This document shows, piece after piece, positions 1-64,000 of a stretch of DNA of 64,000 nucleotides. The position numbers were made by a program, and so were the translations under genes. The notes under the pieces are model-generated. The model saw only the letters and a program-made list of their open reading frames with translations. It did not search any database and was not told the origin of the DNA. Within the stretch, counting starts at the first letter, position 1. Every line of letters starts with the position of its first letter. The DNA comes from Ktedonobacteraceae bacterium (GTDB lineage: Bacteria > Chloroflexota > Ktedonobacteria > Ktedonobacterales > Ktedonobacteraceae): contig DASRBN010000018.1 in NCBI GenBank assembly GCA_035653615.1, positions 1 to 64,000 on the forward strand, given 5' to 3'.

Positions 1-138
1 ATGGTGATGCCCGGCGATCACATCGACATGACGGTGGAGTTGATCCAGCCAGTGGCGATGGAAGAGGGCGTCAAGTTTGCCATTCGTGAGGGTGGTCGAA
101 CCGTGGGCGCTGGCATCTGCACCAGGGTCGAGAGCTAA
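1..138 (+). CDS. tuf: Elongation factor Tu, C-terminal end (partial)
   Basis: The window opens inside this gene; 45 codons and the stop are visible. The residues [18 protein letters not shown]-like [19 protein letters not shown] and the final AGICTRV match the C-terminal beta-barrel (domain 3) of EF-Tu, the GTPase that brings aminoacyl-tRNA to the ribosome. GRTVGAG is a hallmark of EF-Tu ends. Position directly ahead of rpmG-secE-nusG is the classic bacterial arrangement. The start and GTPase domain lie outside the window. Confidence 0.95.
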
Positions 139-225
139 GCAGAGCGTTTGGAATTTGTAGGTGTACCACACGCGTTTTATTAAACGGGGTACACCTATAC
201 ATTTCAAGTGGAAAGGCGGAAAAGG

Positions 226-396
226 ATGGCGAGTAAAGGTAAAGAGAATCGCATCGTTGCCACATTAGCCTGCACCGTTTGCAAGCAGCGTAACTATGCG
301 ACCTCGAAGAATAAGAAGAATAATCCTGAGCGTCTTGAACTCAGGAAGTTTTGTCCTACCTGCCGTGTGCATACTGCCCACCGCGAAACCAAGTGA
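226..396 (+). CDS. rpmG: 50S ribosomal protein L33
   Basis: A 56-residue protein with two CxxC pairs (CTVC and CPTC), the zinc-ribbon form of L33, a component of the large ribosomal subunit near the E site. The KGKENR start, YATSKNKKN centre and [21 protein letters not shown]-like end are typical, including the ELRKFCP segment. An upstream ATG at 208 is in frame, but the start at 226 gives the family's normal MASKGK-type N-terminus and has a GGCGGAAAAGG purine tract just before it. No tRNA-Trp lies between it and secE, unlike many bacteria. Confidence 0.95.
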
Positions 397-449
397 TAGT
401 AGTGTGATAGTATAAAAATACGGTCACTACTGATCGAGAAAGGTCGAAC

Positions 450-881
450 GTGGCAAATAAAATGGCTGACAAAAAGAAAAACGCTAGCCAGGGAGGAACA
501 GTTCCCGCATCAGCGCGCAGCACAGAGAAAGAACAGAGCAAAGATACCAGAGCCGTAGCTCGTGAACGTGAAGACAAGGAACAGAGTAAAAGCTCCAGGG
601 CAGCGGCCCGCGAAGAGCGCAAAGTGCGGGAAACGAAAACCGTGCGCAGTGCAAGTCCGAGCAAGCAGTCACCGGCCTCAACACGTTTTCGCAATAATCG
701 TATTGTGCGTTTTGTACGTGAGGCTTACTACGAGCTACGCTATAAGGTCACCTGGCCTACTTTTGAAGAGGCCAGGAATATGACGTTTGTGGTAATTGTG
801 CTGTCTGCCGCGGTCGGGCTTCTCCTGGGCTTAGCGGACCTGGGGCTTTTTCAACTCTTCAAGTTGATTACTGGCGGCTAG
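450..881 (+). CDS. secE: Preprotein translocase subunit SecE
   Basis: A 143-residue protein starting at GTG 450. SecE is the small essential membrane subunit of the SecYEG export channel. The last 60 residues carry the family signature: an amphipathic helix (FVREAYYELRYKVTWPTFEEA) followed by a single transmembrane helix at about residues 110-136. The first 80 residues are a highly charged Lys/Arg/Glu/Ser-rich extension with imperfect internal repeats (KEQSK, REERK), probably disordered and cytoplasmic; many SecE proteins are only 60-70 residues. It lies between rpmG and nusG, as usual. Confidence 0.93.
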   Translation: MANKMADKKKNASQGGTVPASARSTEKEQSKDTRAVAREREDKEQSKSSRAAAREERKVRETKTVRSASPSKQSPASTRFRNNRIVRFVREAYYELRYKVTWPTFEEARNMTFVVIVLSAAVGLLLGLADLGLFQLFKLITGG

Positions 882-897
882 TCTTTCAATTCCAAAC

Positions 898-940
898 GGT
901 AGGGACAGCGGCTGCTCCCTGTCCGCCTCAGGCTACAGGG
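898..940. repeat. Dispersed palindromic repeat, GGGACAG family
   Basis: In the secE-nusG gap, GGGACAG and CCTGTCC flank a short loop, followed by GGCTACAGGG. Related copies lie near 16000, 19887-19958, 46934 and 48855. It can form a small hairpin in the transcript. Confidence 0.6.
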
Positions 941-941
941 A

Positions 942-1565
942 ATGACGAGGGAAAATATCGTGGTTACTGAACATACCAATGAAGCCGGGCAGACGACGCC
1001 GGAGAGGGCAGAGCAGAAGCCTGACGCCAGCGCGGGTGAGCCTAAGTGGTACGCCATCCATACCTACTCGGGGTATGAGAATAAGGTGAAGAGCCACCTC
1101 GAAGCGCGCATCGCGTCGATGGATATGCGCAACAAAATCTTCCGCGTCATTGTGCCAATGGAGGAAGAGGTGGAGATCAAGCAGGGCCAGCGGCGAACTG
1201 TGCAGCGCAAGGTCTTCCCCGGCTATGTGCTGGTAGAGATGATCATGAGCGACGAAGCCTGGTATGTCGTGCGTAACACACCCGGTGTCACGAGTTTCGT
1301 TGGTTCTGGCACGCGCCCGGTCCCGCTTCAAGAGCATGAGATCAAGTCCATTCTGAAGCAGGTGACGAAGGAGACGGAGAAACCCAAGGCGAAGATCAGT
1401 TTCGCTAAAGGCCAGAGCGTGCGTGTCATTGATGGACCATTCACCGAATTTATTGGCACGGTCAGTGATATAAACATGGACCGCAATAAGGTGACTGTGC
1501 TGGTTTCGTTTTTTGGTCGTGAAACTCCGGTCGTTCTGGATTTTCTGCAGGTTGAGAAAATCTAA
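942..1565 (+). CDS. nusG: Transcription termination/antitermination factor NusG
   Basis: A 207-residue protein. NusG binds RNA polymerase, modulates elongation and links it to Rho or the ribosome. An NGN domain begins near residue 32 (KWYAIHTYSGYENKVK) and includes the FPGYVLVEM motif; a KOW domain covers the last ~55 residues (KGQSVRVIDGPFTEFIGTV). The first 30 residues are an acidic, Gln/Glu-rich extension. The start at ATG 942 is preceded by a weak purine tract; a GTG at 960 (residue 7) would give an N-terminus a little shorter and is possible. It precedes rplK as expected. Confidence 0.96.
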   Translation: MTRENIVVTEHTNEAGQTTPERAEQKPDASAGEPKWYAIHTYSGYENKVKSHLEARIASMDMRNKIFRVIVPMEEEVEIKQGQRRTVQRKVFPGYVLVEMIMSDEAWYVVRNTPGVTSFVGSGTRPVPLQEHEIKSILKQVTKETEKPKAKISFAKGQSVRVIDGPFTEFIGTVSDINMDRNKVTVLVSFFGRETPVVLDFLQVEKI

Positions 1566-1626
1566 ACCGGTGAGAATATCTGGCGGAAGCTGGGTGAGGG
1601 TGAATTAAACAGGAGTGTGAAACAGT

Positions 1627-2049
1627 ATGGCAAAACGTGTGAAAGCTGTAGTGAAGCTACAGATTCCGGCGGGAAAGGCCAATCCAGCGCCCCCCATCGG
1701 TACCGCGCTTGGTCCCCAGGGCGTCAACATCATGGCGTTCTGCAAGGAGTACAACGAGCGTACCGCCGGGCAGGTAGGCATGATTATTCCTGCCGAAATT
1801 ACAATTTATGAAGATCGCTCATTTACATTTATTACCAAGACACCACCGGTGACCGATCTGTTAAAGAAGGCGGTCGGTGTCGAAAAAGGGTCTGCCACCC
1901 CCAATAAAGCAAAAGTTGGTACGATTAATCGCACGCAATTGCGCGAGATCGCTGAATTGAAGATGAAAGACCTCAATGTAATCGACATTGAGGGCGCCGA
2001 GCGCATGATTGAAGGAACGGCGCGCAGTATGGGCATTACGGTTGAGTAA
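1627..2049 (+). CDS. rplK: 50S ribosomal protein L11
   Basis: A 140-residue L11, the protein that with 23S rRNA helices 43/44 forms the GTPase-associated centre. The N-terminal [24 protein letters not shown] motif region and [12 protein letters not shown] are diagnostic; the C-terminal RNA-binding domain ends [25 protein letters not shown]-like. Start ATG 1627 follows an AGGAGTG site. It sits 61 bases after nusG and 132 bases before rplA; L11 and L1 are normally co-transcribed. Confidence 0.97.
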
Positions 2050-2181
2050 GTAGGAACGCATTTATCGGAAATGCCTTCTCATTTCATCTATCAATTTGTT
2101 CGAGATACGTTAGAAACAAAAAAATAAGCATGCCCGAGAGTCACTGCGGTTATGCTGCCACAAGGAGGGCTAATAAAGAGT

Positions 2182-2889
2182 ATGGCAAAGCACGGAAAAA
2201 AGTACCGCGAGGTAGAGAAGCTCGTTGATAGGGAGAAACTCTACCAACCTGAAGAAGCTGTTTCACTGCTCAAGCGCATAAACTATGTAAAGTTTGATCC
2301 GACCGTCGAGGTTCACATGAAGCTCGGCGTCGATCCGCGTCACGCGGACCAGATGGTGCGTGGCACGGCAATGTTACCTGCCGGTACCGGAAAAGATGTG
2401 AAGGTCCTGGTCTTCGCGCAGGGCGAGAAAGCCGCCGAGGCGGAAGCTGCCGGCGCGGATTTTGTAGGCCTGGATGACCTGATCAAGCGGATTGAAGAAG
2501 ACTGGTTCGGTTTTGATGTGGCGATTGCGACCCCCGACGTGATGGGCAAGGTTGGTCGCCTCGGTAAGAAGCTCGGCCCGCGCGGTTTGATGCCCAGCCC
2601 AAAAGCCGGTACCATCACATTTGATATCGCCAGGACGGTGCGCGATGTAAAAGCTGGCCGCGTAGAATTTCGCGTCGATAAGACGGCCCTGCTGCATATC
2701 CCTGCTGGCAAGCTCTCGTTCAGCGAGGATGCGCTGATGGCGAACCTGGCATCGGTTGTGGACGCGGTTGTACGCGCCAGGCCGACCGGGGCCAAGGGAA
2801 CCTACGTCAAAAGCGTAGTATTATCATCGACAATGTCGCCCAGCGTCCGGCTGGATGTTCCGGCGGCGCTCGCTTTGAAACCATCCTGA
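2182..2889 (+). CDS. rplA: 50S ribosomal protein L1
   Basis: A 235-residue L1, the stalk protein at the E site that also represses its own mRNA in many bacteria. [15 protein letters not shown] at the start, the central [34 protein letters not shown] (the L1 signature) and [20 protein letters not shown] near the end all fit. A frame extends upstream to 2152, but MAKHGKKY at 2182 matches the family start; the GGAGG at 2164-2168 is somewhat distant (13 bases). Confidence 0.97.
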
Positions 2890-3180
2890 TAAAAAAATAA
2901 TACAATAAACGGGGAATATCCCAGGCACTCGTAACCGGAGACAGCAAGTATGCCACAGGCATGTAAATAGCGCTCTTGCGCTGGCTTGCCGAGGGAACGT
3001 ATAAAGTAAAAAGTTCGGTATGATGATGGACAGAACAGGCTAACGCGCCGCTGTTCGCCCTGAATCGCAATACCGGATTAACAACATACGATCTTCATGC
3101 AGCCTCCGGTTCAAATCGAAGGCTGCATTTGTTTGTATAGAAGATTTAGCCATCTTGCAGGAAAGGAGGAAGAAGGGTAG
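2890..3180 (+). promoter_or_regulatory. rplJ leader with attenuator-like hairpin (L10-leader candidate)
   Basis: A 291-base gene-free stretch between rplA and rplJ. In many bacteria this leader binds the L10-L12 complex and controls rplJL. Directly visible is a hairpin with GCAGCCT at 3099-3105 and AGGCTGC at 3120-3126, followed by ATTTGTTTGT, resembling an intrinsic attenuator 55 bases before the rplJ start. A strong AGGAGG-type site precedes rplJ. That it is a true L10 leader is inference. Confidence 0.5.
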
Positions 3181-3726
3181 ATGCCTACACAGGCGAAAGC
3201 AGAGAAGATTGATGAATTGGCCGAAAAATTGAGCCGTGCGGCAGTGGCAATACTGGTGCAGACCCAGGGCCTGAACGTCAAGGACATGAATGACCTGCGC
3301 AGTAAAATGCGCGCTGCGAAAATCGAATTCCAGATTGCCAAGAATACGCTCCTGCGAATTGCTACCGAGCGCAACAATATGGTCAATGTGGACAAGAGTA
3401 TCTTTAACGGTCAAACTGCCGTGGCTTTTGGCTATGATGACGAGGTAGCGGCGGCTAAAGCGGTAGCAGACTACATCCGCGGCTCCAGAATAGCACAACT
3501 CAAATCGGCTATTCTTGGCGGACGCACATTGACGGCCGAGCAGGTCGAAAACCTGGCCAGGATGCCGGGTGGGAAAAATAACGCGAAGGCCCAGGTCGTC
3601 GGGGTCATTCAAGGCCCTATGGCCACAGCGTATAGTCTATTCAGCGCGCCACTGCGCGATTTGTGTTATGTAATTCAGGCACGTGCCGATCAGCTGAATG
3701 CAGGCGAAACGGCCCAGGCCGAGTAA
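3181..3726 (+). CDS. rplJ: 50S ribosomal protein L10
   Basis: A 181-residue L10 (P0 family), the stalk base that anchors L7/L12 dimers and binds 23S rRNA at the GTPase centre. The N-terminal domain has KAEKIDELAEKLSRA, VQTQGLNVKDMNDLRSKMR and the KNTLLRIA motif; the C-terminal helix (GPMATAYSLFSAPLRDLCYVIQARADQ region) binds L12 dimers. Start ATG 3181 follows AAAGGAGGAAG. It is followed 102 bases later by rplL, the universal order. Confidence 0.96.
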   Translation: MPTQAKAEKIDELAEKLSRAAVAILVQTQGLNVKDMNDLRSKMRAAKIEFQIAKNTLLRIATERNNMVNVDKSIFNGQTAVAFGYDDEVAAAKAVADYIRGSRIAQLKSAILGGRTLTAEQVENLARMPGGKNNAKAQVVGVIQGPMATAYSLFSAPLRDLCYVIQARADQLNAGETAQAE

Positions 3727-3828
3727 TTCAAGTAGTCAAGCGTTTGAACGCAGATCCCCAGGCAGCAATCGGATAAGAAAAAAAGCGCGAGCCTGGGATG
3801 CTAACAAAACAAAAGGAGAAGCAAAAAC

Positions 3829-4215
3829 ATGTCTGTCGATAACATTATTGCCGAAATTGAGCAGTTGAACGTTCTCGAACTGGTCCAACTGACCAAAACG
3901 TTACAAGAAAAGTGGGGCGTCAGCGCCGCGCCTGTAGCCGCCGCTGCTGCCGCGCCCGTGGCCGCCGCCGAAGCCGCGCCTGCCGCAGCTCCGGTTGAAG
4001 AAAAGACCGAATTCGACGCCATCCTCACAGATGTCGGTCCGAACAAAATCAACGTCATTAAAGTTGTGCGCGAATTGACCGGCCTGGGCCTGAAAGAGGC
4101 GAAGGCTGTCGTCGACGAAGCGCCCAAGGCCATCAAAGAGGGCGTCTCCAAGGAAGAGGCCGAGAAGATCGCCCAGAAGATGGAAGAGGTCGGCGCAAAG
4201 GTCACTATCAAGTAG
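3829..4215 (+). CDS. rplL: 50S ribosomal protein L7/L12
   Basis: A 128-residue stalk protein that recruits translational GTPases. The N-terminal dimerisation part ([22 protein letters not shown]) is followed by a flexible Ala/Pro-rich hinge at about residues 34-58, and then the conserved globular domain ([59 protein letters not shown]-type end). The start follows AAAAGGAGAAG. A hairpin terminator follows and rpoB does not, which is unusual. Confidence 0.97.
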
Positions 4216-4223
4216 TTTGAAAT

Positions 4224-4248
4224 GGGGGCGCGAATCAATTGCGCTCCC
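4224..4248 (+). terminator. Terminator-like hairpin after rplL
   Basis: GGGGGCGC at 4224-4231 pairs with GCGCTCCC at 4241-4248 (8 bp with one G-U) around a 9-base loop, then ATCCTTTG. The T-run is short, so termination may be partial. It closes the ribosomal-protein block. Confidence 0.6.
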
Positions 4249-4267
4249 ATCCTTTGCATGTTATAAT
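4239..4267 (+). promoter_or_regulatory. Candidate rpsO promoter
   Basis: A perfect -10 box TATAAT lies at 4262-4267 with TTGCGC 17 bases upstream at 4239-4244, overlapping the rplL hairpin. It would give a leader of about 90 bases for rpsO. The -35 matches the consensus only in part. Confidence 0.5.
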
Positions 4268-4363
4268 GCGTGCATACTTACGTCTGGTTGAAGTCAGGAT
4301 ATCTCCCGCAAGAGATATCCGTCTATGCTATGTGCGCATGTACACAGGAGGTCTTGAAGAAAC

Positions 4364-4633
4364 GTGTCGTTAACGACTGAAGAAAAGGCGGAAATCATCA
4401 CGAATTCCCGCGTTCACGAATCTGATACAGGTTCACCCGAGGTGCAAGTGTCGATCCTGACCCGGCGCATCAATCAGTTGACCGAACACCTCAAAGTTCA
4501 CAAACATGACCTGCATTCGCGCCGCGGTCTGATGATGATGGTTGGCCAGCGTCGCAGGCTTCTGGCTTATCTAAGCAGGAAAAGCCCGGAACGCTATCGC
4601 GCGCTCATCGCAAAACTTGGATTGCGCCACTAG
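4364..4633 (+). CDS. rpsO: 30S ribosomal protein S15
   Basis: An 89-residue protein starting at GTG 4364 after ACAGGAGGTC. S15 binds 16S rRNA helices 20-22 early in small-subunit assembly and forms bridge B4. [27 protein letters not shown] and [25 protein letters not shown] are the S15 signature; the end [13 protein letters not shown] is typical. rpsO next to pnp is a widely conserved pair, in which S15 and PNPase control their own mRNAs in enterobacteria. Confidence 0.97.
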
Positions 4634-4660
4634 ATTGAAGTCGTGTTGGGAGCGGTCGGG

Positions 4661-4690
4661 GCGAGGCGTTCTGGCAAACGTCGCATTTTT
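4661..4690 (+). terminator. Probable rpsO terminator
   Basis: GCGAGGCGTT at 4661-4670 can pair, with a small bulge, with AACGTCGC at 4677-4684, followed directly by ATTTTT. It would end the rpsO transcript. Confidence 0.5.
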
Positions 4691-5074
4691 AGCCGGCCGC
4701 CACGCAGGTTCTGCGGTTCATTTTCTCCCACCGCATGAACATATGCATTGTGTTGAAGAGCAATAGAATTAAACGACCAGGACAACAAAGGTAAGAGCTA
4801 TTCCCCCCTCGTGGGCGAGTACGAGAGGCCGCCCCTAGAGTCTATTCACCAGGTGAAGCCACAAGGGTTTGAAGAGTGCAAAAGGCAGAGCAGAATAGAG
4901 AAGAAAAAAATAGTACAAGACCCCTACAAGGATTGTAAGAGGAAACAAACGAGCAGGGGCAGTTAGTTGTTAAGTAAAGGCCCCCTTTTGAATGGGCGCG
5001 GAAACCCAAACCCTACAAGACCTCAAGAGAGGCCGCAGTGTAATGTACGGGGGCAGTAGAAGTCCGGAGGAATT
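4691..5074 (+). promoter_or_regulatory. pnp leader region with repeated structured motifs
   Basis: A gene-free stretch before pnp. It contains two related blocks, each with CCCTACAAG near the start (4922 and 5011) and GGGGCAGT near the end (4956 and 5050). In the first, TACAA GGA TTGTA forms a small stem and CCCC can pair with GGGG. The region is purine rich in the middle. It is probably transcribed with pnp, whose leader is autoregulatory in other bacteria; that role here is inference. No open reading frame of note was seen, and I do not recognise an RNA family. Confidence 0.4.
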
Positions 5075-7519
5075 ATGATTCACCGTCAAGAAGCCGTCAT
5101 CGGTGGCCGCGTCATGAGCATTGAGACCGGCCGCGTGGCGGAGCAAGCAAACGGAGCTGTTTTAGTACGCTATGGCGATACGGTTATCCTGGCCACAGCT
5201 GTTGGCAGCAACGAGCCTCGCGAAGGCATCGATTTTTTCCCATTAACTGTTGATGTAGAAGAGCGTATGTATGCCGCCGGAAAAATCCCCGGCGGGTTTA
5301 TCAAACGAGAAGGGCGTGCCTCAGAACATGCCATTCTCGCCTGCCGCCTCGCAGACCGCCCTCTGCGCCCCTTGTTCCCCAAGGGTTATCGCAATGATGT
5401 GCAGATCGTAATTACCGTACTTTCTGCGGATCAAGAGAACGACCCCGATATTATGGGCATTGTTGGCGCGTCGGCGGCTCTCAGTGTATCGGATATCCCT
5501 TTCGCCGGGCCCGTGGGTGCCGTGCGCGTCGGCTATATCGATGACCACCTGGTAATCAATCCGCTGGAATCCCAGATGGAGCAGTCACGGCTAGACCTGG
5601 CGATTGCCGGTACGGCAGACGCGGTCATGATGGTCGAGGCCGGCGCCAAAGAGCTGCCTGAGGACCTGATGCTGGAAGCGGTACGCTTTGGCCAGGAGGC
5701 GCTGCAAGATATTATCAAGATGCAGGAGAAGTTGATGCAGGCGGTCAATGTCGCCAAGCGTCCATTTGAGGCTCCCCCAGTTGATGAAGCCTTGCAGGTA
5801 AAGGTGGCCGAGTTTGTACGCCCGCGTTTTGATGAAGCGGTCAACAACGCGAACAAAACGGCACGTTCCGCGGCACTCAACATCGTGCAGGACGAGTTGA
5901 TCGCCACCCTGGGCGCCGAGTATCCTGATCGCTTGAAGGATATTATCGCTTTCTACGAAAAGGAACTGAAGGCCTACGTTCGCAATAATATTCTGGATCA
6001 TGGCGTTCGCCCTGATGGGCGCGACCTGAAGACTATTCGTCCGATCAGTTGTGAAGTCGGGTTGCTGCCGCGCACGCACGGTTCGGCGATTTTCACACGC
6101 GGGCAGACGCAGGTCTTGAGCGTGGTAACGCTCGGCTCCCCAGGTGAAGAACAGGTGCTGGATGGCCTGGGCCTCGGCGAGAGCAAGCGCTTTATGCACC
6201 ACTATAACTTCCCGCCGTTCTCAACCGGCGAAACCAAGCCTCTACGCGGGCCGGGCCGCCGCGAAATCGGGCATGGCGCTCTGGCGGAACGGGCCATCGC
6301 GGCTGTCATTCCCTCGCAGGAAGAATTCCCTTACACCATTCGCGCGGTCTCCGATGTACTATCTTCCAACGGTTCGACCTCGATGGGTTCAGTCTGCGGC
6401 ACGACGCTGGCGCTGATGGATGCGGGCGTGCCTATTCACGCTCCGGTCGCCGGTGTCGCCATGGGTCTGATTACCGGCGAGGGCGAGCGCAATGGCAAAT
6501 GGGCCGTGCTGACCGATATCCAGGGTATCGAGGATGCCCTGGGCGATATGGACTTCAAGGTAGCCGGTACCGCGGACGGCGTCACGGCCCTGCAGATGGA
6601 CATCAAGGTCAAGGGGATCACCTACGAGATTATGGCGAAGGCTCTGGAGCAGGCGCGCGAAGGCCGCATGTACATCATGGAGAAGATGCTCGATACCATC
6701 GATGCTCCCCGTGAGGAACTCTCGGAGTTCGCGCCGCGCATCCAGACAATCAAGATCAATCCCGATAAGATTGGCGCTGTCATTGGACCGGGCGGAAAAA
6801 TGATCCGCAAGATTCAAGAAGAGAGCGGAGCGAAGATCGATATCGAGGATGATGGCTCGGTCAATATCTCGGCTAATTCGGGTGAGGCGATGCAGCAGGC
6901 TATGGATGCCGTGCGCGCTTTGACCGAAGAGGTTGAGGTCGGTCGCATCTATACCGGCACAGTTCGCCGCCTGGTGGATTTCGGCGCTTTCGTGGAGATT
7001 CTGCCGGGCAAAGAAGGTCTGGTGCGCACCTCGCAGCTGGCTGACTACCAGGTGATGAGGCCGGAGGATGTTGTTTCGGTGGGCGATGAGATCACCGTCA
7101 TGGTGATCGAAGTTGATCCGCAAGGACGCATCAATCTGTCTCGCCGCGCCGCTCTAAGCGGTGAGATGCCCACTGCTTCCGAAATGGAGAGTGATCGCGG
7201 CCCGAGTCGCGGCCCGAGTCGCGGCGGTATGGGACGGCCTGGCGGTGGCAGCTATGGCGGCGGACGCCCTCGTGAAGGGTCGGCCCCCAGCCGTAGTAGT
7301 TACGGAGACCGCGGTGGCTACAATGACCGCGGCGGCAGTGGCGGTGGCTATAATGATCGCGGCGGGCGCAGCGGAGGCGGCTACGGAGATCGCGGCAATA
7401 GCGGCTACGGTGGACAGCGTCGACCGATGGGCCCTGGCACCACCGGACCTAATCGTGGCCCCGGCGGTCCGCGCCGCGAAGGCGGCTTTGGTCAGCGTCC
7501 TCCTGAGCGCCGCTGGTAG
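5075..7519 (+). CDS. pnp: Polyribonucleotide nucleotidyltransferase (PNPase)
   Basis: An 814-residue 3'-5' phosphorolytic exoribonuclease of mRNA decay. Two RNase PH-like domains (about residues 5-145 and 310-460; [22 protein letters not shown] and [20 protein letters not shown] are hallmarks) flank a helical domain. A KH domain carries the VIGPGGKMI loop near residue 570 and an S1 domain runs about 621-695. The last ~110 residues are an unusual Gly/Arg-rich tail with repeated [15 protein letters not shown] units, making it longer than the usual ~700 residues. The start follows CCGGAGGAATT. The tail resembles RGG-box RNA-binding segments. Confidence 0.97.
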
Positions 7520-7531
7520 AGCCTGCCAGTA

Positions 7532-7550
7532 TTACCGTTTTTCACGGTAA
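7532..7550 (+). terminator. Hairpin after pnp
   Basis: TTACCGT and ACGGTAA (7 bp) enclose a TTTTC loop 12 bases after the pnp stop. The following sequence is A-rich rather than T-rich, so it may be an mRNA 3' stabiliser or weak terminator. Confidence 0.45.
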
Positions 7551-7570
7551 AATATGGAAAATACATGTAG

Positions 7571-7680
7571 GGGCGCAAAGTTTTGCGTCCCTCATCACTT
7601 TTGAAAAGACCTGTCATTCTGAGCAAGCGAAGAATCTCTCGCGGGCGCAAAGTTTTGCGTCCCTCATCACTTTTGAAAAG
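7571..7680. repeat. 38-bp direct repeat pair flanking a dispersed repeat
   Basis: Identical 38-base copies lie at 7571-7608 and 7643-7680, each starting GGGCGCAAAGTTTTGCGTCCC (able to fold into a hairpin with a one-base extension) and ending TTTTGAAAAG. Between them, 7612-7638 is a variant of the CATTCTGAGC...GAAGAATC dispersed repeat. The second copy reaches the udg ribosome-binding site. Confidence 0.85.
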
Positions 7681-7688
7681 AGGCATCT

Positions 7689-8327
7689 ATGTCGTCAGAG
7701 GAAATTCTGAAGGAGATCGCGGCGGAGGTCTCGACTTGTGCCAATTGCGATCTCTGCAAAGCCCGTACCAGGGCGGTACCCGGTGAGGGCAATCCCCACG
7801 CGAAAATCATGTTCATCGGCGAAGGCCCCGGTTATCAGGAAGACAAGCAAGGGCGCCCATTTGTCGGCCCCGCCGGTCAATTCCTGGACGAGCTACTCAA
7901 GAGTATTGATTTGAAGCGCCAGGACGTTTTTATCACCAACGTGGTAAAGTGCCGCCCGCCCGAAAATCGCGACCCCCATCCACAAGAGATTGAAGCCTGC
8001 AGCGATTATCTTACCCGGCAGATCGCCGCCATCAAACCGCAGGTGATCGTCACGCTTGGCCGTCATTCGATGGCGCGATTCTTCGGCAGTGAGAAGATCA
8101 GCGCTATTCACGGGCGCGCGCGCAAGGTCGATGGACAACTGGTCATCGCCATGTATCACCCGGCCGCCGGCCTGCACCAGGCCAGCCTGAAGGATACCAT
8201 CCGCGCCGATTTTAAGAAAATCCCCACCATCATCGCCGAAGCCGAACGTTTAGAGGCCGAAGGCAAGATGAGGGCTGAACCTCCTAAGCCCAAAGAGGAA
8301 CCACCGCAGCAGCTATCGCTGTTTTGA
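7689..8327 (+). CDS. Uracil-DNA glycosylase, family 4 ([4Fe-4S])
   Basis: A 212-residue base-excision repair enzyme that removes uracil from DNA. The CANCDLCKAR segment near residue 17 supplies two cluster cysteines, with others at CRPPENRDP and CSDYL. The GEGPGYQEDKQGRPFVGPAG active-site motif and the C-terminal YHPAAGL (motif 3 position) are diagnostic of family 4/5 enzymes. Length and architecture are normal, with a Pro-rich tail. The start follows AAGAGGC. It converges on a hydrolase gene across a long bidirectional terminator. Confidence 0.92.
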   Translation: MSSEEILKEIAAEVSTCANCDLCKARTRAVPGEGNPHAKIMFIGEGPGYQEDKQGRPFVGPAGQFLDELLKSIDLKRQDVFITNVVKCRPPENRDPHPQEIEACSDYLTRQIAAIKPQVIVTLGRHSMARFFGSEKISAIHGRARKVDGQLVIAMYHPAAGLHQASLKDTIRADFKKIPTIIAEAERLEAEGKMRAEPPKPKEEPPQQLSLF

Positions 8328-8404
8328 AGAAGAGAGGGATTGATCATGGCGAACTTACGGCTCTGCTGTAAGTTCGTCATGATCAATCCCTCTCTTCTTC
8401 AAAA
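8322..8404. terminator. Long inverted repeat, bidirectional terminator
   Basis: Between two convergent genes, TTTTGAAGAAGAGAGGGATT and its complement AATCCCTCTCTTCTTCAAAA bound a nearly perfect palindrome of more than 80 bases, with inner arms GAACTTAC/GTAAGTTC. Each arm ends in a T-run for one direction, which suits termination of both genes. Its size exceeds a usual terminator. Confidence 0.8.
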
Positions 8405-8407
8405 CAA

Positions 8408-9379
8408 TTATTGAGTAACAGGCGCCCCCGCGAACTCTTTGACTAGAGCATTGAACTTGATGGCCTGCTCATCCTGGAGCTGCTCGCTCGCATTGTCGAA
8501 TACGCGCGTTTCGATGCGCGGATTGACACGTTTGAAAGCCGCGCTTGCCTCGGACGCGGGCGATATATCCTCGCGTCCCCAGATCGCCATGACCGGCATC
8601 TGTAAACGCGCCAGCGGTTCGTAAACATCCATGTGCAGGTTGCCGCTCAAGAGCGAGGCCGCCGGGAAACGGCTATTGGATTGATGCGCGCTGCTGTAGA
8701 CGTATTCTACCAGTTCATCGGTAATCAAGCCCGGGTTGTGATAGCCCTGGCGATCAAAATAGCCCTCGATTGCTCGCCGCGAGGTCAGGATGTTATAAAG
8801 GGACTGGCCGATAACCGGTGTGCGCAAGGCATACTTCAAAATGCCTGGCAGCAACCCTGGCAGGCTCTCCTCTAGTAACGATGTTGGCGGCGATACAAGT
8901 ACGAGCCGCTCGAAAAGCTGCGGGCGGCGATACGCATTGGCGATAACGTAGGCGCAGGTCAGGCTGTGAGCAACAACCACGGTTGGGCGAGCAATGACCT
9001 CGCGCAGGAAATCGCCGATCAGGTCGGTAAAGGTCTCCGCGGTATAGTCAATCGATGGGCGGTCAGAGAGACCGAAGCCCAGCAGGTCGAGTACGTAGAC
9101 GCGGTATTGCTCGGAGAGCGCGTCGACATTCTTGCGCCATTCAAAAGAGGACGCGCCAGGACCAAAACCATGAATAAGCAAAAGCGGCTTTGCCTCGCGG
9201 TTCCCCCTGACCTGATAAAATACGTCTCCATATTTCCATGGATAGCGCCGCTCCTCGCCTTTCAACGCTGTATCGAGTTCGCCTGCCTGTGACTCGGTAA
9301 TTCTATTGAACACGGACAATACACCAAGGGTTCCTCCAACCACCAGCCCGGCGGTCAGCAACTTGCCTGTAACTTTCAC
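8408..9379 (-). CDS. Alpha/beta-fold hydrolase-like protein, catalytic His missing
   Basis: A 323-residue protein with an N-terminal hydrophobic segment (about residues 7-24) suggesting a membrane anchor or signal. The oxyanion HGFGPG loop (near 70), the nucleophile elbow AHSLT (Ser 139, in place of the usual GxSxG) and an acid-site WGREDISPAS are visible. At the place where the family has GH with the catalytic His, this protein reads NASEQLQDEQ (about residue 298), so the triad looks incomplete. I chose GTG 9379 because AGGAG lies just upstream; the frame runs on to 9508 but that part translates a dispersed DNA repeat. Substrate unknown. Confidence 0.75.
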   Translation of the reverse strand: MKVTGKLLTAGLVVGGTLGVLSVFNRITESQAGELDTALKGEERRYPWKYGDVFYQVRGNREAKPLLLIHGFGPGASSFEWRKNVDALSEQYRVYVLDLLGFGLSDRPSIDYTAETFTDLIGDFLREVIARPTVVVAHSLTCAYVIANAYRRPQLFERLVLVSPPTSLLEESLPGLLPGILKYALRTPVIGQSLYNILTSRRAIEGYFDRQGYHNPGLITDELVEYVYSSAHQSNSRFPAASLLSGNLHMDVYEPLARLQMPVMAIWGREDISPASEASAAFKRVNPRIETRVFDNASEQLQDEQAIKFNALVKEFAGAPVTQ

Positions 9380-9434
9380 TTTCTTTCTCCTAGCAGTAAG
9401 TTTTGTGTACGTAACGAAATAAGCAGCAACATCA

Positions 9435-9497
9435 GATTCTTCGCTGCGCTCAGAATGACATGCCCAGATCATGTCATTCTGAGCGCAGCGAAGAATC
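9435..9497. repeat. Palindromic dispersed repeat (CATTCTGAGCGCAGCGAAGAATC family)
   Basis: 27-base inverted arms at 9435-9461 and 9471-9497 enclose a 9-base loop. It lies upstream of the hydrolase gene. The same core recurs at 7612, 30883, 36903 and 40843. When translated it gives the spurious string CHSERSEES. Confidence 0.9.
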
Positions 9498-9892
9498 TCA
9501 AACCTCAACCCGGAATCTGTATAAGGCTTCCCCTACCATCATACGTAGGCCGTCAAATGGCGCTTAATGTAGAATGCCTTTTGTAATTTTCTCCAGGCGA
9601 GGAGATTACCCTTACCTTGCTGCACTTCCCCAGCAGTAGTATCTGAAAACCGCCTCGTAATATACCATGTGTCCCCAGGAAAATGCAAACACCGGTACCG
9701 GTTGGCAGCATCTTAACTTCTATAATTGACATATCCTTCAGGAAAAGTTTAACCAGGATTTAACAAGGCTTAACATATCCATAAAGCATAGTTAATCAGC
9801 CCATGATACGTTATGAGTGCGAAGGTAACAGGCGGTTAAATTCCCAGTTGCCACCAATATAAAGCAAGTAGATAGGTCTATTAGGAGGACCC
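9498..9892 (+). promoter_or_regulatory. pstS upstream region with PhoP-box-like direct repeats
   Basis: Three TTAAC direct repeats occur at about one helical turn: TTTAAC 9748-9753, TTTAAC 9759-9764 and CTTAAC 9769-9774, with a further CTTAAC at 9713-9718. This matches the TT(A/T)ACA repeats bound by PhoP/PhoB in Gram-positive-type phosphate regulons. A plausible -10 lies near 9788-9795. The rest of the 395-base gap shows no gene. Confidence 0.7.
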
Positions 9893-10819
9893 ATGACCAA
9901 ACAATGGCGCATTTCACTTCTGTTAGGAGTGGCAATCGCAATCAGCATTATTATTGCAGCCTGTGGCGGCTCCGCTACCGGCAGCGGCGGCTCTACGCCC
10001 ACCACAGGTTCGGGTAACTCGAGTAATTGCGTACAGGGAAGCATTACTGCTGCCGGGTCGACAGCGTTGATGCCGTTGGTACAGGCTGTGGCACAGAAAT
10101 ATGAAGCGCAATGCTCTGGCGCGAATATCACTGTACAGGGTGGTGGTAGTAAGACAGGCCTGGGCGAAGTTGAGGCCGGGTCTATTCAGATCGGTGACTC
10201 CGATGTCTTTGCCGCCTCGACTCAGAGCGACCTCGTTGATCACCAGGTAGCGGTTGTAACCTTTGTGCTGGACGTTAACCCGGACGTCACAGGCGTCACC
10301 AGCCTGACAAGCGCGCAGATTTTAAGCATCTATACAGGCAAAATATCGAACTGGAACCAGGTAGGTGGTCCCAATCTGCCCATCGTCGTCGTGAGCCGCC
10401 CGGTAACTTCGGGCACGCGCGCGACTTTCAAACAATACATCCTCAATGGTACCGCTGAGAGTCCCGCCAAAGCGACCAACCTGACCGCCGATAGCTCCCA
10501 GCTCGTCTTGCAGACGGTCGAACAGACCAGTGGCGCGATTGGCTACACCACGCTGGGTGATTCCGACAACCAGGGTTCAAAGATTGTCATTCTCAACATT
10601 GATGGCAATGCTCCCACGCCAGCCAATGTTGAGAACAATACCTACAAGTTCTGGAACATCGAGCACATGTATACCAAAGGCCAGCCGTCAGGACTTGCTG
10701 CCTCGTTCCTTACCTATATGACCGGTCCCGATGCTCAGGCCGCGGCAAGCGATCTGAAGTTCCTGCTTCTTAATCAGATGTCCTCGTCGGCCATCCAGGC
10801 TCACCAGCCCTCGTCCTAG
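9893..10819 (+). CDS. pstS: Phosphate ABC transporter substrate-binding lipoprotein PstS
   Basis: A 308-residue extracytoplasmic phosphate receptor. The N-terminus is a lipoprotein signal with lipobox IIAAC at residues 17-21 after a hydrophobic stretch, so it should be anchored outside the membrane. Phosphate-site motifs are visible: AAGSTAL (near 55), GGGSKTGL and VTSGTRATF. Size is normal. It heads pstS-pstC-pstA-(small gene)-pstB-regulator, preceded by PhoP-box-like repeats, so induction by phosphate starvation is likely. A repeat element separates it from pstC. Confidence 0.95.
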   Translation: MTKQWRISLLLGVAIAISIIIAACGGSATGSGGSTPTTGSGNSSNCVQGSITAAGSTALMPLVQAVAQKYEAQCSGANITVQGGGSKTGLGEVEAGSIQIGDSDVFAASTQSDLVDHQVAVVTFVLDVNPDVTGVTSLTSAQILSIYTGKISNWNQVGGPNLPIVVVSRPVTSGTRATFKQYILNGTAESPAKATNLTADSSQLVLQTVEQTSGAIGYTTLGDSDNQGSKIVILNIDGNAPTPANVENNTYKFWNIEHMYTKGQPSGLAASFLTYMTGPDAQAAASDLKFLLLNQMSSSAIQAHQPSS

Positions 10820-10848
10820 GATGATTGGTAAAGTACGCCTGGAAACAA

Positions 10849-10903
10849 GTAGGGGCGAGGGTGGTGGTGGATATGCCTCGCCGCGGCCCGCTCCCGCCCC
10901 TAC
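10849..10903. repeat. GTAGGGGCG palindromic element in the pstS-pstC gap
   Basis: Ends GTAGGGGCGAG and CTCCCGCCCCTAC are inverted. It lies in the 122-base gap between pstS and pstC, where a stable mRNA hairpin could lower downstream expression or protect the pstS message. Its translation in the pstC frame is not real coding. Confidence 0.7.
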
Positions 10904-10941
10904 CGAACGCGCTGGCAAACGTAGCAGGAAAGGGAATAGAT

Positions 10942-11895
10942 GTGCAAACACAATTGGAGTTGCAGAATGTACGAAGAGGCCATCTCTATGACCGCATCGC
11001 TCGAACCGTTTTCTTACTCTGTGCTATTCTGCTGGTTATAGTTATCGCCGGGATCTTCTTTTTTGTTGGCCAGAATGCGTTGCATCTCTTTTTTGAGCCG
11101 GGCGGAGCAACTTTCCCGGGCTTCTTTGGTGGTACCACCTGGGACCCGACCGGCGTAACCAGTGATAGTGGCATCCCTCAATATGGCGCATCAGGGCTGA
11201 TCATAGGCTCGATCGTGATTACGTTCTTCTCGGTATTGATTGCTACCCCACTTGCGATTGGTGTCGCGCTCTTTTTCGTCGAGGTCAGTCCAGGATGGGC
11301 CATTAGATTCTTCCAACCTCTGCTGGAAATCTTCGTCGGCGTTCCTTCGGTGGTGATCGGTTTCCTTGGCCTCGTTGTGCTGGTGCCATTTATGACGAAG
11401 CTCGTCGCGCCCATAACCGGCAACAGCCCTGTCGGTGGTTTTGGATGGGCGGCGGCAATCATCGTGCTGGTCGTCATGATTGTACCCACGATTGCCAGTA
11501 TCTCGATAGATGCTTTGCGCGCGGTACCTATGAGCGTGCGCGAGGCCAGCCTGGCGCTTGGTTCCACGCGCTGGCAAATGATGTCTAGAGCGGTGCTGCC
11601 GGCCGCGTTGCCTGCGCTGGCAACAGCAGTCGTATTCGGCATGGCCAGAGCAATCGGAGAGACGCTGGCAGTGGCAATGGTGCTGGGCGGTAGTGATATC
11701 CTGCCCTCGCACTTCGGCCTCGATACGTTCTTCCAGCCCAATACGAATATTACCCAGGCCATCCTGAACGAGTTCCCGGAAACGTATGGCGTTTCGCGCG
11801 ATGCTTACTGGATGCTGGCTTTCGTCTTGCTGGTCATCTCTTTCCTTTTTATCTGCATCAGCCGCTACTTCGCCTCGAGGAGGGTTTATAGATGA
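10942..11895 (+). CDS. pstC: Phosphate ABC transporter permease PstC
   Basis: A 317-residue inner-membrane permease with about six transmembrane helices; the first is at about residues 22-44. The EAA-type loop that contacts PstB (REASLALGSTRWQMMSRAVLPAALPALATAVVFGMARAIGET region) is clear. An open frame extends to 10825, but that extension translates a repeat element; GTG 10942 has AGGAAAGGG 8 bases upstream. It overlaps pstA by four bases (ATGA), indicating coupled translation. Confidence 0.93.
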   Translation: MQTQLELQNVRRGHLYDRIARTVFLLCAILLVIVIAGIFFFVGQNALHLFFEPGGATFPGFFGGTTWDPTGVTSDSGIPQYGASGLIIGSIVITFFSVLIATPLAIGVALFFVEVSPGWAIRFFQPLLEIFVGVPSVVIGFLGLVVLVPFMTKLVAPITGNSPVGGFGWAAAIIVLVVMIVPTIASISIDALRAVPMSVREASLALGSTRWQMMSRAVLPAALPALATAVVFGMARAIGETLAVAMVLGGSDILPSHFGLDTFFQPNTNITQAILNEFPETYGVSRDAYWMLAFVLLVISFLFICISRYFASRRVYR

Positions 11896-12839
11896 GTACG
11901 CAGGTGGAACCAATCACCGCTGGGGAGCGGGCGTCGAATGCAGCGATGTCGCGCCTGCTACGCCGCCTGCATACCGGCAACAATATAGCGGTCGGCGTCA
12001 TCTGGGCTGTGGCAATGCTGGTTGCGCTCATCTTCGTTGCCATCATCGTCGATCTCGTGATCCAGGGGTTTACAGCCAGATTGGGCAATACAGCCGTGCT
12101 GCTGAATCCAGATTTTTGGGGCGGGACTGAGTTTGGTATTGCCAGTGAAGTCTTCAATACCTTCTACATCCTGATCCTGACGGAGATATTCCTGGTTCCC
12201 ATTGCCCTGGGAGCGGCCATTTACCTGGTCGAATATGCCAACCAGGGACCACTGGTTGCCGTCATTCGTTTTGCCGCCGAAACGCTGGCCGGTGTGCCCA
12301 CGATTGTACTCGGTCTCTTCGGCTTTATCCTGTTTTCCGCGCAGTTCCAGCTACATATCAGCCGCCTGGCCGGGGCATTGACACTGCTCTGTCTCAATTT
12401 CCCTATCGCGCTGCGCCTGTTTGAGCAAGGCCTGACCGCTGTGCCGCGCGATTTGCGCGAAGGCAGCCTGGCGATGGGAGCAAGTAAGTGGCGCATGATT
12501 CGTACCGTTGTATTGCCATCCGCTTTGCCCGGCATTGTCACCGGAATCATTCTCTCGGCAGGCCGCATTATCGGTGAGACCGCGGCTATCGTCTTCACGA
12601 TGGGCGAGACGAATCCTTTCAGCGGCGTCTTCACCCTGAACCCGCTCATCGCCAGCGATACACTGACAGTGCATATCTGGTACTTGAAGACCCAGGATAT
12701 CCCGCCAGGGGTAACTGCCGCGGAGGCCAGCGCAATCGCGGCAGGATCCGCTGCTGTGCTTGTTGTGATCCTGTTAGTCATTAACATTGGTGCTCGGAGT
12801 ATTGGCCGCGCCATTGAGCGCAGAATAACGGCTGCCTAG
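11892..12839 (+). CDS. pstA: Phosphate ABC transporter permease PstA
   Basis: A 315-residue permease pairing with PstC to form the phosphate channel. Several hydrophobic helices are visible, with the first at about 34-60. The EAA loop reads LREGSLAMGASKWRMIRTVVLPSALPGIVTG-like, followed by GRIIGETAA, as in the family. The start overlaps the pstC stop. A small unknown gene, rather than pstB, comes next. Confidence 0.93.
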   Translation: MSTQVEPITAGERASNAAMSRLLRRLHTGNNIAVGVIWAVAMLVALIFVAIIVDLVIQGFTARLGNTAVLLNPDFWGGTEFGIASEVFNTFYILILTEIFLVPIALGAAIYLVEYANQGPLVAVIRFAAETLAGVPTIVLGLFGFILFSAQFQLHISRLAGALTLLCLNFPIALRLFEQGLTAVPRDLREGSLAMGASKWRMIRTVVLPSALPGIVTGIILSAGRIIGETAAIVFTMGETNPFSGVFTLNPLIASDTLTVHIWYLKTQDIPPGVTAAEASAIAAGSAAVLVVILLVINIGARSIGRAIERRITAA

Positions 12840-12863
12840 ATCTGAAGCGAGGTTTTTACTATC

Positions 12864-13088
12864 ATGAATGTTTCTACTGATGCCCAGGGAAACAGCAATA
12901 TGATGCTTCCCGAAGGGGCCAATATCTTCTCTCGTAAAGTAGCGCGTAGCGGACACATTTCCTACGAGGGCCGGCCATACTTCATTAGTAAGGCACTCGC
13001 CGGTCGTTATATTCGCCTCGTGGTGCTGGCCGATCGTCTCATCGTCGACGCCTCTATCCCTTTGCATAAAGAGTATCCTTTAGCATAG
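12864..13088 (+). CDS. Small protein resembling a DDE-transposase C-terminal beta domain
   Basis: A 74-residue frame between pstA and pstB, starting ATG 12864 with a weak GCGAGG site. Residues 27-62 read RVARSGHISYEGRPYFISKALAG-like, then IRLVVLADRLIVDASIPLHKEY. The pattern G-I-S-Y-x-G-R-x-Y-x-I-S...L-A-G resembles the small beta-barrel found at the C-terminus of Mu/IS481-type integrases. No catalytic part is present. It is either a domesticated or orphan domain, or a remnant; its open frame and orientation inside the operon suggest real expression. Function unknown. Confidence 0.55.
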   Translation: MNVSTDAQGNSNMMLPEGANIFSRKVARSGHISYEGRPYFISKALAGRYIRLVVLADRLIVDASIPLHKEYPLA

Positions 13089-13173
13089 GCTCGCATGAGA
13101 GGGAATTTCTCATTCAGGTACATTGAAGGTTATAATAAAGGTGGCCTCCCGCTAAGGGTTATCAGGAGGAAGA

Positions 13174-14073
13174 ATGGATACTCGTATAAACAGATCGTCT
13201 CAATCAAAGCCGCTCGATGCAAATGCGGAAGATCAAAACGGGCCGGATACCAGCGTCATCGCGGAAACATCGCGCGAAGTGATGGGGCATTTTGATCCCA
13301 CCAGGCATCTCAACCTCTCGGCTCCCAAAAAAATAGATGTGCAGCGCCTCGATTTCTGGTATGGCGCTAAGCAAGCCCTCTTTCAGGTCAGCATTCCTAT
13401 ACGCGAAAAGCAGGTCACGGCCTTGATCGGCCCTTCTGGCTGCGGCAAATCGACCTTTTTACGCACGCTCAACCGCATGAACGACCTGATCCCTGGTACA
13501 CGTACCCAGGGCGCGGCAACTTTTGGCGGTCTCAATATCTATGGCAAATCAATCGATGTGGTTGCGTTACGCCAGCGCATCGGCATGGTCTTCCAGCGCC
13601 CCAATCCCTTTCCCAAGTCGATCTTCGAGAATGTGGCCTATGGCTTGCGCGTGCAGGGCAGACCAAATAAAGAGATCAAAGAGACGGTGGAAGAAAGCTT
13701 ACGCGGTGCCGCCCTGTGGGATGAGGTCAAGGATCGCCTCAACACCTCGGCGCTCGGATTGTCGGGCGGGCAGCAGCAGCGCCTGTGCATTGCGCGCGCC
13801 CTGGCCGTACACCCTGAAGTGCTGCTGATGGATGAACCGGCTTCCGCGCTCGATCCCATCGCCACCCTGAAAATCGAAGAACTGATTACCGCACTGGCGA
13901 AGGATTACACCATCGTCATCGTCACGCATAACATGCAGCAGGCCGCGCGTGTCTCGCAATTCACCGGTTTCTTTCTTTCAGGCAAGATGATCGAATATGC
14001 TACCACTGTTGACCTCTTCGAGCATCCCAAACACAAAGAGACGGAAGATTATGTCAGCGGGCGATTCGGTTGA
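13174..14073 (+). CDS. pstB: Phosphate ABC transporter ATP-binding protein PstB
   Basis: A 299-residue ATPase driving phosphate import. The core begins near residue 52 ([17 protein letters not shown]); Walker [10 protein letters not shown], signature LSGGQQQR, Walker [14 protein letters not shown] and the switch TH are all intact. The first ~50 residues form a polar extension not typical of PstB. It starts after ATCAGGAGGAAG. It is followed 16 bases later by a response regulator, whereas phoU, the common partner, is missing. Confidence 0.96.
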
Positions 14074-14089
14074 TTAAGGAGAGACTATT

Positions 14090-14824
14090 GTGGCCCGTAA
14101 AATTCTCGTCGTAGATGACGAGCCTGTGCTCGTCGAAACGATTGCTTATAACCTCGAACAGGCCGGCTACACCGTCATAACGGTAGCCGACGGCGCCAGC
14201 GCATTAGAGGCCGCGCGGCGTGAAAAGCCTGATCTCATCATACTCGATTTGATGCTGCCCGAAATGGATGGCTTAGAGGTGTGCCGCCAGCTGCGCCGCG
14301 AGGGGAATACAGCCACTACGCCGATTATGATACTGACTGCCAAAAGCGAGGAGATCGATAAAGTTGTCGGCCTCGAAGTAGGGGCCGATGACTACGTGAC
14401 AAAGCCCTTTGGCCGCCGCGAGTTGCTCGCACGCGTCCGCGCCTTGCTGCGTCGTACCGATTATGCCATCCCAGGTGAAGAGCGAGGAGCAAAAGAGATT
14501 TCCGGGGAAGTACCGCGTCCTGATCGCGAACTGGTCGCCGGTCCCCTGCGTATTGACCTCGCCGGCAGGCGCGTCTATTGCCGCGGCCAGGTCTTAGAAT
14601 TGCAGCCCAAGCAGTTCGAATTGCTCACCTACCTCGTGCGCAACCGCGGCACCGTGCTGACGCGCGACCAGCTGTTGCACAACGTGTGGGGCTACGATTA
14701 TGCGGGCGACACCCGCACCGTCGATGTGCATGTGCGCTGGCTGCGCGAGAAGCTCGAAGAAGACCCCGCCAACCCCCGCCTCATACAAACCGTGCGCGGC
14801 GTCGGCTATTGCTTCCGCTGGTAG
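14090..14824 (+). CDS. OmpR/PhoB-family response regulator
   Basis: A 244-residue two-component regulator beginning at GTG 14090. The receiver domain has the acidic pair in VVDDEP, the phosphoacceptor Asp in ILDLMLPEMDG (near 54), the Thr in LTAKS and Lys in VTKPFGRREL. A winged-helix DNA-binding domain covers about 148-244 (LQPKQFELLTYLVRNRGTVLTRDQLLHNVWGYDY and VDVHVRWLREKLEEDP). Position after pstB suggests the PhoB/PhoP role, binding the repeats ahead of pstS. No PhoR-type kinase is adjacent; the PAS kinase at 26051 is 11 kb away. Confidence 0.92.
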   Translation: MARKILVVDDEPVLVETIAYNLEQAGYTVITVADGASALEAARREKPDLIILDLMLPEMDGLEVCRQLRREGNTATTPIMILTAKSEEIDKVVGLEVGADDYVTKPFGRRELLARVRALLRRTDYAIPGEERGAKEISGEVPRPDRELVAGPLRIDLAGRRVYCRGQVLELQPKQFELLTYLVRNRGTVLTRDQLLHNVWGYDYAGDTRTVDVHVRWLREKLEEDPANPRLIQTVRGVGYCFRW

Positions 14825-14897
14825 CCGCCTTTCCCCTTGTGTGATACCATAGGAAGTAATCATAGATCATCTTGCTTTCTTCTAGAAGGAGCCAGTT

Positions 14898-15770
14898 TTG
14901 CAGCATTCAACCCAACAGGCACATCTTACCTTAGCACCTGACGCCCCCATTGACCTGCACATGCACACCAACTACAGCGATGGACGCTGGCCCGCCGAAC
15001 AACTGATTGATTACCTGGTTGCCGAGGGGTTTGCCCTGGTAGCCGTGACCGACCATGATCGCGTCGACACAGTCGCCGGCATTCAGCAATTAGCCGCCCA
15101 GAAAGGATTGCCCGTGCTGGCCGGCGTCGAAATGAGTACGCAGTGGCACGACAAAATGGGCCATGTCCTTTGCTATGGCTTTGACCCGGCGCATAATTTC
15201 TTAAGCGACATCACCGAGAAGATTGTGCGACTGCAATTGGAGAATACCCTGCAGGTGCATGAGGAACTGCGCCGCAAAGGATACGAATTTCCGCGCCAGG
15301 CAGAGGTGCTGGCCGAAAATGGCGGCGAGCTGCGCCGCCCCGCCGATAATGGCCGCCTGCTGCGTCAACATGGCTATGCGCCAGACTGGCAAACCGCCTT
15401 ACGCATGATTCGCGAGGCCGGCTTCCGTTCCATCCTGGCCGATATGGCCGAAACCGTCGACGCCGCCCATCGCAGTGGCGCCGTTTGCCTGATTGCCCAT
15501 CCAGGTCGCAAGGAATCCAGCTTCACCTTCTACGATATCCCCCTGCTGGATCAGCTACGTGCCGAAGTTCCTCTCGATGGCATCGAAGTTTACCATCCCT
15601 ACCACACGCCCGACATCATTGAAATGTACCTGGAATACGTGCGCAAGCACGATCTCCTGCTCAGCACAGGTTCCGACTCGCATGGCATCCCTGGGCGTAT
15701 GCCGAATAAGCATCGTGCTGAGATCAGCCGCAAACTGCTGGAGCGCCTCGATGTCCATATAGAGCCTTAA
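14898..15770 (+). CDS. PHP-domain metal-dependent phosphoesterase
   Basis: A 290-residue protein of the PHP superfamily (TrpH/YciV type; known members are nucleotide or RNA 5' phosphatases/exonucleases). Metal ligands are visible as DLHMHTNYSDG (residues 16-26), VTDHDRVDT, GVEMST, AHPGRKES and GSDSHGIPG. The usual YciV helical insertion lies in the middle. It starts at TTG 14898 behind AGAAGGAG. It is 73 bases after the regulator, and could be read from the pst operon. The exact substrate cannot be told from sequence. Confidence 0.85.
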   Translation: MQHSTQQAHLTLAPDAPIDLHMHTNYSDGRWPAEQLIDYLVAEGFALVAVTDHDRVDTVAGIQQLAAQKGLPVLAGVEMSTQWHDKMGHVLCYGFDPAHNFLSDITEKIVRLQLENTLQVHEELRRKGYEFPRQAEVLAENGGELRRPADNGRLLRQHGYAPDWQTALRMIREAGFRSILADMAETVDAAHRSGAVCLIAHPGRKESSFTFYDIPLLDQLRAEVPLDGIEVYHPYHTPDIIEMYLEYVRKHDLLLSTGSDSHGIPGRMPNKHRAEISRKLLERLDVHIEP

Positions 15771-16113
15771 CGGGGATGATTCAAAGGGTGGTTTTATATA
15801 TAGTAGAAAAGTATTCGCAGTAACCCTTTTCCAACCTTCTATTCTCATTTTAATTGTATCACCCTTGTCAAGTACCTCGCAACGTCCCTTTGGACGGTGT
15901 TTTTTGGCCGCGCCTTCTGTATACTTTGACACATAATCCGTAACTGGAAACCTGGGCATCCTGGTGATTTTGGACGACCGCATCGCGGAATACGCCGTCC
16001 TGTAGGGGCAGCGGCTTGTCCGTGTCCTCCTCGGGTTTTCTCGCCAGAATTCGCTGATTATCTTGTCAAATTCTATAAACATCGCCCGGTGTATATCAGA
16101 AGGGACAACAGAC
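15771..16113. other. Gene-free gap with GGGGCAG repeat copy
   Basis: This 343-base stretch holds no supported gene. Around 16000-16035 it has CCTGTAGGGGCAGCGGCTTGTCC-like sequence, a degenerate GGGACAG-family repeat. AGAAGGGACAACAG before 16114 is the ribosome-binding site of the next gene. Confidence 0.5.
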
Positions 16114-17463
16114 ATGAAAAAACGCCCGCAGCATTTTCAGGAGCAACCTGTTCCTGAAAATGACTCAGAACGTCAAACACCTGCAATCATGCCACCAGAG
16201 CAGACGAAAAAAGGCCTGCTGCGTGCCTTTACCTCCTTACGCCATCGCAACTTTCGCCTCTACTGGTTTGGCCAGATGTTCTCGCTCATGGGCACCTCCA
16301 TGCAAATGATCGGGCAGGCCTGGCTCGTGCTGCAGCTCACCCATAGTGCCTGGCAACTCGGCGTGGTTGGGGCGCTGGAAGCGTTCCCAATCCTGTTCTT
16401 CTCCCTTTTTGCCGGCGTCTTTGCCGACCGCTGGCCCAAACGACGCGTCATGTTGGCGACCCAAACGGCGGCTATGATCCAGGCTTTTGTGCTCTGGCTC
16501 CTGATCGTCACCGGTACCATTCAGATCTGGCATCTCTATATTCTGGCGCTGTTACTGGGATGCTCAAGTAGTCTTGGCAGGCCCGCAAGCCGCGCATTCG
16601 TCGTCGAAATGGTCGGGCGCGAAGACCTGCCCAACGCCTTTGCCCTCTATTTCTCGCTCTCCACCCTGGCGCGCATTGTCGGTCCTGGCCTTGGTGGCAT
16701 CGTCATCGCCGCCGGTGGAATCTCCATCCTCTTTCTGCTGAACGCCCTCAGCTTTCTGGCCGTCATTATCGGCCTGGTCTTGATCAAGAGCTCCGAACTG
16801 TATACGCAGGCACCACGTGGCACGAATACGAGCGAGCGACAGAATACCTGGCACAACCTGGGCGAAGGCCTCGTCTATGTCTGGCGAGCCCCGGCAGTGC
16901 TATTGCTCATCCTCGTCGCCGGCCTCGTCTTGCTCTTCGGCTCCAACTTCAACGTCGTACTCCCCCTCTTCGCCACAAACATCCTGCATGTCGGAGCCAC
17001 CGGCTTTGGCTTCCTCTCTGCCGCCACCGGTCTTGGCTCCCTGCTTTCAGCCCTCTGGCTCGCCTGGGGCAATCGCAGACCAACCATCCGTGGCGTCTTG
17101 ACCGGCGCTTTGACCTTCGCAATCCTGGAGGCACTTTTCGCCCTCTCACCCCTCTATCCCTTATCGCTGCTGCTCATCGCCGGCGTCGGCTTCATGGAGA
17201 ACGCCTTTGCCGCTCAGTCTCTGACTGCTCTGCAAACCGTTACTCCCAATCACTTAAGTGGGCGTGTCATGAGCGTGCAGGTACTCTCTTTCGACGGCAG
17301 TCTTCCACTGGGATATCTCCTCATGGGCTGGCTATCTGGTCTCTACGGACCCTCCATTGCACTGCTCATTGGGGCGCTTCTCTGCCTTGTGGTCACAGGA
17401 ATCGGTTGGGTGTGGCGCAAACCGGCGGAGAAGAACTTTGCGAAATCGCCAGACTTTAGCTAA
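16114..17463 (+). CDS. MFS transporter, EntS/transmembrane secretion effector type
   Basis: A 449-residue major facilitator with about 12 hydrophobic helices after a ~45-residue polar N-terminus. The segment SLRHRNFRLYWFGQMFSLMGTSMQ and the loop FADRWPKRRVM (motif A-like D-R-x-x-K/R-R) match the MFS_3/EntS group, whose known members export siderophores or other small molecules. ATG 16114 was chosen over 16063 for its AGAAGGG site. Substrate cannot be assigned; it stands alone and converges on a PBP gene. Confidence 0.85.
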   Translation: MKKRPQHFQEQPVPENDSERQTPAIMPPEQTKKGLLRAFTSLRHRNFRLYWFGQMFSLMGTSMQMIGQAWLVLQLTHSAWQLGVVGALEAFPILFFSLFAGVFADRWPKRRVMLATQTAAMIQAFVLWLLIVTGTIQIWHLYILALLLGCSSSLGRPASRAFVVEMVGREDLPNAFALYFSLSTLARIVGPGLGGIVIAAGGISILFLLNALSFLAVIIGLVLIKSSELYTQAPRGTNTSERQNTWHNLGEGLVYVWRAPAVLLLILVAGLVLLFGSNFNVVLPLFATNILHVGATGFGFLSAATGLGSLLSALWLAWGNRRPTIRGVLTGALTFAILEALFALSPLYPLSLLLIAGVGFMENAFAAQSLTALQTVTPNHLSGRVMSVQVLSFDGSLPLGYLLMGWLSGLYGPSIALLIGALLCLVVTGIGWVWRKPAEKNFAKSPDFS

Positions 17464-17465
17464 TT

Positions 17466-17496
17466 GAGGCCTGGTCATAAATGCTCAGGCCTCTTT
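17466..17496 (+). terminator. Intrinsic terminator after MFS gene
   Basis: GAGGCCTG (17466-17473) and CAGGCCTC (17486-17493) form an 8-bp stem with a 12-base loop, then TTT. It begins two bases after the stop codon. Confidence 0.75.
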
Positions 17497-17553
17497 CGGG
17501 TTGGTGGACGCCTGCTCAAAGGCATGGTTTTTTCTCTTCCGCCGCGTCCTGGT

Positions 17554-19824
17554 TCACAGGTACCAGTTTCCCCCGCTCACACCCGGAATGTACCAGTCGG
17601 TGGTCGTCAATCCCTGCGGGTAATGGATAGTTTCTTTTACCAGCCCTCCTGGGTTGGCAAAGTCCGTTACCGGTTTTCCCTGCTCGGCCAGCAGCATGCT
17701 GTCGTGCCAGATCGGGCCGGCTCCATCCACGCCCGTAACGTTGATCATCGGCGAGTTGTCGTTGTTGCCCGCCCAGACGCCCAGCACGAAATCGGTCGTG
17801 TAGCCCACCGTCCAGTTGTCGTCGAAGTTCTGCGAGGTCCCCGTCTTCACCGCCGCCGGGCGTATTATCCCTGGATTGCCCTGGTAACACTGCAACTGCG
17901 TATTGCTGTACAGGTACAGCGCGCTGCATTTGCCGAATTCGAATGTGCGCGAGGCGTTATCGCTCAGCACGCTGGTCATCATATAGGCCACCTGCTTGCT
18001 GATGACCCGTGTGCCCTGCGCTGCGAACTGGTAGATCAGGTGGCCCTGCACATCCACAACCGTGTTGATGGCGTGCGGCGGAATGCGCACTCCCCCGTTG
18101 GCGAATACCCCGTAAGCAGCCGTCTCGTCCAGCAGGTGAACGCCCAGCGTCCCCAGCACCATCGTATAGTTCGGCGTCCCCGTATAGCCGGTAATACCCA
18201 TCGCCTCTGCTGTATGCAGCGCATTATCAACACCGACTTTCGTTAAAACCTTCACTGCCGGAATATTGAACGAGTTTTGCAGCGCGTAGCGATAGGTGAT
18301 CAGGCCGTGATACGTCTGGTCGTAGTTGCTGGGCGAATAGGGTGGCAGGCCGCAGCACATCTGGATGGTGAATGGCCCGTCCATCACCGGCATACCCGGG
18401 CTTAGCCCCTGCTCATATGCCGTCGCATAGATGAATGGTTTGAAGGATGACCCCGGCTGCCGGTAGCCCTGCGTTGCCACGTCGAAGGCCCCATATTGCG
18501 GGTTGTTGGGGTCGATGTTGCCCAGCAGCGTGCGTATCGCCCCATTGTGGAAGTCGATCAGCACCACCGCGGCATCTGACATATGATGCGCCTGTGCCAG
18601 TTCGGCGATGTGTTTTTGCGCGATCTTCAGAATCTGGTTTTGCAATGGCAGATCAAGAGTTGTGGAAACGACCAGTCCCGCGCGCGCCAGGTCACCGGGT
18701 TTGACATTCAGCGTGGTTGCCAGTTCGTTTACCGCATAAGCCGCGAAATGCGGCGCCAGGTTATTATGTATGATGCCGCGGTGCAGGAAATGCGGTGAGC
18801 TGGCCTCGGTAAGCGCCAGGCGTTCCTGCAACGACGTAATGTAGCCTTGCGCCCGCATTAAGTCCAGCACCTGGTGAATGCGAGCCGCGGCAGACTGGGG
18901 ATACAAAAAGGGATCGCGCGCGACCGGCGAACTGGGAATACCTGCCAGCATCGCCGCCTGCGCTATGTCAAGCTGGGAGGCCGCGCTTCGCGTAGGCGTA
19001 TCTTGCAGGTCAAAATAGGTAAAAGCGGCCGCGTCGGCGCCATAGGCCTGCTCGCCATAATAGGTCGTGTTGAGGTACATCGACATGATTTGCTGCTTGC
19101 TATAGTAGCGCGTCACCTGCGGCGCCAGGATGATCTCTTGCAGCTTGCGCAGGATGGTATCCTGGTTGCCCACAATATTGTTTTTAATCAATTGCTGCGT
19201 GATCGTGCTGCCACCGGAGACGATGTGACCATGCGAGAGATCGGCGATGGCGGCGCGCACGATGCCCGTGATATCGATGCCGGGGTCTGACCAGAAATTC
19301 TGATCTTCCGTCGCTACCTCTGCGTTAATCAGGTTCTGCGAAATTTGCGACAGCGGAACGGTCGTCTGCAGTCCCTGATCGACCATCTGGTAGATCATCG
19401 TGCCATGCTCGTCGTACATTTTCAGGCTATCTTTGGGCAAGATATCTTCCAGGGTGGTAACCTGCTGCGAGTAGCGCTGCTGCGTCGCTTCAACCGCCGC
19501 GGTCAGACCGACCATCAGCCCCGTAACCAGCACCATGATGAGCAGCGCGATAAAGGCCATCGGCAGCATCGTGTACTGCGTGCCCATGCGCTCAACAACG
19601 GCATATTGTTCCGCGGAACGACGCAGGTGCCTGCGTTTGATATAGCGGCGCGTGCGCCAGCCGGTGGGAGCCGTTTTGCGATGAGGAACGGGATAATACA
19701 CGCCCCTGGCAGGTTTTTCAGGCAGCGCATTGAGCCGTTGAGCTGCCGCGGCGCGGCTGGTCACGGGTAACGTAGCCGGTTTCGGGGCATCCTTCACTGT
19801 GAGCGAGCGATCTTCTTCTGGCAT
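17554..19824 (-). CDS. Class A penicillin-binding protein (glycosyltransferase/transpeptidase)
   Basis: A 756-residue bifunctional enzyme that polymerises and cross-links peptidoglycan outside the membrane. A basic cytoplasmic tail (1-85) precedes one transmembrane helix (about 88-112). The GT51 domain has the catalytic Glu in ATEDQNFW (173) and GGSTITQQL (204-211). The transpeptidase has SSFK (Ser 459-Lys 462), SFN (518-520) and KTG (660-662). All key residues are present. The start follows AGAAGGT. It is the downstream member of a tandem with the larger paralogue at 20098. Confidence 0.95.
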   Translation of the reverse strand: MPEEDRSLTVKDAPKPATLPVTSRAAAAQRLNALPEKPARGVYYPVPHRKTAPTGWRTRRYIKRRHLRRSAEQYAVVERMGTQYTMLPMAFIALLIMVLVTGLMVGLTAAVEATQQRYSQQVTTLEDILPKDSLKMYDEHGTMIYQMVDQGLQTTVPLSQISQNLINAEVATEDQNFWSDPGIDITGIVRAAIADLSHGHIVSGGSTITQQLIKNNIVGNQDTILRKLQEIILAPQVTRYYSKQQIMSMYLNTTYYGEQAYGADAAAFTYFDLQDTPTRSAASQLDIAQAAMLAGIPSSPVARDPFLYPQSAAARIHQVLDLMRAQGYITSLQERLALTEASSPHFLHRGIIHNNLAPHFAAYAVNELATTLNVKPGDLARAGLVVSTTLDLPLQNQILKIAQKHIAELAQAHHMSDAAVVLIDFHNGAIRTLLGNIDPNNPQYGAFDVATQGYRQPGSSFKPFIYATAYEQGLSPGMPVMDGPFTIQMCCGLPPYSPSNYDQTYHGLITYRYALQNSFNIPAVKVLTKVGVDNALHTAEAMGITGYTGTPNYTMVLGTLGVHLLDETAAYGVFANGGVRIPPHAINTVVDVQGHLIYQFAAQGTRVISKQVAYMMTSVLSDNASRTFEFGKCSALYLYSNTQLQCYQGNPGIIRPAAVKTGTSQNFDDNWTVGYTTDFVLGVWAGNNDNSPMINVTGVDGAGPIWHDSMLLAEQGKPVTDFANPGGLVKETIHYPQGLTTTDWYIPGVSGGNWYL

Positions 19825-19886
19825 AGGACCTTCTTTCAGTCACCCCCAGGACATCGAATAAAGGTGTAATGGTCTCATCTCTCCAA

Positions 19887-19958
19887 CCTGTAGGGACAGT
19901 GCCTGGTGCCTGTCCTGGCGTCCGGGTGTGGACAGGCACCAGGCACTGTCCCTACAGG
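19887..19958. repeat. Perfect 29-bp inverted repeat (GGGACAG family)
   Basis: Arms at 19887-19915 and 19930-19958 are perfect complements around a 14-base loop; each contains CCTGTAGGGACAGTGCCTGG. It lies in the 273-base gap between the two PBP genes and would fold strongly in a read-through transcript. Confidence 0.92.
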
Positions 19959-20097
19959 TCGAGGGGACGCTTGCGAGTGCCACAATTCCCCTGTCAGGAC
20001 GAATGGTATCTGCTATTGAAACGAATCAGGAGGCAAACAGGTAGCAAGTGCCCCTATAGGTATAATAGCGCGTTAAATAAGCACTGCAATTGGGAGA

Positions 20098-23070
20098 TTA
20101 CCACCATCCCGCGTTCGCAGATGATGGCGTATTACCCGCAGGAGGTGGGAAAGCGAAGGTGTAGTCGCCCGGACAATAGGGGCCGGGTACCGGGCCGGAT
20201 GGAGCAGGCGTAGGCTCAGGATTGGGGCCGGGAGTCCCGGATGCCGTAGGCGTCGGGGATGCAGAGGATGAGGAAAAGTTGGGGACGGTGCCCGGCAGGA
20301 ACCAGTCCGTCGTTTGCACTCCATCGGGATAGGTAACAGTGGCGCGAACCAGCCCGCCGGGATTGGTAAAGTTGCGTATCGGATGGCCCTTTTCGGCCAG
20401 CAGCATCGCATCGTGCCAGATGGGAGCCGCGCCCTGCACGCCGGTAACATCGTACATGGCAGAGTTGTCGTCATTGCCTGCCCACACGCCCATGACGAAA
20501 TCGGTTGTATAGCCAACGGTCCAGTTATCGCGGAAATTCTGCGTCGTACCTGTTTTGGCGGCTGCCGGTCGCACGACGCCGCGATTGCCCTCGTAGCAAT
20601 CTTGCTGCGAATTGGAGTAGAGCTGCAGCACATTGCAATCGTAAAATTCGGGGAGCCGGTCGTTGTTATCGCTCAGCACGCTGGTCATCATATAGGCCAG
20701 CTGCGGGCTGATGACCTGTTTGCCGGGCGTGAACTGGTGCTGGAAGAGAACCTTGCCGGTGCTGCCGGAGACGATTTTATTGATGGCATAGTAGGGAACG
20801 CGCACGCCACCATTGGCAAAGACTCCCATGGCCGAAGTATGATCGATGAGGCGTATGCCAAGGCCGCCCAGCACAAGCGAATAGCCAGGCGTGCCCTCAT
20901 AGCTGGTGATCCCCATCTTGTAGGCCGTCTGCATAGCGTTATTGATGCCCACGTGTTGCAACACTTTCACGGCGGGCACATTGAGAGAGTTTTGCAAGGC
21001 GCAGCGCAGGGTCATATGCCCATGAAAGTGCAGGTCGTAGTTGGAGGGCGAAAAAGTTGGTGGATTAGAATCGGGTACCGGAATCGTGATCGGCGCGTCG
21101 TCGATGGCCTGCGCCGGGGAAGCGCCCTGGGCAAAGGCGGTCACATACACATATGGCTTGAAAGATGAACCCGGCTGGCGGTAGGCCGTCGCGACATCGA
21201 ACTGCCCATCAATGGATGTGTTGTTGTAGTCGATACTACCAAGCAGCGAGATGATGGCCCCGGTATGAAAATCAATCAGCACCTCGGCGGCATTCGTCAC
21301 ATGATGCGTATCGCGCAATTCTGCGATATGCTGCTGCATAATCTTCTGTATCTTGTCCTGCAAACCGATGTCGAGCGTGGTATAGACCCGCATACCGGAG
21401 CGTGAGAGGTCGCTGCGTTTGAGGTGAAACATCTGCTCGAGTTGTTCCAGCACAAATTCTGTGAAGTGCGGCGCGCGGTCTTGCAAGGCGGCGGCTGTTT
21501 TGAAGAAATGCGGGCCTTGCTCCTCGATGATCGCGCTCTGCGCCTGGAGACGGGTGATGTATCCCTGGCTCACCATCAGATTCAGCACCGTTTCAAAACG
21601 CTGCGTAGCGGTCGAGAAATTCAGGGCCGGGTCATATTCCGACGGATTACTGGGAAGCCCGGCCAGCATGGCGGATTGGGCTAAATCCAGTTGCTGCGCG
21701 GCTGTTCGACCCGGTGAATCCTGCAAACCGAAGTAGACGGTGGCCGCGGCATCGATTCCATACGCCTGGTGCCCGTAATAGATGCTGTTCAGGTACATTT
21801 CCAGGATGTCGCGTTTGGAATACATGCTGTTGAGCTGCGGTGCCAGGATAACTTCCTGCAACTTGCGTATATAGGTTGGATCGTTGCCCACAACCAGGTT
21901 TTTGATCAACTGCTGCGTAATCGTGCTGCCACCCTCGACGACCCGCCCATTTTCCAGGTTGGTAATGGCGGCACGAATAATGCCTGCGAGGTCAACGCCC
22001 GAATTGATCCAGAAATCCTTATCTTCCGTGGCGACGGTAGCGTTGATTATATAAGGAGAAACCTGGGCGAGCTTGACGGTTGTATGAATGCCATTATCGG
22101 CCAGCTGGCCAATCAGTATGCCTTTGCTATCGAAGATTTTGAGGTTATCGAGAGGCAGGAGATCGCGTAATGTGAACAGGTTCTTGCCGTAGGTCTGCTG
22201 TGTCGAATTGTAGAAACGATAACTGACATAGGCGCCCGTGCCGCCCAGCGAAAGCAGGACGACCAGCAATGCCAGAATGCTGCTGGCGATAGTCGTCCAG
22301 AGACGGCGACGCGAATGGCGCTCATGCGTCCGTGCCGCACGCATATGCTTGCGCGAGAGATGGCGCAGCATTATTTTATGGTGTCGCCGCCGGCGCCTCA
22401 AATCTTTAGCGAGCGTGAGGTGCGGGTGATGCGCAGTCCTGCTTGCTCCAATCGCCCGGCCATGGAGCGGATTCGGCATCAGCGGCTCCATAGGCTCGAT
22501 ATTGGCCAGGGATGATGTACTGCTGGAGTTGCTTTCCAATGGCGCTTGTACCCCTTGGGATGCTGCCGGAACAAGATCAGGCTCTGTCCCATTTCCATTA
22601 GCTAAAGGCTGGGTCGCCAGGTGGAAAATGTCCCTGAGCGGCTGCGTTTTGAAATGGAAGATGCCTGCTAGCGGCTGGGTTTTATGGGATGTTACTCCTG
22701 CCGGCGAGGATTCAGGATTCACAGTTGGTTCCGGTTCTCCGCTCTCCTCTATCTCCCCTGGCTTACTATTTCCGGCGGATTGGCGTCTTGTCACTCGTAC
22801 ATTGCGCATATGCCTGCGCGCGAGATAGCGAAGTACTCGTTGCTGCTGTGGTGTCAGTTCGATTGTTTGCTCGCCCTCTTCTTCGGGAAGTGGCGTGACC
22901 GGGTCAAGTTGCGAGGGAACAATGCTTTGCGCATCTATAGCCTGGAGAGGAGCAATAGCGCCTGTATCAGAGGTTGAGGATACAACCGTGCCAGCATTTC
23001 CACCGGAAGCCTCTATACCGTTGGACTCGGCCATCGTTTCGCCAGTATCGCCGGGGAGTTCTGCTGCCAT
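20098..23070 (-). CDS. Large class A penicillin-binding protein with long cytoplasmic tail
   Basis: A 990-residue paralogue of the neighbouring PBP. GT51 motifs ATEDKDFW and GGSTITQQL and transpeptidase motifs GSSFKPY, SLN and KTGTTQNF are all intact. The first ~256 residues are cytoplasmic and low complexity, and a transmembrane helix follows at about 257-281. That tail holds three 11-residue repeats of TQPLxxIFHxx (starting near 131, 142 and 153) and two related basic motifs RYLARRHMR and RHLSRKHMR. The C-terminus is Pro/Ser/Thr-rich, probably in the cell wall. The start follows GAGGATAC. Confidence 0.94.
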   Translation of the reverse strand: MAAELPGDTGETMAESNGIEASGGNAGTVVSSTSDTGAIAPLQAIDAQSIVPSQLDPVTPLPEEEGEQTIELTPQQQRVLRYLARRHMRNVRVTRRQSAGNSKPGEIEESGEPEPTVNPESSPAGVTSHKTQPLAGIFHFKTQPLRDIFHLATQPLANGNGTEPDLVPAASQGVQAPLESNSSSTSSLANIEPMEPLMPNPLHGRAIGASRTAHHPHLTLAKDLRRRRRHHKIMLRHLSRKHMRAARTHERHSRRRLWTTIASSILALLVVLLSLGGTGAYVSYRFYNSTQQTYGKNLFTLRDLLPLDNLKIFDSKGILIGQLADNGIHTTVKLAQVSPYIINATVATEDKDFWINSGVDLAGIIRAAITNLENGRVVEGGSTITQQLIKNLVVGNDPTYIRKLQEVILAPQLNSMYSKRDILEMYLNSIYYGHQAYGIDAAATVYFGLQDSPGRTAAQQLDLAQSAMLAGLPSNPSEYDPALNFSTATQRFETVLNLMVSQGYITRLQAQSAIIEEQGPHFFKTAAALQDRAPHFTEFVLEQLEQMFHLKRSDLSRSGMRVYTTLDIGLQDKIQKIMQQHIAELRDTHHVTNAAEVLIDFHTGAIISLLGSIDYNNTSIDGQFDVATAYRQPGSSFKPYVYVTAFAQGASPAQAIDDAPITIPVPDSNPPTFSPSNYDLHFHGHMTLRCALQNSLNVPAVKVLQHVGINNAMQTAYKMGITSYEGTPGYSLVLGGLGIRLIDHTSAMGVFANGGVRVPYYAINKIVSGSTGKVLFQHQFTPGKQVISPQLAYMMTSVLSDNNDRLPEFYDCNVLQLYSNSQQDCYEGNRGVVRPAAAKTGTTQNFRDNWTVGYTTDFVMGVWAGNDDNSAMYDVTGVQGAAPIWHDAMLLAEKGHPIRNFTNPGGLVRATVTYPDGVQTTDWFLPGTVPNFSSSSASPTPTASGTPGPNPEPTPAPSGPVPGPYCPGDYTFAFPPPAGNTPSSANAGWW

Positions 23071-23238
23071 GCCCGTATCCTCGCGTTTCTTATTAGCATT
23101 ATATAGAATGCCTGGGTTTTATAAGACCTGGATAGCGATAAGTGCCGCTTTCCTTTCGCTGCTCCTGATAGAGTAGACGTTATGGATGGGGCAATTTGTT
23201 GCATCCAATCGCATACTTATTGCTTACCTCTCTGTATC

Positions 23239-24195
23239 TCAAGAACTGGAAAGTTTCCAGATATCTCTCACCAGGAACTGTTGGAAATCAAATATTTGCT
23301 CCCGTAGGCGGCGATTGACTAACATTTCAGGTCTGGGATCCACATAGTAAACGCCATCTAATTTATTTAACGCAACTGTATAACCGAGGAAATGATTGGT
23401 CTTGAATGTAGTATTAACTCCAAAAATACTATTTCCTCTCAAAGCTCGTTGAACGTCATGCAGGAATATTGCTACAACAGGTATATCTCTTCCAATAAAT
23501 TTGGTTAGCAGATACTTATCGAGGAATATTTTGTCCAGCCGGTCTTTGCTTGTGGTTTTTATTGATCCCACGATTTCTGAATGGCTAATATAATCTGCAT
23601 CGACTGTCAGAATAGCTTTATTTCGGGAAAAGACGACATCTAACTCATAGGACATATAATAGCCGGCATTATCTGGAATGGGGATGTTAATGGTTCGTGG
23701 TTGACACTCAAGCCCAACTTGCTGGATGATCAGGCCTATCAATCTCTCAAATAACTGGCCGATACGCTTCCTCGATTGGTTCGGATTGTGGAATGAGTCA
23801 CCAATGCTGCCGATAGATTGTTGGATAGTGTAGACTATCTTGCTGATATTATTTGATTTGATGTACTCACTACAACCAGATTTCTCTAGGACGGCCTCCT
23901 GGTATTTTTTGAGGTCGAGCAGAAAATCAATAAACGTTTCAAATGTATGATGAAAAACGTCAACGCTTTCGATGAATAAGTCTGTATTAAGTGGGCGGGT
24001 TATCTTATGATCATGGGTTTCATCATACTGGTAAAAAAAGTAATTGTGGTGGGTGGGAGAGACTATGCGTGTTAGATTAGCCCTTTCAAGGAAAACTAGA
24101 AAGGCTTCGCATAATATCATATAATCGGTCAGATTTTTGAATGCTAGCCTATCCTGGACACTCACCTGTAGATCATTTAAAGTGTAGTCGGTCAT
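23239..24195 (-). CDS. Putative type II restriction endonuclease
   Basis: A 318-residue protein whose start overlaps the methyltransferase stop by four bases. It is identified chiefly by context. A PD-(D/E)xK-like core may be Asp 186 in YELDVVF, followed by Ser211-Ile-Lys213 in GSIKTTSKDR with Asp 226 thirteen residues on; that spacing resembles the S-x-K variant of Cfr10I/Bse634I-type nucleases. The KTTSKDR string recurs in restriction enzymes. Both genes are AT-richer than their surroundings, consistent with transfer. Recognition site unknown. Confidence 0.65.
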   Translation of the reverse strand: MTDYTLNDLQVSVQDRLAFKNLTDYMILCEAFLVFLERANLTRIVSPTHHNYFFYQYDETHDHKITRPLNTDLFIESVDVFHHTFETFIDFLLDLKKYQEAVLEKSGCSEYIKSNNISKIVYTIQQSIGSIGDSFHNPNQSRKRIGQLFERLIGLIIQQVGLECQPRTINIPIPDNAGYYMSYELDVVFSRNKAILTVDADYISHSEIVGSIKTTSKDRLDKIFLDKYLLTKFIGRDIPVVAIFLHDVQRALRGNSIFGVNTTFKTNHFLGYTVALNKLDGVYYVDPRPEMLVNRRLREQIFDFQQFLVRDIWKLSSS

Positions 24196-25223
24196 CGAAT
24201 GGACTTCCTTCGTTCAGCATTTTCCTGATCGTACCGAATCCACTTTTCGATGGGCCAGTTTTCTACCAACTCAATTCTTTCTGCTGCCCATCGACAGTAC
24301 TCAGGTGAAATATCACAGCCTTTCCAGCATCTATTGAGTTGCTCGGATACCACGGCTGTAGTTCCAGAGCCTAAAAAGGGGTCGATTACGAGGTCTCCAG
24401 AGTTAGACGAGGCAAGTACTATTTTTCTGAGAAGTTCCTCTGGTTTTTGTGTCGGATGAGGCGTTTTTTCATGCATGCCATTGCATGTGGTTGGAATTTC
24501 GATCACGTCTCGAGGTTTTGCTCCTTGCGGATGTGGAGACCACAGCTTGTCTTTAGCTCCATTGCCGTTCCCATATTGGCTCGTTTCGGCCTGCGGATGC
24601 TCGGGGTATTTTAGGGTATGTTGCCCATATGGAATACGCACATCATCGATATTGAAGGTGAACACCTTGCTTTTTCTGAAGTGAAGGATACTTTCATGCG
24701 AACGGCCCCAATCGGAACCAAGGTTAGCCTTATTCTTATAATGCCAGATCAGCCATTTACAACCCTGAAAATAACGTGAAGCTGGTAGGCGAAGATCGGC
24801 CAGAATTTCAGAGAATCCACAAACATAGAGCGTACCTGTTGGTTTCAAGATACGCGCTGCCTGCTCTATCCATTGTAGTGACCAGCTTACATATTTTTCC
24901 TGAGACTCGAAGCTATCCCATTCAGCTTTTTTGATATTATATGGAGGATCAGCAAATATCAGGTCTACAGATTCACTTTTAAAAGACTTAAGCCAGATGA
25001 TAGAATCGCCGCACCATATCTCCCCATGTGGGTGCTGATAATAGACTTCTGGATTGCTTGCTATAAATTGATGTCCCTCTGTTTGTGTAAAGGAGCCTTG
25101 TAGCACGGGTTCACCAAAGAAGGTTGGAATCTGTATGTTTCTGGCATAAATAGCTGATGGTTCGTGAAGTTCCTTCTTATCGATTAGCCCAGGCTGTCCT
25201 GTTCCCTTTTTTTTATTCATCAT
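24192..25223 (-). CDS. Type II DNA methyltransferase (N6-adenine or N4-cytosine, beta-type order)
   Basis: A 343-residue site-specific DNA methyltransferase. The catalytic motif DPPY is at 92-95 and the SAM-binding motif DPFLGSGTT at 281-289, preceded by HPTQKP; this order, with the variable region between, is the beta class. It would protect host DNA from the overlapping downstream nuclease. Two adjacent ATGs are possible; AGGTG precedes them. Base composition is AT-rich relative to neighbours. DPPY does not by itself separate adenine from cytosine methylation. Confidence 0.88.
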   Translation of the reverse strand: MMNKKKGTGQPGLIDKKELHEPSAIYARNIQIPTFFGEPVLQGSFTQTEGHQFIASNPEVYYQHPHGEIWCGDSIIWLKSFKSESVDLIFADPPYNIKKAEWDSFESQEKYVSWSLQWIEQAARILKPTGTLYVCGFSEILADLRLPASRYFQGCKWLIWHYKNKANLGSDWGRSHESILHFRKSKVFTFNIDDVRIPYGQHTLKYPEHPQAETSQYGNGNGAKDKLWSPHPQGAKPRDVIEIPTTCNGMHEKTPHPTQKPEELLRKIVLASSNSGDLVIDPFLGSGTTAVVSEQLNRCWKGCDISPEYCRWAAERIELVENWPIEKWIRYDQENAERRKSIR

Positions 25224-25240
25224 TCACCTGCAAAAATTTA

Positions 25241-25888
25241 TCAAGTGTTAACCGGTACCAGCGCCGCTTCGATCAAAGCCGGCAGAATTTCGTTGGTCAA
25301 AGCCTGAATCTGGTACAGGCTCTCGACCCAGGGAATATCCTGGTGATCGCGGGTACCCTGAATTTCAGCAAATTGTAACACACTTTCATCAACAAGACTG
25401 CGAAAATACAGGAAGGCGCGCACTGCATCGGCAACCGGCACGCGAGAATTACGCGTAATAGAGCCATACTCAATGCCAAGCTGCACAGCATTGGAACGCA
25501 ATTCGTCACTCGAGGTAGTATTCGTAAGCGCGTGTAACAACAGGTCGAGGACACGCCGTCCCAGAACTCGATATCCCTCGCGAGCCGCGTCGTCGAAATG
25601 CGAGTACCACGGGAAGGTATTGAGTGTCCCACCCGTGAAGGCAAAGCGCACGCGGCCAAGAATAGATTGTACCAGCAACTGCGCGGCTGGGTTGGGTTTG
25701 CGCTCAACCTCGTGTTGCAGGCGCGCTTCGATATCGGAACGCCGGAAACGTCGATGCCCTCCATTGGTACGCCGCGATGGCAATTCGTTGCGATCAGCCC
25801 ATAGCCGTACCGTTGCCGGGTGCATACCCAGCATCTCGGCTGCCTGGCGCAGGCTCAACCACTCGTCCTCGGTCTGCGATGATGACAT
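25241..25888 (-). CDS. MerR-like helix-turn-helix regulator
   Basis: A 215-residue protein with a winged-helix domain of the MerR/excisionase type at residues 10-56 (LSLRQAAEMLGMHPATVRLWADRNELP then GHRRFRRSDIEARL). The remaining ~155 residues are mostly helical and not recognised; the stretch around VLDLLLHALTNT and AVRAFLYFRSLVDES looks like a ligand or partner domain. I chose ATG 25888 because GAGGAGGG lies 10 bases upstream; the open frame starts at 25978. It lies 17 bases before the methyltransferase and might be co-transcribed with it. Confidence 0.7.
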   Translation of the reverse strand: MSSSQTEDEWLSLRQAAEMLGMHPATVRLWADRNELPSRRTNGGHRRFRRSDIEARLQHEVERKPNPAAQLLVQSILGRVRFAFTGGTLNTFPWYSHFDDAAREGYRVLGRRVLDLLLHALTNTTSSDELRSNAVQLGIEYGSITRNSRVPVADAVRAFLYFRSLVDESVLQFAEIQGTRDHQDIPWVESLYQIQALTNEILPALIEAALVPVNT

Positions 25889-26050
25889 CAGATGATAGCC
25901 CTCCTCTAGAATGCGGCTTCCTTCTTCTATTTGGGCTACGCATTTTCTACTCATGTGGCGTCGATCCGGTTGCTTCATTCTATGAGATTCGCTTCATACC
26001 GTCAAGGGGCGACTACAAGGGCCTCATTCTCGTGATCGCCCTCTTAACAA

Positions 26051-27322
26051 TCAAGCAGAGGGAATGTCTTTCCGCGAAAGAGGCAAAGTAAAGCTGAATG
26101 TGGAACCTGCCCCCAATTTGCTCTCGACCTGCATCGCCCCCCCATGGCGTTTAATGATCTGGTCGGAAATGTAGAGGCCTATTCCCAGACCCGATGACTC
26201 TTTATTCGCCAGGCCATGCACCTGGTAGAACCGTTCGAAAACCTTTTCCAGGTGTTCCTCATCAATGCCCAGGCCGAAGTCTTGCACGCTCACCGTCGCA
26301 TATTCTTGATCGGTAAAGATGCGTACAATCACCCGGTCGGCATAGGGAGAATATTTGATAGCATTGTTCAGCAGATTGATGAGTACCTGCCCGATCCGAT
26401 CCTTATCTCCATATACCTGCGCGCTTTCTATGCCTTCAACAATAAGCTGGTGTGCCGGTGTGGTTGCTTGCAGGTGTTCGACCGTTTCTCGAACAACCAT
26501 ACCAAGGTCGAAAAGAGTATCGCGAAAGTTGAGCTTGCCCGTCTGTATCCTGGAAATATCCAGCATGTCATTCACCAGGTCAATGAGCTTATTAAGTTGC
26601 CCATCCATAATGGTGAGGTAGTAGAGCGCCTGTCCATCTCCTGCTTTCCTGAAGCGATTCTGCAACATCTGCGTGTATCCCTTCAGGCTCGTAATGGGCG
26701 ATTTGAGTTCGTGGCTGGCCATGCTGAAGAACTCGTCCTTGCGCGTGTCAAACACTTTCAAACGTTCCAGTTGTTCGCGCAACGCCAGTTCTACCTGTTT
26801 CTGTTCCGTGATATCAAAAATGATGCCGTCGAAATGCTTTGACCTGCTCTCGTCGTCATCATAGCAGCGCCCACTGGTATGTATCCAGCGCATCTGGCCA
26901 TCTATTCCGGTAGTGCGGCAGTCCATATCGAAGAGCCCATTTTCCGCGATAGAACGCTCTATGGCCTGCTGTGCCACGGCGCGATCGTCGGGATGCAAGA
27001 GTTCATAAAAAATATCAATAGTGACTTCTGCATCCGGTGGCAAGCCGAAGTGCCTTTTGCACATAGTGTTCCATCCTAGCGACTTGAACGGCAGGTCGCA
27101 ACACCATATGCCTAACCCTAGGGATTCGAGAATTTTGTCAAGATGTCGATGATGATGAGTACCACGAACTTCCTCTTTCTGCGGCCCTGAAAGATTCCCC
27201 TGGTGGGTGTTTGAGCGCGTGAAGGAGTAATTTTTGCTCTTACCGGCGCTTTCGAGAGAAAATGCGGGCGGATTCTCTATATGAAGAGAAACGACTTGTT
27301 GCTGTGCCATGGCTTCGAACAT
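26051..27322 (-). CDS. PAS-domain sensor histidine kinase
   Basis: A 423-residue kinase without transmembrane segments, so probably cytoplasmic. A PAS domain with its PAC end runs about 60-175 (ending DGIIFDITEQKQ). HisKA has the phosphoacceptor His 204 in SMASHELKSPI. The HATPase part shows LLNNAIKYSP (N box), DFGLGIDEEHLEKVFERFY (G1/F) and SSGLGIGLYI (G2). No response regulator is adjacent, so it is an orphan here. Start codon choice between 27322 and 27310 is not decided by a clear site. Confidence 0.88.
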   Translation of the reverse strand: MFEAMAQQQVVSLHIENPPAFSLESAGKSKNYSFTRSNTHQGNLSGPQKEEVRGTHHHRHLDKILESLGLGIWCCDLPFKSLGWNTMCKRHFGLPPDAEVTIDIFYELLHPDDRAVAQQAIERSIAENGLFDMDCRTTGIDGQMRWIHTSGRCYDDDESRSKHFDGIIFDITEQKQVELALREQLERLKVFDTRKDEFFSMASHELKSPITSLKGYTQMLQNRFRKAGDGQALYYLTIMDGQLNKLIDLVNDMLDISRIQTGKLNFRDTLFDLGMVVRETVEHLQATTPAHQLIVEGIESAQVYGDKDRIGQVLINLLNNAIKYSPYADRVIVRIFTDQEYATVSVQDFGLGIDEEHLEKVFERFYQVHGLANKESSGLGIGLYISDQIIKRHGGAMQVESKLGAGSTFSFTLPLSRKDIPSA

Positions 27323-27684
27323 AGGGAGACTCTAACCTCTCTTTATTTATTAGTACTGGCATACCCGGTCGCTTGATATAGAGAAAGATGCCCGTTAAGC
27401 ACGAAATATTTCCTGCGAGACGCATTGACCTTCGCTATATAGCGAAAAACATGGCTCAGAAGAGCAACATAAAATAAAGCGAACCTCGCGTGTTTGATCA
27501 ATCGATGGGTAGGGGTTCCCAACGGCATCGTTCCCTGTCACAATTTATGCTTCCGGCATACATGCCAGAGATAAATTCTATGGAAATCGAAATACTTCTT
27601 CCATGAAGATTGTACCATGTTTCTTGTGGAATGTGTGCTGTTTTTGGGGCCAAAATAGGACTATTGGAAAAATTCGTATTTGTT
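27323..27684. other. Gene-free gap upstream of the kinase
   Basis: A 362-base AT-rich stretch. It includes a perfect palindrome CGCTATATAGCG at about 27433-27444, a possible regulator site in the kinase promoter region, about 110 bases upstream of its start. No coding signal was recognised. Confidence 0.4.
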
Positions 27685-28332
27685 CTATCTCTGCTTTTTA
27701 AGCAAAGCCGGATTCGGCGCTACGAACGGTCCCGCATCATAGAAATCATCATGATTCCAGAGTGCCTGGAACGTGGCAGCGGTCAGCGCGATGATAAGCC
27801 AGGTGAAAAGCGTCGCCAGAGACAGGGCTGCGCGACTATCCTTTAAGCGGAAAATGGCGACGAAGCCGCTTGCGATGGTCAGCAAAAACATGCTGAGTGT
27901 AAGGATAAATGCATTGATGGGTGAGCGTAGACTGAAGTAAGCGGCATTGAATACAACATAGTTCAGCCAGGAAGCGGCTTGTAGGACGAGAAAAGTATCG
28001 CGTCCAGAGGTCTTCTCCGGCCGGTTGAGGACGCGCAAATTGCCCCAGATAACCGCAATGTTGTTGATGGTCCAGGCAGGAGCAAACACCCAGGAAGGGG
28101 GAGCGAAAATGGACTGATTCAAGTCGTTGAAGTAAGATGGGTTACCGAAAAAATCTTCTCGTAAGCTTTTGCCCGAAGATCCCCTGATGGCGCTTACAAG
28201 GCCCGACAGGCCAAAAGTGATTGACTGGATTATGATGTAGAAGATAATACCATGATACCAGCGCCAATCTGACGCTGTCGTACTGGCTCTAGCAGGTTTG
28301 ATACTTTCGGGTGCAGGCGTTGTAGCAAACAT
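27685..28332 (-). CDS. TspO/MBR-family membrane protein
   Basis: A 215-residue protein with about five hydrophobic helices. The segment APPSWVFAPAWTINNIAVIWG matches the TspO signature (P-P-x-W-x-F-x-P-x-W-T), and a Trp/Asn-containing last helix ends ATFQALWN. TspO proteins bind tetrapyrroles and modulate stress responses; the exact role here is unknown. It is longer than the usual ~155 residues, with a ~25-residue polar N-terminus. ATG 28332 is favoured over 28338 by its spacing from GGAGAGG. Confidence 0.75.
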   Translation of the reverse strand: MFATTPAPESIKPARASTTASDWRWYHGIIFYIIIQSITFGLSGLVSAIRGSSGKSLREDFFGNPSYFNDLNQSIFAPPSWVFAPAWTINNIAVIWGNLRVLNRPEKTSGRDTFLVLQAASWLNYVVFNAAYFSLRSPINAFILTLSMFLLTIASGFVAIFRLKDSRAALSLATLFTWLIIALTAATFQALWNHDDFYDAGPFVAPNPALLKKQR

Positions 28333-28340
28333 AATCATAT

Positions 28341-28438
28341 CCTCTCCAGTACTGCTTCTCGTTGCTTTTGAATGGATTGGTTATCACGCAACAATCAGCG
28401 AAAACATACCTTTCTCTTATGATGATGTACTGGAGAGG
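28341..28438. repeat. 12-bp inverted repeat bracketing the TspO upstream region
   Basis: CCTCTCCAGTAC at 28341-28352 and GTACTGGAGAGG at 28427-28438 are perfect complements 74 bases apart, and the left arm covers the ribosome-binding site of the TspO-like gene. It could be a paired regulator site or an mRNA stem occluding that site. Confidence 0.6.
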
Positions 28439-28454
28439 TGATATGGGTAAATCG

Positions 28455-29081
28455 TCACAGCACGAAGTTACGGACGAAGCTGGTAATAATAGCCTGCACT
28501 TCGTCGAGGCGTCCCTGGAAAAAGTGATCCGCGCCCTCTACCGCGATCATACTTTTTGGCGCGGGCAGGCGCTCAAACCATTGCACGGCCAGGTCGTAGG
28601 GAGCCAGTTCGTCATTCGTTCCCTGGATAATGAGTTTGGGTTTATGGGAATTTTGCAGGTAGTCTCCATCAAACATGCGGGCTGGCACACCCAGGCCAAT
28701 CATGGCCTGCACACGATCATCGACCGCAGCGACGCGCAGGCCAACATATGAGCCGAACGAAAAGCCTGCCAGCAAAACTGGCAAGCCCGGGTAGCGGCGG
28801 CTCAGAAATTCCAATGCGTACCGCACATCGTCCATCTCACCGCGCCCCTCGTCATAGGTGCCCGTGCTGTGCCCCACGCCGCGAAAATTGAAACGCAAGG
28901 CCGGCATTCCCAGCGCCTGTAGCGCCTGCGCGACTTTGAAGACAACTTTATTATGCATCGTTCCGCCGCCCAGTGGATGGGGATGGCACACCAGCGCCGT
29001 GTAGCGAGGTACAATTCCGTCTTCTTCTGGCTTGAGAATTCCTTCCAGGTAACCGGTAGGGGTCGGTATGTTTACATGCAA
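28455..29081 (-). CDS. Alpha/beta hydrolase, COG2945/dienelactone-hydrolase-like
   Basis: A 208-residue single-domain hydrolase with a full triad: Ser in AGFSFGS (near 115), Asp in GTNDELAP and His in GADHFF. CHPHPLGGG and RFNFRGVGHSTGTYDEG are typical of the small COG2945 group. The frame begins at TTG 29081; no ATG is in frame nearby and an AGGAACGA site lies farther upstream, so the exact start is uncertain. Substrate unknown. Confidence 0.8.
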   Translation of the reverse strand: MHVNIPTPTGYLEGILKPEEDGIVPRYTALVCHPHPLGGGTMHNKVVFKVAQALQALGMPALRFNFRGVGHSTGTYDEGRGEMDDVRYALEFLSRRYPGLPVLLAGFSFGSYVGLRVAAVDDRVQAMIGLGVPARMFDGDYLQNSHKPKLIIQGTNDELAPYDLAVQWFERLPAPKSMIAVEGADHFFQGRLDEVQAIITSFVRNFVL

Positions 29082-29322
29082 TATCAGGCTAATGGCTCAT
29101 CGTTCCTTTCGCGTTTCATTTCGAACACTGGCTTAATCTTCTTCTCATGTTCTATTGTACAACAACTCATGTGATTATGGCATCCTGATCTATAAAAGAT
29201 TCTCCATCTCTACGCTTGATTGCCCTTGACAAGGAGCAGCCGCTTCACGATAATCCATGCTATACTTTTCTTATCTGATCGGAATGAAGATCATACACAC
29301 TATGGCAGAAGAAGGCTCTAAT

Positions 29323-30069
29323 ATGGAAACGTATGGCACACATGTCTATCCTGGGCGGCTCTTCGTCGTCGAAGGAGTCGATGGCTCAGGGAAAAGCACG
29401 CAGATTGCCCTGCTCCGGCAATGGCTGATTAGCGAAGGCTACGCTGTTTTCTTCAGTGAATGGAATTCATCACCCCTGGTAAAAAAGACGACCAGCAAGG
29501 GGAAGAAAAAACAACTGCTCACACCCACCACTTTCAGCCTTATCCATGCCACAGATTTCGCGGACCGCACAGAACACGATATCATTCCGCCACTTAAGGC
29601 CGGAGCGATTGTGCTCGCCGATCGCTATATCTACACCGCATTCGCTCGCGACGTGGCCCGCAATGTGGACCGCCGCTGGGTGCGAGAATTGTACCGCTTT
29701 GCCGTGAAGCCCACCATGGCTTTTTACTACCGCGTGCCGCTAGAAGTTTCACTGAATCGTATCCTGACCGGGCGTACTGAACTCAAATATTACGAGGCGG
29801 GCATGGATCTGGGATTGAGCAGTGATCCGCAAGAGAGCTTCAAACTGTTCCAGGAACGTATTGTAAGCGAATACGAATCGATGATTGATGAGTTTGGTCT
29901 GACGGTGATGGATGCTACCTTGCCTATTCCTGAGCAGCAGCGCCGTATGCGCAAATTGATTCGTCCATATCTACAAGGTGTGCGTCGCATACGTTCGTCC
30001 GCCAAAGAATCGGCCTGGGCCGGTCTGGCGCGCGAGATGCGCCCCTCGCATGAGATTGTAGGGAGATAA
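29323..30069 (+). CDS. Thymidylate-kinase-like P-loop kinase
   Basis: A 248-residue protein of the nucleoside monophosphate kinase fold. The P-loop is intact (EGVDGSGKSTQ) and the DRY motif is present (ADRYIYTAFAR). The dTMP-binding REPGGT motif of true thymidylate kinases is absent; the corresponding stretch reads SEWNSSPLV followed by a Lys-rich insert. It is also longer than the usual ~210 residues. ATG 29323 is favoured by GAAGAAGG nine bases upstream; 29302 and 29257 are alternatives. It forms a pair with the next gene, 48 bases downstream. Substrate may not be dTMP. Confidence 0.75.
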   Translation: METYGTHVYPGRLFVVEGVDGSGKSTQIALLRQWLISEGYAVFFSEWNSSPLVKKTTSKGKKKQLLTPTTFSLIHATDFADRTEHDIIPPLKAGAIVLADRYIYTAFARDVARNVDRRWVRELYRFAVKPTMAFYYRVPLEVSLNRILTGRTELKYYEAGMDLGLSSDPQESFKLFQERIVSEYESMIDEFGLTVMDATLPIPEQQRRMRKLIRPYLQGVRRIRSSAKESAWAGLAREMRPSHEIVGR

Positions 30070-30117
30070 GCTGCGTAAGAGCCTGCATTCATCCGGGGCA
30101 TCGCAGAGAGGATAGCT

Positions 30118-30813
30118 ATGACAAAACTCGCATTTTATGGCATTGATGCCATTCACCTGAAGGAACGTGAAGAGGTCTTACCCGGTCGCTTGATCGTTAT
30201 TGAAGGAACCGATGGAGTAGGCCGCACAACACAATTACAACTACTGCGTCCCTGGCTTGAGAGCAGCGGCTACGCGGTCGTCGATACCGAAATGACGCGC
30301 TCAGTGCTCGCCGGGCCCGGTCTCAAACAGGCCAAAGAGGGGCATACGCTGGGCCCCATCACCCTCAATCTATTCTATGCTACCGATTTTGTCGATCGCT
30401 TCGAGAGCCAGATTCTGCCGGCCCTGCGCGCCGGTTTTATCGTGCTGACAGACCGCTACATTTATTCGCTGATAGCTCGCGCGCTTGTGCGGGGAGCCGA
30501 CCCCCAATGGATTCGCTCCATTTATGGGCTGGCGTTGAAGCCTGACGTTATCTTTTATCTCAAAATAGGCATCGAAGATCTGATCCCGCGTGTATTGCAG
30601 CGCGGCGGCTTTGATTACTGGGAATCCGGCATGGATATGCGACTGGGCGCCGACCTGTTCGAAAGCTTCGTTAATTATCAGACGCGGCTGCTCGAACAAT
30701 TCGATAGGATGTCAGAATCCTATGGTTTTCAGGTCATCGATGCCAGCCAGCCCATCGAAATGATTGCCGAGCAATTGAAACAGCGCGTACTGCCCCTGTT
30801 ACCCCAGGGGTGA
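30118..30813 (+). CDS. Thymidylate-kinase-like protein with degenerate P-loop
   Basis: A 231-residue paralogue of the preceding protein (same PGRL(I/F)V(I/V)EG lead-in, ATDF(V/A)DR and DRYIYS motifs). Its P-loop reads EGTDGVGRTTQ: the invariant Walker A Lys is replaced by Arg 36, which normally abolishes or strongly reduces phosphoryl transfer. The DRY motif (112-114) remains, so it may still bind a nucleotide or dimerise with its neighbour as a regulatory subunit. A REPGGT motif is also missing. Confidence 0.75.
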   Translation: MTKLAFYGIDAIHLKEREEVLPGRLIVIEGTDGVGRTTQLQLLRPWLESSGYAVVDTEMTRSVLAGPGLKQAKEGHTLGPITLNLFYATDFVDRFESQILPALRAGFIVLTDRYIYSLIARALVRGADPQWIRSIYGLALKPDVIFYLKIGIEDLIPRVLQRGGFDYWESGMDMRLGADLFESFVNYQTRLLEQFDRMSESYGFQVIDASQPIEMIAEQLKQRVLPLLPQG

Positions 30814-31113
30814 GCGTCAATTCCTGGTGATTCCCAGCATTCCCCAGGACGAGCGGATCCCACGCGGCCTCAGGAGCACGCGAGATTCTTCACTGCGCTC
30901 AGAATGACAGGCCCCGGACACAGCCGGTTGTGTCCGGGGCCTGTCATTCTGAGCGCAGGAGCCGAAGCCCTGAGCGCAGCGAACGGGGAAGAAATCTCGG
31001 TCCATCTTCTGGAAACTTATAGACAGGATAGCGATGTTTAGGATATAGTAAAGAGCAAATAAACCGGTGTTTCCAGAAATAACCCTTTCCCCGTAGAGAA
31101 AGGCAAGGCGACT
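30814..31113. repeat. Gap carrying a 28-bp perfect palindromic dispersed repeat
   Basis: Arms 30894-30921 and 30930-30957 are perfect complements with an 8-base loop; they contain CTCAGAATGACAGG and its complement. Flanking parts (30883-30893 and 30961-31000) are degenerate pieces of the same CATTCTGAGC family. It follows the kinase pair and could end its transcript. Nothing else is seen in the gap. Confidence 0.9.
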
Positions 31114-31710
31114 ATGACAACGAATGAAGGACTATCAGTAGTTACTCCTGCTGATTGGGTGCCAGGGCCCCGGCAAGGCTCCTGGACATACGATGATTAT
31201 GCCGCGCTCCCCGATGATGGGCAGCGTTACGAAATTGTAAATGGCGTCCTGCTTATGACACCTGCGCCCACCCCAAATCATCAATCAATCTCAGGATGGT
31301 TGACTTACTACTTAATGATGCATATTCAGCTTGCCGGTCGCGGTCGTGTTTTCCCAGGCCCCGTAGATGTAGAATTAGGCCCAAAGGATGTGTTTGAGCC
31401 TGATGTCGTCGTCTTGCTCAATGCGCACCTGCATAAAGTGGGACCGAAGAGGATTATCGGCGCGCCCGACCTGGTGGTAGAGATTGCGTCTCCAGGCACT
31501 GCTACCCTGGATCGGATCAGCAAGTATGAAGTCTACGCCCGCTATGGCGTGCCTGAGTATTGGATTGTGAAGCCCACCGACCGCACCATTGAAGTAATGA
31601 TATTAGAAAACGGGGAATACTATTCGGCCGGCATCTTCCGTGCAGAGCAGGTATTGCCGTCTCGAATCGTGCCCGAGTTACCGGTTTGTGTCGAGCAATT
31701 CTTCTTGTAG
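31114..31710 (+). CDS. Uma2-family (DUF820) putative endonuclease
   Basis: A 198-residue PD-(D/E)xK-fold protein. It shows the family pattern: YEIVNGVLLMTPAPTPNHQ, the catalytic-type FEPDVVVL, then LVVEIASPGTATLDRISKYEVYARYGVPEYWIV, where Asp, Glu and Lys form the nuclease site. Uma2 genes are abundant in Cyanobacteria and Chloroflexota and their biological role is not established. The start follows AAGGCAAGGCG. It converges on an ATPase gene over a hairpin. Confidence 0.85.
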   Translation: MTTNEGLSVVTPADWVPGPRQGSWTYDDYAALPDDGQRYEIVNGVLLMTPAPTPNHQSISGWLTYYLMMHIQLAGRGRVFPGPVDVELGPKDVFEPDVVVLLNAHLHKVGPKRIIGAPDLVVEIASPGTATLDRISKYEVYARYGVPEYWIVKPTDRTIEVMILENGEYYSAGIFRAEQVLPSRIVPELPVCVEQFFL

Positions 31711-31720
31711 TCACTCCAAA

Positions 31721-31774
31721 AAGGAAACGAGGCCATGACCCGCACCTGATGGAGGTCATGGCCTCGTTTCCCTT
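31721..31774. terminator. Bidirectional terminator hairpin
   Basis: AAGGAAACGAGGCCATGACC (31721-31740) pairs with GGTCATGGCCTCGTTTCCCTT (31754-31774), one bulged C, with a 13-base loop. It lies between convergent genes; neither side has a long T-run. Confidence 0.75.
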
Positions 31775-31788
31775 CTTGATTTCGGATA

Positions 31789-33672
31789 TTATGATTCCCG
31801 CGAGCGGAAAATCTTCACCCGGCGGTTGGGTTCCTTCCCACGGCTGCGCGAGATCAGGTTGTAGCGAGTCGCCATCTGGTGCTGCAATCTACGGATATAG
31901 GCATTGGCGGGAGCAAGTTCAGCCGTCGTCAGGCCCTTGTTGAGAACCTGGTGAATGGCGTCTTCCGTCTCTAACAGCGCCCGCATGGTTTGATCGTCGG
32001 AGACCGGAGAACTCCTCTCGTCGTCCGCTTCATCCCCGTCTTCCTCCGCCGAGGTATCGACGGGCAGGTCGAAGATGCGCGCCAGGGCATGCTGCATCTG
32101 GGCGACCGTATTGTTCTTCAGGATGATGATCATTTTGCGATCATCTTCCGCTTCCTGCAAGCGTTCCGGTTGGCGGCGATAATAGTTTTTCAGCGTGATA
32201 ATCGCATCGGCATCAGCCTGGTTGTTGGTCACAATGATGGGTACGTGCAGCTGGCGCGCGGACTCCGCCAGGCGGTCGCGACTGACCCCAAACGGGTAGA
32301 TGCGGAGCGTCTTCATGATCGGCAGGCGCTCCTCCGCCTCGTCAGGCGCGTAGATACCCTCCGAGAGCAACTGTGGTCGCTCCCGTTCAACTGCGACAAA
32401 TCCGCCACCGTTCTGTCGCTGTACCTCACCAGGAGCAGTACCGGTAGGCGCCAGCGCCCTTACCTGTAGTTGTTGATTGCGATTGCTGCCACTGGTTTCA
32501 CGCGCTCCCTGCTGGGGCATGCGCCGAACCGTATTTCCACCCCCATTGCCTCCCCAGGCAGGACTGTAAGGGCTGGAGCGATCAAAAGTGCTGGCGGAAC
32601 CCGGCGAGCGCGCTATACCGCCGCCGAAGCCCTCGATACCCCAGGTTGGCACATCCATGCCGCCCGAAGTAATACGGCGGGCACTCACACGCCCCGTCTC
32701 CTCATCTCGCGTGCGCTCCTCGGCTACAATGGTCTGACCGCGCAGCATGCTGTCCACGGTATCCGCGACATCGCGATGGACGATCAGTTCCTGCCAGCTC
32801 TGTTGTTCGACGACCACATCGAAAGTCGGAGGCGCTTTACGCTCGAGGATACTCTTCTGCGTGTGGCGCCGCCGCGCCTCCTCGTCGCCCAGGGTGACGG
32901 TTTGTATGCCGCCCACCAGGTCCGAGAGGGTCGGGTTTACGAGCAGGTTGCCCAGCGAATTACCATGCGCGGTCGCGACCAGCTGCACGCCGCGTTCCGC
33001 GATAGTTCTGGCGGCCGCGGCCTCCAGCTCGGTACCAATTTCGTCTATAACAATGACCTGCGGCATATGGTTTTCCACTGCCTCGATCATCACAGCGTGC
33101 TGTTCCGCCGTGCGAGCCACCTGCATGCGGCGCGCTCGCCCGATGCCAGGATGCGGGATATCCCCATCACCGGCAATTTCATTGGATGTATCTACCACCA
33201 CCACGCGCTTGTTGGCTTCGTCCGCCAGAACGCGGGCGATTTCACGCAGCAGAGTGGTTTTGCCCACACCAGGGCGACCGAGTATCAAGATGGATTGGCC
33301 TTGCTCGACAATATCACGAATGAGGGCGATACTGCCGAGTACCGCGCGACCAATACGGCAGGTCAGGCCGACTATTTTACCTTTTCGATTGCGTAATGCG
33401 CTGATACGATGCAGGGTGCGCTCGATACCGGCGCGGTTGTCGTCACCAAATTCACCGATACGCTCGACCACGTATTCGAGATCGGCGTAGGTCACTGGCT
33501 GAGTACTTAGGATCACCTCCCCTTCTGGGAACCGTCCCTCGGGCAAGCGCCCCAGGTCCATTACGATCTCTAGCAGTTCGCTTCGGTTGTCGAGCCGATT
33601 GACCGCGTCGTGGATCTCCGGTGGCAAAGCAACCAGCAGAGCTTCCAGATCGTCAGTGATCATTTGTTGCAT
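31789..33672 (-). CDS. AAA ATPase with C-terminal R3H domain (Ycf45/SpoIIIAA-like)
   Basis: A 627-residue protein. An N-terminal region plus RecA/AAA core resembles SpoIIIAA and cyanobacterial/plastid Ycf45: Walker [10 protein letters not shown], Walker [12 protein letters not shown] and a sensor Thr-Ala-His in ATAHGN. A Gly/Arg-rich linker with GGG runs follows, then a Ycf45-like segment ([25 protein letters not shown]) and an R3H single-stranded nucleic-acid-binding end ([19 protein letters not shown]). The open frame reaches 33885, but ATG 33672 has GAGGTGAT upstream and starts 11 bases after the previous stop. Cellular role unknown. Confidence 0.85.
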
Positions 33673-33683
33673 AGGCAGTTCTA

Positions 33684-34832
33684 TCACCTCATTGACTGGC
33701 GTGAATTGACTGTTCCCAGCCCTTTCACTCCGTAGGCCACTCGTTGCTCCATTGCGGGAACGGTGCGCGGGTTCATAGCCAGCATCGCTATGTGCCGCAC
33801 GAGCAATGCCCTGGTCGAGACTTGCTCGAAGCCGCTGGAACGCAGAGCGGTTATAACGAAGGAGTCGTATTCCCGCACCTGGCAATAGATGGGGCGCGTG
33901 CTTCCTTCCAAAAGCCGGCGCATACCAAACCGGATGATGGGTTCAGCCAGCTCGGTATGTTCAGGATGTACGATAAGCGAGACCTGGTGCGGCCCCGGTC
34001 CTTGTCCCCGGCGGATACGCAGCCAGGCGCCTAATCGAACGCCAGCATCGTACACGTAGTTCTCATCGCCCCGCGAAAGAAACGATGGCAACGGACGCAG
34101 CGAGCCGACGTAAAGCTTCGCAAATTCTTCACTCTTCTCCAACATCTCCGCCATCTGTACCCGTTGCGGGGTTGTGGCCTTGTAAAGTTGGTGCAATCCC
34201 CACACGTGGTGGCGATTCCAGCGTCGTAGTGAAGGTGGGTTCCGTCTAATTGAACCCGCAGGTTGGTCACATGCCTCTGACGCGCCATCCGTAGCGGCAA
34301 CACTTGTGGCCGCCCCCTCGGAAGCTTCTGTCTCCCCCTCACCGGAATCGCTCATTGGCAATTCCACTGTTGGGTCGAAGACATACGTCAATTGACGGGC
34401 GTAACGCTGAAAACCAGCTTTCTGGAAAAGCTCCATTTCTGGAATTTCATCGTCAACCTTTGCAAAAATACGGAGAATGCCATGCGTTGCTGCGATCTCC
34501 AGAATATAATCAAGCAGCGCCGTCAGCACTTCATCGCTGGGAATGCTGCTATTAACCATCGAAGCAAGATACGAGAGGTCCCATGTCATGCCGGATGGAC
34601 GCTCTCGCACCTGGCCGAATCCTAAGATATGCCAGTGATTCTCACAGATCCATGTGCGTGAGGCCGGGTTGAGTGGGAAGATGTTTCTCAGGATAGGCGG
34701 CAGGAGAATACGATTTTCCTCCGGTTCGAGCCAACATACGAAGTTGGCAAACTCGTGCTGTTTGCTGCGAGCCCGGCGGTCAATGGCGTAGATGATTCCC
34801 GGCAGATCAACGTATAGTACCGGTCGTATCAT
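33684..34832 (-). CDS. Double GNAT-like acetyltransferase-fold protein
   Basis: A 382-residue protein. The first half ends [34 protein letters not shown], the usual end of a GNAT fold; the second half has [26 protein letters not shown] and [31 protein letters not shown], again GNAT-like. About 45 acidic/Ala-rich residues join them. No clear acetyl-CoA RxxGxG/A loop is visible in either half, so catalysis is uncertain. It sits 11 bases upstream of the R3H ATPase and 42 downstream of pdxT, apparently one operon. Confidence 0.6.
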
Positions 34833-34874
34833 CCAGTGCTCCCGCGTCCAGTTGGGGCAAAGTCCTCGTCAATG

Positions 34875-35486
34875 TCACCCCTTGACGCTCTGTACTATGC
34901 GGAGAAAGTAGTTATGGAAACGTGGGTCTCCCGAAACCTCCGGGTGAAATGCCGTACCGAGTATGGGTCCTTGACGGACGGCGACGATGGATCCATCGTC
35001 GAGCGTTGCCAGCACCTCTACCTCCGGGCCTACCTCCTCGATGACGGGGCCGCGGATGAAGAATGCGTGGAATGGCGCTTCTCCTAATACCGGCACAGAA
35101 AGATCAGTCTCGAAACTTTCCCGCTGGCTGCCAAACGCATTACGACGAACGCGAATATCCAGAGTGGCCAGCAAAGGCTGGCCTGCGAGTGCGTTTTCCG
35201 TCTCCCGCGCTAGTAAGATCAATCCTGCACAGGTTCCCCAAACGGGGAAGCCTTCCCGAATCCTTTGTCGTATCGGTTCCTGCAAACCGTACAACACCAT
35301 CAACTTGCCAATCGTGGTACTTTCACCACCTGGTATTATTATACCATCTAATTCGTCCAAATGCACCGGTAGTCGAACAGCTTTTGCCTCAACTCCGAGT
35401 TCGGCGAGCATTTTCATATGGGCCTCAAAATCACCCTGCAATGCCAATACACCGATACGCACTGTTTTTGAGTTTGACGTTGTCAT
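34875..35486 (-). CDS. pdxT: Pyridoxal 5'-phosphate synthase glutaminase subunit PdxT
   Basis: A 203-residue class I-type glutamine amidotransferase that supplies ammonia to PdxS for vitamin B6 synthesis. GVLALQGDFEAH, IIIPGGESTTIGKL, the nucleophile Cys in GTCAGLILLA and the His/Glu of GTAFHPEVSGD are all present. ATG 35486 is taken as the start with GAAGGCAGG upstream; the frame extends to 35525 through the hairpin arm. It lies immediately after pdxS, its obligate partner. Confidence 0.95.
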   Translation of the reverse strand: MTTSNSKTVRIGVLALQGDFEAHMKMLAELGVEAKAVRLPVHLDELDGIIIPGGESTTIGKLMVLYGLQEPIRQRIREGFPVWGTCAGLILLARETENALAGQPLLATLDIRVRRNAFGSQRESFETDLSVPVLGEAPFHAFFIRGPVIEEVGPEVEVLATLDDGSIVAVRQGPILGTAFHPEVSGDPRFHNYFLRIVQSVKG

Positions 35487-35502
35487 AGTATACCTGCCTT
35501 CG

Positions 35503-35570
35503 TAAAGGTTTTCTACATCATGCATCCCAGCCAGGAACCTGACTGGGATGCATGATGTAGAAAACCTTTA
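35503..35570 (-). repeat. 28-bp perfect hairpin between pdxS and pdxT
   Basis: Arms 35503-35530 and 35543-35570 are perfect complements with a 12-base loop, filling nearly the whole intergenic space: five bases after the pdxS stop and 17 before the pdxT start. No T-run follows in the direction of transcription. It may be an RNase III or stability element, or a mobile palindrome. Confidence 0.92.
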
Positions 35571-35575
35571 CCGTT

Positions 35576-36463
35576 TCACCATCCGCGCCGTGCCATCAGT
35601 TCCTGCTCGGGCAGTTGATCCAGGTTAATACCTACCATCGGCTCACCCAGGTTTCTGGACACCTCGGCCAGGATTTCAGGGTCCTGGAAATGAGTCGTCG
35701 CGCGCACAATCGCCTTGGCGCGCGCTAGCGGATTGCCCGACTTAAAAATGCCTGAGCCAACAAAGATACCCTCGGCTCCCAAACGCATCATCAATGCGGC
35801 ATCAGCCGGTGTCGCCACGCCGCCCGCGGAGAAGTTCACGACCGGCAGCTTGCCTTTTTCCGCGACCTCGCGCACCAGCTCGTATGGCGCGCCAAGATTC
35901 TTGGCCTCGGTCATCAACTCTTCTTCTGGCAGCATTTGCAGGCGGCGAATTCCGTCCATAATTGCTCGCATATGCCGCACTGCTTCGACGATGTTGCCCG
36001 TTCCGGCCTCGCCCTTGGTGCGAATCATAGCCGCTCCCTCGCCGATACGCCGCAGCGCCTCGCCAAGGTCGCGCGCCCCGCACACAAATGGAACGGGGAA
36101 GAGATGCTTATTGACATGGAAACGTTCATCCGCCGGGGTCAGCACCTCGGACTCATCGATGCAATCTACACCGATGGCCTGGAGAATTTCAGCCTCGACA
36201 AAATGCCCAATGCGGCACTTCGCCATCACCGGAATAGTAACCGCCTCTTTAATCTGAATAATGAGTTCGGGGTCGCTCATGCGCGCGACGCCACCGTGCG
36301 CGCGAATATCCGCCGGCACGCGCTCCAGTGCCATCACCGCGGATGCTCCGGCCTCTTCCGCGATACGCGCCTGGTCCGCGTTCACCACATCGCAGATCAC
36401 TCCGCCCTTGAGCATCTCCGGGAAAGCGCGCTTGACATCTACTGTTCCTGTTTGTTTCTGCAT
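35576..36463 (-). CDS. pdxS: Pyridoxal 5'-phosphate synthase subunit PdxS
   Basis: A 295-residue (beta/alpha)8 enzyme that makes PLP from ribose 5-phosphate, glyceraldehyde 3-phosphate and ammonia. [44 protein letters not shown], the catalytic Lys in MAKCRIGH and [31 protein letters not shown]-type segments make it unmistakable. ATG 36463 is preferred; TTG 36469 is closer to the AGGAG site and possible. pdxS and pdxT form an operon. Confidence 0.97.
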
Positions 36464-37108
36464 AATCAATGGTCTCCTGGCTAATCAATTAGTGTATGAG
36501 TGTAACGTTTGTACTAGATTAGAAATATTGTATCATATCGGTTTGGGGGCCGCTACAGCCAAGTGAGGGTAAGAGTGCCAGCCATCAACGACCCTACCAT
36601 CTGTTAATCTTCGTCAATCTCATAATGAGTTTTGATAAATAGTCCGGCAATCCGGCGATGAATCGGCCCTACGGCTCTCCCGTAGGGGCCGATTCATCGC
36701 GCCCAGCGCCGATTGATCGGCCCCGCGTCCCTTACCACGGTAGTTTATGAACAACCATTATCCCTCATATCCATATATACAAACATGCCTGGGTGGATAT
36801 TACATTCCCTGTTTCGAAGATGGCGCTGCTTGCGGACGAGCTCCACGTAGTATACTTCTATGGGAGAGTATTGTTCTGATGATTCCCCAGGGGCTGGACA
36901 GAGATTCTTCGCTGCGCTCAGAATGACATGGCCCAGGATGAATGAGGGGGCAGAGATTCTTCGCTGCCCCCTCATTCATCCTGGGCCACCCCATCTGAAC
37001 TGACGGGCTGCTGAGGAATCCCTGGAGTGCCGGTTGCTTGAGATATAGCAGGATATTTGCTAGTATAAGCAACAACAAAATCACGCAAAGAACGGACGGA
37101 TCAGTAGC
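36464..37108. repeat. 645-base gap with two palindromic repeat elements
   Basis: No gene is supported here. At 36658-36741 lies a GGGGCCGAT-family element (GATGAATCGGCCC...GGGGCCGATTCATC), related over about 60 bases to 51811-51873. At 36903-36928 is a CATTCTGAGC-family core. At 36930-36953 and 36964-36987 are perfect 24-base inverted arms rich in CCCCTCATTCATCC. The pdxS and ybaK-like promoters must lie at the two ends. Confidence 0.8.
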
Positions 37109-37570
37109 ATGAGCGTATTTGAACAAATCCTGGCGCTCTTAGAAGAGCATCATATCCCCTACAGGCTCACGGAACACGAACCCGTGCGTACAAGCGAACA
37201 GGCAGCCAGGGTTCGCGGTGCGGAGCTCAAAACCGGGGCCAAAGCCATGATCGTGCGAGGCAAAGACAACTACTATCTGCTCGTTTTGCCCGCCGACAGG
37301 CAGATTGACTGGAAGCGCGTACGCGCCATATTGCATGTAAGCAACCTGAGATTTGCCACAGAGGAAGAGGCCGAGCGCGTCGCGCACGTCAAAATGGGCA
37401 GCGTCCCACCTTTCGGCAACATATTGGGGCTTCCGACTTACTTCGATGAAAGCCTTTTCGAGAACGATGTGGTAAACTTTAATCCTGGAAGTACCACACA
37501 TTCGATTGCGATGAAAAGCGCCGATTTGCGCACATTAGTCTCGCCCATCATCGCCTCTTTCGTAAAGTAG
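37109..37570 (+). CDS. YbaK/EbsC-family aminoacyl-tRNA deacylase
   Basis: A 153-residue single-domain protein of the YbaK/ProX/INS superfamily, which hydrolyses mischarged aminoacyl-tRNAs. The conserved GAKAMIVRGKDNYYLLVLPADRQIDW, ATEEEAERV and KMGSVPPFG features are seen. Close relatives act on Cys-, Ala- or Ser-charged tRNAs; specificity cannot be read here. The ribosome-binding site is weak. It is followed 31 bases later by a peptidase. Confidence 0.82.
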   Translation: MSVFEQILALLEEHHIPYRLTEHEPVRTSEQAARVRGAELKTGAKAMIVRGKDNYYLLVLPADRQIDWKRVRAILHVSNLRFATEEEAERVAHVKMGSVPPFGNILGLPTYFDESLFENDVVNFNPGSTTHSIAMKSADLRTLVSPIIASFVK

Positions 37571-37601
37571 GAGCGGAACACAAGTAAAGGGAAGCAATTT
37601 T

Positions 37602-38747
37602 ATGCTAACTGCATCCCAGTTGAACCAGTTGCGCGAAGCCGCTGAAAAACGTACTGAAACGGTTGCTGAACTCGCTCAGCGCATCTGCGCAGTTCCAGCG
37701 CCTACCGGAAATGAAACGGAACGCGCGCAGTTCGTCGCCTCGCTCTGGCAAGAACGCGGCTACACGCCCGAAATTGATGCCATTGGCAACGTCTACGTGC
37801 GACGTGGAAGGCACGAGCAGCGACCGCTATTGATGCTACTGGCACACACTGATACCGTATTTCCGCAATCGACGCCTATTCTCGTCGAACGCCAGGGAGA
37901 CATCTTGCGCGGTCCTGGCATCGGCGATAACAGCGTCAACGTCGCGTCCATGATTAGCGTGATAGATGTACTCGATGAGTTGGGAATAGAAACAGACGCC
38001 GATATCATCGCCGTTGCCGACGTGGGTGAAGAGGGCCTGGGAAATCTCCGTGGTGCGCGTGCGGCCGTCGAACGCTATCAAGAGAACCTGGGCGCGGTAA
38101 TTGCCATCGACGGCGACCTTGGCAGCATCACTCATATCGCGGTTGGCTCGAAACGCTGGCGCATCACTGTACGCGGTCCCGGAGGACATTCGTATGGGTC
38201 GTTTGGCAAGCCCAGCGCCATTCATGGCCTGGCACGCATCATTGCTGCTATTGCCGATCTGCGAGTTCCGCAGGAGCCAAAGACGACCTACAACGTTGGT
38301 GTCATCGAAGGTGGCACCAGTGTCAATACCATCGCGGCTCATGCCGCCGCTCTACTTGATATGCGTTCAACCGATGTCGCTGCTCTGAACCGGCTTGCTG
38401 AGGAGGTACAAGCAATTGCCGAGGAGCGTGCCGGCCCGGGTTTGCAGGTTGAGATTGAGGTACTGGGCGAACGTCCTGCCGGCGAACTAAGTTCATCACA
38501 CCCGCTGGTGCAACTGGCCGCTGGCGCTATCACCTGGATAGGGATGAAGCCGGTATACGAGGCATCCAGCACGGATGCCAATATCCCCATCAGTCTCAAT
38601 ATTCCGGCGGTCTGTATCGGCATCACGCAGGTCGAACGCGCGCATACACTCGAAGAATTCCTCGTCGTCTCGCCCATCGGAAGCGGACTCGCGCAACTCG
38701 CGCGCCTCTGCATTGAGGCGTGTTCATTGATTGCGCAAAAAGTGTAA
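37602..38747 (+). CDS. M20-family metallopeptidase/deacylase
   Basis: A 381-residue zinc hydrolase of the ArgE/DapE/CPG2 group. Metal ligands appear as LLAHTDTVF (His), GIGDNSVN (Asp bridging), VGEEGLGN (Glu pair) and a later SSTDANIP; the dimerisation domain with VRGPGGHSYGSFGKPSAIHG sits in the middle. Its substrate may be a peptide or acylated amino acid. The start follows AAAGGGAAGC. It lies 11 bases before an epoxide-hydrolase-like gene, suggesting co-transcription. Confidence 0.85.
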   Translation: MLTASQLNQLREAAEKRTETVAELAQRICAVPAPTGNETERAQFVASLWQERGYTPEIDAIGNVYVRRGRHEQRPLLMLLAHTDTVFPQSTPILVERQGDILRGPGIGDNSVNVASMISVIDVLDELGIETDADIIAVADVGEEGLGNLRGARAAVERYQENLGAVIAIDGDLGSITHIAVGSKRWRITVRGPGGHSYGSFGKPSAIHGLARIIAAIADLRVPQEPKTTYNVGVIEGGTSVNTIAAHAAALLDMRSTDVAALNRLAEEVQAIAEERAGPGLQVEIEVLGERPAGELSSSHPLVQLAAGAITWIGMKPVYEASSTDANIPISLNIPAVCIGITQVERAHTLEEFLVVSPIGSGLAQLARLCIEACSLIAQKV

Positions 38748-38758
38748 AGGACATATCG

Positions 38759-39637
38759 ATGCTCTCTACCCAGGAAACCTGGCAGCACCGCGAAATACTT
38801 GCCAACGGCATCCGCATGCATTATGTCACGCAGGGCGAAGGGCCGCTCGTCGTCTTATTGCATGGATTCCCTGAGTTCTGGTTCTGCTGGCATAATCAAA
38901 TAGGTTTTCTCGCCGACCTTGGCTATACAGTCGTCGCCCCTGACCTGCGGGGCTACAACGATACCGACAAACCTCCCACGGGCTATGATGTGCCTACCCT
39001 GTTAAAAGATGTTGAGGGGCTTATCCGCGGTCTGGGATACGACAGGGCTATCATCGTCGGACACGATTGGGGCGGAGCGATTGCCTGGGTGTTCGCGATG
39101 CGCTGTCCACAGATGACTGAGCGCCTGGTCATCCTGAATGCTCCTCATCCCTGGGCCTTACAACGCGAACTGCGCACCTTGCAACAACTGCGGAAGAGCT
39201 GGTATGTCTTCTTTTTTCAAATTCCCTGGCTGCCTGAAAAGCTGCTCAGCTATAATCACGCCGCGCCGGTAGCAAGATTAATCTATTCATCCGCCGTTCA
39301 AAAATCGGCCTTTCCACCTTACGTATTGCACCGCTACCAGGACGCCATCAGCAAACCGGGCGCGATGACGGCAGCCATAAACTATTATCGCGCCACAGCC
39401 CGCAGGGGCGGCTACGGTTTTAGAGGCACCGGAGCCAGGTCAAAAGCTACTATTGATGTTCCCACCCTGCTTATCTGGGGCGAGCAAGACGTGGCGCTTG
39501 GTACCGGTCTAACGCGGGGACTCGAACAATGGGTGCCCAACCTTCAGATCCGCCGCATTCCCGACAGTGGACACTGGGTGCAGGAGGAGAAACCGGACGA
39601 GGTCAACGCCTTCATAGCAGAGTTCTTGCACAGTTGA
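38759..39637 (+). CDS. Epoxide-hydrolase-like alpha/beta hydrolase
   Basis: A 292-residue hydrolase. HGFPEFWFCW is the oxyanion HGxP motif, and GHDWGGAIAW carries an Asp nucleophile as in epoxide hydrolases and haloalkane dehalogenases; IWGEQDVALG and SGHWVQEEKPDEV supply the acid and His. The HGFPE plus later tyrosines favour epoxide hydrolase. ATG 38759 follows AAAGGACAT; an upstream frame to 38720 overlaps the peptidase gene. Confidence 0.82.
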   Translation: MLSTQETWQHREILANGIRMHYVTQGEGPLVVLLHGFPEFWFCWHNQIGFLADLGYTVVAPDLRGYNDTDKPPTGYDVPTLLKDVEGLIRGLGYDRAIIVGHDWGGAIAWVFAMRCPQMTERLVILNAPHPWALQRELRTLQQLRKSWYVFFFQIPWLPEKLLSYNHAAPVARLIYSSAVQKSAFPPYVLHRYQDAISKPGAMTAAINYYRATARRGGYGFRGTGARSKATIDVPTLLIWGEQDVALGTGLTRGLEQWVPNLQIRRIPDSGHWVQEEKPDEVNAFIAEFLHS

Positions 39638-39812
39638 AAAGATTAAAGCAAGTATTGGTAATCGTCCCCTAACCTCGTGGATATTTGTTGCATTTTGATT
39701 GACCTGAGAGGTATATAAAGAAAGAGGAAGATTCTGCCTTTAGCATACCTGCCAATACCAGGGAGGCAGAGTATACCCATCGATTTACAGAACCGACTAC
39801 AGGCAAATCAAG

Positions 39813-41621
39813 ATGAATAAAACTCTCTTTCGATATATCCGGCACGCTCGCGCTACACTCATCCTCACGATCATCTTTGGTCTGTTAGGGACTGGCGCGA
39901 TCATCGTTCAAATGGCCTTGCTCAGCAAGGTTGTGAATAGCGTATTCTTACTCCATCAGGGGCTTACCCAGATCACATGGCTGCTCCTGCTCTTGTTAGC
40001 CTCGATTATTGTACGAGCAGGCCTGGTGTGGATACGCGAAATAACGGCTCAAAGGTGCGCTATTCGTGTCAAGTCCGAACTGCGCCGGCGCCTGTTCGCT
40101 CACCTGCTGCAATTAGGACCCGCTTACAGTAAGGGCGAATCAACGGGCGAGTTGGTAGCAACGATCAGCGAAGGTATTGAGCGCCTGGATGCCTACGTGA
40201 GCCGCTATTTGCCCCAACTCGCATTCAGCGTGCTGGTGCCGCTTTTGATCGTCATCTATATTTTCCCGCTCGATTGGGCCAGCGCGGTAATATTGCTGGT
40301 GACCGGGCCGGTTATTCCACTCCTCATGATGCTGGTGGGGAGCTATGCCGAGAAGCAGGTGCAGCGCCAGTGGCTCGCCTTAGCGCGCATGAGCGCCTAC
40401 TTTCTGGATGCCGTGCAGGGCCTGCCCACCCTGAAGCTCTTTGGCAGCACTGAGGCGGCTCGCAAGCGCGTGGCCCTGTTAAGCGACGGCTTCCGCGAAA
40501 GAACGCTCAAAATGCTGCGCGTCGCATTCCTTTCAGGCATGGTGCTTGAATTTATGGCGGCCGTCGCCATTGGCCTGGTGGCAGTGGCCCTCGGAATACG
40601 CCTGCTCAATGGTGGCATCCCGTTCGAGACCGCGTTTCTGATACTGCTGCTGGCGCCGGAGTTCTACCACCCCTTACGCGAGCTTGGCGTGCATCGTCAT
40701 GCCGGCATGGAGGGCAAGGCCGCGGCGGAACGCATCATTGCAATTTTGGAGACGCCCGTACCATATAGCAATGCAGGAGCCAGTGATGGAGTTTTACGCG
40801 ATAATCGGGCGACGGGGGCCGATAAATCGGCCCGCCCATGTCATTCTGAGCGCAGCGAAGAATCCGTGCCTCGCCCTCGTAATCAACTCACCATCACATT
40901 TACCGGCGTAACCTATACCTATCCGGGCAGCGAGCATCCCGCCCTGGACAATGTTTCCTTGACGCTGCCCGCCGGAAGCTTCACGGCCCTTATCGGTCGC
41001 AGCGGAGCCGGTAAAAGCACGCTCGTCAACCTGTTGCTGCGTTTTATGGATCCCCAGCATGGTCATATCACGGTGAACGATATCCCCATCGCGGAACTAC
41101 CCATCGAACTCTGGCGCGAATACGTGGCCCTGGTTCCCCAGCGGCCTTATCTTTTTTATGGCAACGTACTGACAAATATTCGATTGGCGCGACCGGATGC
41201 GAGCGACGAAGAGGTCGAACAGGCCGCGGAACTCGCGGGCGCGCTCGAATTCATTCGCCAGCTTCCGCAAGGCTTCGCGACCGAAATCGGCGAACGAGGA
41301 ACGCGATTGAGCGCGGGCCAGGCGCAGCGCATCGCCATCGCCCGCGCTTTTCTCAAAGATGCGCCGCTGCTCATCCTTGATGAGCCAACCTCAAGCCTCG
41401 ATACCAGGAGTGAGTTCCTGATCCGGCAAGCCCTCGAACGCCTGACACACGAGCGCACCGTGCTGGTAATTGCCCACCGCTACAATACGATTGCCCATGC
41501 CAACCAGGTCGCGGTATTAGAAAATGGAAAACTGGTCAAAGTTGGCGAGCCGGATGACTTGTTACAACCTGAGGGAATGTATGCCCAACCGGGAAGCTCT
41601 GGAAAGGCGGTGTTCCTGTGA
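39813..41621 (+). CDS. cydD: Thiol reductant ABC exporter subunit CydD
   Basis: A 602-residue ABC half-transporter. With CydC it exports cysteine/glutathione and is required for cytochrome bd assembly. Six helices lie in residues 1-300; the ATPase has GRSGAGKST (near 398), LSAGQAQR and LLILDEPTSSLD. Between the two domains, about residues 330-352 are encoded by dispersed DNA repeats (40801-40866) inserted in frame, translating as RPCHSERSEES. The linker should tolerate this. It overlaps cydC by four bases and leads cydDCAB. Confidence 0.92.
   Translation: MNKTLFRYIRHARATLILTIIFGLLGTGAIIVQMALLSKVVNSVFLLHQGLTQITWLLLLLLASIIVRAGLVWIREITAQRCAIRVKSELRRRLFAHLLQLGPAYSKGESTGELVATISEGIERLDAYVSRYLPQLAFSVLVPLLIVIYIFPLDWASAVILLVTGPVIPLLMMLVGSYAEKQVQRQWLALARMSAYFLDAVQGLPTLKLFGSTEAARKRVALLSDGFRERTLKMLRVAFLSGMVLEFMAAVAIGLVAVALGIRLLNGGIPFETAFLILLLAPEFYHPLRELGVHRHAGMEGKAAAERIIAILETPVPYSNAGASDGVLRDNRATGADKSARPCHSERSEESVPRPRNQLTITFTGVTYTYPGSEHPALDNVSLTLPAGSFTALIGRSGAGKSTLVNLLLRFMDPQHGHITVNDIPIAELPIELWREYVALVPQRPYLFYGNVLTNIRLARPDASDEEVEQAAELAGALEFIRQLPQGFATEIGERGTRLSAGQAQRIAIARAFLKDAPLLILDEPTSSLDTRSEFLIRQALERLTHERTVLVIAHRYNTIAHANQVAVLENGKLVKVGEPDDLLQPEGMYAQPGSSGKAVFL
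40801..40866. repeat. Two repeat elements inserted in frame in cydD
   Basis: GGGGGCCGATAAATCGGCCC (GGGGCCGAT family) is followed directly by CATTCTGAGCGCAGCGAAGAATC (the other main family). Both are intergenic elsewhere in the window. The reading frame is kept across them. Confidence 0.88.
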
Positions 41622-43363
41622 AACTACTGTTTCGCCTGCTCTCATTCCTATCGGCATTTCGCTGGCAGGCAGCGTTTGCTATCCTGCTGGGCTGCGCGAT
41701 GATCGCCAGCAATATGGCGCTGCTGGGCATGGCCGCGTACCTCATCGCCGCCGCGGCGCTCGCTCCTTTGCTGATCACGCTCACCATACCGATCTATATC
41801 GTGCGTTTCGCCAGTGTCTCGCGGGCCGGTTCGCGCTACCTGGAACGCCTGGTTTCACACAATGTGACGTTCCGTTTGCTGGCGGAACTGCGCGTCTGGG
41901 TCTACAGCCGCCTGGAGCCGCTGGCTCCCGCCTATTTGCAAGCATATCGCAGCGGCGATGTCCTTACGCGCCTCGTTTCGGATGTCGAGGAGCTACAAAA
42001 CATTTACCTGCGCGTATTTTCGCCCATCATGGTTGCCATCGCCATCGGACTGCTTACCTTTGGCCTCTTCAGCCTCTTCAGTCCCGCTCTGGCCTGGACG
42101 GCCCTGGCGTTCCTGGTCGCGGCGGGCTTTGGCGTACCCTTGCTGTCGGGCTGGCTCGCTCGCGGCCTGGGAAAGCAGCAGCTTGCCTTGCGAGCCGAAC
42201 TGAACGCGCACATCGTCGATAGCATCCAGGGCATCCAGGACCTGCTGGCCTGCGGGCGCGCCAGCGATCAGGAAAACAAAATTGCCAATCTTCAAGACAA
42301 ACTGGGACAGATACAAGGCCGCATGGCTTTCATCGCAGGCTTACAGCAGGCGCTCAATGATCTCTTAATGAACCTCGCGTTGTGGTTGCTCTTGATCCTG
42401 GCGATACCGCTCGTCATCTCCAAAGCCATCGATGGCGTCTACCTGGGCTTCCTGGGCCTGGTAATTCTTGCCAGCTTTGAAGCTGTCCAGCCGCTCGGTC
42501 AGGCCTTTCAATTTCTAGGCCACTCGCTCGCCGCCGGAGAGCGGCTGTTTAAAGTAACCGATGCCGTTCCGGTGGTAGCCGATTATAAAATTGAACAGGC
42601 AAAATTGGCCCCAGAAAAACCGCCCGGTCGCATCCTGGAATTTGACCACGTCCATTTCAAATATGCGCCCGGCGAGAACGAAGTGTTGCATGATATCAGT
42701 TTCACCGCCTCTCCTGGCAAGCGCGTTGCTATTGTCGGTTCCAGTGGCTCCGGCAAAAGCACCATCGTCAACCTGGTCTTGCGTTTCTGGGACCCAACGG
42801 CAGGTATAATTCGCCTGGATGGGCAGGATATCCGGCAGTACGCGCTTGCCGATTTGCGCAAGGTGGTAGGCGTGGTCGCCCAGGATACCTATCTTTTCAA
42901 CGATACGATACGCGGCAACCTGCTGCTGGCGAGGCCGCATGCCGCCGAGAGCGACATCGAACAGGCGCTGGAACAGGCGCAACTTACCGATTTCGTACGC
43001 CAGTTGCCGCGCGGCCTGGGAACCTGGGTGGGCGAGCAAGGTCTGCGACTCTCAGGCGGCGAACGACAGCGCCTTGCCATCGCGCGCACCTTGCTGAAGA
43101 ACCCGCCCCTGCTCATTCTGGACGAGGCGACCGCCAACCTTGACCCGGTTACCGAGCGCGATCTGCTTGCGACCCTGGATATCCTGATGCAAGGCCGCAC
43201 GACCTTGATTATTACCCATCGCCTTATCGACATGGAGCGTATGGATGAAATTCTGGTGCTTGACGAGGGCCAGATTCGGGAGCGCGGTACGCACGAACAG
43301 TTGCTCAAAGCACAGGGGCTTTATCACTACATGCTGGATGTGCTTCACCCGGCATACCGGTAG
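41618..43363 (+). CDS. cydC: Thiol reductant ABC exporter subunit CydC
   Basis: A 581-residue partner of CydD, starting at GTG 41618 inside the cydD end. Six transmembrane helices precede an ATPase with GSSGSGKST (near residue 376), LSGGERQR and LLILDEATANLD. The TM segment VRFASVSRAGSRYLERLVSHNVTFRLLAELRVWVY is typical of CydC. It keeps the periplasm/exterior reduced for haem and bd oxidase assembly. The linker lacks the repeats seen in CydD. Confidence 0.92.
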   Translation: MKLLFRLLSFLSAFRWQAAFAILLGCAMIASNMALLGMAAYLIAAAALAPLLITLTIPIYIVRFASVSRAGSRYLERLVSHNVTFRLLAELRVWVYSRLEPLAPAYLQAYRSGDVLTRLVSDVEELQNIYLRVFSPIMVAIAIGLLTFGLFSLFSPALAWTALAFLVAAGFGVPLLSGWLARGLGKQQLALRAELNAHIVDSIQGIQDLLACGRASDQENKIANLQDKLGQIQGRMAFIAGLQQALNDLLMNLALWLLLILAIPLVISKAIDGVYLGFLGLVILASFEAVQPLGQAFQFLGHSLAAGERLFKVTDAVPVVADYKIEQAKLAPEKPPGRILEFDHVHFKYAPGENEVLHDISFTASPGKRVAIVGSSGSGKSTIVNLVLRFWDPTAGIIRLDGQDIRQYALADLRKVVGVVAQDTYLFNDTIRGNLLLARPHAAESDIEQALEQAQLTDFVRQLPRGLGTWVGEQGLRLSGGERQRLAIARTLLKNPPLLILDEATANLDPVTERDLLATLDILMQGRTTLIITHRLIDMERMDEILVLDEGQIRERGTHEQLLKAQGLYHYMLDVLHPAYR

Positions 43364-43379
43364 ATCAGGAGGAGATGCC

Positions 43380-44753
43380 ATGGATGTTTCAACGATAATG
43401 TCACGCTTACAGTTTGCTTTCACGATCTCGTTCCATTATCTCTTTCCCCAGTTTACCATGGGGTTGGCGCTGCTGCTCGTGATTCTCAAAAGCCTGTATC
43501 TGTGGCGCAAGAACGAATTATTCAATAGAAGCGCACATTTCTGGGCGAAAATCTTTGCCATCACCTTTGTGGTGGGCGTAGTGACGGGCATTCCGATGGA
43601 GTTTCAGTTTGGCACGAACTGGTCGCGCTTCGCCGCTTATGCAGGCGATATCATTGGGCAGACCCTTGCCATGGAGGGTGCCTTTGCCTTCTTTATCGAA
43701 TCGGCTTTCCTAGGCATCTTCCTCTTTGGCGAGCAGGCTTTTGGACAAAGGATGCACTGGTTCTCAGCCTTGATGGTCTGGATAGGCACCTGGGCTTCGG
43801 GAGGCTTCATCATTGCCTCCAATGCCTGGATGCAGCATCCGGTTGGCTATACCATATCCTCCGATGGTCGTCTCCATCTCTCCAACTACTGGGCCGTGCT
43901 GTTCAATCCCTGGATTGTGCCACAATATATGCATACCATGAGTGGAGCCGTCGTCACCGGCTCGTTTGTCATGGCCGGCCTGGGAGCCTATTACATGCTG
44001 GTGAAGCAGCATCTCGATTACGCCCGCATATTTGTTACTATAGGTGTCATTGTGGGCGTCATTTCCAGCTTTTTCCAGCTTTTCCCTAGTGGAGACCTGG
44101 AGGGTCAGCAGGTAGCCACCCACCAGCCAACCAAACTCGCCGCGATGGAGGGCCTCTTCCAGACGCAACAGGGCGCCGGCATCGTCATCCTTGGACAGCC
44201 AGATACAGACCGTGGAACATTGGACAATCCCCTGATCATACCCAATGTACTCAGTTTCCTGACCTACCGGCGCTGGACGGCTGAGGTCAGGGGCCTCGAC
44301 GCCTTCCCTGCCGATCAGCATCCCGATAATGTCGCGCTGCTCTATTATAGCTATCATATTATGGTTGGGCTTGGCACCATTTTCATTGCCATTATGGGCC
44401 TCGCGTTTCTCCTGCTCTGGCGTGGTCGCCTCTTTCGCGCGCGCTGGATGCTATGGATTTTGATGCTGGCGACGCCTTTCCCTTTTATTGCCAATACAGC
44501 AGGATGGTTCACGACCGAACTTGGCCGCCAGCCCTGGATCGTTTTTGGGCTGCTGCGCACCATCTCAGGATCATCTCCCGTCCTATCATCCGGCAATGTC
44601 CTCTTCACCCTGATCGGATTCGCGGGTATGTACCTGCTGATCGGCCTGCTCTATGTCTTGCTGGTGGTGTTTGAAATGCTGCGCGGCCCGGTGCAAAAGG
44701 AAGAAGGCCCACAGGAGGCCGAGGGATTGGCCGACCTGTTAGTAGAAGGATAA
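43380..44753 (+). CDS. cydA: Cytochrome bd ubiquinol/menaquinol oxidase subunit I
   Basis: A 457-residue membrane oxidase subunit carrying hemes b558, b595 and d; it oxidises quinol and reduces oxygen with high affinity. FHYLFPQFTMGLALLLV near residue 20 has the heme b595/d His, ASNAWMQHPVGY the heme b558 His and Met region, and GRQPWIVFGLLRT the quinol side. The Q-loop between helices 6 and 7 is short, as in non-proteobacterial enzymes. ATG 43380 follows AGGAGGAG; upstream extension overlaps cydC. Confidence 0.95.
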   Translation: MDVSTIMSRLQFAFTISFHYLFPQFTMGLALLLVILKSLYLWRKNELFNRSAHFWAKIFAITFVVGVVTGIPMEFQFGTNWSRFAAYAGDIIGQTLAMEGAFAFFIESAFLGIFLFGEQAFGQRMHWFSALMVWIGTWASGGFIIASNAWMQHPVGYTISSDGRLHLSNYWAVLFNPWIVPQYMHTMSGAVVTGSFVMAGLGAYYMLVKQHLDYARIFVTIGVIVGVISSFFQLFPSGDLEGQQVATHQPTKLAAMEGLFQTQQGAGIVILGQPDTDRGTLDNPLIIPNVLSFLTYRRWTAEVRGLDAFPADQHPDNVALLYYSYHIMVGLGTIFIAIMGLAFLLLWRGRLFRARWMLWILMLATPFPFIANTAGWFTTELGRQPWIVFGLLRTISGSSPVLSSGNVLFTLIGFAGMYLLIGLLYVLLVVFEMLRGPVQKEEGPQEAEGLADLLVEG

Positions 44754-44762
44754 GGTGCAAAG

Positions 44763-45806
44763 ATGCAGACGCTATGGTTTATCCTCGTTGGTTTTATGCT
44801 CACCATGTACGTTGTACTGGATGGTTTTGACCTCGGCGCCGGGGCCATTCACCTGTTCGCGGCCAGAAATGATTCCGAGCGCCGCCTGATCCTGCGCGCG
44901 ATTGGGCCGGTGTGGGATGGCAACGAGGTCTGGCTGATCGCGGCAGGTGGCACGCTCTTCTTCAGCTTCCCAGTGCTTTATGCTTCCAGCTTCAGCGGTT
45001 TCTACCTGCCCTTAATCATTGTCCTCTGGCTGCTCATGCTGCGTGGCGTCGCCATAGAACTACGCTCGCTGTTCCCAAACCCGGTCTGGAATTCCTTCTG
45101 GGATGGCATATTCTTTATCGGCAGCGCCCTGCTCGCCATCTTCTACGGGGCAGCGATGGCGAACGTCATCCGTGGGGTGCCGCTCGATAAGAATCGCAAC
45201 TTTTTCCAGGCCCTGTGGACGGATTTCAACCCGTTTAGTTCCAATCCTGGCATCCTGGACTGGTATACCATCCTCATCGCTCTGATGGCGCTTGCCGTGC
45301 TGACAACTCATGGCGCCACATATGTCGCGGTCAAGACGAATGGTGATCTCAATGTCCGTTCGCGGCTCATTGCTCGCGCCACCTGGGTCGCCACTATCAT
45401 CCTTGCGATACTGGGAACGATTGCAACCTTTGCCGTCCAGCCCCATATCATCGCCAGCTTCTTTGCGCGTCCCTGGGGATTTATCTTCCCGCTTACCGCG
45501 CTGATCGGCATCGTGGGCTCCATCTTTTATAATTTACGCGAGCGCGATCTGACCTCCTTTTTCTTTTCCTGTGCCTTCATCGTGGGCATGCTCGCCAGCG
45601 CGGCCTTTGGCCTGTACCCACTGATGTTACCTGCCGTGAACCCGGCCTACAGCCTGACTATCCAGAATGCCTCAGCATCACAATATGGTCAGACTGTGGG
45701 ATTAGTCTGGTGGATTATCGGCATCATCCTGGCCTCCATCTACTTCATCCTCACCTATCGCCTCTTCTGGGGCAAGGTCGATGTAAGAGCAAGCGAGGGG
45801 TACTGA
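44763..45806 (+). CDS. cydB: Cytochrome bd oxidase subunit II
   Basis: A 347-residue integral membrane partner of CydA with 8-9 hydrophobic helices. LWFILVGFMLTMYVVLDGFDLGAG near the start and GPVWDGNEVWLIAAGGTLFFSFP are the family signatures; GVAIELRS and the DWYT region follow. It starts nine bases after cydA, closing the cydDCAB operon. Expression at low oxygen is usual in other bacteria, but no site for this was recognised upstream of cydD. Confidence 0.95.
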   Translation: MQTLWFILVGFMLTMYVVLDGFDLGAGAIHLFAARNDSERRLILRAIGPVWDGNEVWLIAAGGTLFFSFPVLYASSFSGFYLPLIIVLWLLMLRGVAIELRSLFPNPVWNSFWDGIFFIGSALLAIFYGAAMANVIRGVPLDKNRNFFQALWTDFNPFSSNPGILDWYTILIALMALAVLTTHGATYVAVKTNGDLNVRSRLIARATWVATIILAILGTIATFAVQPHIIASFFARPWGFIFPLTALIGIVGSIFYNLRERDLTSFFFSCAFIVGMLASAAFGLYPLMLPAVNPAYSLTIQNASASQYGQTVGLVWWIIGIILASIYFILTYRLFWGKVDVRASEGY

Positions 45807-45872
45807 GTAGGGGCGACCCTTGCGGTCGCCCTTAGATTTTAATCCAAATGGTCGCCCTTAGACTTTAAGACA
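45807..45872. repeat. GTCGCCCTTAGA tandem repeat
   Basis: Right after cydB, GGTCGCCCTTAGATTTTAA and GGTCGCCCTTAGACTTTAA occur in tandem, about 28 bases apart, after a GTAGGGGCGACC...GGTCGCCC hairpin. It may serve as the cydB transcript end. Confidence 0.7.
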
Positions 45873-46008
45873 AAACCCGTACTTGATTTTTTCCAATCTC
45901 GTCCGTTTAACAGGTATGAGGATTTTCTCATGCTCCTTTCATCTTGCAATTGGACAAGAACGGAAGGTCCAGTGTATATAGTATCAGAACCAAATACAGG
46001 AGGTTTTT

Positions 46009-46872
46009 ATGCCTGGAGTTCGCAGTGTTATTTCCACCTTGACCGACAACGGCGAAGAGGTTATGGGACCAGAGATTCTGCTCTGGCACTATCCCAACAA
46101 CGATATCGTGAATGGCTCACTGCTCACGGTAGAAAGCAACCATTTCTGTGTCCTCAAATCGCGCGGTGCCATCCTTAACGTGTATGAGACAGGCCAGTAC
46201 CCGGTGCAGACCCCGGATCGTCCGCTTTTCGGCAATATGCAGCAGGCATTCTACGGCGGCCAGAGTCCATGGCAGTACGAGGCGCTTTACATCAATCGCG
46301 CCAAACTCGTGTTGAAGACCAACGGCATGGCGCTCTCGCGCGAAATGGCCGAGATGGTCTATAGCGTGGATTACTACATTCATGTCGAGACACGCGAGGC
46401 GGCGGTACAGCTTGTTCAACACATGCCTTATCGCGGGCATGCCATCACCACGCAGGAAGTCAATAGCTATGCCGGCCCCGTTATTGAACAGGCCGTAAAC
46501 CAGCTCGTGCAGATCACCCCGCTCGAATCGGTCAATGAGAAGATTCATGATCTCTCACAGATCGTCTTCCAGCACCTGCAGCAGTTCCTGGCTACCTATG
46601 GCATCACGCTCAATACCGTCAAAGTCCTGGTCTTCCCACGCGACGAGCGTATGAAAGCTCTCATCTCGCTCAAGGCCTTCGGACTCAGCGAAATCGACGC
46701 TGTGCGCTACTACACGGCCATGTTGATGGCGGAACGCGGCGTCGTCTCTGCCCCCAATATGGCGGTTGGCCTGCCTTTCAATATTAGCGGCGTGCAGCCA
46801 ACTGCCAGCACCGACCGCTACACGGTCAACTCAAGTGCGCCTGCTGTGATTCCCCAGCAACAGAATCGATAA
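46009..46872 (+). CDS. SPFH/band-7-like domain protein
   Basis: A 287-residue soluble protein. ESNHFCVLKSRGAILNVYETGQYPVQTPDRP near residues 43-73 is typical of the SPFH fold in the YdjI/virion-core-protein group, and a helical region with VIEQAVNQLVQ and LSQIVFQHLQQFLATYGITLNTVKVL follows. No transmembrane segment is visible. Such proteins oligomerise, often at membranes; the role here is unknown. Start follows CAGGAGG. A hairpin terminator follows, then an unknown gene. Confidence 0.7.
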   Translation: MPGVRSVISTLTDNGEEVMGPEILLWHYPNNDIVNGSLLTVESNHFCVLKSRGAILNVYETGQYPVQTPDRPLFGNMQQAFYGGQSPWQYEALYINRAKLVLKTNGMALSREMAEMVYSVDYYIHVETREAAVQLVQHMPYRGHAITTQEVNSYAGPVIEQAVNQLVQITPLESVNEKIHDLSQIVFQHLQQFLATYGITLNTVKVLVFPRDERMKALISLKAFGLSEIDAVRYYTAMLMAERGVVSAPNMAVGLPFNISGVQPTASTDRYTVNSSAPAVIPQQQNR

Positions 46873-46887
46873 TCAAGTAACGCAATG

Positions 46888-46912
46888 CCTGGCACCCATT
46901 GGGGGTGCCAGG
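46888..46912 (+). terminator. Hairpin after the SPFH gene
   Basis: CCTGGCACCC (46888-46897) and GGGTGCCAGG (46903-46912) form a perfect 10-bp stem with a 5-base loop. No T-run follows, so termination strength is uncertain. Confidence 0.55.
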
Positions 46913-47000
46913 TCAATCAAGGATATCCCGCATTCTGTAGAGACAGCGGCTAGCCCCTGTCCCGCAATAAGTGCCAGGTCAATCAGGATATCCCGCATAG
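46908..47000. repeat. Direct repeat around a GGGACAG-family element
   Basis: GTGCCAGGTCAATC(A)AGGATATCCCGCAT occurs at about 46905-46933 and again at 46971-46998. Between them lies CTGTAGAGACAGCGGCTAGCCCCTGTCC-type sequence, a member of the GGGACAG repeat family. Confidence 0.75.
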
Positions 47001-47040
47001 TAAGGGCGTACCCGGGTGGTCGCCCTCCAGGAGACCCGCA

Positions 47041-47589
47041 ATGAGTTCAGGACCATCCAACGACCCCATCGTGCAGCAGTTGCAATTATTGCTCACCGGC
47101 TACGGGTATAACTTCTACAACACAACGACTCAAGCGCGCGCCGATGACATGCTGGTGCGACAGCGCGCCTCTTACTTCCTCTCGCAGGCTCTTTCCATGC
47201 TGGCACAACTGCGTAACGACTATGCCATGCGCTTCATCCCACCTCTGACACGGGCTAATCCCGACCCGCCGCAGGAAGTCATGGCGCAGATACGCGAGAT
47301 CGAATCTCTCCAGCAGGCGCTTTCCAGCCTGGAATCGCATATTCGCGGCATGTCTGTCCCCACGCAAGATCGCGTCTGGTGGCGCTTCCGCCAGGAGCAG
47401 CCGTTACTCATGCAACTGCTCAACTTCGACCTGTCACTGGTACGCAGTAGCGAGCAAATCTACCAATACGTTTCCCAGCTGACCCCCGACCTCTGGAACA
47501 GCCAGGGTGGCAGCACCCTGCGGCAGATGATCCAGCAATTGACGCGGTTGGCACAGGAACGCGAGCGGTTTTTGTTGTTGCCGATGTAA
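47041..47589 (+). CDS. Hypothetical protein next to the SPFH gene
   Basis: A 182-residue protein I do not recognise. It appears mostly helical and soluble, with no signal or membrane segment; a stretch near residues 83-105 (PPQEVMAQIREIESLQQALSSLE) could form a short coiled coil. The start follows CCAGGAGACC. The same orientation 168 bases after the SPFH protein suggests a functional pair, but the intervening repeats argue for separate control. Confidence 0.6.
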   Translation: MSSGPSNDPIVQQLQLLLTGYGYNFYNTTTQARADDMLVRQRASYFLSQALSMLAQLRNDYAMRFIPPLTRANPDPPQEVMAQIREIESLQQALSSLESHIRGMSVPTQDRVWWRFRQEQPLLMQLLNFDLSLVRSSEQIYQYVSQLTPDLWNSQGGSTLRQMIQQLTRLAQERERFLLLPM

Positions 47590-47604
47590 AAACCGGTAAT
47601 TTGA

Positions 47605-48198
47605 TTAGCCAGCAGGAATTATTTCCGCTATAACGGGCTGTATCGCGTCAATAAACAGGGCCAGTTCAATGTTCCCTTTGGCAGCTACAAGAATCCGGTT
47701 ATTTGTGACGCCGAACGGCTTAGAGCAGCCAGTTATGCGCTCAGGAACGCCGAATTATGCTGTGCCGACTATCAGGAGACACTACGACAATACGCCGAAG
47801 CTGGTGATTTTGTCTACATCGATCCACCTTATCATCCTGTTTCTAAATATTCTGATTTTAAACGCTACACGGCAGAGTTCTTTTATGAAGAAGACCAGCG
47901 TATCCTGGCCGAGACAGTAAAGAAACTTGCGCAACAGGACTGTTATGTACTGGTAAGCAATTCTCATTGTGACTTCATCCTGGATATCTATAAAGGATGC
48001 GAGATTATCGAGGTTTCGGCGAAGCGCAATATTAATAAAGACCCACAGAAACGGGGCGATGTGAAAGAGGTACTTGTAGTATGCGGACATTATTTGTCAT
48101 CCCGCCAGATTATCCACCAACCCGCTTTATGGGGAGCAAACAGGGAATACTCCTCACTTTACTCCGACCCCTTCCAATTAACCTACACCATCAAATAG
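47605..48198 (+). pseudogene. 5'-truncated Dam-type DNA adenine methyltransferase remnant
   Basis: An open frame of 197 codons with no ATG/GTG start near its beginning. It translates to the C-terminal two-thirds of a D12-class adenine methyltransferase: RYNGLYRVNKQGQFNVPFGSY, the catalytic DPPY (in FVYIDPPYHPVSKYSDF), LVSNSHCDF and the AKRNINKDPQKRGDVKEVLV end. The N-terminal SAM-binding F-x-G-G motif and start are missing, so the left end was lost by deletion or rearrangement. The frame is intact, suggesting recent decay. Its stop lies two bases before the next promoter. Confidence 0.82.
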
Positions 48199-48199
48199 A

Positions 48200-48228
48200 T
48201 TGACAACATCGTAGTAATATGTTAGACT
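48200..48228 (+). promoter_or_regulatory. Promoter of the MarR-type gene
   Basis: TTGACA at 48200-48205 and TAGACT at 48223-48228 are 17 bases apart, ahead of the MarR start at 48291. A good sigma-70-type match. Confidence 0.65.
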
Positions 48229-48290
48229 CCCTTGTGTGAGAAAAAAGTAGCATAGATAGGTGGCATAACCAATAGAGGAAGGAGAGGAAC

Positions 48291-48794
48291 ATGTCCCAGA
48301 CTCACGAGGAACTTGAGCAAGAAGTCATAGCACAGTACAGGACGATGATGCGCGGGCTCAAAGCAACTATGGGGCAGGCCTGGATGCAGATCGATCTCAC
48401 CTTGCCCCAGATGCGCACGCTGCTTGTTCTTGCTGAGGGCCCGCTCGTAATCGGGCAGATCGCCCAGCGCCTGGGTATCGGCCTCTCAACCGGTGGTCAC
48501 CTCGTTGACCGGCTCGTGCAGGCCGGACTGGCCGAACGCACCGAAGATATCGAGGATCGCCGGCGCACGCTCGCAAAGCTCACTCCACAAGGCGAAGAAC
48601 TGCTCGCCCGCCTTTGGAGCGGGATACACCAGATACAGGAGTGGCTGCATGAGGTGAATCAGGACGATCTGGCCGCGTTCTTGCAAGGACTCAAAGCAAT
48701 CAATTGCGTTGTGTACCAGAAACATGCGTCTATTGCTGATCTGAAATCCGATAAAGATTGTCAAACACTTGAACTATTGAAGCATCAACACTAA
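48291..48794 (+). CDS. MarR-family transcriptional regulator
   Basis: A 167-residue winged-helix protein. LTLPQMRTLLVLAEGPLVIGQIAQRLGIGLSTGGHLVDRLVQAGLAERTEDIEDRRRTLAKLTPQGEEL-type sequence covers the HTH and wing with the DRR signature. Members bind small phenolic or drug-like ligands and usually repress a neighbouring exporter. Here the next gene is a DHA2 exporter in the same direction, its likely target. The start follows GAAGGAGAGG. Confidence 0.9.
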   Translation: MSQTHEELEQEVIAQYRTMMRGLKATMGQAWMQIDLTLPQMRTLLVLAEGPLVIGQIAQRLGIGLSTGGHLVDRLVQAGLAERTEDIEDRRRTLAKLTPQGEELLARLWSGIHQIQEWLHEVNQDDLAAFLQGLKAINCVVYQKHASIADLKSDKDCQTLELLKHQH

Positions 48795-48960
48795 TCCATC
48801 TTGCCAGAACGCCACCTGCCCTGATGAATTTTGACAGCCGCATCCGGGAAAACTGTGGGGACAGTGCCTTGTGACTGTCCTCGTCCGGGTCCAGGATTTT
48901 CCGCGTGCGATTGGAAAAATCCGCGGGCGCTCAGGCAAAAGAGAAGGAGGAATGTAATTT

Positions 48961-50946
48961 ATGGCACAGGCACAAACCGGGTCAGTCGCGGCTATTTCCG
49001 CTCTCGAGCCAAAAGCTTTGAGAGATACCGTCAGCCGCCAACGGCTCGTTTTAATTATTATCGGCGTGCTGCTAGGTATGCTGCTCTCCGCTCTTGACCA
49101 GACCGTTGTCGGCACGGCCTTGCCGCGCATCGTCACCGACCTTGGCGGTTTTGATCACTATGCGTGGGTGGTCACCGCATACCTGCTCGCATCTACCGTC
49201 TCGATTCCGATCTACGGCAAGCTCTCCGACATCTATGGCCGCCGGCTATTCTTCGTCAGCGGCATGGTCATCTTCCTGATTGGTTCGGCGCTTTCGGGTA
49301 CCAGTCAGGACATGACGCAATTGATCATCTATCGTGGCATCCAGGGATTGGGCGCGGGCGCATTGATGCCCATCGCCATGGCTCTCATCGGCGATATCTT
49401 TCCACCGGCCGAGCGCGGTAAATGGCAAGGGCTGATTGTGGCAGTATTCGGCCTCGCCACTATCGTCGGGCCAATCCTGGGCGGTTGGATTACCGACAAC
49501 TGGGGCTGGCGCTGGGTCTTCTACGTCAATATGCCTGTTGGAGCTGTCGCTATCCTGGCCGATGGACTCTTTTTGCCCGGCATTGGACGCCGCATCCAAC
49601 ATACGATTGACTACCTGGGCGCGATCACCTTGATTGCCTGGTCCGTTCCATTGCTGCTCGCCTTCTCCTGGGCCGGCACGCAGTATGCCTGGGGATCATG
49701 GCAGATTATCGGTCTGTTCGTCTTTTCCGCGATAATGCTGGCAGTGTTTGTCTGGGTTGAGACGCGCGCAGCTGAGCCTATCATCACGCCTCGTCTGTTC
49801 AAAAACAGCATCTTCTCGGTCTCGACGCTTGCTATGTTCCTGCTCAGCGCCGGCATGTTCGGAGCGATTCTCTACCTGCCGCTCTTCGTGCAGGGAGTAC
49901 TGGGCAATAGCGCCACCAATTCTGGTGTTGTACTGACCCCCATGATGCTCGGATTTATGTTCAGCAGTATCGTCGGCGGCCAGATTCTCTCGCGCACCGG
50001 CCGTTATAAGATACTCGCCATCTGCGGTTTCAGCATCGCCTCGGTTGGTATGTTCCTGCTCTCGCGCATGACCGCCGCAACGCCGGAGAGCGAAGTCGTG
50101 CGCAACATGATCGTTACCGGCCTCGGCATGGGCGTGATGATGAGCCTGTTCACCATCGTCGTACAGAACGCTTTCCCGTTCAAGCTGCTTGGTGAAGTCA
50201 CGGCCAGCCTCACCTTCTTCCGTTCAATCGGCTCGACCCTTGGCGTAGCTGTGATGGGCACAATCCTCACCAACGATTTCCAGAACGCCTTTCAGAGCAA
50301 CTTACCGGAGACGCTGAAACGAGTGATACCACCCGCCGCGCTTTCGCAACTGAACAACCCACAGATACTGCTCTCGCCGGAGGCCGTAACTGCTATTCAA
50401 CATCGCTTCGCGGCCTTTGGCCCGCAAGGTGCGCAGCTCTTCCAGCAACTGCTGCATGCCATGCAGGTGAGTCTCTCGGGCGCGATCACCAACACATTTT
50501 TCCTGGGCTTCATTATCATGCTGGTGGCTTTGTTCTCGGTGTTCTTCCTGCGCGAGATTCCGCTGCGTAAAAGCAACAGCGGCCAGGCGGCAACAGTACA
50601 GGCGCAGCCTATCACGTCTGCTCCATCCGTCGTGAATCGCCGCCGCGCCTTGCTCGGTCTTGTTATGGTCATGATTGCGCGCGAGGCGCAGAAGCCGGAT
50701 GCCAACCCGCAAATTCTGGAAACGCTATCATCTTCCGTCAATGGGCGCTATCCCCATGATTGGAGCGATGAACAGCGCGGCAGAGCCGTCGCCAGCGATA
50801 TCCTCGAACCCATGTCCATCGCGCTCCTGGCCTCAGCCGTCAACGGCAACGGTCACGCGAATGGGGCAAATGGAAACGCTGCCGGTGCGCAGCAAGAAAT
50901 GAATCTAGGAGAAGGTGATTTTTCCGCACACGGCTTTATCGGCTAA
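48961..50946 (+). CDS. DHA2-family multidrug MFS exporter (EmrB/QacA type)
   Basis: A 661-residue transporter with about 14 transmembrane helices. ALDQTVVGTALPRIVTDLGG is the DHA2 motif D1; GKLSDIYGRRL is motif A; LGGWITDNWGWRWVFYVNMPVG is the motif C region. About 110 hydrophilic residues extend beyond the last helix, with an Asn/Gly/Ala-rich end, which is longer than usual. Start follows AGAAGGAGGAATG. It follows the MarR gene by 166 bases, which hold another GGGACAG-type repeat. Confidence 0.9.
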   Translation: MAQAQTGSVAAISALEPKALRDTVSRQRLVLIIIGVLLGMLLSALDQTVVGTALPRIVTDLGGFDHYAWVVTAYLLASTVSIPIYGKLSDIYGRRLFFVSGMVIFLIGSALSGTSQDMTQLIIYRGIQGLGAGALMPIAMALIGDIFPPAERGKWQGLIVAVFGLATIVGPILGGWITDNWGWRWVFYVNMPVGAVAILADGLFLPGIGRRIQHTIDYLGAITLIAWSVPLLLAFSWAGTQYAWGSWQIIGLFVFSAIMLAVFVWVETRAAEPIITPRLFKNSIFSVSTLAMFLLSAGMFGAILYLPLFVQGVLGNSATNSGVVLTPMMLGFMFSSIVGGQILSRTGRYKILAICGFSIASVGMFLLSRMTAATPESEVVRNMIVTGLGMGVMMSLFTIVVQNAFPFKLLGEVTASLTFFRSIGSTLGVAVMGTILTNDFQNAFQSNLPETLKRVIPPAALSQLNNPQILLSPEAVTAIQHRFAAFGPQGAQLFQQLLHAMQVSLSGAITNTFFLGFIIMLVALFSVFFLREIPLRKSNSGQAATVQAQPITSAPSVVNRRRALLGLVMVMIAREAQKPDANPQILETLSSSVNGRYPHDWSDEQRGRAVASDILEPMSIALLASAVNGNGHANGANGNAAGAQQEMNLGEGDFSAHGFIG

Positions 50947-51006
50947 TCTTACGAAATTATTGTACCTACATCATTTGAAGCACCTGAAAAACATGGAGGT
51001 TTCAAC

Positions 51007-51483
51007 GTGCAAACAACACGAGTAACGATTGCCAAATACATCTGGGGCATGACCGCCAGCCTCATCATTCTACTGACCGGCGGATGGTTGATCCTGGCGC
51101 CTTTCGCGCTCGGTTATCAACCATGGGGAGCCGACTGGGCTAACCAGACCATCAATGATTTCTGGGTTGGTATACCCGTCGCCGTCGTAGCCCTGCTGAG
51201 CTTCACGCTCTTCTTAGTCTCGCTCATCGGCGCTTTACGCGCCTCAGGTGTGCTGGTTGTCACGCAGCGCCTGCAGCCAGTGATTGCGGCAGCCCCGGCT
51301 CAGGCGATGATGCAAACCGCGGCACCTGTGGCCCCGGCCACCTATTCCGATCAGAGCGATCTTGACCGCACGCTGGCAACGTTGGCAGCCGCCCTCGCAG
51401 CCGACTTGAACAGTCGCCGCCAGGCTCAGGCAAGCAGCGATCAGCAAACCGACCAGACCATTTCAAACAGGAGGGATGTATAA
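51007..51483 (+). CDS. Small SPW-like membrane protein
   Basis: A 158-residue protein starting at GTG 51007 behind ATGGAGG. Two hydrophobic helices (about residues 12-36 and 54-78) surround LAPFALGYQPWGADWANQTINDFWVG, similar to the SPW repeat (P-F-x-L-G-[YF] ... W-x-N-x-x-x-G). A Gln/Ala-rich cytoplasmic tail follows. It lies downstream of the drug exporter and overlaps the next gene by one base; function unknown. Confidence 0.65.
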   Translation: MQTTRVTIAKYIWGMTASLIILLTGGWLILAPFALGYQPWGADWANQTINDFWVGIPVAVVALLSFTLFLVSLIGALRASGVLVVTQRLQPVIAAAPAQAMMQTAAPVAPATYSDQSDLDRTLATLAAALAADLNSRRQAQASSDQQTDQTISNRRDV

Positions 51484-51782
51484 TGACTTTAGGTACTGCA
51501 ATGAGGCGGCTTTTCCCGCTTGGCAGCTATGTATTGCTGTTATTCTTTCTGGCCGGCATCTGGGTGGTCATCTCGCCATTCGCGATGACCACCCAGCCAT
51601 CCGGCATTCACTGGATTCCCTCGACGATCAATAATGTGGTTGCCGGCAGTCTCCTGATCGTCGTCTCTCTCGCTGGTGTCCTCGGATACATGGCGTTCGA
51701 ACTGCGCGACATCCTGCGCGAAGCACACGAAAAGCAATTGCAGCAAGAGTTGCAGGAACAACAGGCCACCGCAACATATTAA
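51483..51782 (+). CDS. Small SPW-like membrane protein, partner
   Basis: A 99-residue protein with helices at about 13-32 and 48-70 enclosing ISPFAMTTQPSGIHWIPSTINNVVAG, the same pattern as the preceding gene. A Gln/Glu-rich coiled C-terminal tail (LREAHEKQLQQELQEQQ) ends it. It overlaps the upstream stop (TAATG) and has its own AGGAGGG. The two presumably form a hetero-oligomer with each other or with the DHA2 exporter; that is inference. Confidence 0.65.
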   Translation: MTLGTAMRRLFPLGSYVLLLFFLAGIWVVISPFAMTTQPSGIHWIPSTINNVVAGSLLIVVSLAGVLGYMAFELRDILREAHEKQLQQELQEQQATATY

Positions 51783-52134
51783 ATTGGTAATACGCCGACT
51801 CGCGCCCGCGCCGTAGGGGCCGATGGATCGCGCCCAGCGCCGATTCATCGGCTCCGCGCCCCTTGCCGGAATACTTTGGTAAAATGCATGCTCAGCCTCA
51901 CGTCCGTTGCCGGAGTAGTTTGTCAAACACCATGCTCGGCTCCTCGGATGACCACAAATAAGCTTGTTCAACTCCATTATTGCCCCCAGGGCGCGGCCTC
52001 TCAGGTCGCTCCAAAGGAAACGTACTCTTTGTCTAAATGCTTGACTAACCTCTCATAATCGGCTATAGTTGAGTAGTAGAACATAAGTTCTAAATCCGCT
52101 TAAATATCACTAATGCGATCGGAGGAAAAAGCAT
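51783..52134. repeat. 352-base gap with GGGGCCGAT-family and tandem repeats
   Basis: 51811-51873 matches 36680-36741 (CCGTAGGGGCCGAT, CGCGCCCAGCGCCGATT). Next come imperfect tandem copies of TTGCCGGA(A/G)TA(C/G)TTTG...CATGCTC at 51863-51942. AGAACATAAGTTCT near 52077 is a small palindrome in the promoter region of the next gene. No gene is seen. Confidence 0.7.
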
Positions 52135-52545
52135 ATGAGCGAAGAACAAACGCAAGAACCTATAAACGAAGTTCAGCAACATTACTTTGAGTTGTTCCGG
52201 CAAGTGCGCTACAATCTGCTTGATGGCGAAAGCGTCGTGCGCGACCTTACGGAATGGCGCGATCTATGGTATAGTGTCAATGCGATTCGCCTGCCTTTCC
52301 CATGCAGCGACAAGAACAGGCTACCCATCAGTCTCGCATTGTTGAGAACAACGCGCTGGAATTATTGGCCTGCCGATACCCTCTTGATTTGGACGAGCGA
52401 AGAAAAGCTGGAGAAACTGCAGCGCCTGGTCGAAGAGCGCTGGCAGGCAAGCGAAATCAGCGTGTACATACCTGAAGACGAAGAGATGATATTCGCCAAT
52501 TTTCACGATGAGCATGACCGCGTTCTGTTTGTCTGGTGGGACTGA
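52135..52545 (+). CDS. Hypothetical protein
   Basis: A 136-residue protein, not recognised. It is Trp/Glu-rich (EWRDLWYS, RWNYWPADTLLIW), soluble, with an alternating charge pattern and an acidic C-terminus ending VLFVWWD. A strong GATCGGAGGAAAA site precedes ATG 52135, and the codon use fits the neighbours, so I believe it is real. It precedes a PPOX-class flavoprotein by 49 bases. Confidence 0.6.
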   Translation: MSEEQTQEPINEVQQHYFELFRQVRYNLLDGESVVRDLTEWRDLWYSVNAIRLPFPCSDKNRLPISLALLRTTRWNYWPADTLLIWTSEEKLEKLQRLVEERWQASEISVYIPEDEEMIFANFHDEHDRVLFVWWD

Positions 52546-52594
52546 CTTGAAGGCGATATCACGTGAATTTTCTAGAATGGGAGCTTAGACAATA

Positions 52595-52987
52595 ATGGCC
52601 GATGAAAAGATTCAGCAACTCCTTTCAAAATCAAACAATGCCATCGTTGCCGTCAACCGGCCCGAAGGTGGGCCGCAACTCACACCCGTCTGGTACGCCT
52701 GGGATGGCACCACCTTTTATTTCTCTACCACGAAAGATCGCGCCAAATATCCCAACATCCGGCGTGACCCCAACATTTCGCTGATTGTCGACGATTTTGA
52801 CATGCACAAATATGTCGTAGCCTATGGGCGAGCCGAAATTATCGAGCATGATTTTGCCGACCTGGTACGCCCGGTCATCAAAAAATACGTGCCGGCAGAT
52901 CGCGTCGAACAGGCGGTGAAGGCAGTAGTTGACGACCCAAAGCGGGTACTGGTGGTGTTGCGACCCGATAAGATCGTTACCAACTGA
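52595..52987 (+). CDS. PPOX-class flavin/F420-binding protein
   Basis: A 130-residue split-barrel protein of the pyridoxamine 5'-phosphate oxidase superfamily. GPQLTPVWYAWDGTTFYFSTTKDRAKYPNIRRDPNISLIV matches the F420-dependent PPOX group (TxxxKxxNLxRDPxVSL pattern). Such proteins reduce quinone-like or tetrapyrrole substrates using F420 or FMN; the cofactor here is unresolved. The start follows GGGAGC. Confidence 0.8.
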   Translation: MADEKIQQLLSKSNNAIVAVNRPEGGPQLTPVWYAWDGTTFYFSTTKDRAKYPNIRRDPNISLIVDDFDMHKYVVAYGRAEIIEHDFADLVRPVIKKYVPADRVEQAVKAVVDDPKRVLVVLRPDKIVTN

Positions 52988-53348
52988 TAGCCATTTCACG
53001 GGTCATCTGCGCGCAAAGTAAGGGTGGGAGTGGAGGTAGATGGAGGGCGGGGAGCTTGCTCCGCCCATTAACTCCAGCCACGAAATCGCGGGCAGGCTTG
53101 CAATCGGCGTAACCCTATAGCGTATTATTTTTGTCGAACCCAATTTAGCCGTCCCCAAACGGCTATCCCCTATGTGGTTCGACATACTTTTTGTGGTGTG
53201 GTTTCTAACGAACCTGGAAGAACTCAATGAACGCTTGAGTCGGATGCAGCAACGTGAATCATGAAAGACTGAGAAAAGGCAAGTCAAGATCAACCCCTGT
53301 GTGACTCTTTCTCAACAGTTACACAGGGGTCCAACAACTTCTTCCACC
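52988..53348. other. Gene-poor gap with hairpins and a possible 30-residue ORF
   Basis: TGTCGAACC (53132-53140) and GGTTCGACA (53176-53184) bracket an inner stem AGCCGT/ACGGCT (53147-53152, 53159-53164). Overlapping its right arm, a short frame from ATG 53172 to stop 53264 encodes a hydrophobic start (MWFDILFVVWFL) and a charged helix end (LEELNERLSRMQQ), but no ribosome-binding site is clear. This could be a microprotein or chance. Confidence 0.35.
53293..53330. terminator. Hairpin serving the minus-strand transporter gene
   Basis: ACCCCTGTGT (53293-53302) and ACACAGGGGT (53321-53330) form a perfect 10-bp stem, 18 bases beyond the stop of the convergent gene at 53349. Confidence 0.65.
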
Positions 53349-54125
53349 TCAATCAACAGCAGAAATTCCACGCCCTCTAACCGGCAACGAGAATCGTGTC
53401 GCGGTACCCTCACTACCGAGAAGACTGGCAAGCGAAGTCACCCAGGCCGCCAGGGCAGCAACAATGAGTAGCCATCCTCCTATCATATTGGCGACGGTGT
53501 TATTTCCGGCCAGTTGTCCAACCGTCAACGCCACATAGCCGAGAAACAGTATCAACATTGTGCCTGTTAATAGCAAGTTCACACCCGCTGATCCAAGAAA
53601 CAATATGGCGTTGAAAATTGCCCAGCAGAGGAAGAACAGCCCCAGCGCAAAACTTATGCTTCTACTACTCAGAAGGAAACCCAGGATACCGGCATTTGGC
53701 AGGAAGACCAGGCCAATGACAGCGAGAAAGGCCCCATAGGCCGTGAAGATGGTCGCGCTCAGCATTGAGTTTTTGCGGTATTCTAATATACCCGCAATAA
53801 CAAGCACGATACCGGATATGAGGAGTACGCCCCCAACCGCTGGCCGCATAACCAGTGCCTGGTAAGGGATAATAAACCCGGTATAAAAACATCCCAGAAC
53901 TGCTGTTGCGAATGCAAGTACATTCAAACCCAGCGGAGCCGGATTCGCGACGGTCATCCCGGCTAGCTCACCACGCGACCCAACACGCTGTTCAGCATAT
54001 GGCTCGGCACGGGACCCAACACGCGGCTCAGTATACGGCTCGGCACGCGACCCAACACGCTGTTCAGCACGTGGCTCAACACCCCCCGGTTCCTGTGGCT
54101 CTGGAGCGGCATTGTAATCTCTCAT
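53349..54125 (-). CDS. GPR1/FUN34/YaaH (SatP)-family membrane protein
   Basis: A 258-residue protein with six hydrophobic helices in residues 62-240. The NPAPLGLNVLAFATA segment is the family signature (NPAPLGL); members such as SatP carry acetate or succinate. The hydrophilic N-terminus (1-55) contains nearly three 12-residue tandem repeats EP(Y/R)xExRVGSRA, mirrored in DNA as 36-base repeats. ATG 54125 follows AAGGAAG. Substrate is inferred only from the family. Confidence 0.82.
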   Translation of the reverse strand: MRDYNAAPEPQEPGGVEPRAEQRVGSRAEPYTEPRVGSRAEPYAEQRVGSRGELAGMTVANPAPLGLNVLAFATAVLGCFYTGFIIPYQALVMRPAVGGVLLISGIVLVIAGILEYRKNSMLSATIFTAYGAFLAVIGLVFLPNAGILGFLLSSRSISFALGLFFLCWAIFNAILFLGSAGVNLLLTGTMLILFLGYVALTVGQLAGNNTVANMIGGWLLIVAALAAWVTSLASLLGSEGTATRFSLPVRGRGISAVD

Positions 54126-54431
54126 CGCACTTCCTTTCTTTCACCTTATCTACTCTCCATTCACACTGTTTTTCAACGAGAGGCTACTCCAACCTCTTTG
54201 GGAGCAGTATAAGCGCTATGCGTCATGAAAACGCTATGGACAGCGTTATCAGCGTGGAGTGAGGAATTACGAGTCGGCCAGAACCTTTAGAACGAACATT
54301 CGCCGGTGAAGGAACCATGGTTTACAACACCATGTGGGGGCCAACCGAGTTTTAACTGATAAACTCTACTGTTGAAACTCCGCCTGGTCGTTTAATTCGG
54401 CTCGTAAAGCCAGTTGAGAAAGCAAAGAGGG
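54126..54431. other. Gap upstream of the SatP-like gene and downstream of tRNA-Val
   Basis: This 306-base stretch holds the promoter side of the minus-strand transporter gene and the 3' flank of the tRNA gene. I see no coding signal; a short CCATGG/CATGG repeat occurs near 54320. Confidence 0.4.
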
Positions 54432-54505
54432 TGGGCGACTAGGGATTCGAACCCCAGACCTACTGCGTGTAAAGCAGCCGCTCTAACCAGCTGAGCTAGT
54501 CGCCC
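54432..54505 (-). tRNA. tRNA-Val (anticodon UAC)
   Basis: The minus strand folds as a cloverleaf: acceptor GGGCGAC/GTCGCCC with discriminator A, D-arm GCTC/GAGC, anticodon arm GCTGC-TTTACAC-GCAGT giving anticodon TAC, and a T-arm with GTTCGAATC. No CCA is encoded. Confidence 0.93.
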
Positions 54506-54575
54506 CTATCTGCGTGAGGAAAAATATAGTGGCACCCCTCGCGGGTGCCTTTGCTTATTGCTGTATATATGTGGG

Positions 54576-54657
54576 TGCCCTCGACTGGACTCGAACCAGC
54601 ACGCCTTTAAAGGCACAGGCCCTCAACCTGCCGCGTATACCATTCCGCCACGAGGGC
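54576..54657 (-). tRNA. tRNA-Leu (anticodon GAG)
   Basis: The minus strand folds as a class II tRNA: acceptor GCCCTCG/CGAGGGC with discriminator A, anticodon loop TTGAGGG giving anticodon GAG, variable arm TGCCTTTAAAGGCG and T-loop GTTCGAGTC. It lies 70 bases before tRNA-Val in transcription order. Confidence 0.93.
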
Positions 54658-54751
54658 TAGTCATAACGTAACGGATTTCGCAACCTATTCTATACCTATG
54701 ACTCCGATTTGTCAACGCTTTAGAGGCTCTGATTTTCTCCGTGTGATGAAG

Positions 54752-55162
54752 TTACTTCTCGCGCACAATAGAAATGCTGCGGGCCGTATATACCGGCTGC
54801 TGCTCGCTATCGGTTCCGGTCGTTTCACTCGTAATGAATGTCATAGAGCCGGTACGCCCTGCCTTCTGGCGCACATCCACAATGCGTACAACGCATGTCA
54901 CCTGCTCGCCTATCCGCAGGCGGCGAGTATAGTGATATTCCTGCTCGCCGTGCAACAATTGCATCTTGTTGCCATCCAGTTCCAGGCCTGGAATGCGCGT
55001 GCGGAAGGTCGTAGGAAACGTTGGCGGAGCGTAGTGCAATGGCTCCCCGCTTTGCAGTGCCGGGTCTTCCGTGGCCTCCATAAAGCGTTTCACCGCTTCT
55101 TCCGTCACCTCAAACGTTTGAGGTTCAGAACTTTTACCAACAAGGCTGTGATCTATGGGCAT
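54752..55162 (-). CDS. MaoC-like (FAS1-type N-terminal) dehydratase domain protein
   Basis: A 136-residue hot-dog-fold protein. FEVTEEAVKRFMEATEDP near residue 17 and LHYAPPTFPTTF, LLHGEQEYHYTRRLRIGEQV are typical of the N-terminal-type MaoC dehydratase (HadA-like). Known relatives hydrate or dehydrate acyl-thioesters, often as dimers with a HadB-like partner that carries the catalytic Asp-His; that partner is not nearby. An AAAGGAG site precedes ATG 55162. It ends a minus-strand run of CoA-metabolism genes. Confidence 0.75.
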   Translation of the reverse strand: MPIDHSLVGKSSEPQTFEVTEEAVKRFMEATEDPALQSGEPLHYAPPTFPTTFRTRIPGLELDGNKMQLLHGEQEYHYTRRLRIGEQVTCVVRIVDVRQKAGRTGSMTFITSETTGTDSEQQPVYTARSISIVREK

Positions 55163-55186
55163 GATTACTACTCCTTTGGGCGCGAA

Positions 55187-55759
55187 CTAGAAACAGGATT
55201 TCAAGTATCCAAGGCGTTCCAGTGCCATATACGCGGCGGGAATCTGGCCCATGACCGCGAAGCTGCCATCATGAATCATTGCCAGCAACTGCTCCGGCGT
55301 AACCAGCAGGTTTTCGATAACCTCAGCGGGATCAACCTTGGGCGTACCCGTCTTGCGCACATCGCGGGCCAGGTACCACCAGGCTTCGGTACGCGCTCCG
55401 GTCGGGTTGGCATACATGTGGGCCAGCAACTCCACTTTGTCATCATCGAAGCTGTATCCCGTCTCCTCCATCAGCTCGCGCCGCGCCGTTACCAGCGGAT
55501 CGTCCTCGTTTGCATCAATACCGCCAGCCGGAAATTCAAGCACCTCGCGTCCGATACCGTGCTTGTATTGAGAGTTGATGAGAAATCGTCCATCTTCCGT
55601 TACAGGAACGATGCCGACCCAACCACGATTTTCAATGATGTAATAATCAGCAATCAGAGGCCCATTGGGAATGGCTACCTGCTCGCACCGCACTTTCAGA
55701 AAGGGACTATCAATAATCTGCCGGTACGAGAGCGTTTGCCAGGGGGCATTTCTTGCCAT
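55187..55759 (-). CDS. Nudix hydrolase, ADP-ribose pyrophosphatase type
   Basis: A 190-residue hydrolase that cleaves nucleoside-diphosphate-linked compounds such as ADP-ribose. The Nudix box reads GGIDANEDDPLVTARRELMEETGY, with the REL-x-EE core intact and an Asp where the first box Glu usually stands. EFPAGG just before it and QYKHGIGREVLEFPAG are typical of the NudF group. ATG 55759 is favoured by AGAAAGAAG; a TTG at 55780 is in frame. Confidence 0.85.
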   Translation of the reverse strand: MARNAPWQTLSYRQIIDSPFLKVRCEQVAIPNGPLIADYYIIENRGWVGIVPVTEDGRFLINSQYKHGIGREVLEFPAGGIDANEDDPLVTARRELMEETGYSFDDDKVELLAHMYANPTGARTEAWWYLARDVRKTGTPKVDPAEVIENLLVTPEQLLAMIHDGSFAVMGQIPAAYMALERLGYLKSCF

Positions 55760-55792
55760 CGAAAAACTTCTTTCTAGCAATGTAAGATCTTT

Positions 55793-56536
55793 TTACATAT
55801 TTTTCCAGTTCGGTTTGCGTTTCTCCAGAAAGGCCTGCAAGCCTTCGCTGGCATCTTTTGTTTGCATCACCTTTTCGAGATAGAATGCGTTGACCTGCTT
55901 CAAGGTTTCAAGCGCTGTCGCGTGATTGGTCTGCGAAGATCGACCCAGCTGCGTGCTGGCCTTGGTAAGTTGCAGCGCTATGGCACTTTTTTCCCGCAGC
56001 ATATCCAGGATGTGTTCCATCTCTTTGGGTATGTCACTAGAAGGTACAGACCAGGTGACATACCCCAGGCGCGCTGCCTGCACACCGTTCAGCGCCTCGT
56101 TGCCGGCCTGCACATTTGATATAGTCAGCACAGCCTCATCGGCTACAAGCGTAAGATCAGCAGCCTCAATCAGCAACCAGGCCGCCGCCGATGGAGTGGC
56201 ACGCGCGACTGCCAGCACGGGTTGAGCAATAGCCTGGATTGATGCAAGCGCCACCTCCACAACGGTGGAGACGCTGCCCGGCTCCCTTGCTCCCCGCATT
56301 TTGCCCGTCGCATACTGTACTGCCTCGTCGGTGACCGGTACATCTTTGATGCCTTGCTGCAATTCCCCCGTGAAATCCAGTACCACAGCTTTAATGCCGC
56401 TGCTGCTTTCAGTATTGAGGGAAGCGCAGGCGATGCTTAATTCCTTAAGCATCAGCTCGCCTGGATGAGACGATAAAATGATGCGAATCGTTTGCGCCTC
56501 GGATACAATTCTCAGTACTCGATAGGCTTGCTGCAT
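55793..56536 (-). CDS. Crotonase-superfamily protein with altered oxyanion segments
   Basis: A 247-residue protein resembling enoyl-CoA hydratase/isomerase in length and layout (QPVLAVARAT...LIEAADLTLVADEAVLTI, then AARLGYVTW and a C-terminal helical end with ASEGLQAFLEKRKPNW). The usual FSAGAD and GxxxGGG oxyanion-hole segments are missing: the places read LQQGIKDVPVT and ATPSAAAW. Catalysis by the standard route is therefore doubtful. It sits 28 bases after a CoA-ligase gene, pointing to acyl-CoA metabolism. Confidence 0.7.
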   Translation of the reverse strand: MQQAYRVLRIVSEAQTIRIILSSHPGELMLKELSIACASLNTESSSGIKAVVLDFTGELQQGIKDVPVTDEAVQYATGKMRGAREPGSVSTVVEVALASIQAIAQPVLAVARATPSAAAWLLIEAADLTLVADEAVLTISNVQAGNEALNGVQAARLGYVTWSVPSSDIPKEMEHILDMLREKSAIALQLTKASTQLGRSSQTNHATALETLKQVNAFYLEKVMQTKDASEGLQAFLEKRKPNWKNM

Positions 56537-56564
56537 AAATGTCTTCCTACAAAAAGAAAATTGA

Positions 56565-58151
56565 TTAAACTTCCTCTCCGCCCCTCAACTTGAAGCGTTG
56601 TATTTTGCCGGTCGCGGTTTTGGGCAATTCGGGAACAAACTCGATCCAGCGAGGGTATTTGAAAGGGGCCAGCCGGTTCTTGACGAATGCTTTCAGTTCG
56701 TCCGCCAACCCCTCCGATGGCTCGTAGCCGTGCTTGAGAACAACATATGCTCGCGGCTTAACCAGCCCTTCCGCGTCAAGATCACCCACTACCGCGGCTT
56801 CGAGTACCGCCGGGTGCGCGATCAGTGCCGCCTCTACCTCGACCGGTGAAACCCACTGGCCGCTGACCTTGAGCATATCATCGGCGCGTCCACAGTACCA
56901 GTAGTAGCCCTCTTCATCCTGGTAATACTTGTCGCCGGTATGAATCCAGTGGCCGTTGATCACATCTTTGGTCTTCTCGTGCTTGTTCCAGTAGTACGCG
57001 GCGGTGCTATCTCCCTTAATCAGCAGGTTGCCGATTTCGCCCTGCGGTACAGGCTGGCCCTTTTCATCGGCAATGATGGCCTCATAACCCGGCACAAGCT
57101 TGCCGGTACTGCCCGGCTTTATCTCGCCAATGCGATTGCTGATGAAGATATGCAGGATTTCGGTGCTGCCGATGCCATCCAGGATATCGACATGGAATTT
57201 CTCCTGCCAGCGGCGTAGGATATCGGCGGGCAGCGATTCTCCGGCGGAGACACAGATGCGCACAGAGGAGAAATCGAAGCGTTTCTCGGCATCCGACAGG
57301 GCCAGCATGCTCGCGTAAAGCGTTGGCACGCCATAGAAGATGGTCGGACGATATTGCTGCACGACCTTGAACATATCCTCGGCCACCGGTCGTCCCGGAT
57401 AGAGTACAGCGCTGGCTCCTACGGCAAATGGGAAGTACAGGTTGTTGCCAAGGCCATAGGCGAAGAAGAGTTTGGCCGCTGAAAAGGTGATATCGTTTTC
57501 GGAAATGTTAAGAATAGGTTTGGCGTAGCATTCTGTGCAGTAGGCCATATCATGCTGCAAGTGGACGCAGCCCTTGGGAAAGCCGGTGCTGCCCGAACTA
57601 TAGAGCCAGAATGCGCTGTCGTCGCGACTGGTTTCGGCGGCCTGCAGGTCGGGCGAGGCTTTTTGCGCCCATCGCTCGAAGTCATGCACGGTAGCCGTTT
57701 CATGCTCCCCGCTCTCTTCGAGTCCAACTACAACAACGTGACGCAGGTACTTGAGTTGAGGTAGAATTGCCTGCGCCTGTTTCCATAGCACGGCATGCGT
57801 CAGCAGCACGCGCGCTCGACTGTCGTTGAGCATGTAGACATAATCATCCGGGCGCAGGTTGGTGTTGATGGGAATAGGCACGGCTCCCATCTTCATGGCT
57901 CCAAAAAAGGCGGCAGCAAGTTCAGGCGAATCGAGCATGAGCAATGCTACACGCTGCTCCAGATCAACGCCCAGCTCACGCAGGCCATTACCCACGCGGT
58001 TGGCGAGTTCCGCGATCTGCGCGTAGGTATAGGCGTTTCCCTCGTAATAAATAGCGGTTTTTGCGCCCCGCCCTTCCTGCACATTGCGATCCAGGAAATC
58101 GGTAGCAGCATTATACAAATCTGGTATGACGATCTTCGGGATGGTCAACAT
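56565..58151 (-). CDS. Benzoate-CoA ligase-like acyl-CoA synthetase
   Basis: A 528-residue AMP-forming ligase of the ANL superfamily. SSGSTGFPKGCVHLQHDM is the P-loop motif A3, GIGSTEILHIFISN motif A5, and the C-terminal PKTATGKIQRFKLR holds the catalytic Lys. CTECYAKPILNISENDITFSAAKLFFAYGLGN is typical of the benzoate/4-hydroxybenzoate-CoA ligase group. It would activate an aromatic acid with ATP and CoA. The start follows AGAGGTAT. It is first in a run with a crotonase, a Nudix and a MaoC-like gene. Confidence 0.85.
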   Translation of the reverse strand: MLTIPKIVIPDLYNAATDFLDRNVQEGRGAKTAIYYEGNAYTYAQIAELANRVGNGLRELGVDLEQRVALLMLDSPELAAAFFGAMKMGAVPIPINTNLRPDDYVYMLNDSRARVLLTHAVLWKQAQAILPQLKYLRHVVVVGLEESGEHETATVHDFERWAQKASPDLQAAETSRDDSAFWLYSSGSTGFPKGCVHLQHDMAYCTECYAKPILNISENDITFSAAKLFFAYGLGNNLYFPFAVGASAVLYPGRPVAEDMFKVVQQYRPTIFYGVPTLYASMLALSDAEKRFDFSSVRICVSAGESLPADILRRWQEKFHVDILDGIGSTEILHIFISNRIGEIKPGSTGKLVPGYEAIIADEKGQPVPQGEIGNLLIKGDSTAAYYWNKHEKTKDVINGHWIHTGDKYYQDEEGYYWYCGRADDMLKVSGQWVSPVEVEAALIAHPAVLEAAVVGDLDAEGLVKPRAYVVLKHGYEPSEGLADELKAFVKNRLAPFKYPRWIEFVPELPKTATGKIQRFKLRGGEEV

Positions 58152-58202
58152 AGGGCATACCTCTTTTCTTTTCGGACGCTATTCCCAGAATCTGGTTCTA
58201 TT

Positions 58203-58949
58203 TTATCCCAAACTGAGGTGTAAAAGAAACTCCCGGTTGCCTTCACGCCCATAAATCGGTGAATCGGTCAAGCCTTTTATCAGAAAGGGCGTATGTTCGC
58301 GTATCCAGCCCTGCAGTTCATTCAGCACGCGCTCGTGTACAGCAGGGTCGGTAATGATGCCCGCGCCCCTGTCGGCCTCGGCTTTACCGGCCTCGAACTG
58401 GGGCTTGACCAGCGCCACTACCCACGCCCCGTGCGCCAGCAGCGGTACGATGGCGGGTAACACAAGCCGCAGCGAAATAAACGAGACATCGATGGCAGCG
58501 CACTCAATGACCTCCGGTAAGCTGCTAACATTGCGAATGTTGGTATGTTCCATGACGACGACGCGCGAATCGTTGCGCAATTTCCACGCCAGTTGAGCGC
58601 GTCCGACATCGATGGCATAAACCCGTTTCGCCCCATGTTGCAGCAGGCAATCGGTAAAGCCGCCGGTTGAGGCCCCAACATCGAGCGCCACCAGGCCCGC
58701 CGGTTCCAGGTGGAAGGTCTCCAGCGCCTTTTCAAGCTTCAGACCCCCTCTACTGACATACTTCAATTCCTCCGGCGTTTCAGCCAGGCGAACATCGGCG
58801 TCAGGCGCTACAAGCGTGCCCGGCTTATCGACCACGCGATCCCCCAGATATACTTGCCCAGCCATGATTAACGCGCGCGCCCGTTCGCGGCTCGGAGCCA
58901 GCTCCCGCCGCACTAGTGCAATATCGAGACGTTCCTTGTTTGATGCCAT
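58203..58949 (-). CDS. tlyA: TlyA-family rRNA 2'-O-methyltransferase
   Basis: A 248-residue protein. An S4 RNA-binding domain (residues 6-65, LDIALVRRELAPSRERARALIMAGQVYL) precedes a Rossmann FtsJ-type methyltransferase with DVGASTGGFTDCLLQHGA (SAM site) and the K-D-K-E-like set around LVKPQFEAG. Known TlyA enzymes methylate C1409 of 16S and/or C1920 of 23S rRNA. It starts two bases after the ROK kinase stop, so the pair is translationally close. Confidence 0.9.
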   Translation of the reverse strand: MASNKERLDIALVRRELAPSRERARALIMAGQVYLGDRVVDKPGTLVAPDADVRLAETPEELKYVSRGGLKLEKALETFHLEPAGLVALDVGASTGGFTDCLLQHGAKRVYAIDVGRAQLAWKLRNDSRVVVMEHTNIRNVSSLPEVIECAAIDVSFISLRLVLPAIVPLLAHGAWVVALVKPQFEAGKAEADRGAGIITDPAVHERVLNELQGWIREHTPFLIKGLTDSPIYGREGNREFLLHLSLG

Positions 58950-58951
58950 GC

Positions 58952-60058
58952 TTATCTTGCTAGAAGATTATTATAGTAATATATCAATCCGCCCGCTCCG
59001 ATCAGCCCCACATTGGTGCCGAGCTGTGCCAGGGAAATCTGAACGGCCTCGCGGGGAGCTTTCATAGCACGCTCTTGCACAATGCGCAGGGCAGGCTCCA
59101 TCAGCATGCGCCCCATCTGTGTCACGCCTCCCCCCAGGATGACCATTTCGGGATTGAAGATATGAATGATGTTGACAAGCCCGGCTCCGAGCGCTTCAGC
59201 CGCGTTGGTAATGATCTCGCGTGCCAGGGGTACGCCGGCCTCAGCTGCCCGTGCTACGGTACGAGAATTCACCCGCAGCGCTTCTCCGGCAGCATCGAAC
59301 TCTTCCTGCTCGTTCAATGGCAGCGTCGACGATTCTTGTGTTGGTAAGGCTGCCGGGTCGGGAACCGTATCAGGGTGTTCCAGCATCGTGCTGGCAAAGG
59401 CGAGCAATTCAACACCCTCACCGGCCGCGATGGCTTCGTTGGCGCGGCGTGCGATGGCGGTACCGGAAGCCATCGCCTCCAGGCAACCGGTACTGCCGCA
59501 GCTGCACGGCACTCCTCGCCAATCAATGCTCATATGTCCCAGTTCGCCCGCTGTCCCACTTGCTCCCTCAATCAGCCTGCCGTCGATGATGATGCCGCCA
59601 CCGATACCGGTACTGATCGTAAGATACACAATATTCTTATAGCCACGGCCCGCTCCGAAAAGAAATTCACCGAGGGCCGCGGCGTTGGCATCGTTCTCAA
59701 CATACGTCGCTACCTTATAGCGTTCATTGAAAAGATCACGCAGCGGAACATTGTCCCAGCCAGGCATATTTGGTGGTGAATAGATAATACCTGTGCGGTT
59801 ATCCAATGGGCCTGGAGTGGCAATGCCTATGCCCGCGACCTGGTCCAGCGAGACATGAGCCTCGTCAAGCGCCTGCTGTATAGCGTTATGAAGACGCGGA
59901 ATGACGCTTTCGGGAGTGCGGTTGGCTCCCGTGAGAAGGCCTACGCGCGAAAGTAGCCTGGCCCCCTGCAATACCGCTGTACGCATCTGCGTGCCACCAA
60001 GGTCTACAGCTAAAACCAGCGGCAAATTTTGCGAGCCGGCGATCTGGGCCTGATTCAT
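58952..60058 (-). CDS. ROK-family sugar kinase (glucokinase-like)
   Basis: A 368-residue kinase. LAVDLGGTQMRTAVL is the phosphate-1 motif, ENDANAAALGE the catalytic Asp region, LTISTGIGGGIIIDG phosphate-2, and CSCGSTGCLEAMASG the ROK zinc motif with three Cys plus an upstream His (GELGHMSI). A polar insertion of about 45 residues lies near 225-270. Glucose or N-acyl hexosamine are likely substrates; not resolved. It has no N-terminal HTH, so it is an enzyme rather than a repressor. GGAGTCC precedes ATG 60058. Confidence 0.88.
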   Translation of the reverse strand: MNQAQIAGSQNLPLVLAVDLGGTQMRTAVLQGARLLSRVGLLTGANRTPESVIPRLHNAIQQALDEAHVSLDQVAGIGIATPGPLDNRTGIIYSPPNMPGWDNVPLRDLFNERYKVATYVENDANAAALGEFLFGAGRGYKNIVYLTISTGIGGGIIIDGRLIEGASGTAGELGHMSIDWRGVPCSCGSTGCLEAMASGTAIARRANEAIAAGEGVELLAFASTMLEHPDTVPDPAALPTQESSTLPLNEQEEFDAAGEALRVNSRTVARAAEAGVPLAREIITNAAEALGAGLVNIIHIFNPEMVILGGGVTQMGRMLMEPALRIVQERAMKAPREAVQISLAQLGTNVGLIGAGGLIYYYNNLLAR

Positions 60059-60266
60059 ATAGGACTCCTACATTAAACAAACAGAATTATTAACACAAGC
60101 GACGATTCAGATAATACCCTATTTGAGGAGGTGAGACAAGGTACGAGGTTATGCAATCTCCGGGCTTACGCGAACAGTATGGAGGATGCCCTCGCATTAC
60201 TCCACTTTTCATGATACACTGGCATGGTGTGGGATCAAGCTAAGAAAACCTTGAAGGAGAATATTC

Positions 60267-61118
60267 ATGACTGAGAAGATGGAAGTACAAACAGGCTTCG
60301 CAGAGGTAAATGGAACGTGGCTGTGTTACGAAGTTGCGGGTACGGGTCATCCGCTAACCTTAATTCATGGCGGATTGGTCAACAGGAAATTATGGGACGA
60401 TCAGTTCGAGGCGTTCGCGCAACACTACCGGGTCGTGCGCTTTGATATGCGCGGCTTTGGCGATTCGGGACTGCTCTCGGCGCAAGGGGAAACGATTTCG
60501 CTTGAGAAGGATGTGCATGATCTGCTGCGATATCTGGGCATTGAGAAAACCTATTTACTCGGACTCTCCATGGGAGGGGCGATTGCAATTGATTTTACGC
60601 TCCGCTATCCCGAAATGGTAGATGCGCTTATTCCGGTGGCTATGGGTTTAAGTGGCTTTGTGCCTGAGGACAAGAAGGAGAATGAGAAAGAGCAGGCTCA
60701 CTGGAAAGAGGTGGGTGAGGCGCTCGAACAGCATAATCTTGATCGTGCGGTCGAGCTAACGCTCCGTAAATGGACAGATGGCCCTGCCCGCACGCCAGAC
60801 CAGGTTGATCCCGTTGTACGCGCGAAAGTGGGCGCTATGACAAGGCGTAACTATGAGCGTCCAGATGTATTGGAGGATGTGGAGCCGGAACATCAAGGGC
60901 AACCGGCGGTCGGGAGGCTTTCGGAAATTCATGTTCCGACACTGATCATTGTCGGCGATCAGGATGTGCGCGTCATCCTCCAGATAGCAGATGTACTCGA
61001 AAAAGGGATCGTGGGCGCGAAAAAGGTCGTTATTCGTGGCACTGCACATCACCTCAATATGGAGAAACCAGAAGAATTCAACCGGGTAGTGCTGGATTTT
61101 CTGGAGTCGCTGAAGTAG
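60267..61118 (+). CDS. Alpha/beta hydrolase
   Basis: A 283-residue hydrolase with a complete triad: Ser in GLSMGG (near 108), Asp in VGDQDVRVI (near 234) and His in GTAHHLNMEKP near the end, plus oxyanion HGGLVN. FDMRGFGDSGLL is typical of the 3-oxoadipate enol-lactonase/esterase clade. The start at 60267 follows TTGAAGGAG; ATG at residue 5 is an alternative. Substrate unknown. Confidence 0.82.
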   Translation: MTEKMEVQTGFAEVNGTWLCYEVAGTGHPLTLIHGGLVNRKLWDDQFEAFAQHYRVVRFDMRGFGDSGLLSAQGETISLEKDVHDLLRYLGIEKTYLLGLSMGGAIAIDFTLRYPEMVDALIPVAMGLSGFVPEDKKENEKEQAHWKEVGEALEQHNLDRAVELTLRKWTDGPARTPDQVDPVVRAKVGAMTRRNYERPDVLEDVEPEHQGQPAVGRLSEIHVPTLIIVGDQDVRVILQIADVLEKGIVGAKKVVIRGTAHHLNMEKPEEFNRVVLDFLESLK

Positions 61119-61222
61119 CGGTCAAATTGATGAGGCCCCTGTAAATTTTATGCCGCAATTTCGTGTAACTTTATGGACTTTATAATATACTTACCTATAT
61201 CATGCTGACGAAAGATACTGCC

Positions 61223-62893
61223 ATGAAAAAGCATCAAAAGCTATTGCGGCGAAATAATACATCTGGCATAGGTTTCGTGGCCGGCCTGGCGGCTGGCCTG
61301 ATCGCGACCGGCGTAATGCTGTTTCTCAGCGTCACATTTGGCGGCGTATCGCTGCCAGAGGAATTCGGTTCGACAATCACAGGATTAATGCCCCCATCGT
61401 GGTTCGAATACCTGCACCAGGCCATTGGCGCGGACGCGAAACACTACCTTTTCTACATCATCCTGGTGGGACAGTGTCTTGTATTTGCGCTGAGCGGGGC
61501 GATTTTTAACCGGCGCGTCAATCCTGGCAGCAAAGGCCTGGAATGGCAGCAAGGCTCGCTCTTAGCGTTCATCTTATGGCTCTTCGCCGGGCTGGTTTTG
61601 CTACCCGCAATCGGTTCAGGATTCTTCGGGGCTAATCTGAATGCCGGATTTGCCACCGGTATGATTAGCCTGGCGGTAGTCGGCGCGGTCTTTGGCCTAT
61701 CTTTCGTGCTATTCCAGCGCTGGATTACGGCCCATGTACCAGGTGAGGAGAAGGCCGGGATGCAGCCATCACAGGCGTTGCAAAAAGCGGCCTCTGAAGC
61801 AGACGATGATTACGGTCGCATATCGCGCCGCGAATTAGTCCAGCGTGGTATAGTGCTGGCCGGCATTGGATTGCTGGGCGTGGGGCTGTGGAAATTTATC
61901 ACCGATGGCGTCAGCACATCGAAGGTGCCCGTTGCCCAGCTGTTGCAGAATTATAAAAGTAAGATCATGCCGCCGCCAACGCCCAATTACGGCGCCATTA
62001 CGCCGGTAAAGTTCCTCTCGCCGGAAGTTACTTCCAATGATCAGTTCTATGTCGTCTCCAAAAATCTGTATGCCGACCCCACCGTCAGCGCGAATGGCTG
62101 GCGACTGGTCGTCTATGGGCAGGTCGAACATGTGTTTTCGCTCACCTACGATGAATTGCTGGCCCAGCCAATGCAAACGCAATACGAATCGATGATGTGC
62201 GTCAGCAACGAGGTGGGTGGACCATACATGAGCAACGCGCAGTGGGAGGGCGTTCCCCTCAAAGACCTGTTGCAGCGTGCCGGAGTGAAACCTGGAGCCA
62301 CGAAGGTCGTGTTCTATGCCGCGGACGATTATAGCGACAGCATCCACCTGTCGAAGGCGCTTGAGCCGACAACACTGCTCGCCGTACGCATGAATGGCGC
62401 CACGCTGCCTGATGGGCATGGCTTCCCAGCCCGTATGCTGGTACCGGGCATCTACGGCATGAAGCATGTTAAATGGCTCACGCGCATCGAAGTTGTCAAT
62501 ACAAATTACCAGGGTTACTGGCAGCAGCGCGGCTGGAGCGATGACGCGCCCGTGCGCCTGACCTCGCGTATCGATACTCCCCTGGATGGCTCAAGCGTGC
62601 CCGCCAACCGCGTCACCTATATCGCCGGCGTAGCGTTCTCAGGAGAAAAGGGCATCAGCGAGGTTGATGTGAGTACCGATATGGGAAGGACCTGGCAGCG
62701 CGCAACATTGAAAAAACCGTTATCGGATCTGACATGGGTGCTGTGGGAACTGCCATGGAAGCCCGCTCCCGGCAGCTATGTCGTGACGGTACGCGCCATC
62801 GACCTGGAAGGAAATGTCCAGGACCCCAACGTAGCACCCCCTCTACCAAATGGGTCATCAGGCTACCACAGCATTACCGTCTCTGCCTCATAA
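61223..62893 (+). CDS. Membrane-anchored sulfite-oxidase-fold molybdoenzyme
   Basis: A 556-residue protein. The N-terminal ~220 residues carry about four or five hydrophobic helices. Then comes a molybdopterin domain of the sulfite oxidase family (about 275-440) with the Mo-ligating Cys in SMMCVSNEVGG and the basic/aromatic pocket around GHGFPARMLVPGIYGMKHVKWL. A C-terminal Ig-like dimerisation domain (GEKGISEVDVSTDMGRTW) follows. The catalytic part probably faces outside. ATG 61223 is chosen over 61202, which would leave almost no leader after TATAAT at 61181. Substrate unknown. Confidence 0.85.
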   Translation: MKKHQKLLRRNNTSGIGFVAGLAAGLIATGVMLFLSVTFGGVSLPEEFGSTITGLMPPSWFEYLHQAIGADAKHYLFYIILVGQCLVFALSGAIFNRRVNPGSKGLEWQQGSLLAFILWLFAGLVLLPAIGSGFFGANLNAGFATGMISLAVVGAVFGLSFVLFQRWITAHVPGEEKAGMQPSQALQKAASEADDDYGRISRRELVQRGIVLAGIGLLGVGLWKFITDGVSTSKVPVAQLLQNYKSKIMPPPTPNYGAITPVKFLSPEVTSNDQFYVVSKNLYADPTVSANGWRLVVYGQVEHVFSLTYDELLAQPMQTQYESMMCVSNEVGGPYMSNAQWEGVPLKDLLQRAGVKPGATKVVFYAADDYSDSIHLSKALEPTTLLAVRMNGATLPDGHGFPARMLVPGIYGMKHVKWLTRIEVVNTNYQGYWQQRGWSDDAPVRLTSRIDTPLDGSSVPANRVTYIAGVAFSGEKGISEVDVSTDMGRTWQRATLKKPLSDLTWVLWELPWKPAPGSYVVTVRAIDLEGNVQDPNVAPPLPNGSSGYHSITVSAS

Positions 62894-63043
62894 ACGTCTT
62901 CTAATACAGGTAATATCAGAACTTCGCAAACTGGTATGCCCCCAAAAAAACTCGACAAATTTTTGTCCGGATTGCTCCCCGTGAATGATTATAGTAAGTG
63001 AAGGGGACAACACAGAAACGGGGAAGTCGCTGAAAAGGCCAAC

Positions 63044-63616
63044 ATGTTGACGGATGTTCAGGTGGTAGAGCGCCTGCGCGCGCGGGATGCATATGCCTTC
63101 CGTTCTTTGATCGAACGTTTGCAACAGCCTATCACCGGGTATTTGCATCGGCTCGTGGGAGACCGCGAAGTGGCTCTTGACCTTGCGCAGGATACATTTT
63201 TGCAGGTGTATAAGGAAATCGGGAAGACCTCGGACGACCTCGCTCTGGATGCATGGATCTATCGTATCGCGACCAATTTTGGCCTGCGCTACCTCAACCG
63301 CAAACGCCTGAAACAGTTTGTTGGCCTCGAGGCGCGCGAGATGTACGATGAGAGCCTGACCGAGGCAGGCCCCGAAGCTCAGACGGAGGTACGCATTCTG
63401 GTCCAGCAGGCTTTGGGCATGTTGAAGCCGAAGGACGCGGCAGTATTGCAACTGCATTATGGCAGCGGCTTCACCTATGAGGAGATTGGCCAGGTCATGG
63501 GGATGAGTTCTGAGGCAGTGCGTAAACGTGTAGCGCGCGGCGTAGAGAAATTTCGCGCGGTATACGGGAAAGTTCCCGCATCAATGCCTCAGAAAGTGGA
63601 ACATTTAAAGGCCTGA
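63044..63616 (+). CDS. ECF-type RNA polymerase sigma factor
   Basis: A 190-residue alternative sigma factor. Region 2 reads RDAYAFRSLIERLQQPITGYLHRLVGDREVALDLAQDTFLQVYKEI, with RIATNFGLRYL; region 4 has LKPKDAAVLQLHYGSGFTYEEIGQVMGMSSEAVRKRVARG. No region 1 or 3 is present, as in ECF sigmas. The start follows GAAGTCGCTG. The adjacent downstream zinc anti-sigma gene should control it. Its signal and targets are unknown; the molybdoenzyme upstream may be co-located only. Confidence 0.92.
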   Translation: MLTDVQVVERLRARDAYAFRSLIERLQQPITGYLHRLVGDREVALDLAQDTFLQVYKEIGKTSDDLALDAWIYRIATNFGLRYLNRKRLKQFVGLEAREMYDESLTEAGPEAQTEVRILVQQALGMLKPKDAAVLQLHYGSGFTYEEIGQVMGMSSEAVRKRVARGVEKFRAVYGKVPASMPQKVEHLKA

Positions 63617-63669
63617 TTTGCTTGTTACCACATCCCTGGAGTGCAAAAGTGATGGTGTAAAAAGAGCCT

Positions 63670-64000
63670 ATGGCGAGAAAAAACGGGTGGGTGCTGGATG
63701 AAGTTGGTAAGGAACATCCTGAAAATAGCATGTTACTGGCCTTAGAACGGCAGGAGCTTGATGGTCCCTTAGCAATCCAGATTCGCCAACATGTATTTCA
63801 GTGCCCACGTTGTCTTGACATGAGCAGAAATTTTGAAGATGCCGCTGATGTACTCAGCACGTTGAAGACGATGCAGCGCCATCTCAGATACACGGATGTG
63901 CCGCCCGAGCGGGTTTTCAATCGCCTGCAGGCCGAGGCCGCCAGGTATGAGCGCCGTTTATCGACACGCCTCATACGACGACTCGAGCCGGTACAACGCT
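63670..64000 (+). CDS. Zinc-finger anti-sigma factor (partial)
   Basis: The first 110 residues of a gene cut by the window end. IRQHVFQCPRCLDM near residue 40 has the H-x3-C-x2-C arrangement of ZAS-type anti-sigma factors, which bind and inactivate the upstream-encoded ECF sigma. A helical stretch with TLKTMQRHLR and FNRLQAEAARYERR follows; no membrane helix has appeared by the end. It begins 54 bases after the sigma stop. Confidence 0.8.
   Translation, partial: MARKNGWVLDEVGKEHPENSMLLALERQELDGPLAIQIRQHVFQCPRCLDMSRNFEDAADVLSTLKTMQRHLRYTDVPPERVFNRLQAEAARYERRLSTRLIRRLEPVQR

Follow-up and report, generated by a model that had tools for sequence, protein, structure and literature searches.

At 64,000 nt, the window, that is, the whole stretch of DNA analysed here, contains the genes for the two subunits of PLP synthase, pdxS and pdxT, and the space between them is occupied by a long palindrome. 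What does such a structure do at the junction of two genes, and how did its symmetry arise and persist? A sequence-only reading had described a perfect 28-bp hairpin at 35503-35570 and had suggested that it could set the ratio of the two subunits, by RNase III processing or partial termination.

Anatomy of the pdxS-pdxT hairpin

The hairpin was recovered by an inverted-repeat search, with a larger size and one imperfection compared to the sequence-only reading: it extends over 35502-35571 and is composed of two 34-nt arms, 97% complementary and separated by 2 nt. Twenty-nine unbroken outer pairs are followed by one mismatch and four further pairs, giving 33 Watson-Crick pairs out of 34. The sole mismatch, C/A on the plus strand, becomes G.U in the pdxST mRNA. 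The gap of 89 nt between the pdxS end (35576) and the pdxT start (35486), as previously read, includes in transcription order 4 nt, the first arm, 2 nt, the second arm, 15 nt and the pdxT ATG. The stem indeed fills the junction, with 4 nt left to the stop codon and 15 nt to the ATG.

Table 1. Features of the pdxS-pdxT region and a further stop-abutting palindrome of the window
Feature	Position	Strand	Basis
pdxT (start codon ATG, 35486), glutaminase subunit of PLP synthase	34875..35486	-	TIGR03800, 225 bits (cut-off 105.55)
pdxT leader past the stem, 15 nt, GAAGGCAGGTATACT	35487..35501	-	sequence
Hairpin 3′ arm (mRNA sense), adjoins pdxT	35502..35535	-	inverted-repeat search
Hairpin centre, 2 nt	35536..35537	-	inverted-repeat search and RNA fold
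Hairpin 5′ arm (mRNA sense), begins 4 nt past the pdxS stop	35538..35571	-	sequence and inverted-repeat search
pdxS, PLP synthase lyase subunit	35576..36469	-	NCBIfam: NF003215, 516 bits; TIGR00343, 484 bits
Class member with arms of 39 bp and a loop of 9 nt, in a convergent junction (distances to the two stops, -8 and +1 nt)	8320..8406		palindrome scan

Folding of the mRNA strand (121 nt) predicted a stem of -65.4 kcal/mol (z -9.93) with 33 paired positions and a 4-nt loop, GUUC. Since none of 200 shuffles folded as well, and since a mirror-repeat control gave 0 hits against 38 inverted repeats (see below), the hairpin is not due to chance. The 15-nt pdxT leader, which carries a weak Shine-Dalgarno-like AAGG/AGG (labelled as a ribosome site by eye), stays outside the predicted stem. 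In transcription order, no T-run comes after the stem, as had been noted from the letters: the next letters are GAAGGCAG, with 0 T in 8 nt (full leader in Table 1). An alternative pdxT start is covered by the stem, as also proposed, the lone upstream in-frame ATG (35525) lying in the 3′ arm. A pdxT promoter in the spacer was rejected: the search gave a single minus-strand match, whose -10 touches the ATG (2 matches compared to 2.2 expected). Rfam returned sub-threshold miRNA matches only, for this hairpin and a neighbouring one, of the sort that any long stem gives.

In the 6.59-Mb source genome, that of a soil bacterium of the Ktedonobacteraceae (Chloroflexota), a DNA search located the palindrome at one locus, with matches on the two strands, as expected of a palindrome, and no other genomic site resembled its 18-base core with fewer than 3 mismatches. 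No match in 46 further genomes from the order was better than E 0.02. Being single-copy in its genome and absent from these relatives, it is therefore not a simple mobile palindrome, the case that the sequence-only reading had named as fatal to its proposal.

Most single-copy palindromes abut stop codons

A first scan of 464 kb of the source genome for palindromes with a score of at least 18 gave 38 inverted palindromes and 0 in the mirror-repeat control. A wider scan (score of at least 20) covered 1,064 kb, or 16% of the genome, and returned 68 palindromes, of which 44 recur within the sample and 24 are single-copy, a term that applies within the sample and, for the pdx hairpin, genome-wide. 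In 20/24 single-copy palindromes an edge is 20 nt or less from a stop codon (distances -14 to +12), the remaining four being 31, 53, 74 and 190 nt away. In 300 random placements over non-coding sequence, 2.07 of the 24 on average, and never more than 7, fell within 20 nt. The single-copy palindromes are divided between convergent (12/24) and tandem (12/24) junctions, with none between divergent genes, in a sample comprising 117 convergent, 494 tandem and 114 divergent junctions (725 in total). Of the repeated palindromes in the same sample, 4/44 lay 20 nt or less from a stop, and 14/44 were divergent. These counts rely on our own codon-usage gene caller, whose starts are rough (the pdxT start was put at 35417) and whose stops are unaffected. 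They also depend on sorting: by motif, 31 palindromes were unique, two of them divergent; with BLAST, degenerate members of repeat families were reassigned to the repeated group, among them the two divergent palindromes, of which 36929-36988 is one.

Members of the single-copy class have arms of 23-39 nt and loops of 0-19 nt, and 18/24 are perfect, with 8 mismatches in 746 pairs overall. No shared motif was seen among them by eye. The 8 nt following their stems contain on average 2.93 T, and at least 5 T in 6 of 30 sense tails. In 10 of the 12 convergent cases the spacer is only 47-84 nt long, so that the hairpin makes up the spacer. A tandem member, C15:48949-49014 (L150:8949-9014), has a 3-nt overlap with the upstream stop, and 10 nt separate its end from the next ORF, which by eye resembles a MoaD-MoaE fusion. 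The pdx hairpin, 4 nt past the pdxS stop, lies within the same distance of about 20 nt.

C15:1-340000 contains 15 single-copy palindromes, and C30:1-300000 contains 0 that are single-copy and stop-abutting. C30 may be a different replicon or a foreign contig, or the class may be clustered.

The junction and the class in relatives

The relatives retrieved with PdxT belong to the Ktedonobacteraceae (Chloroflexota). We compared the pdxS-pdxT junction at 24 named loci carrying both genes (L039-L062). At 15 of them the spacer is short, from -3 to 50 nt, and at the other 9 it runs from 93 to 302 nt. No strong stem was found in the 15 short spacers (best -13.8 kcal/mol, folding being applied to those of 15 nt or more), and all nine long ones, of at least 93 nt, fold strongly (-31.8 to -78.7 kcal/mol, first 150 nt). 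The relatives' hairpins are unrelated in sequence to that of the window. That of one MAG (L056) is built of 20-nt arms and contains a single mismatch; a GC-rich hairpin is present at four Thermogemmatispora loci, followed in 3/4 by TCTTTTT, as judged by eye. The junction thus has acquired different stems several times, yet requires none, because 15/24 relatives have no strong stem there. The comparison of spacing that the sequence-only reading had suggested therefore gives a divided answer, with unrelated hairpins at some junctions and short spacers devoid of strong stems at most. Together with the attachment of the class to gene 3′ ends, those unrelated hairpins lend the sequence-only reading, which is partly supported overall, indirect support. 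A ratio device dedicated to pdx is not borne out, the same kind of hairpin standing behind many unrelated genes.

The palindrome class is patchy across relatives. Palindromes of all kinds with a score of 20 occur at 20 per 100 kb in K. racemifer and 8 in D. aurantiacus; Ktedonosporobacter and Thermogemmatispora gave 0 (100 kb sampled from each), as did 50 kb of E. coli K-12. In small samples (20-40 kb) of 12 further genomes, we found 3 in Ktedonospora, 3 in D. arantiisoli, 2 in D. kobayashii, 2 in G017, 2 in G030 and 1 in G051, and 0 in the other six. Loss of SbcD as a cause of palindrome tolerance was dropped as uninformative, sub-cut-off matches being present in 7/7 genomes with or without the class. 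Lack of Rho was ruled out, Rho being above cut-off in 7/7 genomes. Two Rho genes above the family cut-off and a shorter Rho-like one were recorded in the source genome (C19:242367, C8:5706, C1:23052).

Arm evolution in Ktedonobacter orthologues

Arm evolution was read in about 100 kb of three species of Ktedonobacter, a genus related to, and distinct from, that of the window: K. racemifer, K. robiniae (G016) and SOSP1-85 (G020). From 23 palindromes scanned per genome, 17 could be compared between G016 and G020, 8 between G016 and K. racemifer and 9 between G020 and K. racemifer, the others having no orthologous flanks, no centred hairpin or a length difference of more than 14 nt. Between K. 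robiniae and SOSP1-85, 147 of 1028 hairpin positions differ (14.3%) versus 4.3% in the flanks; the comparisons with K. racemifer gave 16.2 versus 6.8% (8 sites) and 14.5 versus 7.3% (9 sites). A within-species figure of 7.6% for G016-G020 takes in loops. Hairpins thus diverge two to three times as much as their flanks, pairing being kept.

Many orthologous hairpins are each near-perfect and yet differ by matching changes in both arms. At one site, TAAATATGTATGATTG... in K. racemifer corresponds to TAAATATGGATTGATTG... and TAAATATGCATTGATTG... in the other two species, and the second arm mirrors each exactly. At another, perfect hairpins with 41- and 36-nt arms between conserved flanks share only about 71%. 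Over 20 sites compared between G016 and G020, 459 pairs are unchanged and 25 carry two-sided changes that remain Watson-Crick. One-sided changes at these sites gave 9 G.U, 9 A.C, 14 other mismatches and 9 one-side gaps, and there were 3 two-side gaps; part of the mismatches stem from the alignment of replaced palindromes. Arm correction cannot be complete, since one-sided changes are frequent. Two-sided change by itself could also be produced by selection on an RNA stem; the arms do not evolve in strict concert, and part of the pattern might be due to selection for pairing.

Inverted centres were observed at three sites. At the first, cctatga/tcatagg are an exact 7-nt reverse complement, with 11/11 central bases matching when inverted and 6 uninverted; at the second, aaa/ttt, 11 bases match inverted versus 8 uninverted; at the third (G020:4951 and K. 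racemifer:4702, positions in the fetched stretches), 10 versus 7. According to PMC8794818, such inversions are a trace left by template switching or inversion. The pdx palindrome itself has near-perfect, unique arms, as a hairpin maintained by template switching would have.

Proposed function of the junction stem and its alternatives

We propose that the hairpin is a stop-abutting mRNA 3′-end or junction stem, whose symmetry is kept by template switching and which partly uncouples pdxT from pdxS, a reading to which we give about an even chance. Once the ribosome departs from the pdxS stop, a 33-34-bp stem would form in the pdxST mRNA. It would mark and protect the pdxS 3′ end, acting as a barrier to 3′-5′ decay, an RNase III cut site and/or a partial block to RNA polymerase. 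RNase III substrates are duplexes longer than about 20 bp, a length exceeded by the 33 pairs of the pdx stem, and the source genome carries two RNase III genes above cut-off. The pdxS RNA would then outlive the pdxT RNA, leading to more pdxS than pdxT RNA. We infer this RNA effect and its direction, as well as the action at the pdx copy of the process seen in Ktedonobacter. Near-perfect symmetry would be maintained at the DNA level, by template switching within the hairpin during replication and not by copying within a repeat family. PdxT would be translated from a separate ribosome site, located past the stem in the 15-nt leader, because termination-reinitiation fades at about 20 nt, according to PMC10666635, and the linear distance is 89 nt.

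A broader proposal is more tentative, and we think it possible without expecting it. Several Ktedonobacteria may end many genes with self-rewriting palindromes, in which arm changes are copied across, centres flip and turnover is faster than in flanking genes, selection keeping the palindrome as an mRNA 3′ end that does not depend on sequence. At pdxS-pdxT, such a palindrome would lie inside an operon and split it.

The main rival to the functional reading is a neutral by-product, which we judge doubtful while taking it seriously: template switching would have made the palindrome, tolerated since it folds up and brings the effective distance from stop to start down to 19 nt, near that of most relatives, with no regulation. 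Without the 70 nt of palindrome the spacer is indeed 19 nt (4 + 15), and 15/24 relatives have -3 to 50 nt; the pdxT leader is outside the stem; and one template-switch event can create a perfect hairpin (PMC8794818). If the ribosome sees the folded distance alone, the effect of the stem may be nil. However, divergent spacers and promoter regions should then be struck too, whereas 0/24 are divergent and 20/24 are at stops. Purging from promoters explains the former but not the tight placement at stops.

An ordinary intrinsic (Rho-independent) terminator or attenuator between the two genes is unlikely. The stem directly follows the stop, the class is enriched at convergent 3′ ends, the predicted transcript stem-loop is stable, and a hairpin followed by TCTTTTT is seen by eye in three of the four Thermogemmatispora spacers. 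Nevertheless, a U-rich tract is lacking, and a terminator scan gave nothing on the minus strand at the pdx junction. It also gave 0 for locus L055 of Thermogemmatispora, in which the loop is longer than the scan allows. Canonical terminator-like sites, found at 24/234 convergent ends of the genome, are defined by the T-run that the pdx stem lacks. Intrinsic termination is thus poorly supported, because no T-run is present here and few class tails are T-rich.

Insertion of a mobile palindromic repeat (REP/MITE-like) at the junction appears slightly less probable still. A high-copy palindromic repeat family does exist in the genome, and GTAGGG-type repeats are present at the pdxS-pdxT junctions of relatives L042, L053 and L062. 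This explanation is contradicted by the single copy genome-wide and the absence from 46 relatives, and no obvious target duplication was visible by eye at the edges of the palindrome. We consider very improbable a DNA-level element such as a cruciform, a topological buffer or a site for a dimeric protein; the 2-nt centre and the symmetry on both strands would suit it, but class members share no motif visible by eye and 0/24 lie between divergent genes. A fold-back chimera of assembly or library is hardly credible: artefacts consisting of perfect inverted copies are known and the assembly has 44 contigs, but an artefact would not be placed at stop codons, and the class recurs in other assemblies, at orthologous sites and including few-contig isolates (K. 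racemifer and D. aurantiacus).

Relation to known systems

REP elements and stable intercistronic stems could hold up 3′-5′ decay, giving an excess of upstream RNA. The pdx stem resembles REPs by its intercistronic position and differs in being single-copy, REPs forming repeated families. Inverted repeats past stop codons, template-switch hairpins and quasipalindrome correction are already known. In E. coli, inverted repeats with short spacers cluster just past stop codons, at mRNA ends, according to PMC6060812 (and the earlier Lillo 2002 cited there). Those repeats, of at least 8 bp, are described there as mostly intrinsic terminators; here, near-perfect arms of 23-39 bp are mostly followed by no T-run. 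Template-switch mutations create and maintain RNA hairpins, and the perfect stems, two-sided changes and inverted loops reported in PMC8794818 are all present in the Ktedonobacter orthologues. In that report the hairpins belong to RNA genes (rRNA, microRNA); here they lie behind protein genes, and these features are seen in Ktedonobacter rather than at the pdx copy. Imperfect inverted repeats likewise become more perfect by quasipalindrome template switching in E. coli (PMC7202029); this was shown in reporter genes, not as the condition in which natural hairpins past stop codons persist. Our literature search, which took in few subscription papers, found no bacterial set of long, single-copy, near-perfect stop-abutting palindromes with matched arm changes, and none for Ktedonobacteria.

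Taken for the pdx operon only, this is a modest finding. If the proposal is true, cultured bacteria (Ktedonobacter, Dictyobacter) would offer many natural sites at which the birth, correction and loop inversion of palindromes can be read by species comparison, and the origin and upkeep of perfect long stems would be directly testable there. At such sites mRNA ends may then be defined by a long stem that is independent of sequence and lacks a U-tract.

Other palindromes of the window and of relatives

A high-copy palindromic repeat built on CATTCTGAGCGCAGCGAAGAATC is present at 9434-9498 and 30893-30958 of the window and elsewhere in the source genome. Many copies hold a different, often distinct, perfect palindrome nested centrally (e.g. 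30893-30958), and a literature search by sequence for this repeat returned nothing relevant. In the divergent region upstream of pdxS, 36929-36988 forms a 25-bp perfect stem whose 10-nt loop, agattcttcg, is a piece of the CATTCTGAGCGCAGCGAAGAATC repeat, resembling a palindrome within a palindrome.

Dictyobacter arantiisoli (G009) contains an abundant palindromic repeat with TTTTCTACATCA, at 63 sites, most of them forming inverted pairs separated by about 25 bp. In the source genome this 12-mer occurs in the pdx palindrome and one other place only. Kinship through TTTTCTACATCA was dropped, about 0.4 chance 12-mer matches being expected (our own estimate, 155 kb). Finally, a 31-32-bp hairpin lies upstream of pdxS at 1784-1848 of loci L046 and L047; between K. 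racemifer and Ktedonobacter sp. SOSP1-85, its arms are the same and its centre is different.
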